This document shows, one piece after another, positions 1 through 64,000 of a DNA stretch of 64,000 nt. Source of the stretch: Acidobacteriota bacterium (GTDB taxonomy: Bacteria; Acidobacteriota; UBA6911); contig JAISUT010000064.1 of NCBI GenBank assembly GCA_031271905.1, positions 1 to 64,000 of the forward strand. Reading direction: 5' to 3'. The notes beneath the pieces were generated by a model. That model was given only the letters and a program-made list of their open reading frames with translations, was not told the DNA's origin and made no database searches. The first letter of the stretch is position 1; each line of letters starts with the position of its first letter. A program made the translations under genes and the position numbers.

Positions 1-362
1 CCCCCCCCCCCCCCCCCCCAGACTTGCGCCAGACGCCTCGTTCCGCGCACACGGCACTCCCTGCGTTCGCAAAACCTCCGCCATCCTCCGCCCTACCCCG
101 ACACGATGACATTTATCCGCTCTCTCCCGCTTCGCGACCCGGCACCCGGATCGTCAAACCGACAGCCCGCCCAACCCTAAAACATCCTATTTGATGCGAC
201 TACTAAAACCACAAAACCACAGGGGATGTCAACAATATTTTATGGAGGCGCGCAGAGGCGCGCAGGATGCGGGGAAAACGCGGACGGAAATCCGGCAAAG
301 GGTGTGCGGCGCTTGCGTTAGCGGACTTCCAACGGGGTGGCGGGAGCCCCCCGCGCCAGCCG

Positions 363-1655
363 TCAGCGGAAGAATATCAGCGTGATCACCAGAAACAGCG
401 GAACCAGCACGGCACCCGAGTAGACCAGGTAGCCTCCGAAGGTCGGCATCTTGATGCCCGACTGGTCGGCGATGCTCTTCACCATCAGGTTGGGGCCGTT
501 GCCGATGTAGGTGTTCGCCCCCATGAAGACCGCGCCGCAGGAGATGGCGCGAAGCATCTGCTCGCTCAAGGGGTTGCCGAGCAACAGGCTCAAGTCCTGC
601 GCGTTGCCGCCGAAATGGCCGCTCGCCAACGCCGTGAAGGTGAGGTAGGTCGGCGCGTTGTCCAGGAAGCTCGACAGCACGCCCGTCATCCAGAAGAACT
701 GCCAGGCGTGATCCAGCTTCCAGTGCGCCGACTGCTGGCTCAAGATTTCCAGCGCGGGGATCATCGTGACGAAGATCCCCAGGAAGAGCGCCGCCACCTC
801 CGCTATAGGCTCGAAGTCGAAGTGGTTGGCCTTGTGGACTTCCTTGCGCGTGCCGAAGTAGCTGATGACGCCCATCAGGATCATGATCGATTCCTGGACG
901 CCGTGCGGCCAGCCGAAATGCGCCGACAGGGGCGCCGCCACCATCACGCCGACCAGGCAAAGGAAGTTCATCTTGCCGTCGATCTGCAGCTTGCGCTTGG
1001 GCTGCACGTCCTCGATCAGCGCCCCGGGCGTCTCCACATCCTCCTTCTCGAAAATCTTCTGGTCGACGAGGTTGAACACGACCAGCAGGATGCCGACGGC
1101 GACCGCCCATTGCGGAAGCAGATGCAAAGTCCAGAAGAAGGGGACGCCGCGCAGGAAGCCCAGAAACAGCGGCGGGTCGCCGAGCGGCGTCAGAAGGCCG
1201 CCGATGTTGCTGACGATGAAGATGAAGAACACGATCAGGTGCGTGCGCCGCGACCTCTTCCTGTTCGCCCGCAGATAGGGGCGGATGAGCAGCATCGACG
1301 CGCCCGTGGTGCCGATGAGGTTCGCCAGCACCGCGCCGACCGCCAAGTAGGTGGTGTTGACCAAGGGCGTGCCCGCCCACGCCCCGCGGATGTGGACGCC
1401 CCCCGAGATCACGAACAGCGCGCCCAGCAGCACGATGAACGAGAAATACTCCATCATGGAATGCCCCAGCAGCGTCATCTGGGAGTGGAGCGCCAAGATG
1501 GCGAGCACCGGCACCGAGATCACGACGCTCAGGGCGAGCTTGTTACGGTTGCTGTGCCAGAGCTTGGGCAGGACGAGCGGCAGAACCGCGATGGACAGCA
1601 ACATGGCGACGAAGGGGATGACACTCCACAACGGGAAGGATGCGCTCTCGTGCAC
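363..1655 (-). CDS. Sodium:proton antiporter / citrate-transporter-like (NhaD/CitMHS superfamily) membrane protein
   Basis: 430-aa ORF with many hydrophobic TM segments and motifs such as GTTGASMLLIRP, SNIGGLLTPLGDPPLFLGFLRGVPF, SSFLDNAPTYLTF and GANTYIGNGPNLMVKSIA, typical of NhaD/ArsB/CitMHS transporters. Confidence 0.85.
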   Translation of the reverse strand: MHESASFPLWSVIPFVAMLLSIAVLPLVLPKLWHSNRNKLALSVVISVPVLAILALHSQMTLLGHSMMEYFSFIVLLGALFVISGGVHIRGAWAGTPLVNTTYLAVGAVLANLIGTTGASMLLIRPYLRANRKRSRRTHLIVFFIFIVSNIGGLLTPLGDPPLFLGFLRGVPFFWTLHLLPQWAVAVGILLVVFNLVDQKIFEKEDVETPGALIEDVQPKRKLQIDGKMNFLCLVGVMVAAPLSAHFGWPHGVQESIMILMGVISYFGTRKEVHKANHFDFEPIAEVAALFLGIFVTMIPALEILSQQSAHWKLDHAWQFFWMTGVLSSFLDNAPTYLTFTALASGHFGGNAQDLSLLLGNPLSEQMLRAISCGAVFMGANTYIGNGPNLMVKSIADQSGIKMPTFGGYLVYSGAVLVPLFLVITLIFFR

Positions 1656-1801
1656 AAAACCACCTTGCGGCAGACGGAGACGCCCAGGCGCGGCGACCCG
1701 TCGCCAAAATCAACCGGGGTGGGCGCGGACAGAACCCGCCCCACCCCTGGGAAGTGAGAAACACAGGATGGGCACCCGCAACATCCCGGGCACCGCCCAC
1801 A

Positions 1802-1863
1802 GGGAGCCTCGAAAACCCCGGACGCTGCGTTGCGCCTTGTCTGCGAGCTTTTTAGAGGCTCCC
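1802..1863 (+). repeat. Dispersed palindromic element, copy 1 (short form, orientation A)
   Basis: gggagcctcgaaaaccccggacgctgcgttgcgccttgtctgcgagctttttagaggctccc. Confidence 0.9.
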
Positions 1864-1913
1864 TGCAGGCTTTCCGAGAGGCGCCACCCTGCCATATGCA
1901 AGCCTGGCGCGAA

Positions 1914-2255
1914 CTACACGAGGGAGTCCTCGCCCGACTCGCCGGTCCGTATCCTGACCGCGTCCGCAAGAGTATACACGAAAATCTTGCCGTCGCCGAT
2001 CTCGCCCGTGTGGGCGGCGTCGATGATCGCCTTCAAGGCGTCTTCGTATTGGCTGTCGGGCACCGCCACCTCGACCTTGATCTTGGGGATGAGGTCGAAG
2101 CTGTACTCCGAGCCCCGGTAGCGTTCGATCTGCCCCTTTTGCCGTCCGGCGCCGCGCACTTCGGTGATGGTTAGCCCGACCACCCCGACGTCCGACAGGG
2201 CGGTCTTCACATTTTCGAGCCGATGCGGCCGAACAATCGCGCTGATTACCTTCAT
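1914..2255 (-). CDS. glnB: Nitrogen regulatory protein P-II (GlnB/GlnK)
   Basis: 113 aa; canonical T-loop GRQKGQIERYRGSEYSFDLIPK with the uridylylated-Tyr context (YRGSEY) and C-terminal TGEIGDGKIFVYTLADAVRIRTGE; SD GGAAGGA upstream. Confidence 0.95.
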   Translation of the reverse strand: MKVISAIVRPHRLENVKTALSDVGVVGLTITEVRGAGRQKGQIERYRGSEYSFDLIPKIKVEVAVPDSQYEDALKAIIDAAHTGEIGDGKIFVYTLADAVRIRTGESGEDSLV

Positions 2256-2415
2256 GAGATCCTTCCTTTCCTTAGCCCCGGATGTTTTGCGGGAACCCTA
2301 CGCGCCACCTTGCGCCACCCTCGGAACCATCCGGGCCGACCCGACCAGTCTCCTGATCCGACTGATCCGATAAAACATGGCGACCGGCTGTGGAGCCGCG
2401 CCGACCACAATATAG

Positions 2416-2432
2416 TGCAATCCCCATACCAG
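2416..2432 (-). promoter_or_regulatory. Putative sigma54 (-24/-12) promoter upstream of P-II gene
   Basis: Minus strand CTGGTATGGGGATTGCA matches YTGGCACGNNNNTTGCW with exact GG/GC spacing. Confidence 0.5.
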
Positions 2433-2842
2433 CCGGGGCGGTCTCTTTCATTATACGGACATCTCTTTAGATGACAATTATTTGCACCGTTCCCACACAC
2501 GCCCCGGAACGGCTCGTTTTCCACAATATTGTATTTTCATAATTTTATTCATCTTTTTTGTAATCCCCATGTCCGCGCACGGCGGGGGACTGGGGGGGAG
2601 TCCCGCCGTGGAGTTCGACAGATCGCCGCCGCTTTCGTCCATCCGAACGTCCGTGCGGGAACCTGTTCCCACCGGATTGCCGGAAACTTGCACCAAGCGG
2701 CGGCGAGCCGCCGCGCAGCGCGCCAGGGGTCGCGACGGGCGGCGCGGCGCGCAACGGGCGGCGGGCGCGCACTGCCCATACATCTTTGTAGATTTTGATT
2801 ATCAAAGATACATCGAGGTAGGAACGAAGCGGCGCGCGCCGA

Positions 2843-2886
2843 TAAAAAAACGCGGGGGCGTGGCGGAAACCGCGCCCCCGCGTTTA
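2843..2886 (-). terminator. Rho-independent terminator of the hydratase/lyase gene
   Basis: GC-rich hairpin acgcgggggc...gcccccgcgt followed on the minus strand by a T7 run, about 100 bp after the stop at 2979. Confidence 0.75.
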
Positions 2887-2978
2887 TCAAGCGACCGCGT
2901 CGCGACGTCTGCGCCCGTGGCCCGCACACGCCGTCAAACGGCGTCTGCGCGAGCCGGGACGCGGCGCGGCGCGCGTTC

Positions 2979-3815
2979 CTACTTTTTTTCCCTCTTGTAC
3001 ATGCCCATGCCCGGCTTGTAGGTCTTGTCGTCCAGGAACTGCTTGAAGCCTTCCTCGCGCTCGTTGCCGGCCAGCAGCCAGAGCTGCTCCTGCTTGGCGA
3101 TGAGGTATTCCTCGGAGATGTCCCAGCCGAGGTTGTGGTCGATGGTGCGCTTGAAGACCTCCTTGCAAGCCTTCAAGACCGCCGGGCTCTTCTCCAAGAG
3201 CATGTCGGCCAGTTCGCGGGTGCGCTTCCTCAGGTCGGCCAGGGGCACGGACTCGTTCACCATGCCGTACTTCTCGGCCTGCTTGCCGTCGAACGGCATG
3301 CCGGACATCGCGTAGTAGATGCCGACGCGCGGAGGCATGTAGGTCGCCACGGACTTGGTGACGTTGCCGGCGGGCAGGATGCCCCAGTTGACCTCGGACA
3401 GCACGAACTTCGCCTCGTCGGCGGCGACGGCCAGGTCGCAGGACGCCAGCGGCAGGAACGCGCCGCCACAGCACCAGCCGTTGACCATGGCGATGGTCGC
3501 CTTCTCGAAGTAGCGGAGACGGCGCCACTGCCATTCCCAGTTGCGGCGACGGGCGCGGATCTCCTCGATGTGCGGCTTGCCCTTCATGTCGCGGAAGTAT
3601 TCCTTGATGTCCATGCCGGCGGAGAACGCAGTCCCCTCGCCCGTCAGCACCATGACGCCGATGTCGTCGCGGAGCTCGACCTCGTCCAGGACCTCCAACA
3701 TGCGGCCGGCAAGGCGCGGCGACATCGCGTTGCGCTTTTCCGGGCGGTTGAAGCTGACCCACGCCACGCCGTTATCGTATTCGATTTTGACCAGATCCTT
3801 TTCTTCGGATGCCAT
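2979..3815 (-). CDS. Enoyl-CoA hydratase/isomerase family, p-hydroxycinnamoyl(feruloyl)-CoA hydratase/lyase-like
   Basis: 278 aa; NRPEKRNAMSP, GMDIKEYFR, TIAMVNGWCCGGAFLPLASCDLAVAADEAKFVLSEVNWGI, GFKQFLDDKTYKPGM resemble HCHL/FerA rather than generic crotonases. Confidence 0.8.
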   Translation of the reverse strand: MASEEKDLVKIEYDNGVAWVSFNRPEKRNAMSPRLAGRMLEVLDEVELRDDIGVMVLTGEGTAFSAGMDIKEYFRDMKGKPHIEEIRARRRNWEWQWRRLRYFEKATIAMVNGWCCGGAFLPLASCDLAVAADEAKFVLSEVNWGILPAGNVTKSVATYMPPRVGIYYAMSGMPFDGKQAEKYGMVNESVPLADLRKRTRELADMLLEKSPAVLKACKEVFKRTIDHNLGWDISEEYLIAKQEQLWLLAGNEREEGFKQFLDDKTYKPGMGMYKREKK

Positions 3816-3990
3816 ATATCTATCTCCTCGTCAATTATAGAAGTTGCTAAGTTCCCACACCGGCGAACTATGGATTATGTCCCCTAAACCCCGCCGTGTC
3901 ACCCCTAAAAATCGCATGGGCGTCCAAGTACGCCCGGCGCGCCGGTTCGCCTCCGGCGGCGGCTCCCCGCCGCCGCCCATGCGACATGAT

Positions 3991-4065
3991 GGAACCTCTA
4001 AAACCTCGCAGGCAAGGCGCAACGCAGCGTCCGGGGTTTTTAGCCCGGGGTTTTTAGAGGTTCCC
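3991..4065 (-). repeat. Dispersed palindromic element, copy 2 (short form, orientation B, duplicated terminus)
   Basis: ggaacctctaaaacctcgcaggcaaggcgcaacgcagcgtccggggtttttagcccggggtttttagaggttccc. Confidence 0.9.
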
Positions 4066-4107
4066 ATGATGGCAGCCCCCCGTCCGATGCGGTATACTCT
4101 GACCCTT

Positions 4108-5175
4108 ATGAAAACGTCGTCCGCTTTCCGAAAACTCGCCTGGCTGCCGCTCCTCCTGCTCCCGTCCCTGGCACCCGTCCCCGCGCGGGCGCAAGGCGGG
4201 AACGTCGTCGAAGGGCGAATCGTCAACCGGACCGACCCGGGCATCGCCGCCGCCGGCGCCGAGGTCGAAGTCATCGACCTCTCCGTCGGCATGGACATCA
4301 TCAAGACCGCCGACGCCGACGCCCAGGGGCGGTTCCGCATCGACGGTCTGCCCGCGACGGGCATGCCCCTGTTGCTGCGCGCCATCTATAAAGGGGTGAA
4401 CTACCACGGGATGCTGCGGTTCGATGCGGCGGGGAAGGCCACGGCGCAAATCGAGGTCTACGAGCCGACCACCTCCATGCAGGGCATCCAGGCGCGGTCG
4501 GCGACCTTGGCGTTCCAGTTGGGCGGCGACCACCTGCACGCGGTCGAGACCTGGGAGATCGTCAACCAGACCGATCCCCCCCGCGTCTATGTCAACCCCG
4601 AGGGGAGCTTCCGCATCTCCAAGGCGGCGGGGATCCTCGAACCGCCGAAGATCCAGGCGGCGGCATCGGGCTCGGAGATGCCTCTGACGCAATCGGCGTT
4701 GGAGAGCGCCGACGGCGAGAGCTACTACAGCCTCTATCCGCTGCGCCCCGGCCTGACGACCTTCGAGGCGCGCCAGACGCTCCCTTACGCGGACAAGCGC
4801 TACGTCTACGCCAAGAAGTTCTTCATGGACGCGGCGAAGCTGACCATCGGCGTGCTCCCCGCCGACATGGCTATCGAGGGCGGCGGCATCGAGCGGACGG
4901 AGGTCAACGCGGAGGAGGACTTCGCCATCTACTCCGGCCCGGCGGTCAAGGCGGGCGAGGAGGTCTCCTGGACATTGTCCGGCGGCACGCCGGTGGCGGA
5001 GTCGGCGGGCGGCGGGATGGGCGCGCACGGCGACGGCAACGCGGGAGGCGCGACGGTCAAGGCGATGGACGGGTTCGTCGGCAGGAACGCCCTGCCCATC
5101 GGCTCGCTGCTGTTGCTGGCGCTTGTCATCCCGCTTTGGCGCGCCTGCGTCCGCCCCCCGGACGGGAAGCCATGA
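4108..5175 (+). CDS. Secreted/membrane-anchored protein with carboxypeptidase-regulatory-like N-terminal region, first gene of a CcmAB-type cluster
   Basis: Signal peptide LAWLPLLLLPSLAPVPARAQG, Ig-like/CarboxypepD_reg-like start, C-terminal TM; overlaps the start of the downstream ABC ATPase. Confidence 0.65.
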   Translation: MKTSSAFRKLAWLPLLLLPSLAPVPARAQGGNVVEGRIVNRTDPGIAAAGAEVEVIDLSVGMDIIKTADADAQGRFRIDGLPATGMPLLLRAIYKGVNYHGMLRFDAAGKATAQIEVYEPTTSMQGIQARSATLAFQLGGDHLHAVETWEIVNQTDPPRVYVNPEGSFRISKAAGILEPPKIQAAASGSEMPLTQSALESADGESYYSLYPLRPGLTTFEARQTLPYADKRYVYAKKFFMDAAKLTIGVLPADMAIEGGGIERTEVNAEEDFAIYSGPAVKAGEEVSWTLSGGTPVAESAGGGMGAHGDGNAGGATVKAMDGFVGRNALPIGSLLLLALVIPLWRACVRPPDGKP

Positions 5176-5894
5176 TCAAGGTTCGGGGGCTGGCGAAATA
5201 TTACGGACGCTTCACGGCGTTGCGCGCCCTCGACCTGGACATCGGCGCGGGGGAGTGCGTCGCGCTCTTCGGCAGGAACGGCGCGGGCAAGACCACCCTC
5301 CTGCGCATCTTGGCGGGGCTGTCCCGCCCTTCCTCCGGCAGTTTCCAAATCAAATTCCCTGGAAGCGCCTCCGGCAAGGGGGCGGCGTCCCCGCGCGGCA
5401 GCCGCGGCCGCATCGGCTACCTGTCGCACAACACCTCGCTCTATCCCGACCTGACGGCGCTGGAGAACCTCCGTTTCTTCGCCGGGCTGATGGACGCGCC
5501 AGCGGACGAGGAGTCCTTGGCGCGCCGCATGGAGGCGGTGGGATTGGCGGGGCGGGAGCGCGAGCCGGTGCGCAACTTCTCGCGCGGGATGCAGCAGCGC
5601 CTGGCCATCGCGCGGGCGTTCCTGCACGACCCGGAGCTCCTGTTGCTGGACGAGCCGTTCACGGGCCTGGACCGGCTGGGCTTCGACGTTTTAGGAAATT
5701 ATATCCGACGGGCGCGGGGCGCGGGCAAGACCTGCCTGGTGGCGCTGCACGACCTCGACTTGGGCTACGCGCTCGCAGACCGGCTGGTGGTCATCGAGAA
5801 AGGGGTCGCCGCGCTGGATGCGCCGAAGGCTTCGCTGACGCCCGCCGGTTTCGAGGAGCGGTTCCGCAAAATCATGGAAGGCGGCCATGCGTAA
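5172..5894 (+). CDS. ccmA: ABC transporter ATP-binding protein, CcmA-like (heme exporter)
   Basis: Walker A GRNGAGKTTLLR, signature NFSRGMQQRLAIARA, Walker B ELLLLDEPFTGLD; followed by a CcmB-like permease. Confidence 0.8.
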   Translation: MIKVRGLAKYYGRFTALRALDLDIGAGECVALFGRNGAGKTTLLRILAGLSRPSSGSFQIKFPGSASGKGAASPRGSRGRIGYLSHNTSLYPDLTALENLRFFAGLMDAPADEESLARRMEAVGLAGREREPVRNFSRGMQQRLAIARAFLHDPELLLLDEPFTGLDRLGFDVLGNYIRRARGAGKTCLVALHDLDLGYALADRLVVIEKGVAALDAPKASLTPAGFEERFRKIMEGGHA

Positions 5895-6564
5895 CGCCGC
5901 AAAGATATGGGCTATATTCCGCAAAGACCTGCTGGTCGAGTTGCGCACCAAGAGCGCCGTCAACTCCATGCTCTTTTTCGGCGTGGTGACGCTCCTGGTC
6001 CTCAACTTCGCGTTCCGCTCGCTGGAAGGCTCCCTGCGCCCGGCGCTGCCCGGCGTCCTCTGGGCGGCGTTCTCCTTCGCGGGCGCATTGGGGCTCAACC
6101 GCATGTTCGCCGCCGAGAAGGAGAACAGTTGCCTGCAAGGGTTGCTGATGACCCCCGCCGACCGGGGGGTGCTCTACCTGGGGAAGATGCTGGCGGGCTC
6201 CGTCTTCATGCTGGCCGCGGAGGCCGTGATCTCCGCCTTCGGCATGATATTTTTCAACGTGACGGTCTGGCGGGAGATCCCGTGGCTGGCGCTGACCTTC
6301 CTGGTCGGCACGCTGGGGTTCATGGCGGTGGGGACGCTCCTGGCTGCGGTCGCGGTGAACACGAAGCTCCGCGAGGTGCTCCTGCCGCTGCTGCTCTTCC
6401 CGGTGATCCTGCCCGTCCTGGTCAACGCGGTGGAGGCCACCGGCATCATCCTCGACGGCGGGGACTACGGCGGGCTGAAGTTGCCGTTGAGCGTGATGGC
6501 GGCCTTCACGCTGGTGTTCGGCGTCGTCTCATGCCTGCTGTTCGAATACGTGCTGGACGATTGA
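5887..6564 (+). CDS. ccmB: Heme exporter protein CcmB-like permease
   Basis: 225 aa, six hydrophobic segments, overlaps ccmA stop; AAKIWAIFRKDLLVELRTKSAVNSMLFFGVVTLLVLNFAF is typical of CcmB. Confidence 0.8.
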   Translation: MRNAAKIWAIFRKDLLVELRTKSAVNSMLFFGVVTLLVLNFAFRSLEGSLRPALPGVLWAAFSFAGALGLNRMFAAEKENSCLQGLLMTPADRGVLYLGKMLAGSVFMLAAEAVISAFGMIFFNVTVWREIPWLALTFLVGTLGFMAVGTLLAAVAVNTKLREVLLPLLLFPVILPVLVNAVEATGIILDGGDYGGLKLPLSVMAAFTLVFGVVSCLLFEYVLDD

Positions 6565-6598
6565 CGCCAGATCGATCCAATTAATCCAAGGGGGGCGG

Positions 6599-7090
6599 AT
6601 GATTCGCCGACAGATCTTTTTCGGGTTGACGATAGTGCTTCTCACCGTCGTGGTCGTCCTGTTGTTGCGCGGGCGCAAGGCGGAGAAGGAGCAGGCGGCG
6701 CAGAACCTGAAGGCGGGGCAGGTGCGGGAGGCGCCGTCTTCGCCGACGCGGGTGCTCGCGCCCCGCGACGTGGCGCTGGTCGCGGCGGAAGTCTCCTTCG
6801 CGCCGACCCCCGCGCCCCCCGACGGCGGCGACGGCGGGGAGGCGACCTTGACGGCGCGTCACGCCCTGACCGTCCGCAACGGCGGCGGTGTCGCCTACGG
6901 CGGCCTGCGCCTGCGGTTGGAATACGTGGGAAAGTCGGGCGAGGTCTTGGAGGACAGGATACAGGCGGTCGAGGGGGCGTTGCCGCCGGGGGAATCGCTG
7001 CGCATCGAGGATGTCGCGGTCACAGGGGTGCCGGCGGGCGCGGTGGGCTGCCGCGCGAGCATCGTCTCCGCCGACTTCCCTATAGACTGA
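6599..7090 (+). CDS. Single-pass membrane protein of unknown function
   Basis: 163 aa, N-terminal TM anchor, co-directional with the ccmAB-like genes. Confidence 0.5.
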   Translation: MIRRQIFFGLTIVLLTVVVVLLLRGRKAEKEQAAQNLKAGQVREAPSSPTRVLAPRDVALVAAEVSFAPTPAPPDGGDGGEATLTARHALTVRNGGGVAYGGLRLRLEYVGKSGEVLEDRIQAVEGALPPGESLRIEDVAVTGVPAGAVGCRASIVSADFPID

Positions 7091-7137
7091 CGGGCGCCCG
7101 TTCCAGTCCGCCCCGCGCCAAACGGCGGGCCGTCTTC

Positions 7138-7172
7138 GCGGCGGGGCGCGCCTAATGGACGCGCCCCGCCGC
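7138..7172. terminator. Bidirectional terminator-like hairpin between convergent genes
   Basis: Perfect 13-bp stem gcggcggggcgcg / cgcgccccgccgc with 9-nt loop; no clear U-tract. Confidence 0.45.
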
Positions 7173-7192
7173 CCCGCCGTGGGACGTCACGC

Positions 7193-8860
7193 CTACGGCT
7201 TCACGATGCTGGTGTAGTAGGGCGAGCTGACGTACTGGTTCTCGCCCCGATCCCACGCATAGCGCAAGAACTTGATCACGATCGGTGCGCCGCCCTTGAC
7301 CCCTTTGACGAGGGTCAGGAGGTCGTCCCGGTTGGTCACCGGCTTGCCGTTGACCGCGATGATGATGTCGCCGCCGTCGGCGCGCGGGTTGGCGCCCGAC
7401 AGTCCGGCGTCGTCAGCCAGGCTTCCGGGTTTGACCGAGGTGACCTTCGCGCCGCCGGGGATGTCCAGCGCGCGAGCCACCCGCCCGGGGACGTTGTCGA
7501 ACTCCAGACCGATCTCGGCCTTGGGCTTGGGCGCAGGGTCCTCCTCGAAGCTGTAGCTCTCCTTCTTCTTCCCCTGCTCCTGGTTCTCGATGGTGCGCTC
7601 GGCCAGCACCACGTCGAAGGCCTTCTCCACCCCGTGCCGCACGACCTTGACCTTGACCGTCCGCCCAGGGACTGCGTTTGCCACCGCCATGCGGAACCCT
7701 TGCACGTCGGTGATCTTGGCGCCGTCGAAATCGACGATGACGTCCTCCGCCTTGATGCCCGCCTTCGCCGCAGGCCCGGCGGTGTCCGAAGGCTTCCCCG
7801 CCTCGTCCACGAGTTGCGTGACCAGCACGCCCGACCCCTGCTTGACGCCGAAGAACTCGGCCATCTCCGGGGTGAAGGGGAAGTTGTTCATGCTGACGCC
7901 GATCCAGCCGCGGGAGACCTTGCCCGTCTCCAAGATCTGGTTGTAGACGTTGACGAAGATGTGCGCCGGGACGGCGAAGCCGATGCCCGCGCTGCCGCCG
8001 CTGCGGCTGGTTATGAAGCTGTTGATGCCGACCACCTCGCCGCTCATGTTGACCAGCGGGCCGCCGCTGTTGCCCTGGTTGATGGCGGCGTCGGTCTGGA
8101 GGTAGTCGTTGAAGCTGGTCCCGGCGGAGGGGCCGTCGCCTTCGGCGAAGGTGCGCCCGGTGGCGGAGATGATGCCCACCGTCACCGTCTGCTCCAGGCC
8201 GAAGGGGCTGCCGATGGCCATCACCCAGTCGCCGACCTTCATGCTCTTCGAGTTGCCCACCTTGACGTAGGGGAAGGGCTTCGCCCCCTCGATCTTGATC
8301 ACGGCGATGTCCGAGATCGGGTCGGCGCCGACCACTTTCGCCGCGTACTCCTCGCTCCCGCCGCCGATGCCGACCTTGATGCGCGTGGCGCCATCGACGA
8401 CATGGTGGTTGGTGACGATATACCCTTTGGGATCGACGATGACGCCGGAGCCGAGGCTGCGGACCATCTGGTCGGGCATCGAAAAGGGCGCCCCGCCGGG
8501 ACCGCCGAAAAAGCGGCGGAACATGTCCATCGGGTCGTCCTCGCCCATGTCGGGGGCCTCAAAGTCGCCGCCCATGCCGCGCGAGCCGGGAACGACCGCC
8601 TCCGTGTTGATGTTCACCACGGCGGGCTCCACGTGGTTCGCCACGTCCTCGAACGCCTGGGAGAAGGCTTGCAAAGCCCCTCCGACGGGCTTTCCCGCCG
8701 GTTGCATCTCCAGCTTGCTGTCGCCGGGGCCGGTGGCGCCCGCGCGCCCTGTGATCAAACTCCCTATGCCGATGCCCACGCCGAGCACGACCAAGACCAT
8801 GAGAAACCCGAGGAGGACCTTCTTTCTCGAACGCCCCCCGTTTTCTGGTTGATTGTCCAT
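7193..8860 (-). CDS. degP: Periplasmic serine protease Do/HtrA (DegP family), two PDZ domains
   Basis: GSGVIVDPKGYIVTNHHVVDGA (His), DPISDIAVIKI (Asp), TDAAINQGNSGGPLVN (Ser) and two PDZ-like regions. Confidence 0.95.
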   Translation of the reverse strand: MDNQPENGGRSRKKVLLGFLMVLVVLGVGIGIGSLITGRAGATGPGDSKLEMQPAGKPVGGALQAFSQAFEDVANHVEPAVVNINTEAVVPGSRGMGGDFEAPDMGEDDPMDMFRRFFGGPGGAPFSMPDQMVRSLGSGVIVDPKGYIVTNHHVVDGATRIKVGIGGGSEEYAAKVVGADPISDIAVIKIEGAKPFPYVKVGNSKSMKVGDWVMAIGSPFGLEQTVTVGIISATGRTFAEGDGPSAGTSFNDYLQTDAAINQGNSGGPLVNMSGEVVGINSFITSRSGGSAGIGFAVPAHIFVNVYNQILETGKVSRGWIGVSMNNFPFTPEMAEFFGVKQGSGVLVTQLVDEAGKPSDTAGPAAKAGIKAEDVIVDFDGAKITDVQGFRMAVANAVPGRTVKVKVVRHGVEKAFDVVLAERTIENQEQGKKKESYSFEEDPAPKPKAEIGLEFDNVPGRVARALDIPGGAKVTSVKPGSLADDAGLSGANPRADGGDIIIAVNGKPVTNRDDLLTLVKGVKGGAPIVIKFLRYAWDRGENQYVSSPYYTSIVKP

Positions 8861-9070
8861 TTTTCCACTACCTCCCTGTCAAAGCTTATGCGCCCATTAC
8901 GTGCCTAATAAAGGATTGCACCCGCCTACCTTCTACGCGATGTCCGCTGGCGGGTTGCAAAAAAGTGTCGGGGCGGGCAGGACGAGACCGCCCCCGTCGC
9001 CGCCCCCGAGTCCCGGGCGAGGCGAGCCGCCGCCGCCGGCAGCCCGTTTCACGCCATCCCGCGCCGCGAC

Positions 9071-9838
9071 CTAGCGGTAGCCTGCGGAGTCGCGCGCCTT
9101 GCGGGCGAGCGATTCCAAGAAGGCGTCGGCGGTCTGCCCGTCCGCAGGCGCAGACCCGTTCCTCCTCCCGACGACCTCGGCGATGCGGGCCGCCGTCTCC
9201 CTGCGCACCGCGACGTCGAGCGACGCGCGCCGGTTCAGGTACGTCTCGACGAGCGCCAGCTCGTCGGGGGAGATGCGCCCCCCTCTGGTCGCGTCGTCAG
9301 CCGCCGGAGCCGCGCCTTCTCCCGGGCTCCAGATGACGTGGGCGTGATCCACGGGCTTGTCATACACCACGACCGTCCCCGCCACGTAGTCGCCCAGCCG
9401 CTTGCCGCCTTTGTTCAGCATCATGCAGACAAGGCCGGCGGCGTAGACGCCGGGGAGCATGTCGATCGCCCGCATCAGGTTGCGCCCCGCAGCCTCCATG
9501 GCGGTCACGGGCCGCCCCGACTCCTTGATGACCCTGATCTTCACGAGGCGCTTGCCGGGGGTCTGCCCGTTCCAGCGGATCTCGAAAAAGACGAAATAGC
9601 CCCACTGCATGAGGAACGGGACCAAGGCGAACGCCACCGCCATCCCTAGGTCGCCGACGGCGGCCATGTCGAACGCCGCCGCAAGCGCCACGGCGAACAG
9701 TAGCAGTAGAATAACCACGGCGAGTTGCAGTAAACTGTCGATTGCGAGCGCCAGCGCCCGGCTGCCGATGCCTGCGAGCGGCAGTTCGAGCGGGATTTGC
9801 TCGGGGGTGTCTATCGTCAACTTGTCCGCCGGGTCCAA
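9071..9838 (-). CDS. RDD family membrane protein
   Basis: TIDTPEQIPLELPLAGIGSRALALAIDSLLQ...GQTPGKRLVKIRVIKESGRPVT is the RDD signature; start assigned to a TTG at 9838. Confidence 0.85.
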   Translation of the reverse strand: MDPADKLTIDTPEQIPLELPLAGIGSRALALAIDSLLQLAVVILLLLFAVALAAAFDMAAVGDLGMAVAFALVPFLMQWGYFVFFEIRWNGQTPGKRLVKIRVIKESGRPVTAMEAAGRNLMRAIDMLPGVYAAGLVCMMLNKGGKRLGDYVAGTVVVYDKPVDHAHVIWSPGEGAAPAADDATRGGRISPDELALVETYLNRRASLDVAVRRETAARIAEVVGRRNGSAPADGQTADAFLESLARKARDSAGYR

Positions 9839-9840
9839 AC

Positions 9841-10869
9841 GTGATCTCCACTCGATGGATTGAAAAACGCCGACCGCACTGGCGCCGCCTGGAGGGGCTG
9901 CTCCAGCGGTGCCGCCAATCCGGGCCGCATTCCCTCGCCCGCCCCGAACTGCGGAACCTGAGCCTGCTCTACCGGCAGATCGCGTCCGACCTGGCGGTCG
10001 TCCGCGAGGACGCGAGCGCATCGGAATTCACCCGTTATCTGAACCAACTGCTGCTCCAAGCCCACGGTGTCATTTATACAGGCAAAAAAAGCGGAATTAA
10101 AGCCATGCGGGGTTTTTTTCTCCGGGGCTGGCCCCGCATCGTGCGCGAGCACCTGTCGCTGATCGCGGTCGCGACCTGCCTGTTCGCCGTGGGCGGTCTG
10201 GTCGGCATGTTGCTGTCCCTGCGCAGCCCCGACTTCGCCCTGCATTTCCTCGGGGCGGAGATGATGGCGACCATCGAGCGGGGGGAGATGTGGACGCAAT
10301 CCATCGTCTCGGTCAAGCCGCTGGCGTCCGGCGTCATCATGACCAACAACATCAGCGTGTCGTTCATGGCGTTCGCCGGGGGGCTCACGGGCGGCGTCCT
10401 GACGGTCTACGCGATGTTTTTCAACGGCATCCTCATCGGCGCCATCGGCACCGCCTGCGGGACGGCGGGGATGGGGCTGAAGCTCTGGAGCTTCGTCGCG
10501 CCGCACGGGGCGCTGGAGCTGCCCGCCATCTTCATCGCCGGGGGGGCGGGCCTGCGCCTCGCCCAAGGGTTGCTGTTCCCCGGCGTGCTCCCCCGCAAGG
10601 AGTCGGTCGCGCGCGCCGGGCGGCAGGGGGTGCGCCTCATCGCCGGAGTCGTCCCCATGCTGGTCGCCGCCGGGTTGATCGAGGCGTTCGTCTCCCCGAC
10701 GGGGCTGGCGATCCCGCTGAAATTCGCCATGTCGGCGTCATTGCTGGCGCTGCTGCTCTTTTGGATCTTCGGCGCGCGACCACGGGGCGCAAACGGCGCC
10801 GCGCCTGCCGGGGAGCTCACCGTCGCGCCCCTTCGCCCCGGTGCAGCACCTGGTCGGGCAGCTCGTTGA
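9841..10869 (+). CDS. Stage II sporulation protein M (SpoIIM) family membrane protein
   Basis: In-frame GTG start at 9841; ...RRPHWRRLEGLLQRC...LRNLSLLYRQIASDLAVVRED...; divergent to the RDD gene, a known pairing. Confidence 0.8.
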   Translation: MISTRWIEKRRPHWRRLEGLLQRCRQSGPHSLARPELRNLSLLYRQIASDLAVVREDASASEFTRYLNQLLLQAHGVIYTGKKSGIKAMRGFFLRGWPRIVREHLSLIAVATCLFAVGGLVGMLLSLRSPDFALHFLGAEMMATIERGEMWTQSIVSVKPLASGVIMTNNISVSFMAFAGGLTGGVLTVYAMFFNGILIGAIGTACGTAGMGLKLWSFVAPHGALELPAIFIAGGAGLRLAQGLLFPGVLPRKESVARAGRQGVRLIAGVVPMLVAAGLIEAFVSPTGLAIPLKFAMSASLLALLLFWIFGARPRGANGAAPAGELTVAPLRPGAAPGRAAR

Positions 10870-11464
10870 CGTCGTCCGGGCGCGGCGGGAAGTGCTCGGC
10901 GAGCACCCGCCCGCAAATGCCGACGGCCTCGCATATCCCCTCGCACGCCTTGCCCGCGCGGATGCCTCCGATGACGGCGTCGCGCACCTCGTCCCACCCG
11001 CGCCCGCCCATCTTGGCGTTGACGCCCTTGTCGCCGATGACGACGACCATCCGCTCGAACAGCGAGAGGTAGATCTCCACGCCGTTGGACTCGCGGGTCT
11101 GGTGCAACCCGGCGGCGTAGAACTGCACGAACGCCGCCTCGCGCACGCGCTCTTCCATCGCGGAGCGCGCTATGGGCAGGCGCCGGAAGGGCGGGAGCAG
11201 GAAGGCGGCGTAGGATGCCGCGAACGACAGCGCCTCCACCCAGAGGAGTCGCGCGACGGAATGCCCGAACGGGAGCGACAGGAAGACGGCGCTGGCGACC
11301 GCCATCCCGCAGAGCGCGCCCAGCAACGTCGCATGGCGGTAGCGTCCCGACGCCGGCGACAGTGAGAAGACGATCTCCCCCGAAGTGCCGGCCTCCGCCC
11401 GTCTCACCGCGGCCGCGATCGCCTCTTGCTCCCCGTCCGTCAAAAAACCCGTCTTCTTCGCCAC
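10817..11464 (-). CDS. TPM domain protein (second of two)
   Basis: TDGEQEAIAAAVRRAEAGTSGEIVFSLSPASGRYRHATLLGAL and FERMVVVIGDKGVNAKMG; downstream of another TPM protein; GTG start inferred. Confidence 0.7.
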   Translation of the reverse strand: MAKKTGFLTDGEQEAIAAAVRRAEAGTSGEIVFSLSPASGRYRHATLLGALCGMAVASAVFLSLPFGHSVARLLWVEALSFAASYAAFLLPPFRRLPIARSAMEERVREAAFVQFYAAGLHQTRESNGVEIYLSLFERMVVVIGDKGVNAKMGGRGWDEVRDAVIGGIRAGKACEGICEAVGICGRVLAEHFPPRPDDVNELPDQVLHRGEGARR

Positions 11465-11483
11465 CGTCGCCCACCCGAGAAAA

Positions 11484-12368
11484 CTACCACCGGCCCGAGC
11501 TGCCTCCGCCGCCGAAACTGCCTCCGCCGCCGGAGAACCCGCCGCCGAAGCCTCCCCCGCCGAATCCACCGCCGCCTCCGGAGAACCCGCCTCCGAAGCC
11601 GCCGCCCCTGAAACCGCCGCCGCGACCGCCACCCCTCGTCGCCGACTTCAGCACCGTCCCCAGGATGAACCCCAGTCCGGCGCCGACGACCGCGCAGACG
11701 GCGGACGCCAGGATGTCCCCGCCCGTCAGCATGGGGAGCAGGAAGCCGGCGACCGCCCCCAGGGCGGCACCGCCCCACCTCCCGACGGAGGGCACGATCC
11801 AGAAGAACGGGAAGAGCAGGGGGAACAACGCGCCCTTGCCGGAACCGGAACCGCGCCCGCCCGCCCCCCGGTACTCGCCGCGCACCGCCTGGACGATGCC
11901 GGTGACGGCGGCGTCTATCCCGCCGTAATAGTCGCCCGCGCGGAAGCGGGGCGCCATCTCGTCGCGGATTATCCGTCCGGTCGCGGCGTCGGTGAGCGCG
12001 CCCTCGAGCCCGTAGCCGACCTCGATGCGCATCGCCCGATCCTGCACGGCGACCAGCAGCAACACACCGTTGTCCATCCCCTTCCGCCCCAGCCTCCAAG
12101 CCTCCGCGACCCGCATGGAGAAGTCCTCCACGGAGTCCCCGTCGAGGCTGGGGATCGTGAGCACCGCCACCTGCGTGGAGTCGGTCGCCTCCAGTTGCGC
12201 GAGCCGCGCGTCGAGGGCGGCGGCCTGCGGCGGCGTCAGGAGCCCCGCCAAGTCCACGACCCGTCCCGAGGGCGCGGGCACGTCCATCCCCGACATGGAC
12301 GCCGCCGACGCGACGAGCCACGCGACGAGCGCGAGAGTCGGGGGAAGGACGGGGCGGCGTTTAAACAT
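11484..12368 (-). CDS. TPM domain (YgcG-like) secreted protein with Gly-rich C-terminus
   Basis: Signal peptide; VVDLAGLLTPPQAAALDARLAQLEATDSTQVAVLTIPSLDGDSVEDFSMRVAEAWRLGRKGMDNGVLLLVAVQDR; C-terminal FGGGFSGGGG repeats. Confidence 0.85.
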   Translation of the reverse strand: MFKRRPVLPPTLALVAWLVASAASMSGMDVPAPSGRVVDLAGLLTPPQAAALDARLAQLEATDSTQVAVLTIPSLDGDSVEDFSMRVAEAWRLGRKGMDNGVLLLVAVQDRAMRIEVGYGLEGALTDAATGRIIRDEMAPRFRAGDYYGGIDAAVTGIVQAVRGEYRGAGGRGSGSGKGALFPLLFPFFWIVPSVGRWGGAALGAVAGFLLPMLTGGDILASAVCAVVGAGLGFILGTVLKSATRGGGRGGGFRGGGFGGGFSGGGGGFGGGGFGGGFSGGGGSFGGGGSSGRW

Positions 12369-12490
12369 GGGCGCCTCTAAAAGCCCGCAGACAAGGCGTC
12401 GCCGCAGGTCGAAAAGCGGAGTTCGCTGAGGCGAATGGGCGTTTCCGCCCAAGGCGCGACGCAGCGTCCAGGTTTTCCAGAGGTTCACCC
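12369..12490 (-). repeat. Dispersed palindromic element, copy 3 (long form, orientation B)
   Basis: gggcgcctctaaaagcccgcagacaaggcgtcgccgcaggtcgaaaagcgg...aggcgcgacgcagcgtccaggttttccagaggttcaccc. Confidence 0.9.
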
Positions 12491-12617
12491 ATGCGATTTC
12501 CTATGCCGGCCGACTTGTCTTCCAAGCTTGTCCTCCGAGGCGCGGGAGGCGGAGGCGGCATGGCTGCGCGTCAGGCCGCCGCCCCGCCGCCCCGGCGTCC
12601 ATGCCCCATGGGCGTCC

Positions 12618-13229
12618 TCATTTCGAGAAATCGACGGTCGGGGCGGCGTCGCTCCCCGGCGCGGACTGGAAGTACGCCTTGGGCGCGAAGCCGAACATGC
12701 CCGCGAAAAGGGTTCCCGGGAAACGCCTGATCTTGACGTTGTAGGCCTGCGCGGCCTCGTTGAACCTCCGCCGCTCGACGGCGATGCGGTTCTCCGTCCC
12801 TTCGAGCTGGTCTTGCAGGGTCAGGAAATTCTGGTTCGCCTTCAGGTCGGGGTAGCGCTCCACGACCACCAGCAGGCGGGAGAGGGCGCTGGAGAGCGAG
12901 CCTTGCACGGCCTCGAACTTCTGCAGCGCCGCCGGGTCGCCCAACATCTCCGGCGTCATCTGGACCGAGCCCGCCTGCGAGCGGGAGGCGGTGACGGCCT
13001 CCAGCGTCTCGCTCTCGTGCGCCGCGTAACCCTTCACGGTCTCCACGAGGTTGGGGATCAGGTCGGCGCGGCGCTGGTAGGCGTTCTCGACCTGCGCCCA
13101 GGCGGTCTTGACCGACTCGTCCGCCGCGACCATCCCGTTGTAGCCGCTCCAGACGACGCCGACCGCGACGACCACCAGCAGCACGACGACCCCCAGACAC
13201 CCCAAAGCCGCTACCGCCCCTTTGCCCAT
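12618..13229 (-). CDS. lemA: LemA family protein
   Basis: N-terminal TM, YNGMVAADESVKTAWAQVENAYQRRADLIPNLVETVKGYAAHE is the LemA signature. Confidence 0.93.
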   Translation of the reverse strand: MGKGAVAALGCLGVVVLLVVVAVGVVWSGYNGMVAADESVKTAWAQVENAYQRRADLIPNLVETVKGYAAHESETLEAVTASRSQAGSVQMTPEMLGDPAALQKFEAVQGSLSSALSRLLVVVERYPDLKANQNFLTLQDQLEGTENRIAVERRRFNEAAQAYNVKIRRFPGTLFAGMFGFAPKAYFQSAPGSDAAPTVDFSK

Positions 13230-13548
13230 TGCACCCTCCCCGGTGACGTGAACCCCGAACATCAGGGGGAATGCTATATGGAAACCCGCCGCCTGTCACG
13301 CGGTTTTCCAACCCGTGACTCCCGCGACTCCGCGACCCGCTTTACGGTGCAGTCCGGCCAAGCGTCCGCATTGGAAGGCGAACAAGAGATCCTGCGCATG
13401 GAGCAGGAGCGCCTGCCCGTCTTGCAGCAGATCGCCGTCAAATTCCGCATCACCCCGTGAACGGGTCGTTGGCGGGCGCGCCCAGGGCCACGGACGAGTT
13501 CCATTGCCACGGCGACGCACCGCCGCAGGCGGATTGCGTCGGAGGAAC

Positions 13549-14922
13549 TCACACCAGGCTGCGCCCCTTCACCTCCAGGTAGGAGTTCACCGCCGCCGCC
13601 GCCGCGCCGGCGTGATCCACCTCGGCCGCCAGGGCGCCGCGCTGGCGCAACGCGGCGAGCAGAACCTCGCGACGGTGCATCGTCTCCTGCGCCGCCGCCG
13701 CGAGGTACATCTCCGGGACGGAGGATGGGTTGCGCGACGCCAGCTCCGCGAGGTCGGGCTGCCCGATGACCAGCAGCACGACGACGTGGCGCGGCATGAG
13801 CAGGCGCGCCGCGTCGATGACATCCGGCGTGAGCGCGGTCTCCGCGAAGTCCGTCACCCACACCACGAGGCTGCGCCGCGACTGCGTGGCCAGCAGCACC
13901 GAGGCCGCCTGCAAGGGGTTCGACTCCGCAGCCTCCTCCGCAGCCGTCGCAAGATGCTCCAAGATGGCGCGCAGGTGCGCGCCTCCACGCCCCGGAAGGA
14001 TGCGGCTGCGCACGGAACGCCCGTAGGACATCAGCCCCACCCGGTCGCCGGAGGCGAGCGCCACCTCCGCGAGGCTCAGCGCCGCGCCCGTCGCGTAGTC
14101 CAGCTTGCTGAGCCCGTCGATCTTCGCGCGCATGAGCCGTCCCGCATCGACGACCAGCCAGACCGGCTGGCTGCGCTCCAGTTGGAACTGCCGCGTGATC
14201 AGCTTGCCCCGCCGCGCGCTCGCCCTCCAGCATATGTTGCGGAACTCGTCCCCGTCCTGGTATTCGCGCAGGCTCTCGAACTCCCGCCCCCGCCCCCGGC
14301 TCCGGGACTGCCGCCGCTGCACATCGGCAAGCCGGTTGCGGATCATGCCCAAGGGGTCGCGCGCCCGTGCGAGGTCGGGGTATACGCGCACCTCCTGCGC
14401 CAGCCCCGCCGCCGCCCAGCGCTCCGCCAGGCGCAAGGGGCTGCCGTAGCGGATGTAGAGCTCGCCCAGGGCGAGGTCGCCCCGCCGCATGGGCCGCGCC
14501 CGGTACGCCGCCCGCGCCATGCCGCCGCCCGCCACCGCCAGCTCCCGGACGGGCGCCTCGGCGCAAAGCGTCGCCGGGACGTCGTCGGTGAGCGCCAACC
14601 GCAACGCCCGGCCGCTGCGGTTGCGCACCTCCAGGACGATCTCCACCGGGTTTGCCAGCGACGCCGGCGCACCCCACAGGCGGCTCGCCTCGATCCGCCC
14701 CGGGCGCGGGAGCCGTCGGAAGTCCACCGCCCACGCGAGCACGACCAGCAGATCCCAGGCGAACATCCCGTAGGCGAACTGCGTGTGGAACGCCGTCGGC
14801 ACCAGCCACAGCAGCCCCAGCGCCAGCAGGAGGAAGAAGCGCGCGCCGAATGCCGCGCCGAACCGTTTGACGCCGTGGGCGGACGCCGCGACCGGCGGCG
14901 GCGTGAGGGGGGCGCCCCTCAT
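13549..14922 (-). CDS. DUF58 domain-containing protein
   Basis: REFESLREYQDGDEFRNICWRASARRGKLITRQFQLERSQPVWLVVDAGRLM is the DUF58/vWA-like core; stop/start overlap with MoxR gene. Confidence 0.9.
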   Translation of the reverse strand: MRGAPLTPPPVAASAHGVKRFGAAFGARFFLLLALGLLWLVPTAFHTQFAYGMFAWDLLVVLAWAVDFRRLPRPGRIEASRLWGAPASLANPVEIVLEVRNRSGRALRLALTDDVPATLCAEAPVRELAVAGGGMARAAYRARPMRRGDLALGELYIRYGSPLRLAERWAAAGLAQEVRVYPDLARARDPLGMIRNRLADVQRRQSRSRGRGREFESLREYQDGDEFRNICWRASARRGKLITRQFQLERSQPVWLVVDAGRLMRAKIDGLSKLDYATGAALSLAEVALASGDRVGLMSYGRSVRSRILPGRGGAHLRAILEHLATAAEEAAESNPLQAASVLLATQSRRSLVVWVTDFAETALTPDVIDAARLLMPRHVVVLLVIGQPDLAELASRNPSSVPEMYLAAAAQETMHRREVLLAALRQRGALAAEVDHAGAAAAAVNSYLEVKGRSLV

Positions 14923-15866
14923 CGCGGCACCTCGACGGAATTCACGACGTCCCGGACCACCTGATCCGGGGTCAGCCCCTCCAAGTCGGCTTCGGGGCGC
15001 AACACCAGGCGGTGGCGCAACACCGGCGGCGCGGCGGCCTTCACGTCGTCGGGGATGAGGTAATCCCGCGCGTCCAGCGCCGCCATCGCCTTGGCGACCG
15101 CCATCAGGCCGACGGCGGCGCGCGGACTCGCCCCCAGCGACAACGCCTGCCAGTCGCGCGTGCGCCGGACGACCTGCACGATGTAGGAGTAGAGCGCCTG
15201 CTCCACCTGCACGTCGCGCACCTCCTGCCGCGCCCGCCGCAACAGCCCGGGCTCGACCGGCTCCAGCCCCGCAGGCGCCAGCTCCCGCGCGTCGAACCCC
15301 GCCTGGACCCGTTTGAGCAGCTCCACCTCGTCGTCGGCGCCGGGGTAACCGACCCGTATCTTCAGGAGGAAGCGGTCGAGCTGCGCCTCGGGCAACGGGT
15401 AGGTCCCCTCGAACTCGACCGGGTTCTGCGTCGCGAAGACCGTGAACTCCGGAGAGAGGGGCCGCCCCCGTCCGTCGATGGTCACCTGGCGCTCCTCCAT
15501 GCACTCCAGCAGCCCCGCCTGGGTCTTGGGCGGCATGCGGTTGACCTCGTCCACCAGGAGCAGGTCGGCGAACACCGGCCCTTCGTGGAACTGGAACTCG
15601 CCGGACGCCATGTTCAGGACGTTCGTGCCGGTGATGTCGGCGGGCATGAGGTCCGAGGTGCATTGCACGCGCTGGAACCGCAGCCGCAGGAGGCGCGAGA
15701 GCGCCTTGACGACCAAGGTCTTCGCCACCCCCGGCACCCCCTCCAAGAGGGCGTGCCCCTGGCACAGGAGCGCCACCAGGCACTGATCCCTGAATTCCCC
15801 TTGCCCGACGATGACCTTGCCCGTCTCGCGGCGCAGATGCTCCAACAGTTGAGGGACGGCTTCCAT
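14919..15866 (-). CDS. MoxR family AAA+ ATPase
   Basis: GHALLEGVPGVAKTLVVKALSRLL, ADLLLVDEVNRMPPKTQAGLLECMEERQVTIDG, FVFATQNPVEFEGTYPLPEAQLDRFLLK-type motifs. Confidence 0.95.
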   Translation of the reverse strand: MEAVPQLLEHLRRETGKVIVGQGEFRDQCLVALLCQGHALLEGVPGVAKTLVVKALSRLLRLRFQRVQCTSDLMPADITGTNVLNMASGEFQFHEGPVFADLLLVDEVNRMPPKTQAGLLECMEERQVTIDGRGRPLSPEFTVFATQNPVEFEGTYPLPEAQLDRFLLKIRVGYPGADDEVELLKRVQAGFDARELAPAGLEPVEPGLLRRARQEVRDVQVEQALYSYIVQVVRRTRDWQALSLGASPRAAVGLMAVAKAMAALDARDYLIPDDVKAAAPPVLRHRLVLRPEADLEGLTPDQVVRDVVNSVEVPR

Positions 15867-15912
15867 TGTCTATCCTCCTTGTCCACCTCGGTCGATCCCG
15901 CCCGCACCGGCT

Positions 15913-17076
15913 TCACTTCGCCCCCGGGAAGAGCTTCAGCCTCTCCGCCCCCGAATGCAGCGCCCGCACGATCTCCAGCGCCCGCCGGGGAGAGACGTCC
16001 GCACGGCGGGCGGCGGAGCACTCCCGCAACGCATCGGACAGCCCCGCGTCCTGGAAACCCCAGCGGTCGCGCATCGCCTGCTCCAGCCGCTCCGGCGACT
16101 CGTCGCACGGCATCCCCAGCCTGCGCGTCAGCCAGTACACGAACCGCTGGTGGTAGACCTCGACCGCGACCGGTGCGGCGTGGGCGCGATGGTAGAGGTT
16201 GCCGAGCGTCTCGACGAACTCCAGCGGCGACAGGCGGCTCTCGGGCAGAGACGGGCGCAACGGGCCGCTGCGCCGCGCGAAAGTCCAGACGGCGGCAAAC
16301 CCCAGCAACCCCGCCTGCGCCAGCAACCCCAGGAGCAGCCACGCCTCCACCGGGTCGGCGGCGACGTCCCGGTGGCCGTGGAAATATTCGTCCCATATGA
16401 CCGGGCGCCCCTTCCCGCCCAAGGTCGCGAGGAAGAACTCCAGGCTCCCCGGCTCCTTCAACCCCGCGTTGGTCAAGGGGGTGGCGGCCGCCCACCAATG
16501 CACGACCCCCTCGCCGTAGGGGTAGCGCACCACCACCGCCTTGCCGTCCCGCCCGTAAAGCGGCAACGCCTCTCCGGGGAGCGTCCACCACCCGCGCGGC
16601 GCCATGGTGATCTGCGGCGCGGCGCGGGTGGCGGACGTCGGCGCCAGCGCCGGGAAGGCCTCCCACGCCTGCTCGACCGGCGCGGGCTGGACGGCCTTCG
16701 CCGAACCCATGCCGGGCAACATCGGGTACGCCGTCGGGCCGACGGCCACCAAGACCCCCCCTCCGCGGACGAAGCGGCGCAACGCCTCCAGCTCCTCCCC
16801 GTTCGCGGCGACGGTGGGCTCGGCGAGGATGAGCGTGGCGGCGCCCGCCTGCAACGCCGACGGCGGCATCGTGTGCCGGCGCGTGTCGTATCCCGACTCC
16901 TGCAACAGCAGGAACGCCGCCTTCGCCCCGGACGAGTTGACCGACCAGGTGGTCGGCACGTCGCCCTTGCCGCCGTCGGGAGGGGACAGGATCGCGATGG
17001 CGAGCGTCAGGACGGCGAAGACCGCGCCCGTCGCCAGCATGATCTTCCGGTCGCCCGCGCTCAGTCGCAACGGCAT
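15913..17076 (-). CDS. DUF4350 domain-containing membrane protein
   Basis: SVNSSGAKAAFLLLQESGYDTRR...LRRFVRGGGVLVAVGPTAYPM; located in MoxR/DUF58 operon. Confidence 0.75.
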   Translation of the reverse strand: MPLRLSAGDRKIMLATGAVFAVLTLAIAILSPPDGGKGDVPTTWSVNSSGAKAAFLLLQESGYDTRRHTMPPSALQAGAATLILAEPTVAANGEELEALRRFVRGGGVLVAVGPTAYPMLPGMGSAKAVQPAPVEQAWEAFPALAPTSATRAAPQITMAPRGWWTLPGEALPLYGRDGKAVVVRYPYGEGVVHWWAAATPLTNAGLKEPGSLEFFLATLGGKGRPVIWDEYFHGHRDVAADPVEAWLLLGLLAQAGLLGFAAVWTFARRSGPLRPSLPESRLSPLEFVETLGNLYHRAHAAPVAVEVYHQRFVYWLTRRLGMPCDESPERLEQAMRDRWGFQDAGLSDALRECSAARRADVSPRRALEIVRALHSGAERLKLFPGAK

Positions 17077-18023
17077 CCCATCACCTCCAAGTGGCGCAGC
17101 GACTCGGCGAAGGACTCCGGCCCCGCCTGCGCCCGTCCGTACCAGACCGATTCGAACTCCCTGGTCAGCTCGGCGAGCGGCTTCCCCTCCCCGCCGCCGG
17201 CGGGCATGAGCCGCAGGTACTCGCGGGGCGTCCTCGCCTTGTCGGGCGGCCACGCCCCGCCCGCCTCCAAGAAGGATATGCCCCCCCAATAGGCGAGGCG
17301 GACGGCTTCGCGCCACCCCCCCGCCGCCGCCGCCTCGTGCGCCCGCCGGAGCCATTCCCGCCACGGCAGCGCAGACACTGGGCCGTCCTCCCCCTGGGGC
17401 GGGGCGTCCAGGGGCGAAGACCGCTTCATGATCCTGCATATCCAAGACGCCAGCGCCGCGACGGCGACCGCGACCAGGCACCAGACGAAGGCTTTGTTCA
17501 AATCCGCGAAGTGCGACCCGCCGAAGGCCTTCTCCAGCAACCGCACGACGAACATCAGCACCTTCTGCCGGAACCTGTCCCAGGCGCTCGGCCCGCGAAC
17601 CGCCCTGAACTCCCGCCGCGCGAGGATGCGGGAAAGCTCGCGCCGGGCGGGGGCGAAATCTTGCGACGGCGCGGCGAGCGCCCGGGCGTCCTCCTGCAAC
17701 GCGGCGATGTGGCGGCGCACATCCCGCCGCGCCTCCGGGGAGCCGGGGACGCCAGGCAACGCGGATTTCAGCCAGGCGCAGCCCACCGTGTACCTCCTGC
17801 CTCCGGCGCGCACCGTCCATTCCCCGGGCAGCGCCCTGGCCAGCGCGGCGCATTCCCGCGCGCCGGCGGAGCCGTCCGCCGCCAAGGCGGAGACCCGTTC
17901 CAGCTCTGCGGCGTATTCGGGCAGGGACAGCTCCCGGCGCGCGTCCCCGGGAAAAACCAGGGACGCGGCGAAGCCGAGAAGCGACAGGGCTAAAGCCAGG
18001 CGGGGGATCAGTCGTCTAGGCAT
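17061..18023 (-). CDS. DUF4129 domain-containing membrane protein
   Basis: LRRAHEAAAAGGWREAVRLAYWGGISFLEAGGAWPPDKARTPREYLRL, operon context. Confidence 0.75.
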   Translation of the reverse strand: MPRRLIPRLALALSLLGFAASLVFPGDARRELSLPEYAAELERVSALAADGSAGARECAALARALPGEWTVRAGGRRYTVGCAWLKSALPGVPGSPEARRDVRRHIAALQEDARALAAPSQDFAPARRELSRILARREFRAVRGPSAWDRFRQKVLMFVVRLLEKAFGGSHFADLNKAFVWCLVAVAVAALASWICRIMKRSSPLDAPPQGEDGPVSALPWREWLRRAHEAAAAGGWREAVRLAYWGGISFLEAGGAWPPDKARTPREYLRLMPAGGGEGKPLAELTREFESVWYGRAQAGPESFAESLRHLEVMGCRCD

Positions 18024-18027
18024 GGCT

Positions 18028-18864
18028 TCACGAAAACGCCCGGGGTCGCGGGTCGCCCTCTCGCGGCTCCAACGACGAGAGCATGAGCTGCAGGTCGAAG
18101 CCTTCCTTGCGCACCCGCTGGTCGTAGTAGACCAGCGACAGCAGTATCGAGATCAACGGGAGGGTCGCGCACGCGGAGACCGCGTTGCCGACCTGGAGCG
18201 CGACCAGCGCCATCACCGGGATGGATGCGGAGTTCATGAGCCCCGAGACCCCCGCCATGGCTATCCCCGGCAACTGGCAGATCGCGTTGATGACGTAGGA
18301 CAGGGCGACGACGACCAGCGTCGCGAGGAATATGCGGGGACGGCTCCCCGCAGTCAGGCGCCAGCTCCTTTGCATCGCCTCGACGGGGCGCATCCGCTCC
18401 ACGACGACGGCGGGGAAGGTCACCGACCACGCCACCATCAGGAGCACCCCGGGGACTATGCAGAAAACCAACCCGAAGCCGGAGACGACGGAGACGAGCG
18501 TCATGGCGACCAGGAGGGGGAGCCACCTGCCTTTGATGTCGGCGTAGGCCTTGCCGATGCCCGCAGGACGCTCCAGGTAGAGATCCGCCACGGCGGCGAC
18601 CGTCGCCCCCTGCGCCACGGAATACGTGAGCAGCGCCACGACGCCGGACGAAAGCACCACGAAAACCGACAGGCGCGCCATCGCGTCGGGCGAGCCCTGC
18701 GAACCGGCGCCGAACAACACGGCGATCATCGCCAGTTGCGTCAAAAGCAACACCAGCTCGGGGATGGCGGCGATTCCGACGAAGACCAGGAAATGTTTCC
18801 GATAGAGGGAGAACGTCCGGTCGAGCAATTCCCCAACCTCCAGCGGACGGAGTTCCATGGGCAT
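18028..18864 (-). CDS. Integral membrane protein (glycerophosphoryl diester phosphodiesterase membrane-domain-like)
   Basis: MELRPLEVGELLDRTFSLYRKHFLVFVGIAAIPELV, multiple TM segments; last gene of MoxR cluster direction-wise upstream. Confidence 0.6.
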   Translation of the reverse strand: MPMELRPLEVGELLDRTFSLYRKHFLVFVGIAAIPELVLLLTQLAMIAVLFGAGSQGSPDAMARLSVFVVLSSGVVALLTYSVAQGATVAAVADLYLERPAGIGKAYADIKGRWLPLLVAMTLVSVVSGFGLVFCIVPGVLLMVAWSVTFPAVVVERMRPVEAMQRSWRLTAGSRPRIFLATLVVVALSYVINAICQLPGIAMAGVSGLMNSASIPVMALVALQVGNAVSACATLPLISILLSLVYYDQRVRKEGFDLQLMLSSLEPREGDPRPRAFS

Positions 18865-19109
18865 GGCGTGCGCTCCTCAATGACTGACAACCGGCGACGG
18901 CGTTTTCACGCGACGACATCATATCATCGACAGGCGGCGCCCCGGGCGTTTTTTTGCCCTGCGCGGTTCACAATCGCGCGTCGAACTGACACTATTTAAA
19001 GTCCGTCCCTGAAACGAGGGTTTATGGACAGGCCCTACAACCTATAACCAGACGGTTGCGCAAGGCTGCAAGGGCGGCGCGCGCGGCGCGCATGACGAGA
19101 GGAGACGAG

Positions 19110-20351
19110 ATGGCCGACATGTCCCAGATGCCCCGAAATGTCCGGCGGCTGCTCGAACGCGGCGTCGTCCTGCCCAACCCCGCCTCCGTGGAGGTCGCCG
19201 ACTCGGTCGTCCCGGAGCGCATCGCCCCCGGCGTCGTCATCCGCTCCGGGTGCCGCATCGCCGGCGCGGAGACCTCCATCGGGCCGGGCTCGGAGGTCGG
19301 CGGCGAGGCGCCGGCGACGGTCGAGGGTTGCCAGCTCGGCCACGGCGTCGAGCTGAAGGGCGGCTTCTTCTCCGGCGCGACGTTCCTCGACAAGGCGGCG
19401 ATGGGGGGCGGGGCGCAGGTGAGGCCGGGGACGCTCGTCGAAGAGGAGGCGGGCGGAGCGCACACGGTCGCCTTCAAGCAGACGATCCTCCTGTCCTTCG
19501 TCACGGCCGGGAGCCTGATCAACTTCTGCGACGCCTTGATGGCGGGGGGGACCAGCCGGAAGGACCACAGCGAGATCGGCTCGTCCTACATCCATTTCAA
19601 TTTCACGCCGCACCAGGACAAGGCGACAGCCTCGCTCGTCGGCGACGTGCCGCGCGGCGTCTTCCTCGACCAGAAACCGATCTTCCTCGGCGGGCAGGGG
19701 GGGCTGGTCGGCCCGGCGCGCATCGCCTACGGCGCGGTGCTCCCCGCCGGCGTCGTCTGCCGCCTCGACGCGCTGGAGGAGGACACGCTGCATGTGCCGC
19801 GCGCGCTGGCGGGGGGCAAGAGCGCGTTCGTCGCCGGCTCCTACCGGAACATCCGAAGGATATTGCGCAACAACCTGCTGTACATCGGCAACCTCTGGGC
19901 GTTGCGGGAGTGGTACCGTCGCGTCCGCGTCCGCTCCATGGCGGGCGACCCGTTTCGGGAAGCCTGCCGCGAAGGGGCGCTCGGACGGATCGAGGGCGGC
20001 ATCGCCGAGCGCGTCAAACGCCTGCGGGAGCTGGCGGGGAAGATGCCCCGCTCGCTGGAGTGCGCGCGCGGCGGCGAGGTCGCGCCGCTCTCCCCCGGTG
20101 ACGCGGCGGCGCAACAGGCGCTCGCCGACCGTTGGCAGGGGATGGAGGAGCGCCTGCGCAAGGGGCCGGACGACTCGGTGGGCGTCCGGGCGCGGGACGA
20201 GTTCCTGGGCGCGTGGGAAAAGACCCCGGCGGGGGTCACCCACATCGACGCCGTGCGCGCCCTGCCCCCGGAAGCCCGCGAGGCGGGGCGGCGTTGGCTC
20301 CAGGAGGTCGTGGACGACGTCGCCGGGCAGGACGGTGCCAGCGCGCGGTAA
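19110..20351 (+). CDS. Left-handed beta-helix nucleotidyltransferase/acyltransferase-like protein (GlmU C-terminal-like)
   Basis: Hexapeptide-like region IAPGVVIRSGCRIAGAETSIGPGSEVGG, IGSSYIHFNFTPHQDKATASLVGDVPRGVFL; immediately upstream of glmM. Confidence 0.55.
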   Translation: MADMSQMPRNVRRLLERGVVLPNPASVEVADSVVPERIAPGVVIRSGCRIAGAETSIGPGSEVGGEAPATVEGCQLGHGVELKGGFFSGATFLDKAAMGGGAQVRPGTLVEEEAGGAHTVAFKQTILLSFVTAGSLINFCDALMAGGTSRKDHSEIGSSYIHFNFTPHQDKATASLVGDVPRGVFLDQKPIFLGGQGGLVGPARIAYGAVLPAGVVCRLDALEEDTLHVPRALAGGKSAFVAGSYRNIRRILRNNLLYIGNLWALREWYRRVRVRSMAGDPFREACREGALGRIEGGIAERVKRLRELAGKMPRSLECARGGEVAPLSPGDAAAQQALADRWQGMEERLRKGPDDSVGVRARDEFLGAWEKTPAGVTHIDAVRALPPEAREAGRRWLQEVVDDVAGQDGASAR

Positions 20352-20399
20352 GCGCGGCGACAGCGGGTCGATGCAGTGGATTTCCAACGGAGGACGCCG

Positions 20400-21761
20400 A
20401 TGGGACGCATGTTCGGGACGGACGGGGTGAGGGGGGTGGCGGGGACGCACCCCATGACGGCGGATGTGGCGCTCGCCATCGGCCGCGCCGTCGCCGTCGT
20501 CTGCAGGCGCCGCGCCGCCGTCCGGCAAGGGCGTCCGGCGGTCGTCATCGGCAAGGACACCCGCCGGAGCGGGGACATGCTGGAGGCGGCGTTGGCGGCG
20601 GGCGTCTGCTCGATGGGGGTGGACGCGCTCTTGGCGGGCGTGCTCCCCACCCCGGGAATCGCCCTGCTCGCCCGCGACCTCGGGGCGGACGCGGGGCTGG
20701 TGGTCTCCGCGTCGCACAACCCGTTCGAGGACAACGGCGTCAAGATATTCTCCGGCGAGGGGTACAAGTTGCCGGACGCAGAGGAGGACGAGATCGAGAG
20801 GCTCGTCACCTCCGAGACGCGGCGCGGCGACGACGCAACCGGCGCGGACGTCGGCAGGGTGAGCCGCATCGGGGACGCAGGCGAACGCTACATCCGCTTC
20901 TGCCAAGGCACGTTCCCCGGCGACCTGCGCCTGGGAGGGTTGCGCCTCGTCCTCGATTGCGCCAACGGCGCGACGTGCGAGGTCGCCCCGGCGGTGTTCG
21001 CCGGACTCGGCGCCGAGGTCGCCGCCATCCATTGCGAGCCGGACGGGACGAACATCAACGACAAGTGCGGCTCGCAACACACGGAAGACCTGGCGGAGCG
21101 GGTCGTCGCCACCGGCGCCGACCTCGGGCTCGCCTTCGACGGCGACGGAGACCGGCTCATCGCCGTGGACGGGAAGGGCACCCGCCTCACGGGCGACCAT
21201 GTGATGGCGATCTGCGCCCGGCTGTACCGGGACTTGGGGCTGCTGCGCAACAACCGCGTGGTCGCGACCGTCATGAGCAACTTCGGGTTCTTCGCCGCCA
21301 TGCGGGATCTGGGCATCGATGCGGGGCAAAGCGATGTCGGCGACCGCCGCGTGCTGGAGATGATGCGGGAGCGGGACGCCGTGCTCGGGGGCGAGGAGTC
21401 CGGGCACGTCATCTTCCTCGACCGCCACACCTCGGGCGACGGCATCGTCGCCGCGCTCCAACTGCTGCGGGCGGTGAGACGCTACGGGCTGCCGCTCGAC
21501 GCCTTGGCGCAGGTCATGAAAGTCGCGCCTCAGCAGATCGTCAACGTGGAGGTCTCCCACAAGCCGCCCTTGGAGGAGGTCGCGCCGTTGCAGGAGGCGG
21601 TGCGCGCGGCGGAGGCGGAGCTGGGCGGGCAGGGTCGCGTCCTCGTGCGCTACTCCGGCACGCAGGCGCTGTGCCGCATCATGGTCGAGGGTCCGACCGC
21701 CGAGGTGACCGGCCGCCTCGCGCAAGCGCTGGCGGAGACGGCGCGACGCGCCATCGGGTGA
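20400..21761 (+). CDS. glmM: Phosphoglucosamine mutase
   Basis: MGRMFGTDGVRGVAGTHPMT, VVSASHNPFEDNGVKIFS (active site), AFDGDGDRLIAVD, VRYSGTQALCRIMVEG. Confidence 0.93.
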   Translation: MGRMFGTDGVRGVAGTHPMTADVALAIGRAVAVVCRRRAAVRQGRPAVVIGKDTRRSGDMLEAALAAGVCSMGVDALLAGVLPTPGIALLARDLGADAGLVVSASHNPFEDNGVKIFSGEGYKLPDAEEDEIERLVTSETRRGDDATGADVGRVSRIGDAGERYIRFCQGTFPGDLRLGGLRLVLDCANGATCEVAPAVFAGLGAEVAAIHCEPDGTNINDKCGSQHTEDLAERVVATGADLGLAFDGDGDRLIAVDGKGTRLTGDHVMAICARLYRDLGLLRNNRVVATVMSNFGFFAAMRDLGIDAGQSDVGDRRVLEMMRERDAVLGGEESGHVIFLDRHTSGDGIVAALQLLRAVRRYGLPLDALAQVMKVAPQQIVNVEVSHKPPLEEVAPLQEAVRAAEAELGGQGRVLVRYSGTQALCRIMVEGPTAEVTGRLAQALAETARRAIG

Positions 21762-21980
21762 GGACGCCTGCGAACCTCCAGATCCGGGCATCCCCCCTCC
21801 CCCCGCCGGTATCGCCATAGAACACCCGCCTGAAGAATACCTGAAGAATACCTGTGCGAAACCTATAGGAAACCCTATGCGTTGCACCTATAATAATCGG
21901 TTTTGTCCGACGGCAGACGGCGACGCCGACCACGTTCGCCACCGCTTGCCCGGATGCATGCAAATTTCAAGACTCTGGAG

Positions 21981-22100
21981 GGGGCCTCTAAAAACGCCGG
22001 ATACTGCGTTGCGCCTTGGTCGAAAATGCTCATTCACCTCGGCGAACTCCGCTTCTCGACCTGCGGCGACGCCTTGTCTGCGAGCTTTTTAGAGGCTCCC
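21981..22100 (+). repeat. Dispersed palindromic element, copy 4 (long form, orientation A)
   Basis: ggggcctctaaaaacgccggatactgcgttgcgccttggtcgaaaatgctcattcacctcggcgaactccgcttctcgacctgcggcgacgccttgtctgcgagctttttagaggctccc. Confidence 0.95.
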
Positions 22101-22117
22101 CGGGAAAAGGATACGCC

Positions 22118-23506
22118 GTGACCGAGCCATCGGAAGTCAAGACGCGAAGCGACATGCTGGCGAACGAGAGGATAGGCAGCCTCCTCACGAAGATGTCCAT
22201 GCCCGCCATCATCGGGATGATGGTGCAGGCGCTGTACAACCTCGTGGACACCTTCTTCATCGCGCGCTACACCGGGACGGAAGGCGTCGGAGGCATCTCC
22301 ATCGCCTTCCCCATCCAAATGATCCTGCTCGGCCTGGGGGTCACCATCGGCATCGGCGGCGCCTCCATCCTCTCGCGCCGCATGGGGGAGCGCAACCACG
22401 ACGGGGCGTCCTTCGCCCTCGGCAACATGATCATGCTCTCGATCCTCATGGGGATCGCCTGCATGGCGGCGGGGATGGCCTCCATGGAGCCGCTGCTGCG
22501 GCTCTTCGGCGCGGACAGCACCCTGATGCCGCCCGCCAAGGCGTACATCTCCGTCATCCTGCTCGGCGGGCCGTTCATGATCTTCTCCACGGTCGCCAGC
22601 TCCGCCGCCCGCGCCGAGGGGAACGCCAAAGTCGCCATGTACACGCTGATCATCGGCGGCGTGCTCAACTGCCTCCTCGACCCGGTCTTCATCGTCGGGC
22701 TGCGGCGCGGCGTGAAGGGCGCCGCCGAGGCGACGGTCATATCCATCATCGTCTCCTGCGCCTTTCTGCTCCGTTACATCCTGAGCGGGAGGAGCGAGGT
22801 CAGGCTCAAGCCGCACCACCTGCGCCTGAAATGGCCCATCGTGCGCGAAATCTTCGCCGTGGGGACGTCGGATTTCGCCCGCACCGCGGCCATGAGCGCC
22901 ACGTCCATGATCTTCAACAACATCATCCAGCGGGTGGAGGGGGGCGGGCCCGTGGCCATCGCCGCCTTCGGGATCATATTCCGCATCATGAGCTTCGTCT
23001 TCATGCCGATGATCGGCATCGCCCAAGGGGCGCAGCCCATCATCGGCTTCAACTTCGGCGCGCGCCAGTTCCAGCGGGTGAGGGAGTGCCTGCACCTCGC
23101 CAACAAGAGCGCGACGCTCATCTCCATCGTCGGATGGATCATCTTCATGGCGTTCCCCGAGCCCATCCTGCGGGTGTTCAGCACCGACCCGGATCTCATC
23201 GCCATGGGCAAGGACGCCATGCGGGGGCTGACGCTCGCCTTCCCGCTGATCGGCTACCAGAACATCGGCGCGGGGCTGTTCCAGGCCATCGGCAAGGCCG
23301 CACCCGCGATCTTCCTCGCCTTCTCGCGCCAGGTGCTGTTCCTGATCCCGCTGGTGCTGGTCATGTCCCAGTTCTTGGGGCTTTGGGGCGTCTGGCTCTC
23401 CTTCCCCGCGTCGGACGTGATCGCCTTCATCGTGACCTTGGTCATGGTCGTGCGGGAGATGCGGACGCTCAAGCGGATGGAGTCGTTGCCGCCCCTGGCG
23501 CCGTGA
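22118..23506 (+). CDS. MATE family efflux transporter
   Basis: MSMPAIIGMMVQALYNLVDTFFIARYTGTEGVGGISIAFPIQ and twelve-TM pattern; GTG start inferred. Confidence 0.93.
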   Translation: MTEPSEVKTRSDMLANERIGSLLTKMSMPAIIGMMVQALYNLVDTFFIARYTGTEGVGGISIAFPIQMILLGLGVTIGIGGASILSRRMGERNHDGASFALGNMIMLSILMGIACMAAGMASMEPLLRLFGADSTLMPPAKAYISVILLGGPFMIFSTVASSAARAEGNAKVAMYTLIIGGVLNCLLDPVFIVGLRRGVKGAAEATVISIIVSCAFLLRYILSGRSEVRLKPHHLRLKWPIVREIFAVGTSDFARTAAMSATSMIFNNIIQRVEGGGPVAIAAFGIIFRIMSFVFMPMIGIAQGAQPIIGFNFGARQFQRVRECLHLANKSATLISIVGWIIFMAFPEPILRVFSTDPDLIAMGKDAMRGLTLAFPLIGYQNIGAGLFQAIGKAAPAIFLAFSRQVLFLIPLVLVMSQFLGLWGVWLSFPASDVIAFIVTLVMVVREMRTLKRMESLPPLAP

Positions 23507-23540
23507 GCGCGCCGTAAAATCAACCGCCCCGTCGGCTAAA

Positions 23541-23601
23541 GGGAGCCTCTAAAAACCTTGCAGACAAGGCGTAACGCATTCCGGGTTTTTTAGAGGTTTC
23601 C
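23541..23601 (-). repeat. Dispersed palindromic element, copy 5 (short form, orientation B)
   Basis: gggagcctctaaaaaccttgcagacaaggcgtaacgcattccgggttttttagaggtttcc. Confidence 0.9.
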
Positions 23602-23833
23602 TAAAGTCCCGTCCGGGGGAACCGATCAAATGATCGGCGATGCCGGCGCCACCGGCTTCGGGAGCCTTCCCGGGGAGGACGGGGCCGCGGGCGGAATCCG
23701 CCGTGGGCTTGCGACCGGCGCGGGCGCGGCGTAACCAGTGTAATCGACAGTCGCAGTACGCAACATCGTCACAGCAGGCGCCGTCCCGGTCATGTGAAAC
23801 CGCCCAGGCGTCGGACAACGGAGCCCGTGGTAA

Positions 23834-26776
23834 ATGAAGCTGCCCCGTCTCAACTTCGGAAGCGTCTCCCTGAAAAGAAGGTTCGCCCTGCTGTTCATCG
23901 TCTTCGTCGTCGCCATCCTCTCGATGATGGTCTTCACCACCGTCCAGCAGATCTCCACGGTGGCGCGCATCATCGGCAACGACCTCAGCCTGCCCGTCGC
24001 CAGACGGGCGGCGGCGATGATCGACGGCGACGAGTTCGAGAGGCTGATCCGGGACCGGGACCCCTCCGACCCCTATTACGAGGTCGCGCGGCAGAAGCTG
24101 CTGAAGCTCAAGACGGAGACGGGCTGCCTGTACCTGTACACCATGGCGCCGCTCACGGACACCGTCCACATGTTCATCGTGGACGGGAGCGTCCCGCCGG
24201 ACGACCCGACCTTCGTGCCATTGGGCAGGGAGGAGGACGTCAGCGATTACGAAGCCTCATACGCCAAGACCTTCGAGACCAAGACGCCGCAGACGGGCAC
24301 GCTGGACACGGGCACGCACTGGGGCATCCTGGTCTCCAGCTTCGTGCCCATCTTCAACTCCAAGGGGGACATGGTGGGCGTCGTCGGCTGCGACATCGAC
24401 GCCGAGTCGATCTACCGCGCCATCCGGGCGCAGGTCTTGCGCGAGATATTGATGGTGCTGGTGTTCACCATCCTGGGCGTCGTGCTGTACCTCTCCCTGG
24501 TGGGCGCGGTGGCGAGCCAGAACGAGCAGCTCCTCGAATTGAACCGGAAGGCGCAGGCGGCGGCGGAGGCGAAGAGCAATTTCCTGACGGTGATGAGCCA
24601 CGAGATCCGGACGCCGATGAACGCGGTGGTCGGGATGACCGAGCTTTTGCTCCGGCTCGACCTGCCCAAGGAGGCGAACGAGCACCTGCTCTCGATCAAG
24701 CAGGCGGGTGCCAACCTGCTGTCGATCATCAACGACATCCTGGACTTCTCCAAGATCGAGTCGGGCAGGCTGGAGATCGTCAGGAGCCAGTACATGTTCG
24801 CGTCGATCATAACCGACGTCATCAACATCACGCGCATGAGGATGGGGGAGAAGCGGCTGCGCTTCATCACCCGCATCGACGGCTCCATGCCCTCGGTGTT
24901 CTCCGGCGACGAGGTGCGCATCCGCCAAGTGCTGCTGAACCTCCTCTCCAACGCGGTCAAGTACACCGAGAAGGGGAGCATCACCTTCTCCGCCCACGGC
25001 GAGAAGACGGCGCCCTCGGCCTGCGGCGACGACTACATGCTGTATTTCGACGTGGAGGACACGGGCATCGGCATCAGGGAGGAGAGCCTCGACAAGCTCT
25101 TCGGCGATTTCATCCGGCTGGACAGCAAGAAGAACAGGATCATCGAGGGGACGGGCCTGGGTCTCGCCATCAGCCGGAAGCTTTGCACCCTCATGGGGGG
25201 CGACATCACGGTGAGGAGCGAGTACGGCAAGGGCTCGGTGTTCAGCGCCGCCATCCCGCAACGGGTGGTGAACCCGCAGCCGTTCGCCTCCGTGGACGCC
25301 CCGGAGACCAAGCGCGTCCTCATCTGCGACCGGCGCAACGCCTACTCCAACTCGATAAAATACGCCCTGTCCTTCCAGAAGGTGTTCTACAAGGACGTCA
25401 GGACGCGGGAGGAGCTTGGCGAGGAGCTGGCCAAGGGCGGCTACTCCTGCGTGTTCGTCGGCCTGCCGGAGGCGCGCGCGGTGCGGCGCCTGCTGTGCGA
25501 GCGCGGGTTTGACGCGTCGGTGGTGGTGGCGATCACCGAATACGGCAAGGCGTGCCCCGAAGGCTGCCGCGCGCTGTACATGCCCGCCAACCCGCTGATG
25601 ATCGCCAACATCCTGAACGACAGCGAGCCCGGCGTGGCGACGCTCCGGTCCAAGGCCGTCTCCACCCGCTTCACCGCCCCGGACGCCCGCGTCCTGATCG
25701 TGGACGACATCCAGAGCAACCTGGACGTGGCCGTCGGCCTGCTGGCGCCCTACAAGATGACCGTCGATACGGCGCGCTCGGGGGCGGAGGCCATCGCGAT
25801 GGCGCAAGGGGGCGGATACGACCTCATCCTGATGGACCACATGATGCCCGGCATGGACGGCATCGAGGCGGCGACTGCGATCCGCGCCTTGGACGGCGAC
25901 TATTACAAGAACCTGCCGATCATCATCCTGACGGCGAACGCGATCTCCGGCATGAGGGAGATGTTCCTGGCGGCGGGCTTCAACGACTACCTCGCCAAAC
26001 CGATCGAGATACCGAGGTTCGACAAGGTGATGTCCCAGTGGATCCCCGAATGGAAGAAGGTGAAATCCGGCTGGGGCACGGGGAGCAAGGCCGCCGAAGG
26101 GGCGGCGGCCGGCGCGGGCGGGCCGGCGGGGCTGGCCATCGACGGCGTGGACGTGCCGCTCGGCGTCGCCCGGGTCGGCGGGAGGGTCAAAGACTACCTG
26201 AAAGTCCTCGCCTCGTTCCATGAGGAGATGCGGGAACGCCTCGACGGGCCTGCGGGCTTCGCCTCGTTCGACGCCGACGCCTCGGAGGAGGGGTTGCGGG
26301 ATCTCATCACGGGGGTGCACGGCATCAAAGGCGTCGCCGGGACCATCGGCGCCGCCGGTGTGGCGGCGGAGGCCGCAGAACTGGAGGCGCTGGGACGGGG
26401 CGGCGACGCGGCCGCCGTCGCCGCCAGGCTGCCGGACTTCTGCGAAAAGCTCCGCGCGTTGCAGGAAAGCGTCGCCGACGCCTTGGCTGCGGCGGATCCG
26501 GACGGCGCGGAAACGGCGCCGCCCGCGCCTGCGCCGGCACCCGAGTCGCCATTGCCCCTTGACGCGGACGCCTGTTCCGATGTAAACAGGGGGAAACTCG
26601 AACGGCTGAAGAAGGCCATCGAGGCCTGGGACATCGACGAGACGGACAGGCTTATGGGCGAGTTGGAGCAGTCGGTGACCGACACGGAGGCGAAAAAGAC
26701 CTTGGGACTCGTCTCCGACCTGGTCTTGGGAGGGCGCTACCGCGAGGCGGCGGCGCTGATGGACAAGGGGATATAG
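23834..26776 (+). CDS. Hybrid sensor histidine kinase (sensor-TM-HisKA-HATPase-pseudoREC-REC-HPt)
   Basis: H-box FLTVMSHEIRTPMNAVVGM; N-box LLNLLSNAVKYTEKG; G-box GTGLGLAISRKL; REC VLIVDDIQSNLDV...LMDHMMPGMDG...LTANA; HPt GVHGIKGVAGTIGA. Confidence 0.95.
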   Translation: MKLPRLNFGSVSLKRRFALLFIVFVVAILSMMVFTTVQQISTVARIIGNDLSLPVARRAAAMIDGDEFERLIRDRDPSDPYYEVARQKLLKLKTETGCLYLYTMAPLTDTVHMFIVDGSVPPDDPTFVPLGREEDVSDYEASYAKTFETKTPQTGTLDTGTHWGILVSSFVPIFNSKGDMVGVVGCDIDAESIYRAIRAQVLREILMVLVFTILGVVLYLSLVGAVASQNEQLLELNRKAQAAAEAKSNFLTVMSHEIRTPMNAVVGMTELLLRLDLPKEANEHLLSIKQAGANLLSIINDILDFSKIESGRLEIVRSQYMFASIITDVINITRMRMGEKRLRFITRIDGSMPSVFSGDEVRIRQVLLNLLSNAVKYTEKGSITFSAHGEKTAPSACGDDYMLYFDVEDTGIGIREESLDKLFGDFIRLDSKKNRIIEGTGLGLAISRKLCTLMGGDITVRSEYGKGSVFSAAIPQRVVNPQPFASVDAPETKRVLICDRRNAYSNSIKYALSFQKVFYKDVRTREELGEELAKGGYSCVFVGLPEARAVRRLLCERGFDASVVVAITEYGKACPEGCRALYMPANPLMIANILNDSEPGVATLRSKAVSTRFTAPDARVLIVDDIQSNLDVAVGLLAPYKMTVDTARSGAEAIAMAQGGGYDLILMDHMMPGMDGIEAATAIRALDGDYYKNLPIIILTANAISGMREMFLAAGFNDYLAKPIEIPRFDKVMSQWIPEWKKVKSGWGTGSKAAEGAAAGAGGPAGLAIDGVDVPLGVARVGGRVKDYLKVLASFHEEMRERLDGPAGFASFDADASEEGLRDLITGVHGIKGVAGTIGAAGVAAEAAELEALGRGGDAAAVAARLPDFCEKLRALQESVADALAAADPDGAETAPPAPAPAPESPLPLDADACSDVNRGKLERLKKAIEAWDIDETDRLMGELEQSVTDTEAKKTLGLVSDLVLGGRYREAAALMDKGI

Positions 26777-26782
26777 GAAGAC

Positions 26783-27820
26783 ATGCCGATGGGGAAGGAA
26801 GCCATCATCCTGGTAGACGACAACCCCTCGAACCTCCGGGTCGGGAAAAGCGTGTTGGGGGACAAGTACACGACCTACACCGCTTCTTCCGCGACCAGCA
26901 TGTTCGAGATGCTCGAGCGGATCCGGCCATCCCTCATCCTCTTGGACATCGACATGCCGGAGATGAACGGCTACGAGGCGATCAAGAAGCTGAAGCAAGA
27001 CCCCGGCACGAAAGACATCCCCGTCATCTTCGTCACCGGCAACACCGACACCAACAGCGAGCTGGACGGATTCTCCCTGGGGGCGGTCGATTACATCACC
27101 AAGCCCTTCGTGCCCGCCCTCCTGATCAAGCGCATCAAAGTCCACCTGGAGAACAAGAACCTGAACGAAAACCTCCAGAAGATGGTGCACGAGAAGACCC
27201 GGGAGGTGATGAAGCTCCACGATGCGATCATGACCATCGTCGCCGACCTGGTGGAATGCCGGGACGAGACCACGGGCAACCACATCGAGCGCACCCAGCA
27301 TGTGATGCGCCTGCTGATCGAGGCGTTGCAGAAGGACGACCGCTACAGGCGCGAATGTTCCAACTGGGACGTGGACTTGATGCTCCGCTCCTCCCGGCTG
27401 CACGACGTGGGCAAGATCCAGATCAGCGACACCATCCTCAACAAGCCCGGCTCCTTGACCCCGGGGGAGTACGAGGCCATGAAGAAGCACGCCCAGTACG
27501 GCGTGGACATCATCAACCGCATCGAGTTCCTGGCGGAGGAGGGGCAGAGCGACTTCTTCACCTATGCGAAGATCTTCGCCGGGACGCACCACGAGAGGCC
27601 GGACGGCAAGGGCTACCCCAACGGCATGCGCGGCGAGGACATCCCCCTGCTCGGGCGCATCATGGCCATCGCCGACGTCTACGACGCGCTGATCTCGGCG
27701 CGGCCATACAAGCGGGCGTTCTCCAAGGAAGAGTCCCTGCGCATCATAAGAGACGGCGGGGGGACGCAGTTCGACGCCACCCTGGTCGAGGTGTTCCTCG
27801 CAGCCGCGCACGACCTCTAG
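26783..27820 (+). CDS. Response regulator with HD-GYP domain (RpfG-like c-di-GMP phosphodiesterase candidate)
   Basis: REC IILVDDNPSNLRV...LLDIDMPEMNGYE; HD-GYP SSRLHDVGKIQISD ... HHERPDGKGYPNGM. Confidence 0.95.
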   Translation: MPMGKEAIILVDDNPSNLRVGKSVLGDKYTTYTASSATSMFEMLERIRPSLILLDIDMPEMNGYEAIKKLKQDPGTKDIPVIFVTGNTDTNSELDGFSLGAVDYITKPFVPALLIKRIKVHLENKNLNENLQKMVHEKTREVMKLHDAIMTIVADLVECRDETTGNHIERTQHVMRLLIEALQKDDRYRRECSNWDVDLMLRSSRLHDVGKIQISDTILNKPGSLTPGEYEAMKKHAQYGVDIINRIEFLAEEGQSDFFTYAKIFAGTHHERPDGKGYPNGMRGEDIPLLGRIMAIADVYDALISARPYKRAFSKEESLRIIRDGGGTQFDATLVEVFLAAAHDL

Positions 27821-27855
27821 GCGCGGCGCCACCGTCCCTTCCGCCACCCCTTTCA

Positions 27856-27918
27856 GGGAACCTCTAAAAAACCCGGACGCTGCGTCGCGCCTTGCCTGCG
27901 AGCTTTTTAGAGGTCCCC
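27856..27918 (+). repeat. Dispersed palindromic element, copy 6 (short form, orientation A), overlaps 3' end of ModF-like gene
   Basis: gggaacctctaaaaaacccggacgctgcgtcgcgccttgcctgcgagctttttagaggtcccc. Confidence 0.93.
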
Positions 27919-29453
27919 TTCAGCCGCAGCACGCGCCTGACGCCGCGCGGCACCTCGTCCGCCCGGTGCGACACGTAGACCACGGTGACGCGCCCCAGGC
28001 GCATCAACTCCTCCACCGCCCGCAAGAACAGCCGTCGATAGGCGGCGTCCAGCCCCTGGCACGGCTCGTCCAGCACCAGCAACTCGGGGGACTTCACCAA
28101 GGCGCGCGCGAGCAACACCATGCGTTGGAGCCCGGCGGAGAGGTCGCCGAACCGCTCCCCGGCGCGCCGGCCCAGGCGGAAGCCCTCCAGCCACCCCTGC
28201 GCGGCGCGGCGCTCGGCGGCGGTCGGCCTCCTGAAGCAGCCGTAGGAGTCCTGGAACCCCGTGAGCACGGCATCCAGGCACGTCTGCCCCTCGGGGAAGT
28301 GCAGATGCAGTTCGGGCGACACCCAGCCGATGCGCTTTTTCAGGCTCCAGACGCTTTCGCCGCCGCCCCGCCGCCGCCCGAAGACATAGACCCGGTTGGC
28401 ATACGCCTGCGGGTGGTCGCCGACGACCATGCCCAGCAACGTGCTCTTGCCCGAGCCGTTAGGCCCGACCAGCGCCCAGTGCTCGCCCCGCCGCACCGTC
28501 CAGTCGAGGTTTTCAAAGACCGTGCACCCGCCGTAGGCGACCGAGACCCCCTCCATGCGCACCAGTTCGTCGGAGGCGGCGCGGCGCGGCGTCCTCGCAG
28601 GCGCGGGGAAGGAGAATCCCCCGGCGTCCGGCGGGGCGTCGGGGCGTAGCGCCGCACAGACGGCGGGATGCCGCAACATCTCCCGCAACGGCCCCGACGC
28701 CGCGATGCGGCAACCTTCGACGCAGGCCAGGTGCGTGACGCCGCGCGGCAGTTCGTCCAGGCGCTTGGCGACCAGCAGGAGGTGGAACCCCGGCCGTCGC
28801 ATCAAGCCCGCCAGGATCCGCTTCAATTGCGGGCGGAAGCGCGCGTCCAGCCCCGCGAAGGGGTCGTCGAGGATGAGCAGGCGCGGACGGCGCAGGAGGG
28901 CGCGGGCGATCAAGACCTTGCGCATCTCGCCGTTGGAAAGGGCGGGCAGGCAGAGCCCCTCCAGGTGTCCGACGCCGACGAGGCGCACGACCTCCTTTCG
29001 CAGACGGTCGAAAGCGGCGACGGCGCGCGGCGGGTCGTCCCGGACTTCGTAGGGGTTGATCTCGCAGACGCCCTCGCGGCCGAGGAAGCGCCGCACCGTC
29101 GCGCCCTCCCCTTCCCCGCCGTAGGCGTCGAACCAGCGCATGGCGGCGGGGCCGTCGCCTGCGATGCGCTTCTGCTGCTCGAAGGAGACCAGCGCCACGG
29201 CATCCCCCGGCGAGCATCCCCGCCGAGGCCGGAAGCGGCACGCCACCTCGCCGCCGACGACCGGCGCCTGTCCGGCGAGGGCGGCGGCGAACAAGGTCTT
29301 GCCCGAACCGTTCGCCCCGACCAGCGCCCACTGCTGCCCCCGCTCCAGCGCCCAGCGCACGCCTTGGAAAAACAACTCGTCGCCGGAGCGGATGCCCGCC
29401 CCTGAAAGCTCCAACAGCGGCAGGCGGCGCCGGATTCGCCGTCCCTCTCCCAT
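27864..29453 (-). CDS. Tandem ABC ATPase, ModF-like
   Basis: Two nucleotide-binding domains (GANGSGKTLF / LIARALLRRPRLLILDDPFAGLD; GPNGSGKSTLL / LSAGLQRMVLLARALVKSPELLVLDEPCQGLD); C-terminal tail encoded by the dispersed repeat. Confidence 0.85.
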   Translation of the reverse strand: MGEGRRIRRRLPLLELSGAGIRSGDELFFQGVRWALERGQQWALVGANGSGKTLFAAALAGQAPVVGGEVACRFRPRRGCSPGDAVALVSFEQQKRIAGDGPAAMRWFDAYGGEGEGATVRRFLGREGVCEINPYEVRDDPPRAVAAFDRLRKEVVRLVGVGHLEGLCLPALSNGEMRKVLIARALLRRPRLLILDDPFAGLDARFRPQLKRILAGLMRRPGFHLLLVAKRLDELPRGVTHLACVEGCRIAASGPLREMLRHPAVCAALRPDAPPDAGGFSFPAPARTPRRAASDELVRMEGVSVAYGGCTVFENLDWTVRRGEHWALVGPNGSGKSTLLGMVVGDHPQAYANRVYVFGRRRGGGESVWSLKKRIGWVSPELHLHFPEGQTCLDAVLTGFQDSYGCFRRPTAAERRAAQGWLEGFRLGRRAGERFGDLSAGLQRMVLLARALVKSPELLVLDEPCQGLDAAYRRLFLRAVEELMRLGRVTVVYVSHRADEVPRGVRRVLRLKGTSKKLAGKARRSVRVF

Positions 29454-29517
29454 CCCAGCCCTTTGCGCGGCCGCCCGCCGTTAGCGCCGCAGCGCGCCAC
29501 GCCACGGCGGACGGCCG

Positions 29518-31404
29518 CTAAAATGCGTCAGTCCTGCGCGGGCCTTGCGCGTAGTCCTCGGCGCTCCGCCCCTTGATGAAGTCGCCCGTGGACATCTCCT
29601 TGTAGCTCGCCCCCGGGAAGACCATCGGGTAGACCTCCGCGTCCGGGTCGATGACGACCTCCAGGAACGCCGCCCCCTCGAAGGCTATGAACCGCTCCAG
29701 CGCCTCGCGCAACCGCCCCTGGTCCTCCAACCGCTCGGCGAAGCCGAATCCGTCCGCCTGCGCCGCCTTGACGAAATCCTTCCGCCGCAGGGTCTTGTCC
29801 GAGCCGGAGAAGCGGTTGTCGAAAAACAGCTTCTGCCACTGCCGCACCATGCCGTCGGCGTGGTTGTTCAGCAACAGCACCTTGACCGGCAGGCCGTAGG
29901 TGGTGGCGGTCTCCAGCTCGCCGATGTTCATGCGCATGCTGCCGTCGCCGTCCACGTCGATCACCAACCGGTCGGGGAACGCCGCCTGCGCGCCGATGGC
30001 CGCCGGAAGGCCGAAGCCCATCGTCCCCATCGAGCCGGAGGTGAGGAAAAGGCGCGGCGCCTTGAAGTCGAGGTACTGCGCCGCCCACATCTGGTGCTGC
30101 CCCACGCCGGTGGCGACGATGGCGTCGCCCTTGCCCGCCGCGGCGCCTTTGACGACTTCGTTCAGGCATTCCAGCACCTGTTGCGGCTGGATGGCTCGGC
30201 TGGAGCGGTCGTAGCCCCGGGCATGCTTCTCGCGCAGCTTGCGGACGTGCTCCAGCCAGGGGGAGAAATCCTTGTCGAAGCCTTCCTTGCGCGCCGCCAG
30301 CTCGGCGAAGGCGTCGCCCGCGTCGCCCACGTGCGCCCAAGAGACCTGCTTGACCTTGCCGATCTCGGCGGCGTCGATGTCGATGTGCGCGATGTATCTC
30401 GCGTTGGGCGCGAACTCCTGCACCTTGCCCGCCACGCGGTCGTCGAAGCGCGCCCCCGCCACGAGCAGGAAGTCGCAGTCGGTCACGGCGTAGTTGGCGT
30501 ACGCCATGCCGTGCATCCCCAGCATCTGCAAAGACAGGTCGGACGTGGTGTCCACCGCGCCGATGCCCATCAGGGTCGTGACCACGGGGATGCCGAACGC
30601 CTCGGCGAAGCGGCGCAACTGCGGCGCGCCGCCGCCCAGGATGACGCCGCCGCCGGCGCAGACGAGCGGACGCTCCGACTTGCGCAGCATGCCGAGCAGC
30701 TCCGCGCACTCGGCGTCGGACAGCTTCGCCGACGCCAGCCGCTTCATGCGGGTCTCGTAGCCGCGGAAGCGGACGGTGCCGCCCCCCTTGAAAACGCCCT
30801 CCCAGTTCTGCACGTCCTTGGGGACGTCGATGACCACGGGGCCGGGACGCCCGCTGCGGGCGATCTCGAAGGCGGTGCGCACGACGGACTCCAGCTCCTC
30901 GGGACGCTCCACCAGGAAGACGTGCTTGGCGCAGGCGCTCATCAGGTTGAACACCGGCGCCTCCTGGAAGGCGTCGGTGCCGATGGCGGCGCGCGCCACC
31001 TGCCCGCATATCAGCACGACCGGGATCGAGTCCGCCATGCAGTCGCGGATGGGGGTGACGCTGTTGGTGGCCGCCGGCCCCGACGTGACGACGAAGACGC
31101 CGACCTTGCCGCTCGAGCGGGCGTAGCCCGCCGCCATGAATCCCGCCCCCTGCTCGTTGGCGGGGATGATCAACTGCATCTGCTTGTCGCGGCGCGCCTC
31201 CCGCTCGGCGTTATACCTGAAGATCGCGTCAAAGACCGGCAGGATGGCCCCGCCCGTGTACCCGAACACGGTGTCAGTCCCCTCCTCGGCCAGCACTTGG
31301 ACGATCATCTCCGCGCCGGTCATGCGCCTGCCGGCCAGGGGATGCGGTTGTCTATCGGTTTGAGTGTTTGCATCTGCCATTTCCTGCTCCTGTGTCATGT
31401 TCAC
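29518..31404 (-). CDS. ilvB: Acetolactate synthase large subunit
   Basis: GAEMIVQVLAEEGTDTVFGYTGGAILPVFDAI, GVFVVTSGPAATNSVTPI, TPP-binding VIDVDGDGSMRMNIGELETATTYGLPVKVLLLNN. Confidence 0.95.
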   Translation of the reverse strand: MNMTQEQEMADANTQTDRQPHPLAGRRMTGAEMIVQVLAEEGTDTVFGYTGGAILPVFDAIFRYNAEREARRDKQMQLIIPANEQGAGFMAAGYARSSGKVGVFVVTSGPAATNSVTPIRDCMADSIPVVLICGQVARAAIGTDAFQEAPVFNLMSACAKHVFLVERPEELESVVRTAFEIARSGRPGPVVIDVPKDVQNWEGVFKGGGTVRFRGYETRMKRLASAKLSDAECAELLGMLRKSERPLVCAGGGVILGGGAPQLRRFAEAFGIPVVTTLMGIGAVDTTSDLSLQMLGMHGMAYANYAVTDCDFLLVAGARFDDRVAGKVQEFAPNARYIAHIDIDAAEIGKVKQVSWAHVGDAGDAFAELAARKEGFDKDFSPWLEHVRKLREKHARGYDRSSRAIQPQQVLECLNEVVKGAAAGKGDAIVATGVGQHQMWAAQYLDFKAPRLFLTSGSMGTMGFGLPAAIGAQAAFPDRLVIDVDGDGSMRMNIGELETATTYGLPVKVLLLNNHADGMVRQWQKLFFDNRFSGSDKTLRRKDFVKAAQADGFGFAERLEDQGRLREALERFIAFEGAAFLEVVIDPDAEVYPMVFPGASYKEMSTGDFIKGRSAEDYAQGPRRTDAF

Positions 31405-31413
31405 GTTTCGGGG

Positions 31414-31992
31414 TCAGCGCGACGCCTCGACGGGGTCTTCCTCGACCACGGTCTCCGGGGCGAACCGCGAGTGCAGGTTGCGGCGCAGGGCGACCTGGCC
31501 GGTGCGCACCATCTCGTCGATGCCGTAGGGGCGGACGACGTCGAGGAACGCCTCGATCTTGCCGCTGTCGCCGGTGACCTCGAAGACGTAGTTCTCCGGC
31601 GTCGCCGTGACGACGCGCGCCCGGAATATCTCCGCCTCGGTCAGCAGGGAGGTGCGCCGCCCCTCCTTGGCGTGGACGCGCACCAGCACCAGCTCGCGCT
31701 CCACGCAGTTGGTGTCGGTCAAGTCGGCGGCCTCCACCGCGTTGGGGAGCTTCTCGACCTGCCGCAGGATCTGCTGCGCCAAAAGCGGCTCGCAACGCAC
31801 CACCATCGTGATGCGGGAAAGCGTGGAGTCGGCGGTGCGGGCGACGGTCAGGCTCTCGATGTTGTAGCCCCGGGCGCTGAAAAGCCCGGCGATGCGCGAC
31901 AGCACGCCGAAGCGGTTCTCCACGAGGATGGAAAGCGTCCGCGTGCTTTCGAGCGGATCTGTTTTTTCAACGAATGGGATGGCGCTCGCCAT
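31414..31992 (-). CDS. ilvN: Acetolactate synthase small (regulatory) subunit
   Basis: ACT domain TLSILVENRFGVLSRIAGLFSARGYNIESLTVARTADSTLSRITMVV. Confidence 0.95.
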   Translation of the reverse strand: MASAIPFVEKTDPLESTRTLSILVENRFGVLSRIAGLFSARGYNIESLTVARTADSTLSRITMVVRCEPLLAQQILRQVEKLPNAVEAADLTDTNCVERELVLVRVHAKEGRRTSLLTEAEIFRARVVTATPENYVFEVTGDSGKIEAFLDVVRPYGIDEMVRTGQVALRRNLHSRFAPETVVEEDPVEASR

Positions 31993-32037
31993 GTCAGACC
32001 TCCTGTGTCCCGGCATTGTCCCGGCACATGAACATAA

Positions 32038-32157
32038 GGGAACATCTAAAGCCCCGGACGCTGCGCCGCGCCTTGGTCGAAAATGCTCATTCGCCTCGGC
32101 GAACCCCGCTTTTCGACCTGCGGCGACGCCATGCCTGCGAGTTTTTTAGAGGTTCCC
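32038..32157 (+). repeat. Dispersed palindromic element, copy 7 (long form, orientation A), between ilv attenuator and ilvN
   Basis: gggaacatctaaagccccggacgctgcgccgcgccttggtcgaaaatgctcattcgcctcggcgaaccccgcttttcgacctgcggcgacgcc...gaggttccc. Confidence 0.95.
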
Positions 32158-32159
32158 AT

Positions 32160-32191
32160 AAAAAAAGCCGTCGTCCGGTTTGGGCGACGGC
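32160..32191 (-). terminator. Attenuator terminator of the ilv leader
   Basis: Minus strand GCCGTCG-loop-CGACGGC followed by T7. Confidence 0.85.
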
Positions 32192-32219
32192 CTCCCTCCC
32201 CTGCATTGGGGGTTTGCCG

Positions 32220-32339
32220 TCATCCGAACCGTGCCACGGTAAGGACGTCGATGTTGATGACGGATACGATGGCGACGGCGGACAGGGCGGCGCCGTCGGG
32301 GGTGATGTTGCCGATAAACCGCGAATTCGCCGTGTGCAT
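32220..32339 (-). CDS. Putative ilv leader peptide (39 aa): MHTANSRFIGNITPDGAALSAVAIVSVINIDVLTVARFG
   Basis: SD-like GGAAGGA upstream of ATG; cluster of Val/Ile/Leu codons just before the stop; followed by mutually exclusive stem segments and a rho-independent terminator, then ilvN-ilvB. Confidence 0.8.
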   Translation of the reverse strand: MHTANSRFIGNITPDGAALSAVAIVSVINIDVLTVARFG

Positions 32340-32402
32340 GTCCGTCCTTCCGCCTCTTCCCTTGCGCCCGCCCTCGCCTCGCCGCACAAAAAATACGGTC
32401 AA

Positions 32403-32430
32403 ATCGTAACAAGGTGTATTGTTTTGTCAA
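32403..32430 (-). promoter_or_regulatory. Putative sigma70 promoter of ilv leader-ilvNB
   Basis: Minus strand TTGACA-N16-TACGAT. Confidence 0.6.
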
Positions 32431-32458
32431 TGGGGTTTGGGAAATTTGAGGGGAGGGC

Positions 32459-33400
32459 GTGATGGAAGGCGCGGGGAAGACGATGCGATCCGAGGGTGTT
32501 CCCGGGGGGCGCCCCGAAAACCCGGGGGAGGGGCTGAGGGAGGCGTGGCGGCGGCACGAGCGGCGCTGGCGGGGCCACCGCTTCGTCTACGCCGTGGTCT
32601 CGCGGCGCAGCCGGGGCGTCTCGGTCGGCGTGAACCTCTCGCCGGGGAAGGCGTGCAACTTCGGCTGCGCCTACTGCCAGGTGAAGCGCCCTGCGCCTCC
32701 CGCGCAAGCCATGCCGGGGCGGGAGGCGCAGGTGGACGAGGTCGTGCTCGCGCAGGAGCTGGACGGCATCCTGCAAGCCGAACGCGACGGCTCGCTCTAT
32801 GGCGAGCCCCCGTTCGACGCGCTGCCGGCGGCGGGACGGGGGGTGCGCGACATCGCCTTCTCCGGCGACGGCGAGCCGACGGCGTATCCCGGCTTCGGGC
32901 GGGTCGTGGACATCGCCGCCGCCGCGCGGGCGCGCCACGGCCTGAGCGACGCGAAACTGGTCTTGATCACCAACGCCGCCTACCTGGGCGAGCCCGCCGT
33001 GCGCGACGCGCTGGAGGTGCTGGACGCGAACAACGGCGAGGTCTGGGCGAAATTGGACGCCGGGACGGAAGGGTACTTCCGCAAGGTCAACCGCGCCGCC
33101 GCGTCGCTCGACGGGATATTGGGGAACATCCTGGGGGCGGCGCGCCGCCGTCCGGTGGTGATCCAGACGCTGTGGATGCGCCTCGACGGGGACGCCCCGC
33201 CGCCGGGGGAGGTCGAAAGCTACTGCGGGCGGTTGCAGGCGTTGCTCGACGCCGGCGGGCGGCTGAAGGCGATCCAGCTCCACACCGTCGCCAGGGCTCC
33301 GGCGGAAGGCTATGTCGCGCCGCTGACCGGCGCGGAGATGGAGGGCGTCGCCAACCTCGTGCGCGCGCGCCTCCCCGTCCCGGTGGAGCTGTTCGCTTGA
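32459..33400 (+). CDS. Radical SAM protein
   Basis: CNFGCAYCQVKRP CX3CX2C cluster motif; FSGDGEPTAYPGF; 313 aa. Confidence 0.85.
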   Translation: MMEGAGKTMRSEGVPGGRPENPGEGLREAWRRHERRWRGHRFVYAVVSRRSRGVSVGVNLSPGKACNFGCAYCQVKRPAPPAQAMPGREAQVDEVVLAQELDGILQAERDGSLYGEPPFDALPAAGRGVRDIAFSGDGEPTAYPGFGRVVDIAAAARARHGLSDAKLVLITNAAYLGEPAVRDALEVLDANNGEVWAKLDAGTEGYFRKVNRAAASLDGILGNILGAARRRPVVIQTLWMRLDGDAPPPGEVESYCGRLQALLDAGGRLKAIQLHTVARAPAEGYVAPLTGAEMEGVANLVRARLPVPVELFA

Positions 33401-33405
33401 GCGGC

Positions 33406-34575
33406 CTACGCCTCGGGCGGCTCCGGCGACACCGCAGGCTGCGGGGCGGGGGCGGCCTTGGGCGGGGGCGTCGCCGACGGCAGGGGGGCGCTGTAGCTGA
33501 TGCGCGTCGGGTAGGCGATCTCCGCGCCGTGCGCCGCGATGATGTCGGCGATCTTCAGCAACACGTCCTGCTTGACCTCGTGGAAGCGCACCCAGACCGT
33601 GGTGCGGGTGAAGGTGTAGACCATGATGTCGAGCGAGAACTCGTTGAACTGCAGGAAATTCACGATCAGCGTCTGCGACTGGTCGATCTCCGGGTGCGCC
33701 ATCAGCATGGCGCGGATGTCGGAGACGATGCCCGCCACCTCGCCGATGTCGTCGTAGCGCACGCCGATGGTCTCGTTGATGCGGCGGTTGGTCATGCGCG
33801 AGGGGTTCTCCACCGTGATGGTGGTGAACACGGAGTTGGGCACGTACAGCGGGCGCTTGTCGAAGGTGCGGATGCGCGTGACGCGCCAGCCGATCTCCTC
33901 GACCGTCCCCTCGATCTGCTTGTCGGGCGAGCGCACCCAGTCGCCGACCGCGAACGGGCGGTCGAGGTGGATCATCAGTCCGCCGAAAAAGTTGGCGAGC
34001 ATGTCTTTCGCCGCCAAGCCCACCGCCAAGCCGCCGACGCCGCCGAGGGCCAGCACGCTGCCGAGCGGGACGTGCAGGCTTTGCAGGCACAGGAGGCTGG
34101 CGACGACGATGACCACTATGCGCAAAAGCTGGGTGATGCCGTCTGCGGCGGTGCGGTCTACCGGCGCCCCGAGGGCTTCCTTCCTCTTGAGGAAGGCGAC
34201 CTTCGCGTTCTGGATCAGCCGCACCAGGAACCAGGTGATGCAGAAGAACACGCCGATGGTGCGGATGGCGGGGACGGCGTTCGGCAACGGCTGGGAGATC
34301 ACGTCGGCGCCCCGGACGACGTCGAGCACGAACGTGGCGCCGAGCACCCACGCCAGCCACGAGACGGGGTGGCGGAGCGCCGAGAACAGCACGTCGTCCC
34401 ATATCGCGGGGGTCTTTTCCGCCCCTTTCGCCAAACGCGCCAAGACGCGGCGCAGGACGAAATTGACGGCGATGACCGCCAACAGGATGCCGGCGGCCTT
34501 CACGGCGAGCACGGCGAGCGCCGCAGAGCCTCCGTCGACGCCATGTTGTTGCAACCAGTCCAAGAGTAACTTCAT
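33406..34575 (-). CDS. MscS-family mechanosensitive ion channel
   Basis: LALGGVGGLAVGLAAKDMLANFFGGLMIHLDRPFAVGDWVRSPDKQIEGTVEEIGWRVTRIRTFDKRPLYVPNSVF. Confidence 0.93.
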   Translation of the reverse strand: MKLLLDWLQQHGVDGGSAALAVLAVKAAGILLAVIAVNFVLRRVLARLAKGAEKTPAIWDDVLFSALRHPVSWLAWVLGATFVLDVVRGADVISQPLPNAVPAIRTIGVFFCITWFLVRLIQNAKVAFLKRKEALGAPVDRTAADGITQLLRIVVIVVASLLCLQSLHVPLGSVLALGGVGGLAVGLAAKDMLANFFGGLMIHLDRPFAVGDWVRSPDKQIEGTVEEIGWRVTRIRTFDKRPLYVPNSVFTTITVENPSRMTNRRINETIGVRYDDIGEVAGIVSDIRAMLMAHPEIDQSQTLIVNFLQFNEFSLDIMVYTFTRTTVWVRFHEVKQDVLLKIADIIAAHGAEIAYPTRISYSAPLPSATPPPKAAPAPQPAVSPEPPEA

Positions 34576-34834
34576 CTCACAATCCCACGGAAACCCTCAG
34601 ATTCCAACAGACAGACCGGCGATGGCGCGGGGAAGCGCCTGTCGATGATGGGGGGCCGCTTCGCCGCCAGCGCCTTCCGACATGGGGATATGATGACATG
34701 ATGAATAATCCGGTTCAATACATTACAATGACGCGGTCGTCGCCGCGCGCCCCATGCGCCGGAGACGGCGGGGCTATGCCCCGCACCCCGTTAAACGGCG
34801 CGCCGTCAAACGGCGTTTTTCCAGGCAGGGCGTC

Positions 34835-35752
34835 ATGGAACTGAGGCATTTGCGATATTTCGTGGTGGTCGCCGAGCAACTCCACTTCCGCCACGCGGCG
34901 GAGATCGTGCGGGTGGCGCAACCCGCTCTCAGCCGGCAGATACGGCAGTTGGAGGAGGAGCTGGGGGTCGCGCTGCTCGAGCGCTCGCGCCACCAGGTCC
35001 GGCTCACCCCGGCGGGCAAGGCGTTCTACGAGAGGGCGCAGCGCATCCTTGCCGAAGCAGGCCGCGCCGTGGCGGAGGCCCGCGACGTGGAGCGCGGCGC
35101 CTCGGGCGTCATCCGCGTCGGGTTCGTCAGCACGGCGGCGATACAGGTGCTGCCCGACGCGATGAAGAAACTGCGGCGGCAGGCGCCGGCGGCGGAGTTC
35201 GAGCTGAACGAGCTGGCGGCGGGGGAGCAGATCGACGGGTTGTACCGCGAGCGGCTGGACATCGCCTTCGTCCACGCCAAGCTGTCGCAGGACGTGCTGC
35301 GGACGCGGGTGGTGGCGCGCGACCGGCTGGTGGCGGCCGTGCCCGAGCCGTCCAAGCTCGCCTCGGGGCGGCATGTGGACATGAAAGACCTGGTGGAATG
35401 GCCTGCGATCATGCCTGCCGCGCACTCCACCTCCGGTTTTTTCGAGCAGGTGCGCATGGCATATCAGATGGCGGGCGTGCGACCGGAGCGCGTCCACTAC
35501 ACGCGCCTGTTGCAGACCGGCCTGCTCCTGGTGGCGGCGGGGGTGGGCGTCTCGCTGGTGCCCGAGTCGTTCCAAGCCATCCACGTGAAGGGGGTCGCCT
35601 ATAGGAGATTGCAAATAGCGCCGCCCCTGAGCGAATTGGTGGCGGCGTGGCGGCGGGACAACGCCTCGCCGCTTCTCCGGCGCTTCGTCGCCGACCTGCC
35701 CACCCCGCCCACCGCGACGGCGACGGCGCCCCCGAAACATCCCCCCGCATGA
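34835..35752 (+). CDS. LysR family transcriptional regulator
   Basis: MELRHLRYFVVVAEQLHFRHAAEIVRVAQPALSRQIRQLEEELGVALLERSRHQVRLTPAG HTH plus substrate-binding domain. Confidence 0.93.
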   Translation: MELRHLRYFVVVAEQLHFRHAAEIVRVAQPALSRQIRQLEEELGVALLERSRHQVRLTPAGKAFYERAQRILAEAGRAVAEARDVERGASGVIRVGFVSTAAIQVLPDAMKKLRRQAPAAEFELNELAAGEQIDGLYRERLDIAFVHAKLSQDVLRTRVVARDRLVAAVPEPSKLASGRHVDMKDLVEWPAIMPAAHSTSGFFEQVRMAYQMAGVRPERVHYTRLLQTGLLLVAAGVGVSLVPESFQAIHVKGVAYRRLQIAPPLSELVAAWRRDNASPLLRRFVADLPTPPTATATAPPKHPPA

Positions 35753-35774
35753 GGCTGTCAGACATTGCGAAGCC

Positions 35775-35861
35775 ACGTGGAGGCGATGGGAGGGGCGGTT
35801 GGAGAACATCGCCCAAAGCACCGGCTTGACCGTCGATGAAGTCCGGCAACTCACCCAGTGA
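35775..35861 (+). pseudogene. C-terminal remnant resembling Rpn/PD-(D/E)XK recombination-promoting nuclease (putative transposase) family
   Basis: Frame reads ...TWRRWEGRLENIAQSTGLTVDEVRQLTQ*, a tail typical of that family; no N-terminal part present. Confidence 0.4.
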
Positions 35862-35994
35862 CACACGGACGGACGGCGAGGATTCGCGCATGGCCATATT
35901 GCCCCACCACCACCTCGATGTACATCGGCAAGTCGCATGAGGATGCCGCGCACACAGCGCGCAATCGATAATATTGCGTCTGCCCCTGCGCCGA

Positions 35995-36039
35995 AAAACG
36001 CATCCGACGTTCGACGCTTGCTACTAGCCGGATGCGTTT
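35995..36039 (-). terminator. Terminator-like hairpin downstream of FGE-fold gene
   Basis: 11-bp inverted repeat AAACGCATCCG/CGGATGCGTTT followed by T-run on minus strand. Confidence 0.5.
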
Positions 36040-36094
36040 GCTGTTACTGCTGTTTGCCCCTTGCCGAGGATGGGATGCAGACGCCTGTTCAAAA

Positions 36095-36790
36095 TCAACC
36101 CCGTTGTTTTGAGCTGCAAGCCAAGCGGAAGCCGAGATTGCCGCCGCGAGAGCCGGGCTCGACGCCGAAGCGAATAGAGACTCGCGCGCCCCTCGCGTCG
36201 TAGATCCAGCACCCGCCGCGAAACACGCGGAGCGGGCCACTCCTGGAGCGACTGTAGTTCGAGTTGTAGTAGTCGCCAGTCCACTCCCACACGTTCCCGC
36301 TCATGTCGTATAGCCCCAGCTCGTTCGCATTTTTCGTCCCTACTGGATGCGTCATCATGCCGCTGTTTTCGCCGTACCACGCCACATCACCGACAGCATT
36401 GCTTCCGCTGTACTTGTACCCCCGGCTCCGACTGCCGCCACGCGCCGCGTATTCCCACTCCGCCTCCGTCGGCAGACGGTAGTTTTTTCCGGTCTGGGCA
36501 TTTAACCGGCGAATGAATTCTTGGACGTCGTCCCAGCTTACCTGCTCTACCGGCAGATCGTCCCCTTTGAAATACGAGGGGTTGTTTCCCATGACCGCCC
36601 GCCATTGCGCTTGCGTCACCTCGTGCTTCCCGATATAAAAATCCTCCACCGTTTCGGGGTGCGCGGGGCTTTCATCTTCATCGCAGTCGCCCCCTTGCTC
36701 GGACGTGCAGCCCATCGTGAACGTCCCGCCCTTCACGAACACCAACTCCATGCCCGTCACGTCGTCTTTTATCGTCGCCAATCCGGCCAT
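36095..36790 (-). CDS. Formylglycine-generating-enzyme/sulfatase-modifying-factor (FGE/SUMF1) fold protein
   Basis: VKGGTFTMGCTSEQGGDCDEDESPAHPETVEDFYIGKHEVTQAQWRAVMG...RLPTEAEWEYAARGG...MSGNVWEWTGDYY...GFRLA. Confidence 0.9.
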   Translation of the reverse strand: MAGLATIKDDVTGMELVFVKGGTFTMGCTSEQGGDCDEDESPAHPETVEDFYIGKHEVTQAQWRAVMGNNPSYFKGDDLPVEQVSWDDVQEFIRRLNAQTGKNYRLPTEAEWEYAARGGSRSRGYKYSGSNAVGDVAWYGENSGMMTHPVGTKNANELGLYDMSGNVWEWTGDYYNSNYSRSRSGPLRVFRGGCWIYDARGARVSIRFGVEPGSRGGNLGFRLACSSKQRG

Positions 36791-36917
36791 CGCCTCTTCC
36801 CCTTATTCTTGGAATTGGGAGTTCAAAATCAGCCGCACCTTCACCGCACCCCTGCGGGAAAAGCCCGTTTCCCACCTCTCCGCGCCAGCGCGCCGCCCCG
36901 CGCAAGCGAGCGCAGGG

Positions 36918-37433
36918 TCAGAGCCGGAGCTCCATGACCCAGGCGTCTTCCGTGGGGTTCGAGTAATAGTCCAGGCGCGCCCCCGCGATCTGGAAGCCGT
37001 GCGCGCCGTAGAACTGTATCGCCCGCCGGTTGGACTTGCGCACCTCGAGGAAACAGCGGTCGCATCCGCGCCGCACCCCTTCCTCGAAGGTCGCCTCCAG
37101 CACCCGCGTCCCCAGCCCCAGCCGATGGAACTCCGGCAGGACGCCGATCTTCAGCAACTCCAGGTTCTCGTAGACCGCCCGCGCCAAGGAGAATCCGACG
37201 AGGCGCGTCGCGCCCGCCACCCGCCGCGCCAGCTTGCGGCCGAAATACTCGGGGAGCTCGCCGAGGAAGCGCCGATAGTTGTCCTCGCCCCAGAACGAGA
37301 GGTTGGTCGCCGCCTCTAACGCCTCGATCAGCGGCGCGTCTTCCGGCAGGAGCGTAGAGACCCGGATGTCCGCGAAGTCGTCGAAACCGCCTGCGCCGTC
37401 GCAAGCGCCAGCCGTGGGCACGTCGGGTCGCAT
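36918..37433 (-). CDS. rimI: GNAT acetyltransferase, RimI-like (ribosomal protein alanine acetyltransferase)
   Basis: IGVLPEFHRLGLGTRVLEATFEEGVRRGCDRCFLEVRKSNRRAIQFYGAHGFQIAG; adjacent to tsaB. Confidence 0.8.
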   Translation of the reverse strand: MRPDVPTAGACDGAGGFDDFADIRVSTLLPEDAPLIEALEAATNLSFWGEDNYRRFLGELPEYFGRKLARRVAGATRLVGFSLARAVYENLELLKIGVLPEFHRLGLGTRVLEATFEEGVRRGCDRCFLEVRKSNRRAIQFYGAHGFQIAGARLDYYSNPTEDAWVMELRL

Positions 37434-37438
37434 CTCCG

Positions 37439-38173
37439 TCACGCCCCTTGCCGCTTCCGGGCGGCTTTCCTGGCGTTCTTCACCGCATCCGGCGGCCGGA
37501 CGTACAGCGGCTCCGCCAGCAACGCCTCGCCGGCGCGCCACGTCCGCCTCCGCTCGAGCGCGAGCCGCCCGACCCCTTCCGCGAGGAACAGATCGACCGC
37601 GACCCAGCGCATGCCGGGGCGGGCGGCGGCGAGCGCCGTGAGCAACCGCCCGTCAAGGTCGCCCGTCGCGAAACCGACGCCGGCGAGCCGCCCCCCCAAC
37701 TCCGGGAGATCGACCAAGGCGGGCTTGCCCGCTTGCCGGACGCCGCCGCCGCCACGGCTCTCGTACCCCCCGAAGTAGACCTGGTTGCGGTGCGCGTCGA
37801 GAAGGACGGCCAACGGGACGCCTGCGGGGACGGCGGCGGCGGACGCAAGACGCCGCGCCAGCACGTCCAAGCCCGAGACGCCCGCGAACGGGATGCCGAG
37901 CGACTGCGCCAGGCCCAAGGCGGTCGCCACGCCGATGCGGACGCCCGTGAACGAGCCAGGCCCCAGCCCCGACGCGACCAGCCCCAGGTCGCGCAACCGC
38001 CACCCCGCGCGCCCCAACAGGAAATCGACGGACTGGAGCAGGTGCTCGGAATGCGCCGCCGAGGCGTCCACCCGCAGGTCGGCACGCAGGCGCCCCCCCT
38101 CGAGCAGGGCGACGCTCCCCCGGTTGGAGGAGGTGTCGAAGGCGAGCGCCTTCAGGGATTCGTTCGTCGGCAT
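37439..38173 (-). CDS. tsaB: tRNA threonylcarbamoyladenosine biosynthesis protein TsaB
   Basis: LAFDTSSNRGSVALLEGGRL...HSEHLLQSVDFLL...GLGPGSFTGVRIGVATALGLAQSLGIPFAGVSGLDVL. Confidence 0.93.
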   Translation of the reverse strand: MPTNESLKALAFDTSSNRGSVALLEGGRLRADLRVDASAAHSEHLLQSVDFLLGRAGWRLRDLGLVASGLGPGSFTGVRIGVATALGLAQSLGIPFAGVSGLDVLARRLASAAAVPAGVPLAVLLDAHRNQVYFGGYESRGGGGVRQAGKPALVDLPELGGRLAGVGFATGDLDGRLLTALAAARPGMRWVAVDLFLAEGVGRLALERRRTWRAGEALLAEPLYVRPPDAVKNARKAARKRQGA

Positions 38174-38274
38174 AGCGTCTCTTTTCAACAACCCGGTCGC
38201 CCGCCCAATCCACTCCCGCCAGCGAGCCCCACTCCCGTCGCCGGGGCGCAGGGGCGCGGGGCGCATGTCGGCGA

Positions 38275-38304
38275 TTGACAGCGACAAGCGATAAATTATA
38301 TATT
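38275..38304 (+). promoter_or_regulatory. Putative sigma70 promoter upstream of mutS
   Basis: TTGACA-N18-TATATT in a locally AT-rich divergent intergenic region. Confidence 0.55.
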
Positions 38305-38480
38305 TTATACTCTTTGCACTCAAGGACTTGTGCTCGCGCGGCAGGCGGCCGCACGCATGTCGGTTCGGCGCGCGATGTTTTGGTGCGCGTAAAAAGGTGT
38401 GCGACAAGGATGCGCGACATGCGAAGGGCGCGGACGCGCCGGCGTACCGGCGCAATCGACAACATTATCTTGGATGGCGG

Positions 38481-41006
38481 ATGGACAAGAACGACGACCT
38501 CTCACCGATGATGAAGCAGTATCACGACGTCAAACGCCGTTTCCCAGGCAAGCTCGTGTTCTTCCGCCTCGGCGACTTCTACGAGATGTTCTACGAGGAC
38601 GCATTGACGGCCTCGCGCGCCTTGCAGATCACCCTGACCTCCCGCAACAAGGACAAGTCGGGCACCCCCATCCCCATGTGCGGCGTGCCGGTCCACGCGG
38701 TGGAGAGCTACGTCGGCCGCCTGATGAAGAAGGGGTTCAAGGTCGCCATCTGCGAGCAGATGGAGGATCCGAAGCTGACCAAGAAGCTGGTGCAGCGCGA
38801 GGTCACCCGCGTCCTGACCCCGGGGACGGTCATCGAGGACAGGCTGCTCGAACCCAAGGACCACAACTACCTCGGCAGCCTCTACGTCGCGCCGCAGGGG
38901 GTGGGGCTGGCGTTCATGGATCTGACCACCGCCGACTTCCTGGCCGCCGAGTTCCCGCAGGACGACGCCGGGGGCAAGGACGCCTGGCATCGGGCGCTGG
39001 ACGAGATCAACCGCTTCGCCCCCCGCGAGCTGGTGCTCCAGGAAGGCGCCGTCGGCGAGTTGCGCCCGAAGATCGCGCGCGAATGGTCTGACGGCTGGGT
39101 GCCGAGCCCGGTGGACGACTGGGTGTTCAACTACGACTACGCCCAGCGCACGTTGCTCGAATACTTCGACGTCACCACCTTGGACGGTTTCGGCGCGGCG
39201 GGGAAGCCCCTCGCCCTGTCGGCGGCGGGCGCCCTGGTCCATTACCTCGGCGACTCCAGGCTCGACGCCCTGGGCAAGGCGTCGAAGCTCCGCTTCTTCG
39301 AGCCGTCAGACTTCCTGCGCCTGGACGCGGCCTCGGTCACCAACCTGGAGCTGACCCAGACGATGGACGGCGCACGGCAGGGGTCTTTGCTCTCGTTCAT
39401 CGACATGACGCACACCGGCATGGGGGCGCGGCTCCTGAAATCGTGGCTGCTCCTGCCGCTGTTGGACATCCCGCAACTGGAGGGCCGCTTGGACGCCGTG
39501 GAGGCGCTCTCCAAGAACGTCGCGGTCTCGGGCAGGCTGGCGTCGCGGCTGGCGGAGATACTCGACCTGGAAAGGCTCATCAGCCGCATCATGGCGGGTA
39601 TCGCCACGCCGCGCGAGCTGGTGGCGCTGAAAAACTCCCTGCGCCACGTCCCCACGCTCGAGACCGTCCTGAAGGAGCTGCCCGCGCCTCGCCTCGCCGA
39701 GATCCGCAAGCGGATGGATCCGCTCAGGGACGTGGTGCGCCTGGTCGATGCCGCCATCGCGGACGACCCGCCGGCGTCGGCGAACGACCCGGGGATCATC
39801 CGCGACGGCTATTCCGCAGAGCTGGACGACCTGCGCTCCGTCCGCCACAGCGGCAAGGGGTACATCGCCAAGCTGGAGGCGAAAGAGCGCTCCCAGACCG
39901 GCATCTCCTCGCTCAAGGTGAAGTTCAACCAGGTCTTCGGCTACTTCATCGAGGTCACCAAGCCCAACCTCCCGCTCGTGCCCAAGCACTACATGCGCAA
40001 GCAGACCCTCGCCAACTGCGAGCGTTTCGTGACCGAGGAGTTGCAGACCTACGAGGCGAAAGTGCTGGGGGCGGAGGAGCGCATCGCGGCGATCGAGAAG
40101 GAGCTGTTCGCGGAGGTGCGCAAGACGGTGGGGGCGGAAGGGGCGCGCGTGCAGGCGACCGCGCGCCTGGTCGCCGAGGTGGACGCCTACGTCTCGCTGG
40201 CCGAGGTCGCGCTCAAGCACGACTACGTCAGGCCGCGGCTCTCCACCGGCGACGAGATCTTCATCCAGGACGGGCGCCACCCCGTCGTGGAGTCGCAGAG
40301 CCAGCCGTTCATCCCGAACGACCTGTACATGAACGCGACCACCGACCAGCTCCTCGTCCTGACCGGGCCGAACATGGGGGGCAAGTCCACCTACCTGCGG
40401 CAGACGGCGCTCATCGTGATCCTCGCGCAGATGGGCTCCTTCGTCCCGGCGCGCGAGGCGCGCATCGGCTGCGTGGACCGCATCTACACGCGCGTGGGCG
40501 CCTCGGACAACCTCGCCAAGGGCCGCTCCACCTTCATGGTGGAGATGATCGAGACCGCCAACATCCTGAACACCGCCACCCCCCGCAGCCTGATCCTGCT
40601 GGACGAGGTGGGGCGCGGCACGGCCACCTTCGACGGCCTGTCCCTGGCGTGGGCCATCGCCGAGTACCTGGTCGAGACCCCCGAGCACCGCGCCAAGACG
40701 CTCTTCGCGACGCATTACCACGAGCTGACCAAGATGGCGGAGATCCAGCCGGGGGTGAAGAACTACTGCATGACGATCCAGGAGGCGGGCAAGGAGATCG
40801 TCTTCCTGCGCAAGGTCACGCCCGGCGCCGCCGACAAGAGCTACGGCATCGAGGTCGCCCGCCTGGCGGGGATGCCGCGCGAGGTGCTCGGGCGGGCGGG
40901 GCGCATCCTGGAGAAGCTGGAGAAGAAGGAGATCGACCTGACAGGGCGCTCCCGCCGCCGATCGACCGACGAGGTGATGGAGGAGTTGCAACGCTCGCTC
41001 TTTTAG
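38481..41006 (+). CDS. mutS: DNA mismatch repair protein MutS
   Basis: MKQYHDVKRRFPGKLVFFRLGDFYEMFYEDA, TGPNMGGKSTYLRQTALIVILAQMGSFVPA, STFMVEMIETANILNTAT. Confidence 0.97.
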   Translation: MDKNDDLSPMMKQYHDVKRRFPGKLVFFRLGDFYEMFYEDALTASRALQITLTSRNKDKSGTPIPMCGVPVHAVESYVGRLMKKGFKVAICEQMEDPKLTKKLVQREVTRVLTPGTVIEDRLLEPKDHNYLGSLYVAPQGVGLAFMDLTTADFLAAEFPQDDAGGKDAWHRALDEINRFAPRELVLQEGAVGELRPKIAREWSDGWVPSPVDDWVFNYDYAQRTLLEYFDVTTLDGFGAAGKPLALSAAGALVHYLGDSRLDALGKASKLRFFEPSDFLRLDAASVTNLELTQTMDGARQGSLLSFIDMTHTGMGARLLKSWLLLPLLDIPQLEGRLDAVEALSKNVAVSGRLASRLAEILDLERLISRIMAGIATPRELVALKNSLRHVPTLETVLKELPAPRLAEIRKRMDPLRDVVRLVDAAIADDPPASANDPGIIRDGYSAELDDLRSVRHSGKGYIAKLEAKERSQTGISSLKVKFNQVFGYFIEVTKPNLPLVPKHYMRKQTLANCERFVTEELQTYEAKVLGAEERIAAIEKELFAEVRKTVGAEGARVQATARLVAEVDAYVSLAEVALKHDYVRPRLSTGDEIFIQDGRHPVVESQSQPFIPNDLYMNATTDQLLVLTGPNMGGKSTYLRQTALIVILAQMGSFVPAREARIGCVDRIYTRVGASDNLAKGRSTFMVEMIETANILNTATPRSLILLDEVGRGTATFDGLSLAWAIAEYLVETPEHRAKTLFATHYHELTKMAEIQPGVKNYCMTIQEAGKEIVFLRKVTPGAADKSYGIEVARLAGMPREVLGRAGRILEKLEKKEIDLTGRSRRRSTDEVMEELQRSLF

Positions 41007-41103
41007 CCGCCAACAGCGCCATTCGCCCGAAACCGCATCAAAGGCGCCCCGGCGCCCGCCCCGGCGCGGTATAATCCTAAATTTTCGGGAACGGCCTGGA
41101 ACC

Positions 41104-42087
41104 ATGAAATCCGCGATCGCCACCATCGTCAAACTGCTCGTCACCGGGCTGTTCTTCTACTACATATTCTCCAAGGTCGATCCCCACCAGTTCGCTGGCA
41201 CCTTGAAGGGCGCCGACCTGCGGTTGCTGGCGGCGGCGTTCCTGCTGCTCATGCTGGGGCACCTCATCTGCGTCTTCCGCTGGCGCATGCTCATGCGCCC
41301 CCTCATGCCCGCGCCGTCCGTCGCGCGCCTCGGCGGCATCTATTGCATCGGCATGTTCTTCAACCTGACGTTCCCGACCATCATCGGCGGCGACGTGGTG
41401 AAGGTCTATTACGCGGGCAAGCCCTCCAAGTCCTGGGCGGAGAGCTTCGCATCCACCTTCCTGGACCGCGACGTCGGCATGTTCGCGATGATGGTCATCG
41501 CCTGTTGCGCGATCTCGCTCCACCCGGTCTCAGTCCCCCGCGTCCCCGTCACGGCAGTCCTCTGGGCGGTGTTCGGCATGTTCATCCTCGGCAACATCGC
41601 GGTGTTCACGCCGCGCTTCTACCGCGTCCTGAGCGCATTGCTGCAAAAGGCGCACGCGCGAAAGCTGGCGGCGAAGACCGACAACGTCGCGGGCGCCTTC
41701 CAGGTCGTCGGCAAGCGCCCGGGGGTGCTCTGGGCGGCGTTCGCCATATCGCTGGCGAACCAGTTGATGTGCATCGCGACCACCTGGCTCACGGGGTTGG
41801 CGCTGGGCGTGGACATATCCCCGCTCCACTACCTGATCTTCGTCCCGGTCGTCACGCTGATCTCGATGCTCCCGATAAGCCTGAACGGCATGGGGCTGCG
41901 GGAATATTCCTTCCTGAGCCTGTTCGGCGCCGTGGGCGTCGCGCACGAGCCGTGCGTCGCCCTGGGGTTGCTGGCATCGCTCATGATCATCCTGTCCTCG
42001 CTGCCGGGCGGCATTGTGTATATTTTGTTTCGCCACAAGGACGGCGCCGAGAAGGTGTCCGATCTCGAGGCGGAGATGAGGGGGTGA
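41104..42087 (+). CDS. Lysylphosphatidylglycerol synthase TM region / YbhN-AglD2-like flippase family membrane protein
   Basis: HLICVFRWRMLMRPL...FFNLTFPTIIGGDVVKVYYAGK...SFASTFLDRDVGMFAM...LISMLPISLNGMGLREYSFL. Confidence 0.88.
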   Translation: MKSAIATIVKLLVTGLFFYYIFSKVDPHQFAGTLKGADLRLLAAAFLLLMLGHLICVFRWRMLMRPLMPAPSVARLGGIYCIGMFFNLTFPTIIGGDVVKVYYAGKPSKSWAESFASTFLDRDVGMFAMMVIACCAISLHPVSVPRVPVTAVLWAVFGMFILGNIAVFTPRFYRVLSALLQKAHARKLAAKTDNVAGAFQVVGKRPGVLWAAFAISLANQLMCIATTWLTGLALGVDISPLHYLIFVPVVTLISMLPISLNGMGLREYSFLSLFGAVGVAHEPCVALGLLASLMIILSSLPGGIVYILFRHKDGAEKVSDLEAEMRG

Positions 42088-42150
42088 CGCCGGGGCGCGG
42101 CGCGCCGGCGACGGCGTTTTGTTTTGCAGACAAGGGGGATTCAACCGGAT

Positions 42151-42933
42151 ATGTTCGTCGAAGCTTTCGCCTTTCCCGACCACGCGCTGGTGAATTTCGT
42201 CGGCGGCGGCGGCAAGACCGCATTGATCCACCGGTTGATGCGGGAGTACGCCTCCCGAGGACCCGTGCTGGGGACGACCACCACGCGGATACACCCCCCC
42301 GCCCCGCAGGAGGGCTTCGCCCTCGTCGCCACCGACGACCTCGCATTCCTGCGCCGCGCCTTGCGGGGGATCGCCGAGGGTTGCGCCGGACGCGCCTACA
42401 AGGTCATCGCGTCGCGGCACTACATCAGCGCCAACCTCGTGCGCGGCGTGCCGACCGATTTCATCGCGTCGCTGGACCGCGAATGCTTCCCCGCCATACT
42501 CAACGAGGCGGACGGCGCCGCCAGCTTCTCGCTGAAGCTCTGCCGCGACAGCGAGCCGGTCCTGGCGGAGGGGGCGGATCACCTCGTCCCCGTCGTCGGC
42601 ATGGACTGCCTCGGGCGCGAGCTGGGGCCGGACACCGTGCTGCGCTGGCTGGAGCTTTCCGAGGGCTTCGCCCTGCGCAAGGGGGGGCGGATCACGCCGC
42701 AGGTCGCGGCATCCCTGCTCATGCACCCGCGCGGCGTCTGCAAGGGCTGGTGCCCCGGGATGCGCATAGTCCCATTCGTCAACAAGGCTGACGCAGAGGC
42801 GCGCGACGCAGAGGCGCGCCTGCTGGCGGAGGCGATCTTGGACAACGGCAACTTCCCCGTGGAGCGCGTGCTCTACGGCAGCGTGGCCGAGGGGCGCGTC
42901 GCCTCGGTCTCCCGGAGCTCCCGGCACTTTTAG
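42151..42933 (+). CDS. yqeC: Selenium-dependent hydroxylase accessory protein YqeC-like
   Basis: NFVGGGGKTALIHRLMREYASRGPVLGTTTTRI, ILNEADGAASFSLKL, HPRGVCKGWCPGMRIVPFVNKAD. Confidence 0.75.
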   Translation: MFVEAFAFPDHALVNFVGGGGKTALIHRLMREYASRGPVLGTTTTRIHPPAPQEGFALVATDDLAFLRRALRGIAEGCAGRAYKVIASRHYISANLVRGVPTDFIASLDRECFPAILNEADGAASFSLKLCRDSEPVLAEGADHLVPVVGMDCLGRELGPDTVLRWLELSEGFALRKGGRITPQVAASLLMHPRGVCKGWCPGMRIVPFVNKADAEARDAEARLLAEAILDNGNFPVERVLYGSVAEGRVASVSRSSRHF

Positions 42934-42945
42934 GCACCAGACACC

Positions 42946-43812
42946 ATGAGACACGAACTGACGCCGCCCAGGCGGCTGACCGCCAAAGACAACCCGTTGC
43001 TCAAAACCATTCGGAAGCTCACGCGGAACCCTGAAAAGGACGATGCGGGGCGGATGGTCGCCGAAGGCGTGCGCGTGCTGGAGGAGTTGGCGGCACTTCC
43101 CGGCGACGGCTTGGCGGTCGAGGCGGCCGTGGTCACGGACGGCTTCGGCGGGGCGCCGAGGGAGCGGCGCCTGCTGGACGGTTGGCATGCGCGCCGCGTG
43201 CGCGTCTTCCAGGTTGCGCCGGAGCTGTTCGCGTCGGTCTCCGGCGTGCGCACCCCCCAGGGGGCGCTCGCGCTCGTGGGCGCGCCGCGCCATTCCCTGG
43301 GGCGGCTTCGCCTTGCGGGCGCGCCGCTGCTCCTCGGCGCCTTGGGGGTGCAAGACCCGGGCAACCTGGGGACGCTCATCCGCACGGCGGCGGCGGCGGG
43401 CGCGGCGGCGGTCCTCACCTTGCGGGGCACCGTCTCCGCGCGCAACCCCAAGGCGCTCCGCGCCAGCGCCGGCGCATTCTTCCACATCCCCGTGGTCGAA
43501 GGCCTCACGGCGGGGGAGCTGGTCTCCTATTGCGGGAGCCGCAACATCCGCATATACCGGACGGACGTGCGAGAAGGGGTGCCGCACACGCGGGCGGACC
43601 TCGCCACGGCGGCGGCGATCCTCGTGGGCAACGAGGGGGGGGGGATGGAGGCGCTCGGCGACGACTTCGCCCGGCTCCCCGCCATCCACATCCCCATGCC
43701 CGGGCGGGCGGAGTCGCTGAACGTCGCGGCGGCGGCGGCGGTCATCCTGTTCGAAGCCGCCCGCCAGAGGGGGGGCGCCCCGCAACCCATCGCGCCGAAA
43801 CGCCGCGCCTGA
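42946..43812 (+). CDS. TrmH/SpoU family RNA 2'-O-methyltransferase
   Basis: DNPLLKTIRKL...LGALGVQDPGNLGTLIRTAAAAGAAAVLTLRG...ILVGNEGGGME...IPMPGRAESLNVAAAAAVILFE. Confidence 0.93.
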   Translation: MRHELTPPRRLTAKDNPLLKTIRKLTRNPEKDDAGRMVAEGVRVLEELAALPGDGLAVEAAVVTDGFGGAPRERRLLDGWHARRVRVFQVAPELFASVSGVRTPQGALALVGAPRHSLGRLRLAGAPLLLGALGVQDPGNLGTLIRTAAAAGAAAVLTLRGTVSARNPKALRASAGAFFHIPVVEGLTAGELVSYCGSRNIRIYRTDVREGVPHTRADLATAAAILVGNEGGGMEALGDDFARLPAIHIPMPGRAESLNVAAAAAVILFEAARQRGGAPQPIAPKRRA

Positions 43813-43852
43813 CGAGGGCGGGCGCCGTCTTGCCGCAGGGCGGGGCTGCGCG

Positions 43853-44578
43853 TCAGAACTTCACGACCTCCGTGCCTTTGGGGAACTTCTGCTCGAATTT
43901 GTCCGCCGGCACCTTGCCGTTCAACGTGTCCTCGGAGAAGGTCTCCAGCATGTAGTCGCCCGTCGGCTCCAGGAACTTGTACTGCGCAGGGGTGCCGGTC
44001 GCCTTCTTGAACCAGATGGTGATCGACTTCACGCTCGCCGCCGCGCTCTGGCTCTTGGGCGTCAGCGTCAACACCGAGCAGGGCGCGCCCCCGACCGGCT
44101 CCGACCCGGCGTAGGAGATCGTGAACTGCTCCTTCAGTTTTGCGGAGGACTGGCCGAGGCCGGTCGCCAGGTACTCCACCAAGTCCTTCCGCTTGCCGAG
44201 GTTGTAGACTTGCGCCTGCTTCATGGCGGGCTGGTAGACGGTCGCCGCGTCGCCCTTGATGGTCATGACGCGCTTGATGGGCGCCATGACCTCGTGGCGC
44301 ATCTGCACCGACCTGTCGCCGCCCTTGCGTTCCAAGGCGTAATAGAACTCCCCCGACTCGGGCGTCTCGAACTCCTTCAAGAGCGCGAGGTAGCGCTTCT
44401 GGGTGAACTTCGCCGAAAAGGAGGAGAACTTCGCCGAGACGGCGTCGATCTGCGCCAGCGTCTTGGCGAGCTCTGGCCCCTCCTTGCCTTGGGCGGCGCC
44501 CTGCGCCGCCACGTCAGGGCGGAAGGACGCCGCGCCCAGCAACAAGACCGCCCAAATCCAGGTTTTCCGAAATCGCAT
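43853..44578 (-). CDS. LolA-like outer membrane lipoprotein carrier protein
   Basis: Signal peptide; LAQIDAVSAKFSSFSAKFTQKRYLALLKEFETPESGEFYYALERKG...; LolA-like fold pattern. Confidence 0.8.
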   Translation of the reverse strand: MRFRKTWIWAVLLLGAASFRPDVAAQGAAQGKEGPELAKTLAQIDAVSAKFSSFSAKFTQKRYLALLKEFETPESGEFYYALERKGGDRSVQMRHEVMAPIKRVMTIKGDAATVYQPAMKQAQVYNLGKRKDLVEYLATGLGQSSAKLKEQFTISYAGSEPVGGAPCSVLTLTPKSQSAAASVKSITIWFKKATGTPAQYKFLEPTGDYMLETFSEDTLNGKVPADKFEQKFPKGTEVVKF

Positions 44579-44689
44579 ATCCACCCCTTGTCGTGACCGC
44601 CCCGGCGCCGACCCGGTGCCGCTTGTCGTTCGGGCGGCGCGGAGCGCCCCCGGCAAACGCCTCCGCCGCAAACGGGAGGGTGTCGCGCC

Positions 44690-44893
44690 TTACCGTCCGG
44701 GAGCGGCAGGCGGCACTCCCGCATCCCCGTCGATATGATGCGCGGCGGGCTTCGAATGTTCAGCCTTGCCGCGCACGAAACAACCGCGCGGGGTCAGGAA
44801 GATGAACGCCAAAATGAGGATGCAGATGATGTCGTAGGGCACGGTGCCGCGGTTGTGCGACCAGATGAGGAATTTACCGGAAGTTCTCGACAT
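44690..44893 (-). CDS. Small single-pass membrane protein candidate
   Basis: MSRTSGKFLIWSHNRGTVPYDIICILILAFIFLTPRGCFVRGK; in tight tandem between the ABC ATPase and lolA-like gene. Confidence 0.5.
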   Translation of the reverse strand: MSRTSGKFLIWSHNRGTVPYDIICILILAFIFLTPRGCFVRGKAEHSKPAAHHIDGDAGVPPAAPGR

Positions 44894-44907
44894 GGCGTTT
44901 CCCGGGA

Positions 44908-45663
44908 TCAATAGAACCTTTCGAGTTCCGGCTTGAAGGAGAACTGCGACTTGGGCCCGAGCATGCGCCCGTCCCGCATCTCGATCACCCGATCCGCCGT
45001 GGAGGCGGCGTCGGCGTCGTGCGTGATCATGACGATCGACTGCCCTAGCTTCTCGTTCAGGTTGCGCAACATCTCCAGCACCGTGCGGGCGTTGCGGGAG
45101 TCGAGGCTCCCGGTCGGCTCGTCGGCGAGGATGATCGAGGGGCGGTTGATGACCGCGCGCGCGATGGCGACCCGCTGCTGCTCGCCGCCGGACATCTCCA
45201 GGGGGCGGAAGTCCTCCTTGCCGGAAAGGCTGAGCATCTCGAATATCTGGCTCACGTCGGGGTATTTGCCGCCACCGCTCCCATTGCCGTTGCCGTGGAT
45301 TCTCTTTGCGAGCTCGATGTTCCCCCGCGCGGTCAGCGTCGGCAGGAGGTTGAAGCGTTGAAAAACGTAGCCGATCTTCTTGCGCCGCACGGCCGTGCGC
45401 TCGGCGTCAGAAAGCGAGGCGATGTCGATGCCGTCCACGAGGATCTTCCCGCCCGTGGGTCGCAACAAGCCCCCCAGCATGTGCAACAACGTGGTCTTGC
45501 CACACCCCGAAGGGCCCATGATGGCGATGAACTCCCCGTTTTTCACGGTCAGGTTCACGTCATCGACGGCGGGGACGTCAACCTTGCCCGACCGGTAGGT
45601 CATCGAGAGGTTCACGGTCTCAATCGCGTTGCCGAAGGGTGTTTCCATATGCTTTCGATGCAC
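44908..45663 (-). CDS. ABC transporter ATP-binding protein, LolD/MacB type
   Basis: [69 protein letters not shown]. Confidence 0.93.
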
Positions 45664-45738
45664 TTTCGCGCGTTTCGCGCCGCAACCCGGACGCTCTCGC
45701 CCAAGCCGCCATTGACCGCGACCCGAGGGTCGGGCGGT

Positions 45739-46836
45739 CTATTCGTAACTCAACGCCTTGACCGGATCCATCCGCGCCGCCTTATAGGCGGGGTACAACG
45801 CACCCAAGACACCCGCCAGCACCCCCAGGACGAACCCTTTGCCCAAGTCCGCAGTGGTCATGGACACCTGCAGGGTCGGGAACTTGGCGACGACCGCGAC
45901 GCGGACGACCTCGCTGACCACAATCCCGAGGATCACGCCTAAGCCGCATATCATAGCAGATTCTTTCAAAATCATGCCAACAATAAATCGCTGCGACGCC
46001 CCGAGCGACTTGAGGATGCCGATCTCCCGCGTCCGCTCGAAGATCGTGGTGTACATCGCCAGCAGGATGATCATGAACGCCAGCAACATCGAGACCACGA
46101 CGATCAACACGCGGAACTCGTTCAACCCCGGCATCTTGGCTTCCGCCAAGAGCAGGTTCTGGTCTGACGCCCGCAGGAGGGAGAACCCCTGGAACTTCTC
46201 CTGCAGCGCCGCGAACACCTTTTCGCGATCCGCGCCGTCGGCGGCCTTGATGAACAGGATCGTGACCTTGTCGGGCGGCGTCCCCGTCCGCTCCTTGAAG
46301 GTCTCCAGCGGCAGGAACACGCGCACCGCCGCCCCCGGGCGGCAGATCGCCGCGACCGTGTACTCGTAGTTCATGATCTCGGTCTTCATGCCGACGTCGA
46401 GCTTGTTGGCGTCCGCGTACATCTGATCGACGATCACCTCGTCGCCTTGGAGCGACGGATTCCCCTTGATGATGTCCAGCCTGCCCGGGAACTGGTTGTA
46501 GGTGTCCCAGTCGATGCCGAACACCAGCCCGAACTGCTTGGAGTTGAACTTGGCGAGCACCGGCGTCACCGCGACCACGCCCGGCACCTCGCGCACCAGG
46601 TCGGCGTATTTCTCGTTCAGCCCCGGGTCGCTGAGGGCGTAGAAGACCGACGAGCCCGGGGGCTGCAGGATGAAGTCGGAGCCCACCGCCATCGTGCGCC
46701 CCAGGTAGTCGTCCAGCGTCCCTTTGACGATCCCCCCCACCACCAGCATGAGGATGACGCCGAGGGCCACGGCGAGGATGCTTATGAACGTGCGCGTCGG
46801 GCGCGACTTGATGTTGGCGGTGACGAGATTTTCCAT
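45739..46836 (-). CDS. ABC transporter permease, FtsX/MacB/LolE type
   Basis: Periplasmic MacB_PCD-like loop and [42 protein letters not shown]. Confidence 0.9.
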
Positions 46837-46992
46837 TGCGGGAACCGATGCTCCTTCGATGCTCCTTCATTGGGCGTCCTTGCCGGACTCCGAAACGCCA
46901 TCTACCTCAAACGCCCCGATGGGCGGGGCGCCTGCGAAACCCGGACATGGCGCGACGGCGTCGCCTGCGGGGGCTTTTCCGCAAGGGCGCCC

Positions 46993-47892
46993 TCAGTTTC
47001 TCTCCTTCAGCTCGACGGTCTCCGCGCCCTCGCGCGGCGGCAAGGCGAAGCTGTCCTCTCCCAAGCCCGAGTCCACCGTCCAACCGCCGGGGGTGAAATC
47101 GAGCTCCAAGGCGTAACCATCCTCGGGGCGGGCCAAGGCTATCTTCGCCGGCAACGCGACCCCCGCGACCGGCGCCATGCCGGAGTAGGCCGCCTCGCCG
47201 ACCAGGCGCCCCCTCCCGTCGAACGACTGTATGCGGTCGATCACAAGCTGCGACCGCTCGATCCAGATGCGGCGCGACGTGCGGATCACCGGCGGGGCAT
47301 CTGTCTTGTAAACGGAAAGTATATAGTATTTGGCGGTTTTGTCAGCCGATTCCTCGCACGAAACCCTCAGCTCGGGGTCGCCGAGGTCGATGCCCGCCGG
47401 GAGGATGGCTTCGTAAAGGTGGGCGGGGCGCAGGGGGATGCCGTTCGGCAGGTCGTCGGCGTAAAGCTCGCGCGCGGAGTTGCGTCCCGTGTAGACCTTG
47501 TTGTTGCTGCGCAACCAGGCGGAGAAGCCGTCGCCCGAGGAGACCGCCTCGAAGATCGCGGTCTTGTATATCACCGGGCTTTGCATGACGACGTGCAACG
47601 CCGCAGGGCGCTTCAACAGGATGTAGCCGGGCGCGCTGCGGTACTCCTCCTGCCTGCCGCTCTCCCACTTGCCGGAGGTCAGCGTCGCCTTCATGCCGGA
47701 GCTTTTCAGATCCGCGACCTCGCCGTACCTGTTGACGATGGCGACCAGCTCGTCCAAGGTCGCGTCGCGGGCGTCCAGCACCCGCGAGGGCACGTCCACC
47801 TTGACCTCGCGCTTGACGCCGCACCCGGCGACGCCGAGCGCCAGCGCGAGCAGGGCGCAACGCAGTATCCGGTTTTTCTCGCAGGTGCCCAT
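46993..47892 (-). CDS. Lipoprotein, DUF4292/LolB-like
   Basis: Lipobox LALALGVAGC; LKSSGMKATLTSGKW...APGYILLKRPAALHVVMQSPVIYKTAIFEAVSSGDGFSAWLRSNNKVYTG. Confidence 0.6.
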   Translation of the reverse strand: MGTCEKNRILRCALLALALGVAGCGVKREVKVDVPSRVLDARDATLDELVAIVNRYGEVADLKSSGMKATLTSGKWESGRQEEYRSAPGYILLKRPAALHVVMQSPVIYKTAIFEAVSSGDGFSAWLRSNNKVYTGRNSARELYADDLPNGIPLRPAHLYEAILPAGIDLGDPELRVSCEESADKTAKYYILSVYKTDAPPVIRTSRRIWIERSQLVIDRIQSFDGRGRLVGEAAYSGMAPVAGVALPAKIALARPEDGYALELDFTPGGWTVDSGLGEDSFALPPREGAETVELKERN

Positions 47893-48082
47893 AAGCGGGA
47901 AAATCTAGCAGAGCCAATGGGTCAATGCAAGCGACGGATGGGGCCGGCCCGCCCCGGCGCGCCCCGGCCGCATGGTCCGAGGCGTGGGGGGGCCGTCGGC
48001 GGACGCCCCTCATGAGCGCCAGCCTAAACCCTTGCGGCCGGCGCCAACCGCCATTCGCCGCCATCGCCCATGCGCATGCCGC

Positions 48083-49609
48083 CTATGCGTGGGCGAAGTC
48101 CAGCAAGGGGTTCGGGCCGTTCGGCGCGCGCATCTTCAACAGCGCCTTCTCCTCGATCTGCCGGATGCGCTCGCGGGTCACATGGAACCTCTCGCCGCAC
48201 TCCTTCAACGTGAACTCGACCCCGGCCTCGTTCAGGCCGTAGCGCATCCGCACGATCTCCTGCTCGCGCGGCGTCAAGGTCGCCAAGGCGTAGTCGGTCA
48301 CCTTCTTCAGGCTCTCCTGGATGATCGGCTCCTCGGGAGAGACCGCGCTGTGGTCCTCCAGGAACTTGCCCAGCACCGACTCCTCGTTGCTCGCGGCGGC
48401 GGACTCCAGCGACAGCGGCTCCTGCGCCGACAGCATGATCTGCGCCACCTTGGGAACCGGCATGCGCAGCTCCGCCGCCAGCTCCGCAGCCGCCGGTTCG
48501 CGCCCCAGGCGCTTGCCGATCTCGCTCGCCGCCCTCATCACGCGGTTGATCGCCTCCACCATGTGGACCGGGACGCGGATGGTGCGCCCCTGGTCGGCGA
48601 TGGCGCGCGTGATGCTCTGGCGGATCCACCAAGTCGCATACGTCGAGAACTTGTTCCCCATCCGGTAGTCGAACTTGTCCACCGCCTTCATCAGCCCCAG
48701 GTTCCCCTCCTGCACCAAGTCCAGGTAGTCCAGCTTCGAGCAGGAGTAGTTCTTGGCGATGCTCAGGACCAGGCGCAGGTTGGCGCGCACGAAGCGGTCG
48801 CGGATGTCCAGCACCTCCGCCTTGGCGGTGTGGACGCGGGCGACCAGATCCTGCAAGTCCGCCAACTTTATCAGGTGCTCGCGCTCCAATTCCCGCAGGC
48901 TTTTCGCCTCGCCGGTCAGGAACTTCTGCCGCGCGGCGTTGCGCGCCTCCTCCATGGCCGAAAGGATCCCTTCCACGCCGGAGACCAGCTTGTCGATCTG
49001 CCCCTCCGTAAAGGCGATGCGGCGCAGGGCGTTGACCACCGGCTCCCGGTCCGCAGCCTTCTTCCCGGCGGCGCGCCGATGCGCCTCCTCCAGTTTCTCG
49101 AGGCGCGCGAAGATCTTTTGCAGGCTCTTCTCGCGCAGCAGGTTCCTCTCGTCGAGGGCGGCCCTCCTGTCCTCCGCGCTCAAGTCCTCCCCGGGGCACT
49201 GCCCCGTCAGCGGCGGCAGCCCCACGGGCTGGAGCCTGTCGCCCATCGCCATCACCAGGCGGGAGGTGATCGCCGTCTGTCCGAGCAGGCGCAACACCCG
49301 GAGCTTCGCCTGCTCGAACTGCTTGGCGAGCTCGACCTCCTCTTGCCGCGAAAGCAGCGGGATCGCGTGCATGCTGCGATAGTAAAGGTTGATCGGATCG
49401 GTCGCGTAGGACGTCTCGCGGGCATCCCGCGATTCGGATTCGTCGGACGCCGGCTCGAATCCGGCGGCGCCGTCGGAGAACATCGGGCCGAACGTCTCCG
49501 CGTCATCCAAGGTTTCCAGGTTCTCGAGGTTCGTGGAGTCCAACCGCCCGAAATGAACCGGCTGGTATGCAACCTCTTCCAAAACGCCTTCATCATGTAG
49601 TTCTGTCAT
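48083..49609 (-). CDS. Sigma-70 family RNA polymerase sigma factor (RpoD/group-2 type)
   Basis: [79 protein letters not shown]; region 4 [15 protein letters not shown]...[17 protein letters not shown]. Confidence 0.95.
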
Positions 49610-49808
49610 GGCAGATATCCTCGCAGTTCCCGTGACATCGTCCTTGCGATGCCTCCGGCATGGGGCTTATCGGCACCATTAGGAGAATCCTGCATGAGAA
49701 TTATGTGATTTTTTTTAGATTTTCCCGCGGCGGCGCACGACCTGATCGCGCACCCGGGGAACAAGAAGCACGGCGCCGTTGGAAATTGGATGTTTGTTAC
49801 GAAACGGT

Positions 49809-50297
49809 TCACACCTCCGGGGGCGCGCCGTCCTGCGGCGCGTAGCGCCTGCCGAGGGAGGCGACCTTGCCGTAAAGGAACTTCTGGAACCGCGCGGGCA
49901 CGAAGGCTGCGACGAAGCCGGCGGCGTCCCGCAGGCGCCGGAGCGTCTCCGCGCGCCCCGTCCAGTGCTCGAACAGTATCTGCTCGTCCACCTGGTTCAG
50001 GATGCCGTCCACCAGCAGCAGGAGCGCCAGCGCGTCATCGACCTGCCCCAGCCCGGGGATGAAGTCGGGGATGATGTCCAGGGGCGACGCCAGGTATATC
50101 CCCAAGCCGAACAGCGCCGCGCGCGTACGCAGGGGGACGCGGCGGTCTCCGAGCAATTTCGGGATCAGCAAGGCGACGCGGGGGAGCGCCAGCAACGCCT
50201 CCTTGACCCAGCCGTCCTGCAAAAAACCCCGCACCATCTTCGCGATCCTGGGAACCATGCGCCCTCCCCTCCCTTGCCTTCGCCTCCAACGGCCCAA
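49809..50297 (-). CDS. DUF1232 (YkvA-like) protein
   Basis: LGDRRVPLRTRAALFGLGIYLASPLDIIPDFIPGLGQVDDALALLLLVDGIL. Confidence 0.85.
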   Translation of the reverse strand: MGRWRRRQGRGGRMVPRIAKMVRGFLQDGWVKEALLALPRVALLIPKLLGDRRVPLRTRAALFGLGIYLASPLDIIPDFIPGLGQVDDALALLLLVDGILNQVDEQILFEHWTGRAETLRRLRDAAGFVAAFVPARFQKFLYGKVASLGRRYAPQDGAPPEV

Positions 50298-50306
50298 GGC
50301 CGGCGG

Positions 50307-52355
50307 CTAGCCCACCGGCTGGTAGTCGAAGGTCTCCATCGAGAAACTGGCCCGCCCCTGCGTCAGCGAACGCATCCGGGTGGAGTAGCCGAACATCTCC
50401 GCCAGCGGCACCAAACCCCGGATGACGGCCCGCCCGCCCCCCGGCGCGCTTTGGATGTCGGTCGAGTGGATCACCGCCCGCCGCGCACCCAGATCCTTCA
50501 TCAGCGCGCCCAGGCAGTCCTCCGGCGAGCGCACCTCCAGCGCCATGACCGGCTCCAGCACCGCCGTCCGCGACTGCGCGACCGCCTCGCGCAACGCCAG
50601 CGCCAGAGACCCCAGCAGCGGGATCAGCACGTCCGGCGGGTCGTTGTGCCGGAACTCCAGCAGGGCGATCCTCAGATCTACGACGGGGTAGCCGTGCGCC
50701 CCGCCCGAGGCGCAGCCGCGCCGCAACGCCTCCCGCGCCTCCCGCGCCAACGCCGTCGTCAGGGACTTGTCAACGCGCGCGACGTCCACCTCCACCGGCT
50801 CGGGGGCGCGGTCTCCCGGCGTGCGCGGGCGGGGCAGCACCTCCACCGTCGCGCTGCCGCGCACCTCGGCGTCGCCGATCTTCCGCGCGAACGTCCCGGC
50901 GCCGACGCCGCGCACCGTGGGCGCCTCCCGATAGGAGACCCTGGGACGCCCGAAAGACGCGGGTATGCGGAACTCGCGCTCCAGCCGGTTGCGCGTCACC
51001 TCCAGGTGCAGCTCGCCCATCCCCGAGAGGATCATGCGCCCCGTCTCCTCGTCGGAACGCACCCCCAGCGTGGGGTCTTCGCGCAACAGGCGGGCGACGA
51101 CCTCGCCGAGGCGGTCGCGGTCGGCGGCGGCGCGCGTCTCCACCGCCATCGACACCACCGTCTGCGGGAACTGGATGGCCTCGAAGGTTATGGGGGCGCG
51201 CTCGTCGCAAAGCGTGTCGCCTGTCGCCACGTCCTTCAACCCCTGCACCGCCACGATGTCGCCGCAGCGGGCGGCGTCCACCGGCTCGGTGCGGTCCGCG
51301 TGCATGCGCAGGATGCGGCGCAGGCGGATGCGCCCCTTCGTCCGGGGGTGCCAGCAGCGCTCCTCGGCGGCCAGCTCGCCGGAATAGACGCGCAGCCAGA
51401 AGAAATCCGCCGCCGGGGTCGCCACCACCTTGAACACCAGCGCGGAGAACGGCGCCTCCGGCGAGGGGGGGCGTTCGGCGGGCGCCCCGGTCTCCGGGTC
51501 TACGCCACGCGCCGCCGGACGCTCCCCGGGCGAAGGCAGGTAGTCGCAGACGGCGTCCAGCACCGGCTGGACGCCCATGTCCTTCAACGCGCTGCCGCAC
51601 AGGACGGGGACCATGCCTCCGAGCGTCGCCTCGCGCAGGGCGCGGCGCAGGTCGGCGGCGGAGACGGGCGCCCCCGCGAGGTAGAGGTCGGCCAGCCAAT
51701 CGACGCGGTTGGCGGCGGCCTCGACCAGCCTGCCGCGCGCCTCCTCCGCGGCGGCGCGCATCCCCTCCGGGACGGGGCGCGTCTCCATGCCGCGCCCGCG
51801 CGTCGCGGGGTTGAACACGACCCAGCGCATCTCCAAAAGGTCGATGACGCCGTCGAGCCCCCCTTCGAGCCCGCACGGCAGGTTCGCCAGCGCCGCGTCC
51901 GCCCCCAACCGCCCCCTGATCTGCCCGAGCGTCCGCTCGTGGTCGGCGCCCGCCCGGTCGAGCTTGTTGATGAAGGCGATGCGCGGGACGCGGTAGCGGT
52001 CGGCCTGACGCCACACGGTCTCGCTCTGCGGCTCGACCCCCTCCACCCCCGAGAAGACGACGACGGCGCCGTCCAGCACGCGCAGGCTGCGCTCCACCTC
52101 GGCGGTGAAGTCCACATGGCCGGGGGTGTCGATCAGGTTGATGGCGCAACCGTTCCAGGAGAAGGCGGTGGCGGCGGCGGAGATGGTGATGCCGCGCTCC
52201 CGCTCGTCCTCGCGGAAGTCCAGCGCCGCCGCGCCGTCATGCACCTCGCCGATCTTGTGGATCCGCCCCGCGTAATAGAGGAAGCGCTCGGAGACCGTGG
52301 TCTTGCCCGCGTCGATGTGCGCGATGATGCCGATGTTGCGCGTCTTCCCGATCAT
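50307..52355 (-). CDS. Elongation factor G family GTPase (probable EF-G paralogue)
   Basis: NIGIIAHIDAGKTTVSERFLYYAGRIHKIGEV, RERGITISAAATAF, DTPGHVDFTAEVERSLRVLDGAVVVF, NKLD; not in an rpsL-rpsG-tuf context. Confidence 0.92.
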   Translation of the reverse strand: MIGKTRNIGIIAHIDAGKTTVSERFLYYAGRIHKIGEVHDGAAALDFREDERERGITISAAATAFSWNGCAINLIDTPGHVDFTAEVERSLRVLDGAVVVFSGVEGVEPQSETVWRQADRYRVPRIAFINKLDRAGADHERTLGQIRGRLGADAALANLPCGLEGGLDGVIDLLEMRWVVFNPATRGRGMETRPVPEGMRAAAEEARGRLVEAAANRVDWLADLYLAGAPVSAADLRRALREATLGGMVPVLCGSALKDMGVQPVLDAVCDYLPSPGERPAARGVDPETGAPAERPPSPEAPFSALVFKVVATPAADFFWLRVYSGELAAEERCWHPRTKGRIRLRRILRMHADRTEPVDAARCGDIVAVQGLKDVATGDTLCDERAPITFEAIQFPQTVVSMAVETRAAADRDRLGEVVARLLREDPTLGVRSDEETGRMILSGMGELHLEVTRNRLEREFRIPASFGRPRVSYREAPTVRGVGAGTFARKIGDAEVRGSATVEVLPRPRTPGDRAPEPVEVDVARVDKSLTTALAREAREALRRGCASGGAHGYPVVDLRIALLEFRHNDPPDVLIPLLGSLALALREAVAQSRTAVLEPVMALEVRSPEDCLGALMKDLGARRAVIHSTDIQSAPGGGRAVIRGLVPLAEMFGYSTRMRSLTQGRASFSMETFDYQPVG

Positions 52356-52436
52356 CTCTCCAACCCACCTCCGACAGAACGCCCCCAGTATATCCGATTT
52401 GACGGGCGGCTGTCAGGCCTCAGCCTGCGGCGCCAC

Positions 52437-52479
52437 CGGAAGCCGGGGCACGGAAGCCGGGGCACGGAAGCCGGGGGCA
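52437..52479. repeat. Short tandem repeat, 3 x ~14 bp (cggaagccggggca)
   Basis: Direct reading; third copy has one extra G. Confidence 0.85.
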
Positions 52480-52569
52480 AAGCCAAATTGACGCGGCGGG
52501 GGATTCCATGCACAATGGGTGTTCGTCGGCGCGACCCACGGCCGCCGACCATCCGGACGGTTGCGAGAC

Positions 52570-53307
52570 ATGAGGAAGGCCTACGAACTTTGCATCGACG
52601 ACATCGCCCCCACCGCCGAGGAGGTCTTGGCGCAGCAGAAGATGTCCGGTCGCGCGCCTGCGCCCAAGATACTCCAACTGCTGGACAGGGCGCTCGACAT
52701 GTTCCATGGGCTGGCGAAGCCCCTTGGGGTGATGCAAGACCTGCCCGACGGCGAATTCCCGGCGCTGTACCGAGGGCGCGGCATGAACGCGCCGGACGGC
52801 CCGGTGCCGTCCATCGTCGCGCAGGCGGACTCCTTGGCGGCCATGGCTGCGACCATGGGCGACGCGTTGGCAGCCAAAAGCAGCGAGCTCTTCGCCAGCG
52901 GGGGCGCGGCGCTCGGCTACATGATGGACGCCGTCAATTCCTGCGGCGCGGAAAAGCTGGGGCGGCGCATGTGCGCGCTGTACCTCGCGGAGTTGCAGGC
53001 TCCGGACGGGCGGCGCGCCCTGCCGCCGGAAAAGCCGGCGCGGGGGGGTGTCAAGGCGCAGTATTACTGTCCGGGGCATTGCGGATGGCACATCTCCGGG
53101 CAGGAGGCGCTCTTCGCGGCCCTGCGCCCGGAGGACATCGGCATGTCGCTCAACGCGCGCTGGATCATGTTCCCGTTCAAGTCGATCTCCGGCGTGGTGG
53201 TCGCCGCGAGCATCGAGGCGCACCGCTTCCAGCCCGGCTTCTCCTTCTGCTTCGCGTGCAGGGAGCGCAAATGCGTCGAACGGCTCAAACGGCTGGAGGC
53301 GGCGTGA
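52570..53307 (+). CDS. Stand-alone vitamin-B12-dependent methionine synthase activation-domain-like protein
   Basis: QYYCPGHCGWHISGQEALFAALRPEDIGMSLNARWIMFPFKSISGVVV resembles the MetH activation-domain motif; C-terminal CFACRERKC cluster; next gene is a homocysteine methyltransferase. Confidence 0.75.
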   Translation: MRKAYELCIDDIAPTAEEVLAQQKMSGRAPAPKILQLLDRALDMFHGLAKPLGVMQDLPDGEFPALYRGRGMNAPDGPVPSIVAQADSLAAMAATMGDALAAKSSELFASGGAALGYMMDAVNSCGAEKLGRRMCALYLAELQAPDGRRALPPEKPARGGVKAQYYCPGHCGWHISGQEALFAALRPEDIGMSLNARWIMFPFKSISGVVVAASIEAHRFQPGFSFCFACRERKCVERLKRLEAA

Positions 53308-53326
53308 CCGCCCCCGTTTCTCGCAA

Positions 53327-53448
53327 GGGAGCTTCTAAAAGGCCCGCAGGCAAGGCGTCGCCGCAGGTCGAAAAGCGGGGCCCGTCAAGGCGAATGGGCG
53401 TTTTCGACCAAGGCGCCGGCGACGCCGGCCGGGTTTTTCAGAGGTTTC
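53327..53448 (-). repeat. Dispersed palindromic element, copy 8 (long form, orientation B)
   Basis: gggagcttctaaaaggcccgcaggcaaggcgtcgccgcaggtcgaaaagcggggcccgtcaaggcgaatgggcgttttcgaccaaggcg...gaggtttc. Confidence 0.93.
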
Positions 53449-53468
53449 ATCAAGGAGGTTGCAAACAC

Positions 53469-54368
53469 ATGGAAGACATCTTGACGAGGTTGCGGCGGGG
53501 GGAGGTCATCGTGGGAGACGGCGCGCTCGGGACCCAGCTCATGCAGCGCGGCCTGAGGCAGGGCGAGCCGCCGGAGCTGTTCAACGTGGACAGGCCCGAG
53601 GTCATAGGGGAGATCGCCGCGCTCTACCTCGACGCCGGCGCGGAGATCATCGAGACCAACACCTTCGGGGCGTCGCCCCTGCGCCTGGAGCAGTTCGGGC
53701 TGCAGGACAGGATGGAAGAGCTGAACCGGGGCGCGGTCGAGGCTGTGCGCCGCGCCGTCGGCGACAAGGCGTACATCGCGGGCTCGGTGGGGCCGTGCGC
53801 CAAAAAGCTCGAGCCGCTGGGGGAGACCGCGCCGGCGGACGTCTCCGGCAGCTTCAAGGCGCAGGTCGCCGCCCTGCTCGCGGCGGGCGTGGACGCCATT
53901 TGCATCGAGACCATGATGGACGCGGTGGAGGCGGTCATCGCCATCAAGGCGGCGCAGGCGGCGATGCGGGAGTCGGGGACGAAGCTCCCCGTCATCGCCA
54001 CCATGACCTTCAACAAGACCCCGCAGGGCTTCTTCACCCTGATGGGCAACAGCGTCAAAGCCGCCGCCGAGGCGCTGGGCGGGGCGGGGGCGGACATCGT
54101 GGGCTCCAACTGCGGCGACGGCATGGAGAGCATGGTCGGCATCGCGCGGGAGTTCCGCGCACACACCAAGCTGCCGGTCATCATCCAGGGGAACGCGGGG
54201 CTGCCAGTCCAAGGAGAGGGGGGCGCGCTCACCTATCCCGACTCGCCGGAACATGTGGCGGGCAAGGCGGCGGAGCTGCTGGCGCTGGGGGTGCAGATCG
54301 TGGGCGGCTGCTGCGGCACGTCCCCGGAGCACATCCGCGCCATCCGCAAACTGGTGGACGGCAGGTAG
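53469..54368 (+). CDS. Homocysteine S-methyltransferase domain protein (MetH N-terminal module-like)
   Basis: VIVGDGALGTQLMQRGL, GAEIIETNTFGASPLRL, GSNCGDGMESM, VGGCCGTSPEHIRAI zinc-ligand motifs. Confidence 0.93.
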   Translation: MEDILTRLRRGEVIVGDGALGTQLMQRGLRQGEPPELFNVDRPEVIGEIAALYLDAGAEIIETNTFGASPLRLEQFGLQDRMEELNRGAVEAVRRAVGDKAYIAGSVGPCAKKLEPLGETAPADVSGSFKAQVAALLAAGVDAICIETMMDAVEAVIAIKAAQAAMRESGTKLPVIATMTFNKTPQGFFTLMGNSVKAAAEALGGAGADIVGSNCGDGMESMVGIAREFRAHTKLPVIIQGNAGLPVQGEGGALTYPDSPEHVAGKAAELLALGVQIVGGCCGTSPEHIRAIRKLVDGR

Positions 54369-54369
54369 C

Positions 54370-54410
54370 CTGCGAGGCGCGGGATGCCAGGCGGGCGCCA
54401 CGCCTCGCAG
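54370..54410. terminator. Terminator-like hairpin between convergent genes
   Basis: 10-bp perfect inverted repeat ctgcgaggcg/cgcctcgcag, 21-nt loop, no clear U-tract. Confidence 0.35.
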
Positions 54411-54425
54411 ACGCCGATCCCCATC

Positions 54426-55106
54426 TCACTTCTTCTTGCAGTCGTGGAAGGATCTGCCGCCGACCTCGAACATCGCCTCGTCGCCATGGCTCCAGAAGCT
54501 GTCGCCGTCCTTCTCATAGCGCGCGCCGGAAGCCGCGCGGACGGAAGGGAGCTTCACGCTCCGGCCCCCGAGCGACGCCGGCGCCGTGACCGCCGCCTCG
54601 TCCTCGTCCGCCGCCACGGAGAACTCCGTGCCGTCAGGGCAGGCGTAGGCGACGGCGGGGACGGCGGCGGCGAAGGTCAAGACCGCGCCGGCGTCGGAAG
54701 ACAGGATCAGCTTGCCGCCGTCCAGCCTATAGCGGGTGACCGTCCCGAGCGTTTTCAGGAACTCGTCCGCGATGGACTCGCCGAGGCACATCATGCGCGT
54801 CGTGGCGCCGGCGGCCAGCTTGACGCCGCCCGAGGGCAAGAGCTCGTATTGGCCCGTGTGGCGGTTGCAGTGCGCCTGGCCCGACATGCGCCCGTCCGCG
54901 CCGAACTGGACGGTGTAAGGGGGGGCGGGCTTGACGGCCTCCTCGGCGCCACCCGGCCGCTGGAACGCCGCCAGCCGCCAAGTCGCGCCGAGGACGGCGG
55001 ACGCATCGCCCTCCCCTCCCGTCGCGTTGTTGTGTTTACAGCCTGCGACGGCGAGCGCCGCGACCAATACGATGCCTAGGATTTGCGTGGTGATCCTTAA
55101 TCCCAT
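54426..55106 (-). CDS. META domain plus MliC-like (C-type lysozyme inhibitor) lipoprotein
   Basis: Lipobox LAVAGC; META-like GATWRLAAFQ...VQFGADGRMSGQAHCNRHTGQYEL...TTRMMCLGESIADEFLKTL; MliC-like AYACPDGTEFSV...ASGARYEKDGDSFWSHGDEAMFEVGGRSFHDCK. Confidence 0.8.
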   Translation of the reverse strand: MGLRITTQILGIVLVAALAVAGCKHNNATGGEGDASAVLGATWRLAAFQRPGGAEEAVKPAPPYTVQFGADGRMSGQAHCNRHTGQYELLPSGGVKLAAGATTRMMCLGESIADEFLKTLGTVTRYRLDGGKLILSSDAGAVLTFAAAVPAVAYACPDGTEFSVAADEDEAAVTAPASLGGRSVKLPSVRAASGARYEKDGDSFWSHGDEAMFEVGGRSFHDCKKK

Positions 55107-55124
55107 GGGTGCATGCCTCCATTA

Positions 55125-55246
55125 GCGAACCTCATAAAAACCCCGGATACCGCGTCGCGCCTTGGTCGGAAATGCTCGTTCGCCTCGGCGAACTCCGCTT
55201 TTCGACATGCGGCGACGCCTTGCCTGCGAGGTTTTCAGAGGCTTCC
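55125..55246 (+). repeat. Dispersed palindromic element, copy 9 (long form, orientation A)
   Basis: gcgaacctcataaaaaccccggataccgcgtcgcgccttggtcggaaatgctcgttcgcctcggcgaactccgcttttcgacatgcggcgacgccttgcctgcgaggttttcagaggcttcc. Confidence 0.93.
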
Positions 55247-55432
55247 ATTAGCGAAAAACCCCCGTCAACCCGACGGGGCATGTCCAAACTTTACCATTGA
55301 ATCCTTCGCCGCCAACATAGAATTGCATGGGCGGGCATTCCCTGTCACAATCTTAGTTGTCTTGCACAAGTGGTCGCCGGTGCGACGGTGCGACGCCGAC
55401 TGGCGTTTGTAGCGCCCCAGGGGAATGTGTCT

Positions 55433-56881
55433 ATGAGCCGATTCATCCGCAATCTTCCGATACCGGGTCTGCCGCATTGGCTGCCCCTGTTGACCCTGCC
55501 GGTCTGGCTGGCGCTGGTCGCGACGCCCTGCGGCTTCCCCGCGGAGGGGGCGCCTGCCGCGCAAGACGACCCGTCGGCCGCCAGCCCTTTGACGCTCGAA
55601 CGGGCGGTCGAACTCGCCCTCGAGCGCAACCCGGAGATGCTGGTCTCCAAGGAAGGGTTGAACGAGCTGCGGGGGAAGATCACCGAGGTGCGCTCGCAGG
55701 CGTTCCCGCAGGTCACCTTCCAAGGTTACGGCTTGCGCCTGCGCGACCCGAGCATCTTGAACAGCTCCAGCTTCGACGACCTCCCCGACGATTTCCGGGA
55801 CTTGCTGGTGCCGCACCCCAACAACATGTTCAACCTGGGGCTCAACGTCCGCCAGCCGGTCTACAACGCCGGAAAGGTCTCGACGGCGCTGGAGCTGGCG
55901 AAGGTCAGCCTCACGGCGGCGGACGCCGAAAGCGAGGCGGTGCGGCGCCAGCTCACCTTCCGGGTGTTCCAGGCGTTCCACGACCTGCTCCTGGCCCAAG
56001 CCAACCTGGGGCTGGTGCTCGACACGCAACGGCAGCGCGAAGAGCATCTGCGGCAGGCGCGGACGCTGTTCGACAACGGCGTCGCCACCGAGGTGGACGT
56101 GTTGCGCTCCGAGGTCGCCGTCGCCAACCTGGCGCCGGACGTCATCCGCTCGCGCAACATGGTGCGCCTCGCCCGCTCCGCGCTCAACAACCTGATCATG
56201 GTGGACATCGACGCGCCGACGGTGCCGGCCGACACGTTGCGGCACCGCCCTTGGGGCGTGGAGACGTTGGAGTCGTTGCAGGCGCGCGCCCTGGGACGCC
56301 GACCCGAGGTCGAAGCCGCCCGCAAGCAGGTGGCGCAGATGCGCCTCGCCGAGCGTCTGGCGGGCGCGGAGAACAAGTTGAACGTAGACATGGAGGGGCA
56401 ATGGGGCTTCGCCGCGCGCAAGCCGCAGAACCTGTTCGACAACGACTACTCCAGTTGGAACCTCACCTTCAGCTTCAAGCTGCCGCTCTTCGACGGCGGC
56501 CGCAAGTCGGGGCTGGTGCGACAGGCTTCCGCGCGGGTGCGCGCCGCCGAGCAGCGCCTGGCGCTGGTCGAGAACAACGTCCGGCTGGAGGTGAAGCAGG
56601 CGTATGACGCGATGCAGTCCTCGGCCGAGGCCATAGCCGCCGCACGGTTGGGCGAGAGCCAGGCCGACAGGGTGTTCCGCATGATGCAGGACAACTACCG
56701 CTACGGCGCGGCGACGACGCTGGACGTCACCGACGCCGAGACCGCGCTCTCCGCAGCGCGCACCTCCGGCGTAAACGCCATATACGAGTACGAGGTCGCC
56801 AAGGCGAGGCTGCGCCTTGCCGCCGGGATCCCGATTCTTGACACGGCGGCGGACGCCGGTGCGGTCGTCGGCGATGAATAA
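55433..56881 (+). CDS. TolC family outer membrane efflux protein
   Basis: LTLERAVELALERNPEML...repeated coiled-coil OEP pattern; followed by MFP and RND genes. Confidence 0.92.
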   Translation: MSRFIRNLPIPGLPHWLPLLTLPVWLALVATPCGFPAEGAPAAQDDPSAASPLTLERAVELALERNPEMLVSKEGLNELRGKITEVRSQAFPQVTFQGYGLRLRDPSILNSSSFDDLPDDFRDLLVPHPNNMFNLGLNVRQPVYNAGKVSTALELAKVSLTAADAESEAVRRQLTFRVFQAFHDLLLAQANLGLVLDTQRQREEHLRQARTLFDNGVATEVDVLRSEVAVANLAPDVIRSRNMVRLARSALNNLIMVDIDAPTVPADTLRHRPWGVETLESLQARALGRRPEVEAARKQVAQMRLAERLAGAENKLNVDMEGQWGFAARKPQNLFDNDYSSWNLTFSFKLPLFDGGRKSGLVRQASARVRAAEQRLALVENNVRLEVKQAYDAMQSSAEAIAAARLGESQADRVFRMMQDNYRYGAATTLDVTDAETALSAARTSGVNAIYEYEVAKARLRLAAGIPILDTAADAGAVVGDE

Positions 56882-56889
56882 GGAATAAA

Positions 56890-57010
56890 GGGAGCCTCTA
56901 AAGAACTCGCCGACAAGGCGTCGCCGCAGGTCGAAAAGCGGAGTTTGCCAGGGCGAATGGGCATTTCCGACCAAGGCGCAACGCAGCGTCCGGGGTTTTT
57001 AGAGGTCCCC
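56890..57010 (-). repeat. Dispersed palindromic element, copy 10 (long form, orientation B), inside the tolC-MFP-RND operon
   Basis: gggagcctctaaagaactcgccgacaaggcgtcgccgcaggtcgaaaagcggagtttgccagggcgaatgggcatttccgaccaaggcgcaacgcagcgtccggggtttttagaggtcccc. Confidence 0.95.
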
Positions 57011-57103
57011 CTATAAGGAAAACGATAAACTGCGGTTGGGTGCCAAGTCGTTCGCGTCCTGGCCCTGCGGTGCGCCGCACCCCGCAAAACAAGAGGATGC
57101 GCC

Positions 57104-58282
57104 ATGAATAGGAAGTTCGTCTTGTACCCGTCGCTGGCCGTAGCCTTGGCGCTCTGCGCCGCCGGACAATGGGGGTGCGGCGGCGCGAAAGGCACCCCGG
57201 ACGGGGGAGGCCGGGACGCCGCGCCCGACGTCGCCGGGGAGGCGCCGGGAGGCGCCGTGCTCGAAGTCCGCGCCGAACCCGTCGGCCGCCGCGAATGGAC
57301 CTCCGCCGTCGAGGTGTCCGGCGACCTGGCGTCCCGCTCCGTCGTGGAGGTCAGGCCGGAAGTCACCGGCAGGCTGACCGCCGTCTACTTCGACGAGGGG
57401 GACGGCGTGCGCCAGGGGCAGTTGGTCGCCGAGATCGACGCGACCGGCTACCAGTTGGCATACGACCAGGCCGCCGCCGCGCTCGCGGTCGCCGAGGCGG
57501 GCTTGGGGCGGGCGCAGGTCGCGGTCGAGCACGCGGCGGGCGAGAAGACGCGCGCCGACAACCTCCTGCGCAGCGGCGGCATCACGCAGAAGGACCACGC
57601 GGCGGCGGTCACGGGGGAGAAGGACGCCGCCGCGCAGGTGACGCTGGCGGAGGCGCAGGTCAAGCAGGCCCGCGCGGCGCTGGCGGTCGTCGAGAAGTCG
57701 TTGCGCGACTGCAAGGTGACCGCCCCCGCCTCCGGCCAGGTGCAGAAGAGGAACTTCGACAAGGGGACTTTGGTCGCCGCAGGCTCGCCGTTGCTCACGC
57801 TGGTGGACAACGGCCAGTTGGAGCTCGAATGCGAGGTGCCCTCCCACCAACTGGCGGCTATCCGGCCGGGGCAGAAGGCGACGTTCCAAACCCCGACCTG
57901 GGGCGGGCGCCTTTTCAACGGGGTCGTCTCCTCCGTCAACCCGGCGGTGGCGGCAGCCAGCCGTTCCGCGAAGGTGATCCTGCGCATCGGGAATCCCGGC
58001 GGGGAGCTGCGCAGCGGCATGTACGCGCGCGGGACGATCCTCACCGAGACGGTCCCGGACGCGCTGGTCGTCAGCCGCGACGCCCTGATCCCCGGCAAGG
58101 AGGGGACGGCGGCGGCCGTCTACGCGGTGCGCGAGGGCAGGGCGCGGCGGGTGGAAATCGAACTGGGCGGCACGCGCGAGGGGTGGGCGCGGGTGCTCGG
58201 GGGCTTGGGCGACGGGGACATGGTGGTCACCGAGATCGGCCCGTCGTTGAAGGACGGCTCCCCCGTGAAGTTGCGCCAGTAA
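57104..58282 (+). CDS. RND efflux periplasmic adaptor (MFP/HlyD family)
   Basis: RPEVTGRLTAVYFDEGDGVRQGQLVAEIDATGYQLAYDQA...ALAVVEKSLRDCKVTAPASGQV. Confidence 0.93.
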   Translation: MNRKFVLYPSLAVALALCAAGQWGCGGAKGTPDGGGRDAAPDVAGEAPGGAVLEVRAEPVGRREWTSAVEVSGDLASRSVVEVRPEVTGRLTAVYFDEGDGVRQGQLVAEIDATGYQLAYDQAAAALAVAEAGLGRAQVAVEHAAGEKTRADNLLRSGGITQKDHAAAVTGEKDAAAQVTLAEAQVKQARAALAVVEKSLRDCKVTAPASGQVQKRNFDKGTLVAAGSPLLTLVDNGQLELECEVPSHQLAAIRPGQKATFQTPTWGGRLFNGVVSSVNPAVAAASRSAKVILRIGNPGGELRSGMYARGTILTETVPDALVVSRDALIPGKEGTAAAVYAVREGRARRVEIELGGTREGWARVLGGLGDGDMVVTEIGPSLKDGSPVKLRQ

Positions 58283-58300
58283 CAGGCAAAGGGCACGTCA

Positions 58301-61300
58301 ATGGTCTTATCTGATCTCTCGGTCAAGCAGCCGGTCTTCGCCACTATGATGATGGTCGCATTGGTGGTGCTCGGCATATTCTCCTACAGGGAGCTTTCCG
58401 TCGACCTGTTCCCCGACGTCGACCTGCCGGTCGTCACGGTGCAGACCACTTATCCGGGCGTCGCGCCCGAGACGGTCGAGACCGAGGTCACCAAGCGCAT
58501 CGAGGAGGCCATCAACCCGATCGAGGGGGTCAAGCACATCACCTCCACCACCACGGAGGGGATATCCGTCGTCGTCACCGAGTTCGAGCTGGGGACGGAC
58601 ATCCACACCGCCGCCCAGGACGTGCGCAGCAAGGTCAGCGCGTTGCGCCGCGACTTCCCCGCAGGCGTGGACGAGCCGGTGATCGACCGTATGGATCCGG
58701 GCGACCTGCCGGTCATATCACTCTCGGTGGCATCCCCCGAACTGACGCACAAGGAGCTGACCTCGCTGACCGAGAAGGTGGTCAAGAAGCGCCTGGAGAA
58801 CATCGAGGGGGTCGGCTCGGTCAAGATCATCGGCGGACAGCGGCGGGAGATCGAGGTCTACCTCGACCCGGCGCGCCTGAAGACCTACGGCCTGACCGTG
58901 CCGGAGGTGGTGCAGGCGCTGGCGAGCGAGAACATCGAGATCCCCGCCGGCAAGGTGCAGGGCGCGGCGGTGGAGGAGCTGGTGCGCGTGGAGGGGAAGG
59001 CGGTCGCGCCGGAGGACTTCGACGCGCTGATCGTCAAGAACATCCAAGGCGTCCCCATCCGCCTGGGCGAAGTCGCGCGCGTCGAGGACGGATACGAGGA
59101 GCAGCGCACCCTGGCGCTCGACCGCGGCGAGCGGGCGCTCGCCCTTGAAATCCGCAAGCAGTCGGGGGGCAACACGGTCGATGTCGCCGAATCGGTCAAG
59201 GCCGAGATCCCGCGCCTGAACCAAGAGCTGCCGGGAGGAGCCCGGCTCGGCATCGTCAAAGACTCCTCGCAGTTCATCCGCGAGTCGGTGGACGATGTGC
59301 AAAGCACGCTGGTGCTGGGGGCGCTGTTCACCGTCTTCATCGTCTACCTGTTCCTGAACAGTTGGCGCAGCACCGTCATCACCGGCCTGACGCTGCCGGT
59401 CTCCATCATCTCCTCGTTCATCGTCATGGGGATCATGGATTTCTCGCTGAACATCCTGACGCTCCTGGGGCTGTCGCTCTCGGTGGGGCTGTTGATCGAC
59501 GACGCCATCGTGGTGCGCGAGAACATCGTCCGGCACATGCAGTTCGGCAAGGACCACTTCGAGGCGGCGCGCGAGGGGACTAGCGAGATCGGCCTCGCGG
59601 TGATGGCGACCACCTTCTCCATCATCGCGGTCTTCGTCCCCATCGCCTTCATGAAGGGGATCGTCGGGCGGTTCTTCTTCGAGTTCGGCATCACCGTGGC
59701 GTTCGCGGTGATGGTCTCGCTGTTCGTCTCCTTCACGATGGATCCGATGCTCTCCTCGCGCTGGTACGACCCGGCGACCGAGGCGGGGGCCGAGCGGCGC
59801 GGGCTCAGCCGCCTGCTGGAAGCCTTCGACCGGCGCTTCGTCGAGCTGGGCGGCGTGTATGAGAAGGTGATAGCCGCCGCCCTGCGCCACCGGCTCCTGG
59901 TGGTGGGCGCCGCGGCGCTGTTTTTCGCCGGGGGGCTCGCGGTGTTCGGCTCGCTCGGGCAGGAGTTCATGCCGGGCTACGACCGCGGGGAGTTCCAGGT
60001 CAGCTTCAAGGCGGCGTCCGGCAACACCATCGAGCAGACCGAGGCGATAGCGAACGAGATCGCCGCCGCTGTCGCGGCCAAACCGGGGGTGGACTACGTC
60101 TTCACCACCATCGGCGCGGGGGAGAGCGCCGCCATCAACGAAGGCTCGGTCTATGTGAAGCTCAAGGACAAGGGGGCGCGGGCGCTCACGGACGACGAGT
60201 TGCGCGGCGGCTTGCGCCGGGACCTCGCCAGCTACGGCCGCGCCATCACCAGCATCGAGGACGTGCCCGACCTGGGCGACGCCCGCCCGGTGCAACTGAG
60301 CGTGCAGGGGCCCGACATGGCGGTGCTGGACGAGCTCTCCGCCGAGGTCGTGGACGCCATAGCCGGCGTCCCCGGCGCGGTGGACTTGGACAGGAGCCTC
60401 GACCGCGACAAGCCTGAGCTTTTGGCGCGCATCGACCGGAGGGTCGCCTCCGACCTCGGCGTCAACCTCCAGACGCTGGCGGTCACGTTGCGGGCGCTGC
60501 TGAACGGGGAGGTGGCGACGCAGTTCGAGGACGAGGACGGCGACGCCTACGACGTGCGGGTGCGCCTGGACGCCGCCGACCGGCGGTCGCTGGACGCGCT
60601 GCTCGGCATCGACATCCCGAGCAGCAAGAAGGACGCCGCCGGACGCGACATCCGCATCCCCATCGGGCAGGTGGCGGAGTTCACGCGCGGCTCAAGCCTC
60701 GCGCAGATACGGCACATGGACCTCGCGCGCGAGGTGCGCGTCTTCGCCAACACCTACGGGCGTCCGATGGGGGACGTCGAGGCCGACATCCAGAAGGCGC
60801 TGGATGAGAAGGTGCTGTTCCCCCCCGGCTATTCCGCCCGTTTCACGGGCGACGCCGAGGAGATGAACAGCACCTTCGGATACATCTACGAGGCGCTCGT
60901 CCTGGCGGTCATATTCATCTACCTCATCCTGGCGTCGCAGTTCGGCAGCTTCACGCACCCGCTGGCGATCATGCTGGCGCTGCCGCTGTCGCTGATCGGG
61001 GTGGCGGTCATCCTGCTCCTGACGCGCGACACGCTCAACATCATGTCGATGATCGGGCTCATACTCCTGATGGGATTGGTGACCAAGAACGCCATCCTGC
61101 TCATCGACTACGCCAACCGCCGGCGCCGCGAAGGGATGGAGCGGACGGCGGCGCTGGTGGAGGCGGGCAAGACCCGCTTCCGCCCGATCATCATGACGAC
61201 GCTGGCGATGATCTTCGGGATGTTGCCGCTCGCCTTCGAGATCGGGGCGGGCTCGGAGCTGCGCTCCCCGATGGCGCGCTCGGTCATCGGAGGGTTGATT

Positions 61301-61444
61301 ACATCCACGCTCTTGACGCTCATCGTCGTGCCGGTGGCATACTCGCTGCTCGACGACCTGACCGCGCGGCTGTTCAAGGGAACCTCTAAAGACCTCGCCG
61401 ACAAGGCGTCGCCGCAGGTCGGAAAGCAGGGTTCGCCGAGGTAA
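58301..61444 (+). CDS. RND efflux pump permease (AcrB/MexB/CzcA superfamily)
   Basis: VKQPVFATMMMVALVVLGIFSYRELSVDLFPDVDLPVVTVQTTYPGVAPETVE..., twelve-TM RND architecture; C-terminal ~21 aa encoded by dispersed repeat. Confidence 0.96.
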   Translation: MVLSDLSVKQPVFATMMMVALVVLGIFSYRELSVDLFPDVDLPVVTVQTTYPGVAPETVETEVTKRIEEAINPIEGVKHITSTTTEGISVVVTEFELGTDIHTAAQDVRSKVSALRRDFPAGVDEPVIDRMDPGDLPVISLSVASPELTHKELTSLTEKVVKKRLENIEGVGSVKIIGGQRREIEVYLDPARLKTYGLTVPEVVQALASENIEIPAGKVQGAAVEELVRVEGKAVAPEDFDALIVKNIQGVPIRLGEVARVEDGYEEQRTLALDRGERALALEIRKQSGGNTVDVAESVKAEIPRLNQELPGGARLGIVKDSSQFIRESVDDVQSTLVLGALFTVFIVYLFLNSWRSTVITGLTLPVSIISSFIVMGIMDFSLNILTLLGLSLSVGLLIDDAIVVRENIVRHMQFGKDHFEAAREGTSEIGLAVMATTFSIIAVFVPIAFMKGIVGRFFFEFGITVAFAVMVSLFVSFTMDPMLSSRWYDPATEAGAERRGLSRLLEAFDRRFVELGGVYEKVIAAALRHRLLVVGAAALFFAGGLAVFGSLGQEFMPGYDRGEFQVSFKAASGNTIEQTEAIANEIAAAVAAKPGVDYVFTTIGAGESAAINEGSVYVKLKDKGARALTDDELRGGLRRDLASYGRAITSIEDVPDLGDARPVQLSVQGPDMAVLDELSAEVVDAIAGVPGAVDLDRSLDRDKPELLARIDRRVASDLGVNLQTLAVTLRALLNGEVATQFEDEDGDAYDVRVRLDAADRRSLDALLGIDIPSSKKDAAGRDIRIPIGQVAEFTRGSSLAQIRHMDLAREVRVFANTYGRPMGDVEADIQKALDEKVLFPPGYSARFTGDAEEMNSTFGYIYEALVLAVIFIYLILASQFGSFTHPLAIMLALPLSLIGVAVILLLTRDTLNIMSMIGLILLMGLVTKNAILLIDYANRRRREGMERTAALVEAGKTRFRPIIMTTLAMIFGMLPLAFEIGAGSELRSPMARSVIGGLITSTLLTLIVVPVAYSLLDDLTARLFKGTSKDLADKASPQVGKQGSPR

Positions 61445-61497
61445 ATGGGCATTTTCGACCAAGGCGCAACGCGGCGTCCGGGGTTCCCAGGGGTTCC
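61378..61497 (-). repeat. Dispersed palindromic element, copy 11 (long form, orientation B), overlaps 3' end of RND permease gene
   Basis: gggaacctctaaagacctcgccgacaaggcgtcgccgcaggtcggaaagcagggttcgccgaggtaaatgggcattttcgaccaaggcgcaacgcggcgtccggggttcccaggggttcc. Confidence 0.95.
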
Positions 61498-61503
61498 TTC
61501 AAG

Positions 61504-61541
61504 AAAAAAAGAACGCCCGGGGCGGGCCGCGCCCCGCCCCC
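61504..61541 (-). terminator. Rho-independent terminator of the FGE-fold lipoprotein gene
   Basis: Minus strand GGGCGGG...CCCGCCC hairpin followed by TTCTTTTTTT. Confidence 0.65.
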
Positions 61542-61542
61542 G

Positions 61543-63816
61543 CTACTGCGAACCGGATGCCAGGCGGAAGCCAAGCGCCTCGCTGCGATAGCCGGGGGCG
61601 GCGCCGCCGCGATACGACACCCGTGCGAACCTCGCGCCGAGGCCCCAGCTCCCGCTCCGGATCACGCGGTTCGAGCCCGAGACAGGCCCTGTGGGATCGG
61701 TCTGCGCATCGCCGGAGTAGGCGCCATACCAGTCGGACGCCCACTCATACACGTTTCCGCTCATGTCGTGGATCCCCAGCTCGTTCCCCGGCTTCGTCCC
61801 GACTTCGTGCGCGACCTTGTCGGAATTGACGACATACCACGCCACGTCTACCGCATTGTCGCCCCCGCTGTACTTGTGGTTCGGGTTTGACGCCGACGCG
61901 CCTCCCCGCGCCGCATACTCCCACTCCGCCTCCGTCGGCAGCCGGTACACGCGCCCCGTCCCCGCCACAGCCTCCAGTTTGTTCAGCTTGCAGACGAACC
62001 CGTCCTCATAGTAGGTGACGCCCTTTGCCTCGGCATCCTCCATAGCCATGCAGGCGCCGCTACCGCTATTCCCCACTATGTCGTTCCAGCTCACCTGCTC
62101 GACGGGACGCCTTTCCCGATCCGCGCCTGTGAAAGCCGACGGGTTGCCGCCCATCACCGCCTTCCATTGCGCCTGCGTCACCTCGTACTTCCCCATGGAG
62201 AACCCGCTCAATGTCACAGCATGCGCCAGGTATTCATTGCTATAGCAATCGTCCCCCTGCTCGGCGGTGCAACCCATCGTGAACGTGCCGCCAGCCACCG
62301 GCACCATCCCCACCAGCGTCACCGCCCCGCAGCCGACCTCGATCGCCGCGGAATTCCCCGCGCCATCCGTCACCGTCACCTGCACCGCCCCGGCCGCCGC
62401 CAGCGCCGTCGGCGCACCCGTGACCTCACCCGTCGCGGGGTCGATCTCAAGACCGGCGGGCAGCCCCGTCGCGCTGTACGTATAAGGCGGGACGCCGCCG
62501 GTCGCAGCACCCACCGTCACGGGCGTCACCGCCTCACCCACCACCATCGTCGGGATGTCGTAGCCCGGGTCGTCCGCCAGCTCCAGCGTGCTCGGCTCCA
62601 CCGTCAGCGTCGCAGCCTTCGCCACCGTCAAATCCTCCGTCGCCTTCACCGTCACCGCATACGTCCCCGGCGCCGTCCCCGAGCACTCCACGCTGTTGCC
62701 GCTCACCGAGCACGTCGCCCCGGTCGCCGGGGTCACCACCGGATGCTCGAAGCCCGTGTACTCCGGCGTCACCGTGAACACCTTCCGCTGACCCAGCTTG
62801 GCGGTCTCCGTCGCGGGCGAGACGCCCAGCCGGAACGCCGTCAGCGTCGCCGTCTTCACCACCGTCAAATCCTCCGCAGCCGTCACCGTCACCGTATACG
62901 TCCCCGGCGCCGTCGCCGTGCAGGTCGCCCCGGCACCGTCCTTCACGCACCCCAGCCCAGCCCCGGACGGGCTCACCAAGACGGTGTAGCCCGTGCTCTC
63001 CGCCGTCACAGAGAACGCCTGCTTCCGATCTACTTCCACCGCCACCACCTTGGGCGAGATCGCCAACGACACCGCGCCGCCGAACGGCGCCCCGTCCTCC
63101 GTCGTGTGCGCCTGCTCGATCACGACCGCCACCGTCACGCCCCCGGAGGTCACCTCCACCACCGCCTCCCGGTCCGCGCCCGTCCTGTTCACGGCCAGCT
63201 TCACCGTCAGGTTCTGGTCGCCCGCGCCGCCGGACGCGGGCGAGACCACCAGCCACGACGGCAGCGCCCCGCCGGCCGGGCCTTTCACCGTCCACACCTC
63301 AGCCGCGTTGAACTCCAGCCTCCCCGCCGTCTCGTCCGCGCAGTATCGCCCCTGCACCGCTTTCGCGTCGCCGCCGGGGCCCATCGCCACTGCGGGCACT
63401 TCGACCTCGGCCTCGGCCTTCACGGAAGCGTCCTGGGTCGAGGTCACCGTCACCTTATACGTCCCCGCCGCCGTCGCCGTGCAGGTCGCCCCGGCGCCGT
63501 CCTTCACGCACTCCAGCCCAGGCCCGGACGGGCTCACCGAGACGGTGTAGTCCGTGCGCTCCGCCGTCACCTTGATCGTCGCCGCATGGCCGTACAGCAC
63601 CGTCACCGTCCCCGCCGCAATCGCCAGCTTCGGCGCCTCCGCCACTGGCGTGGAGATGTCGCCGATGGTGCCGATGTCGCTGATGCCGGCGGCGTCGTCG
63701 ATGCCGCCATTCTTGTTCCCGCCGCCGCAGGAAGCGCCCGCCAGCGCCAGCAACATCAACGCCGTCGCCAACGCAGCCCATGCGTCCGCGCCCCCGAATA
63801 GCCGTCTTCCCTTCAT
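61543..63816 (-). CDS. Secreted lipoprotein-like, Ig-like repeats plus C-terminal FGE/SUMF1 fold
   Basis: Signal LLALAGASCGGG; BACON-like and putative-Ig regions with internal repeats (GAGATCTATAPGTYTVTVTAAEDLTV); VAGGTFTMGCTAEQGDDC...RLPTEAEWEYAARGG...MSGNVYEWASDWY...GFRLA. Confidence 0.88.
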   Translation of the reverse strand: MKGRRLFGGADAWAALATALMLLALAGASCGGGNKNGGIDDAAGISDIGTIGDISTPVAEAPKLAIAAGTVTVLYGHAATIKVTAERTDYTVSVSPSGPGLECVKDGAGATCTATAAGTYKVTVTSTQDASVKAEAEVEVPAVAMGPGGDAKAVQGRYCADETAGRLEFNAAEVWTVKGPAGGALPSWLVVSPASGGAGDQNLTVKLAVNRTGADREAVVEVTSGGVTVAVVIEQAHTTEDGAPFGGAVSLAISPKVVAVEVDRKQAFSVTAESTGYTVLVSPSGAGLGCVKDGAGATCTATAPGTYTVTVTAAEDLTVVKTATLTAFRLGVSPATETAKLGQRKVFTVTPEYTGFEHPVVTPATGATCSVSGNSVECSGTAPGTYAVTVKATEDLTVAKAATLTVEPSTLELADDPGYDIPTMVVGEAVTPVTVGAATGGVPPYTYSATGLPAGLEIDPATGEVTGAPTALAAAGAVQVTVTDGAGNSAAIEVGCGAVTLVGMVPVAGGTFTMGCTAEQGDDCYSNEYLAHAVTLSGFSMGKYEVTQAQWKAVMGGNPSAFTGADRERRPVEQVSWNDIVGNSGSGACMAMEDAEAKGVTYYEDGFVCKLNKLEAVAGTGRVYRLPTEAEWEYAARGGASASNPNHKYSGGDNAVDVAWYVVNSDKVAHEVGTKPGNELGIHDMSGNVYEWASDWYGAYSGDAQTDPTGPVSGSNRVIRSGSWGLGARFARVSYRGGAAPGYRSEALGFRLASGSQ

Positions 63817-63885
63817 CGCCATGCCCCCTGTCGTGATTTCCGCCTGCCGCACGCGCGCACGTCCGCCGGGAGTTGCGGGGTGCGC

Positions 63886-64000
63886 TTATTTCACCGCCAC
63901 CCGCTTGGTCAGCCGGATGTCCCTGGACGAGGAGCCCACCGCGATGTCGATCACGCCCCCCTCCAGCGCCCATTTGTGCCGCGCCTCGTCCCAATGGCGG
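63886..64000 (-). CDS. Partial C-terminus, glycoside hydrolase family 3 beta-glucosidase-like (Fn3-like domain)
   Basis: Minus frame reads RHWDEARHKWALEGGVIDIAVGSSSRDIRLTKRVAVK*, typical of the GH3 C-terminal Fn3-like domain; truncated by window edge. Confidence 0.6.
   Translation of the reverse strand, partial: RHWDEARHKWALEGGVIDIAVGSSSRDIRLTKRVAVK

Follow-up and report, generated by a model that had tools for sequence, protein, structure and literature searches.

The Leader and the Genes It Precedes

Does the short ORF upstream of ilvN set the expression of the acetolactate synthase genes? The first-pass annotation proposed ribosome-mediated attenuation of ilvN-ilvB on the minus strand of the window (the whole 64,000 nt stretch of Acidobacteriota DNA analysed here). 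Very probably, the locus is a ribosome-mediated transcription attenuator of the classic type, in which the supply of charged Ile- and Val-tRNA determines the expression of ilvN-ilvB. The proposal is supported by conservation in relatives, by terminator pairs that have changed on both sides, and by modelled fold switching.

The large subunit of acetolactate synthase, ilvB (29518-31404), is over the cut-off for NCBIfam TIGR00118 (642.8 bits), and the small subunit, ilvN (31414-31992), for PRK11895 and TIGR00119. Both lie on the minus strand, as do all features of the leader. The start of ilvN is most likely the ATG at 31992, which follows GGAGG, and not 32016. A sigma-70-like promoter with an extended -10 TG, TTGACA-N16-TACGAT, is present at 32430-32403 as had been claimed. 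It is the sole promoter-like site in 31000-33500, where 0.2 would be expected by chance, and relatives keep the TTGACA and a TA...T hexamer. The leader peptide ORF (32339-32220), with the translation originally given, has 39 codons, MHTANSRFIGNITPDGAALSAVAIVSVINIDVLTVARFG, from the ATG at 32339 to the TGA at 32222-32220, and is preceded by a plausible ribosome-binding site. A run of Ile/Val control codons, recognized by codon composition and from the relatives, extends from Val22 to Val35 (32276-32235). Eight Ile/Val codons fall within 15 leader codons; when the leader bases were shuffled 20,000 times, this density was never reached. We also scanned both strands of the 64 kb for ORFs of 12-70 aa with at least 8 of 15 residues being I, L, or V, followed by a stable hairpin and a T-run. 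The ilvN leader was the sole match, and no match came up in 40 dinucleotide-shuffled windows.

A MITE-like interspersed repeat of about 120 bp (32157-32038, minus strand) sits between the T-tract of the attenuator and ilvN. The repeat ends in GGGAACCTCTAAAAA...CTTTAGATGTTCCC and has TTAT flanks. Further copies are found in the window at 22100-22011, 55241-55156, 56890-56995, 61378-61483, 12386-12469, and 53345-53416. At least 40 copies occur in the window's genome, and none turned up in nine further genomes of the genus.

RNA Arms of the Leader

The first-pass annotation placed segment 1 in the Ala-Val-Ala codons, at a 9-mer GCCGTCGCC that is repeated in segment 3. Identical copies are indeed present at 32279-32271 and 32191-32183, but the 9-mer is not conserved as such, and the alignment of relatives rules it out as a conserved segment 1. 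RNAalifold on ten sequences recovers the 3:4 terminator and a 1:2 helix of 9 bp that instead uses CGTCCTTACCG (32247-32237, in the Val-Leu-Thr codons), paired with CGGTTCGGATG (32231-32221). We have corrected segment 1 accordingly. Near the segment 1 first proposed, CCGTCATC (32263-32256) is complementary over 8 bp to GATGACGG of segment 2, and a by-eye likeness to it can be seen in most relatives. It is a possible second segment 1 and may act as a second competitor for segment 2.

Segment 2, CGGTTCGGATGACGGC (32231-32216), includes the leader stop codon, and its CGGTTCGGATGA is invariant in all ten sequences. The GACGGC first named as segment 2 is present at the stop codon (32221-32216), but the 2:3 antiterminator is not a 6 bp pairing; it spans 15 positions. 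In the window it is formed by GGTTCGGATGACGGC and GCCGTCGCCCAAACC, with 13 positions paired and two mismatches. Segment 3, GCCGTCGCCCAAACC (32191-32177), can pair either in this way with segment 2 or with segment 4. Between segments 2 and 3, a small spacer hairpin CCCCCAATGCAGGGG (32212-32198) has a CTGGG...CCAG-type counterpart in most relatives. Segment 4, GGACGACGGC (32176-32167), is the 3′ arm of the intrinsic terminator. It contains the CGACGGC (32173-32167) of the original description, followed, as also described, by a T7 tract (32166-32160), and a T-run is found in all relatives. A standard terminator scan did not detect this terminator because its loop exceeds the length that the tool permits. 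The folding energy of the whole leader is not unusual (z -1.16).

Conservation in Relatives

We searched for the ilvN protein in 60 related genomes and in 15 of the family. The region upstream of ilvN was readable in ten genomes, of which nine belong to the genus and one to a sister genus, and in one of these (L005) the sequence starts inside the leader. Besides the window's own genome, the leader is present in nine others. Another genome of the genus (G002) has only an ilvN fragment at a contig edge. No ilvN match was found in genus g2 (two genomes) or in one g4 genome, and the other g4 genome (L025) has a distant ilvN behind ilvB, without this leader. The first-pass annotation had looked to relatives for conservation of the leader and its stems, and the ORF, antiterminator, terminator, and T-run are present in every readable one. 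The leader end, segments 1-4, and the T-run are kept in 10/10 leaders, and the complete leaders are all Ile/Val-rich and all end in RFG*. In the aligned leaders, pairing is kept in 97.8% of cells for 1:2, 92.7% for the 15 positions of 2:3 (GGTTCGGATGAYGGC : GCCGTCAYCCGAACC), and 99% for 3:4, and falls to at most 60% when the arms are slid by 1-3 columns. The covariation also looked for was found in part: among the ten sequences, two terminator pairs have changed on both sides, and none in 1:2 or 2:3 have. Covariation is thin, as there is very little variation in the arms of these sequences. The N-terminal half of the leader peptide is not conserved. The last three sense codons do not vary at any of their nine nucleotides, synonymous positions included, which points to constraint on the RNA.

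A covariance model of the ilvN leader (R1) had no match outside the family among 38 genomes of the class, and none in 12 distantly related genomes (at most 55% identity, to a Rokubacteria protein, among the matches listed). In other families of the class (L011, L012, L013, L015, L016), ilvN has an Ile/Val-rich leader with different arms: GGTTCTTTGCGGAG, CTCCGTAAAGAACC, and a later TTCTT..ACGGAG, with a last hairpin that lacks a T-run. The sequence CTCCGTAAAGAA is invariant in five sequences of these leaders, which R1 does not find as such.

Leader Peptides Match the Downstream Pathway

The strongest argument for ribosome-mediated attenuation is the match between the amino acids of the leader and the gene that follows. 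In nine ilvN leaders, I makes up 11.7% and V 15.0%, against 5.0 and 6.0 after shuffling, an excess of about 2-2.5-fold. In five relatives, R1 also matched the region ahead of a cimA-like gene. Since CimA serves the threonine-independent route to isoleucine, Ile is a fitting signal for this gene. In a search with the TIGR00977 family, ten genomes had a cimA that passed the cut-off, and upstream sequence was available for nine of them, the window's own included. All nine upstream regions contain an Ile-rich leader, a stop codon adjoining GGCGG, and a terminator, and the terminators carry T-runs. These leaders are 23.6% I (shuffled 3.2%), 2.1% V, and 0.5% L. In the window's own genome (G000 contig C9, L171 1317-1433) the cimA leader, MMKSFEITGIAIAGKPPGG*, contains Ile but no Val or Leu, and is accompanied by a terminator.

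A leuA-like gene in eight relatives (L173, L174, L177, L179, L182, L183, L184, L185) is preceded by a Leu-rich leader ORF (L 25.1%; shuffled 13.0%). We found no obvious U-tract terminator after these ORFs, and the leuA of the window's own genome (L178) has no Leu-rich leader ORF before it. The genes ilvC and ilvD encode shared later steps of the pathway. They were set aside as additional attenuated genes after the upstream sequence that was read showed no attenuator.

Proposed Mechanism and Modelled Fold Switching

In the mechanism that we propose, RNA polymerase would transcribe the leader while a ribosome follows on the 39-codon ORF. With ample Ile and Val, the ribosome would reach and cover the TGA inside segment 2; segments 3 and 4 would then pair, and the terminator would end transcription near 32160. 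With Ile or Val short, the ribosome would stall on the late Ile/Val codons and cover segment 1, leaving segment 2 free to pair with segment 3 (over as many as 15 positions) ahead of the synthesis of segment 4, and allowing read-through into ilvN-ilvB. If the leader were not translated, segment 2 could be tied up in the 1:2 helix, so that 3:4 forms. The analysis demonstrates the sequence elements, their conservation, the match in amino acids, and the fold switching in silico; we infer that the leader is translated, that termination occurs, and that the switch responds to starvation.

To model the switch, the ribosome was placed codon by codon, with 12 nt from the A site covered, in calculations that are of equilibrium and not of kinetics. 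All 9/9 complete ilvN leaders show a zone of ribosome positions, from the late Ile/Val codons to roughly the conserved Leu-Thr, in which the antiterminator is the equilibrium fold; with the ribosome at the last codons and stop, it is the terminator. The earlier claim that a ribosome on the late Ile/Val codons favours 2:3 is thus borne out in models of the alternative structures for the nine ilvN leaders. As long as segment 4 is absent, 2:3 pairing forms when the ribosome is upstream, and the probability that segment 3 is held by upstream RNA falls towards the stop in all nine. The fall is shallow in the window (0.4, 0.3, and 0.3 at R37, F38, and G39; 0.6 at the stop). In the nine cimA leaders, the hold on segment 3 before segment 4 falls near the stop to differing degrees. 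At equilibrium, most cimA leaders favour the terminator for nearly all ribosome positions, and in the models most of them depend on 2:3 forming first. With no ribosome on the window's leader, omitting the U-tract tips the equilibrium to the antiterminator (P(anti) 0.88), and including it tips the equilibrium to the terminator. Thus, the default state rests on the order of folding.

Attenuation and Other Forms of Control

The locus has the features of a trp/his/ilv-type attenuator. A promoter and a predicted translatable ORF are found in the window and in relatives, the control codons match the product of the downstream genes (ilvNB and cimA; leuA in relatives), and an intrinsic terminator precedes the first gene. 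The antiterminator and the 1:2 helix are mutually exclusive and conserved, without double-sided changes, and in silico the position of the ribosome switches the fold of nine ilvN leaders.

The switch could instead act mainly at another level, through translation coupling, Rho, or a general slowing of translation. The Leu-rich leuA leaders without an obvious U-tract terminator would fit such control, and changes to the regulatory codons of Streptomyces coelicolor ilvB were without effect (PMC1262725), which suggests control of this sort for that leader. In every readable genome, however, the ilvN leader has the 1:2, 2:3, and 3:4 arms along with a T-run, and T-runs also mark the terminators of the cimA leaders. 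We regard control mainly at another level as very improbable.

Elsewhere in bacteria, ilv operons use T-boxes. A ppGpp riboswitch controls ilv operons in other bacteria (PMC10272879), and a terminator with an alternative fold, as present here, could in principle be controlled by a T-box or a small-molecule riboswitch, in which case the ORF would be incidental. However, no T-box and no Rfam riboswitch or leader family matched at gathering score anywhere in the window, and a permissive Rfam search of the leader gave chance-level matches only. The absent Rfam match speaks against a T-box or riboswitch identity for the leader. The enrichment of Ile/Val, Ile, or Leu tracks each downstream gene, which would be unexpected of an incidental ORF, and we give this explanation very little weight. 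Least credible of all is that the ORF, with its plausible ribosome-binding site and conserved position, encodes a functional small protein and that the terminator merely insulates or tunes ilvN, since the N-terminal half is unconserved, the DNA of the C-terminal RFG, invariant even synonymously, is the antiterminator arm, and the composition of the peptide tracks the pathway of the next gene.

Relation to Known Attenuators

Ribosome-mediated attenuation of this kind has close parallels. In Escherichia coli, the ivbL and ilvL attenuators combine a branched-chain-rich leader with alternative antiterminator and terminator hairpins, and acetolactate synthase genes lie downstream. The locus resembles E. 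coli ilvB (ivbL) and ilvGMEDA (ilvL) in all of these respects and differs, by description, in the ilvN-ilvB gene order, the Ile + Val leader, and the stop inside segment 2. The E. coli ilvB and ilvGMEDA operons are both listed as attenuator operons (PMC1183508). Corynebacterium ilvBNC (the ilvB-II motif) has a branched-chain-rich uORF with a predicted terminator and antiterminator, and reporter work supports attenuation (PMC10272879). The window likewise has a branched-chain-rich leader with both predicted structures before acetolactate synthase genes, but it belongs to another lineage and is without an Rfam match. The ilvB-OMG motif (various phyla) and the Leptospira ilvB motif have been reinterpreted as attenuators with uORFs rich in branched-chain amino acids and threonine (PMC10272879). 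The leader described here is likewise a predicted leader-ORF attenuator, set apart from these by the absent Rfam match. Actinobacterial ilvB leaders also carry branched-chain codons (Ile/Val/Leu), with a mode of action called unclear, and in the same phylum leuS is a classical candidate attenuator and leuA has a pseudoknot LEU element (PMC1262725). The arms of the window's ilvN leader, in comparison to the actinobacterial ilvB leaders, are complete.

Leader-peptide attenuation of ilvB is known in E. coli and Corynebacterium and has been proposed to be common (PMC10272879; PMC1183508), and the state of knowledge on attenuation across phyla was set out in 2010 (PMC2965389). The kind of mechanism is therefore already known, while the sequence family and lineage appear to be new because no Rfam family matches. 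We did not find an Ile-only leader before cimA in the literature searched, which was of limited coverage.

Possible Kinship of the ilvN and cimA Attenuators

A model built on the cimA leaders alone (R2) matches 9/9 complete ilvN leaders at full length, with scores from 38.3 down to 21.3 bits, the window being the weakest. In the other direction, R1 matches five cimA leaders at full length with 31.6-34.5 bits. Since partial or antisense matches of bare terminator arms already score up to 26 bits, the full-length scores exceed those of a bare terminator by little, and the window's score does not exceed them. Shared descent of the ilvN and cimA attenuators is suggested by these sequence matches. 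We would tentatively entertain, as something close to an even possibility though short of it, that one ancestral attenuator was duplicated and its control codons retuned between Ile + Val (ilvNB) and Ile alone (cimA), giving an amino-acid-matched set in one lineage.

Through these leaders, a little-studied lineage that is without an Rfam model gains complete predicted leader-peptide attenuators for both ilvNB and cimA. If the two attenuators are duplicates, they would serve as a natural test case for the retuning of control codons when a new gene comes under their control.
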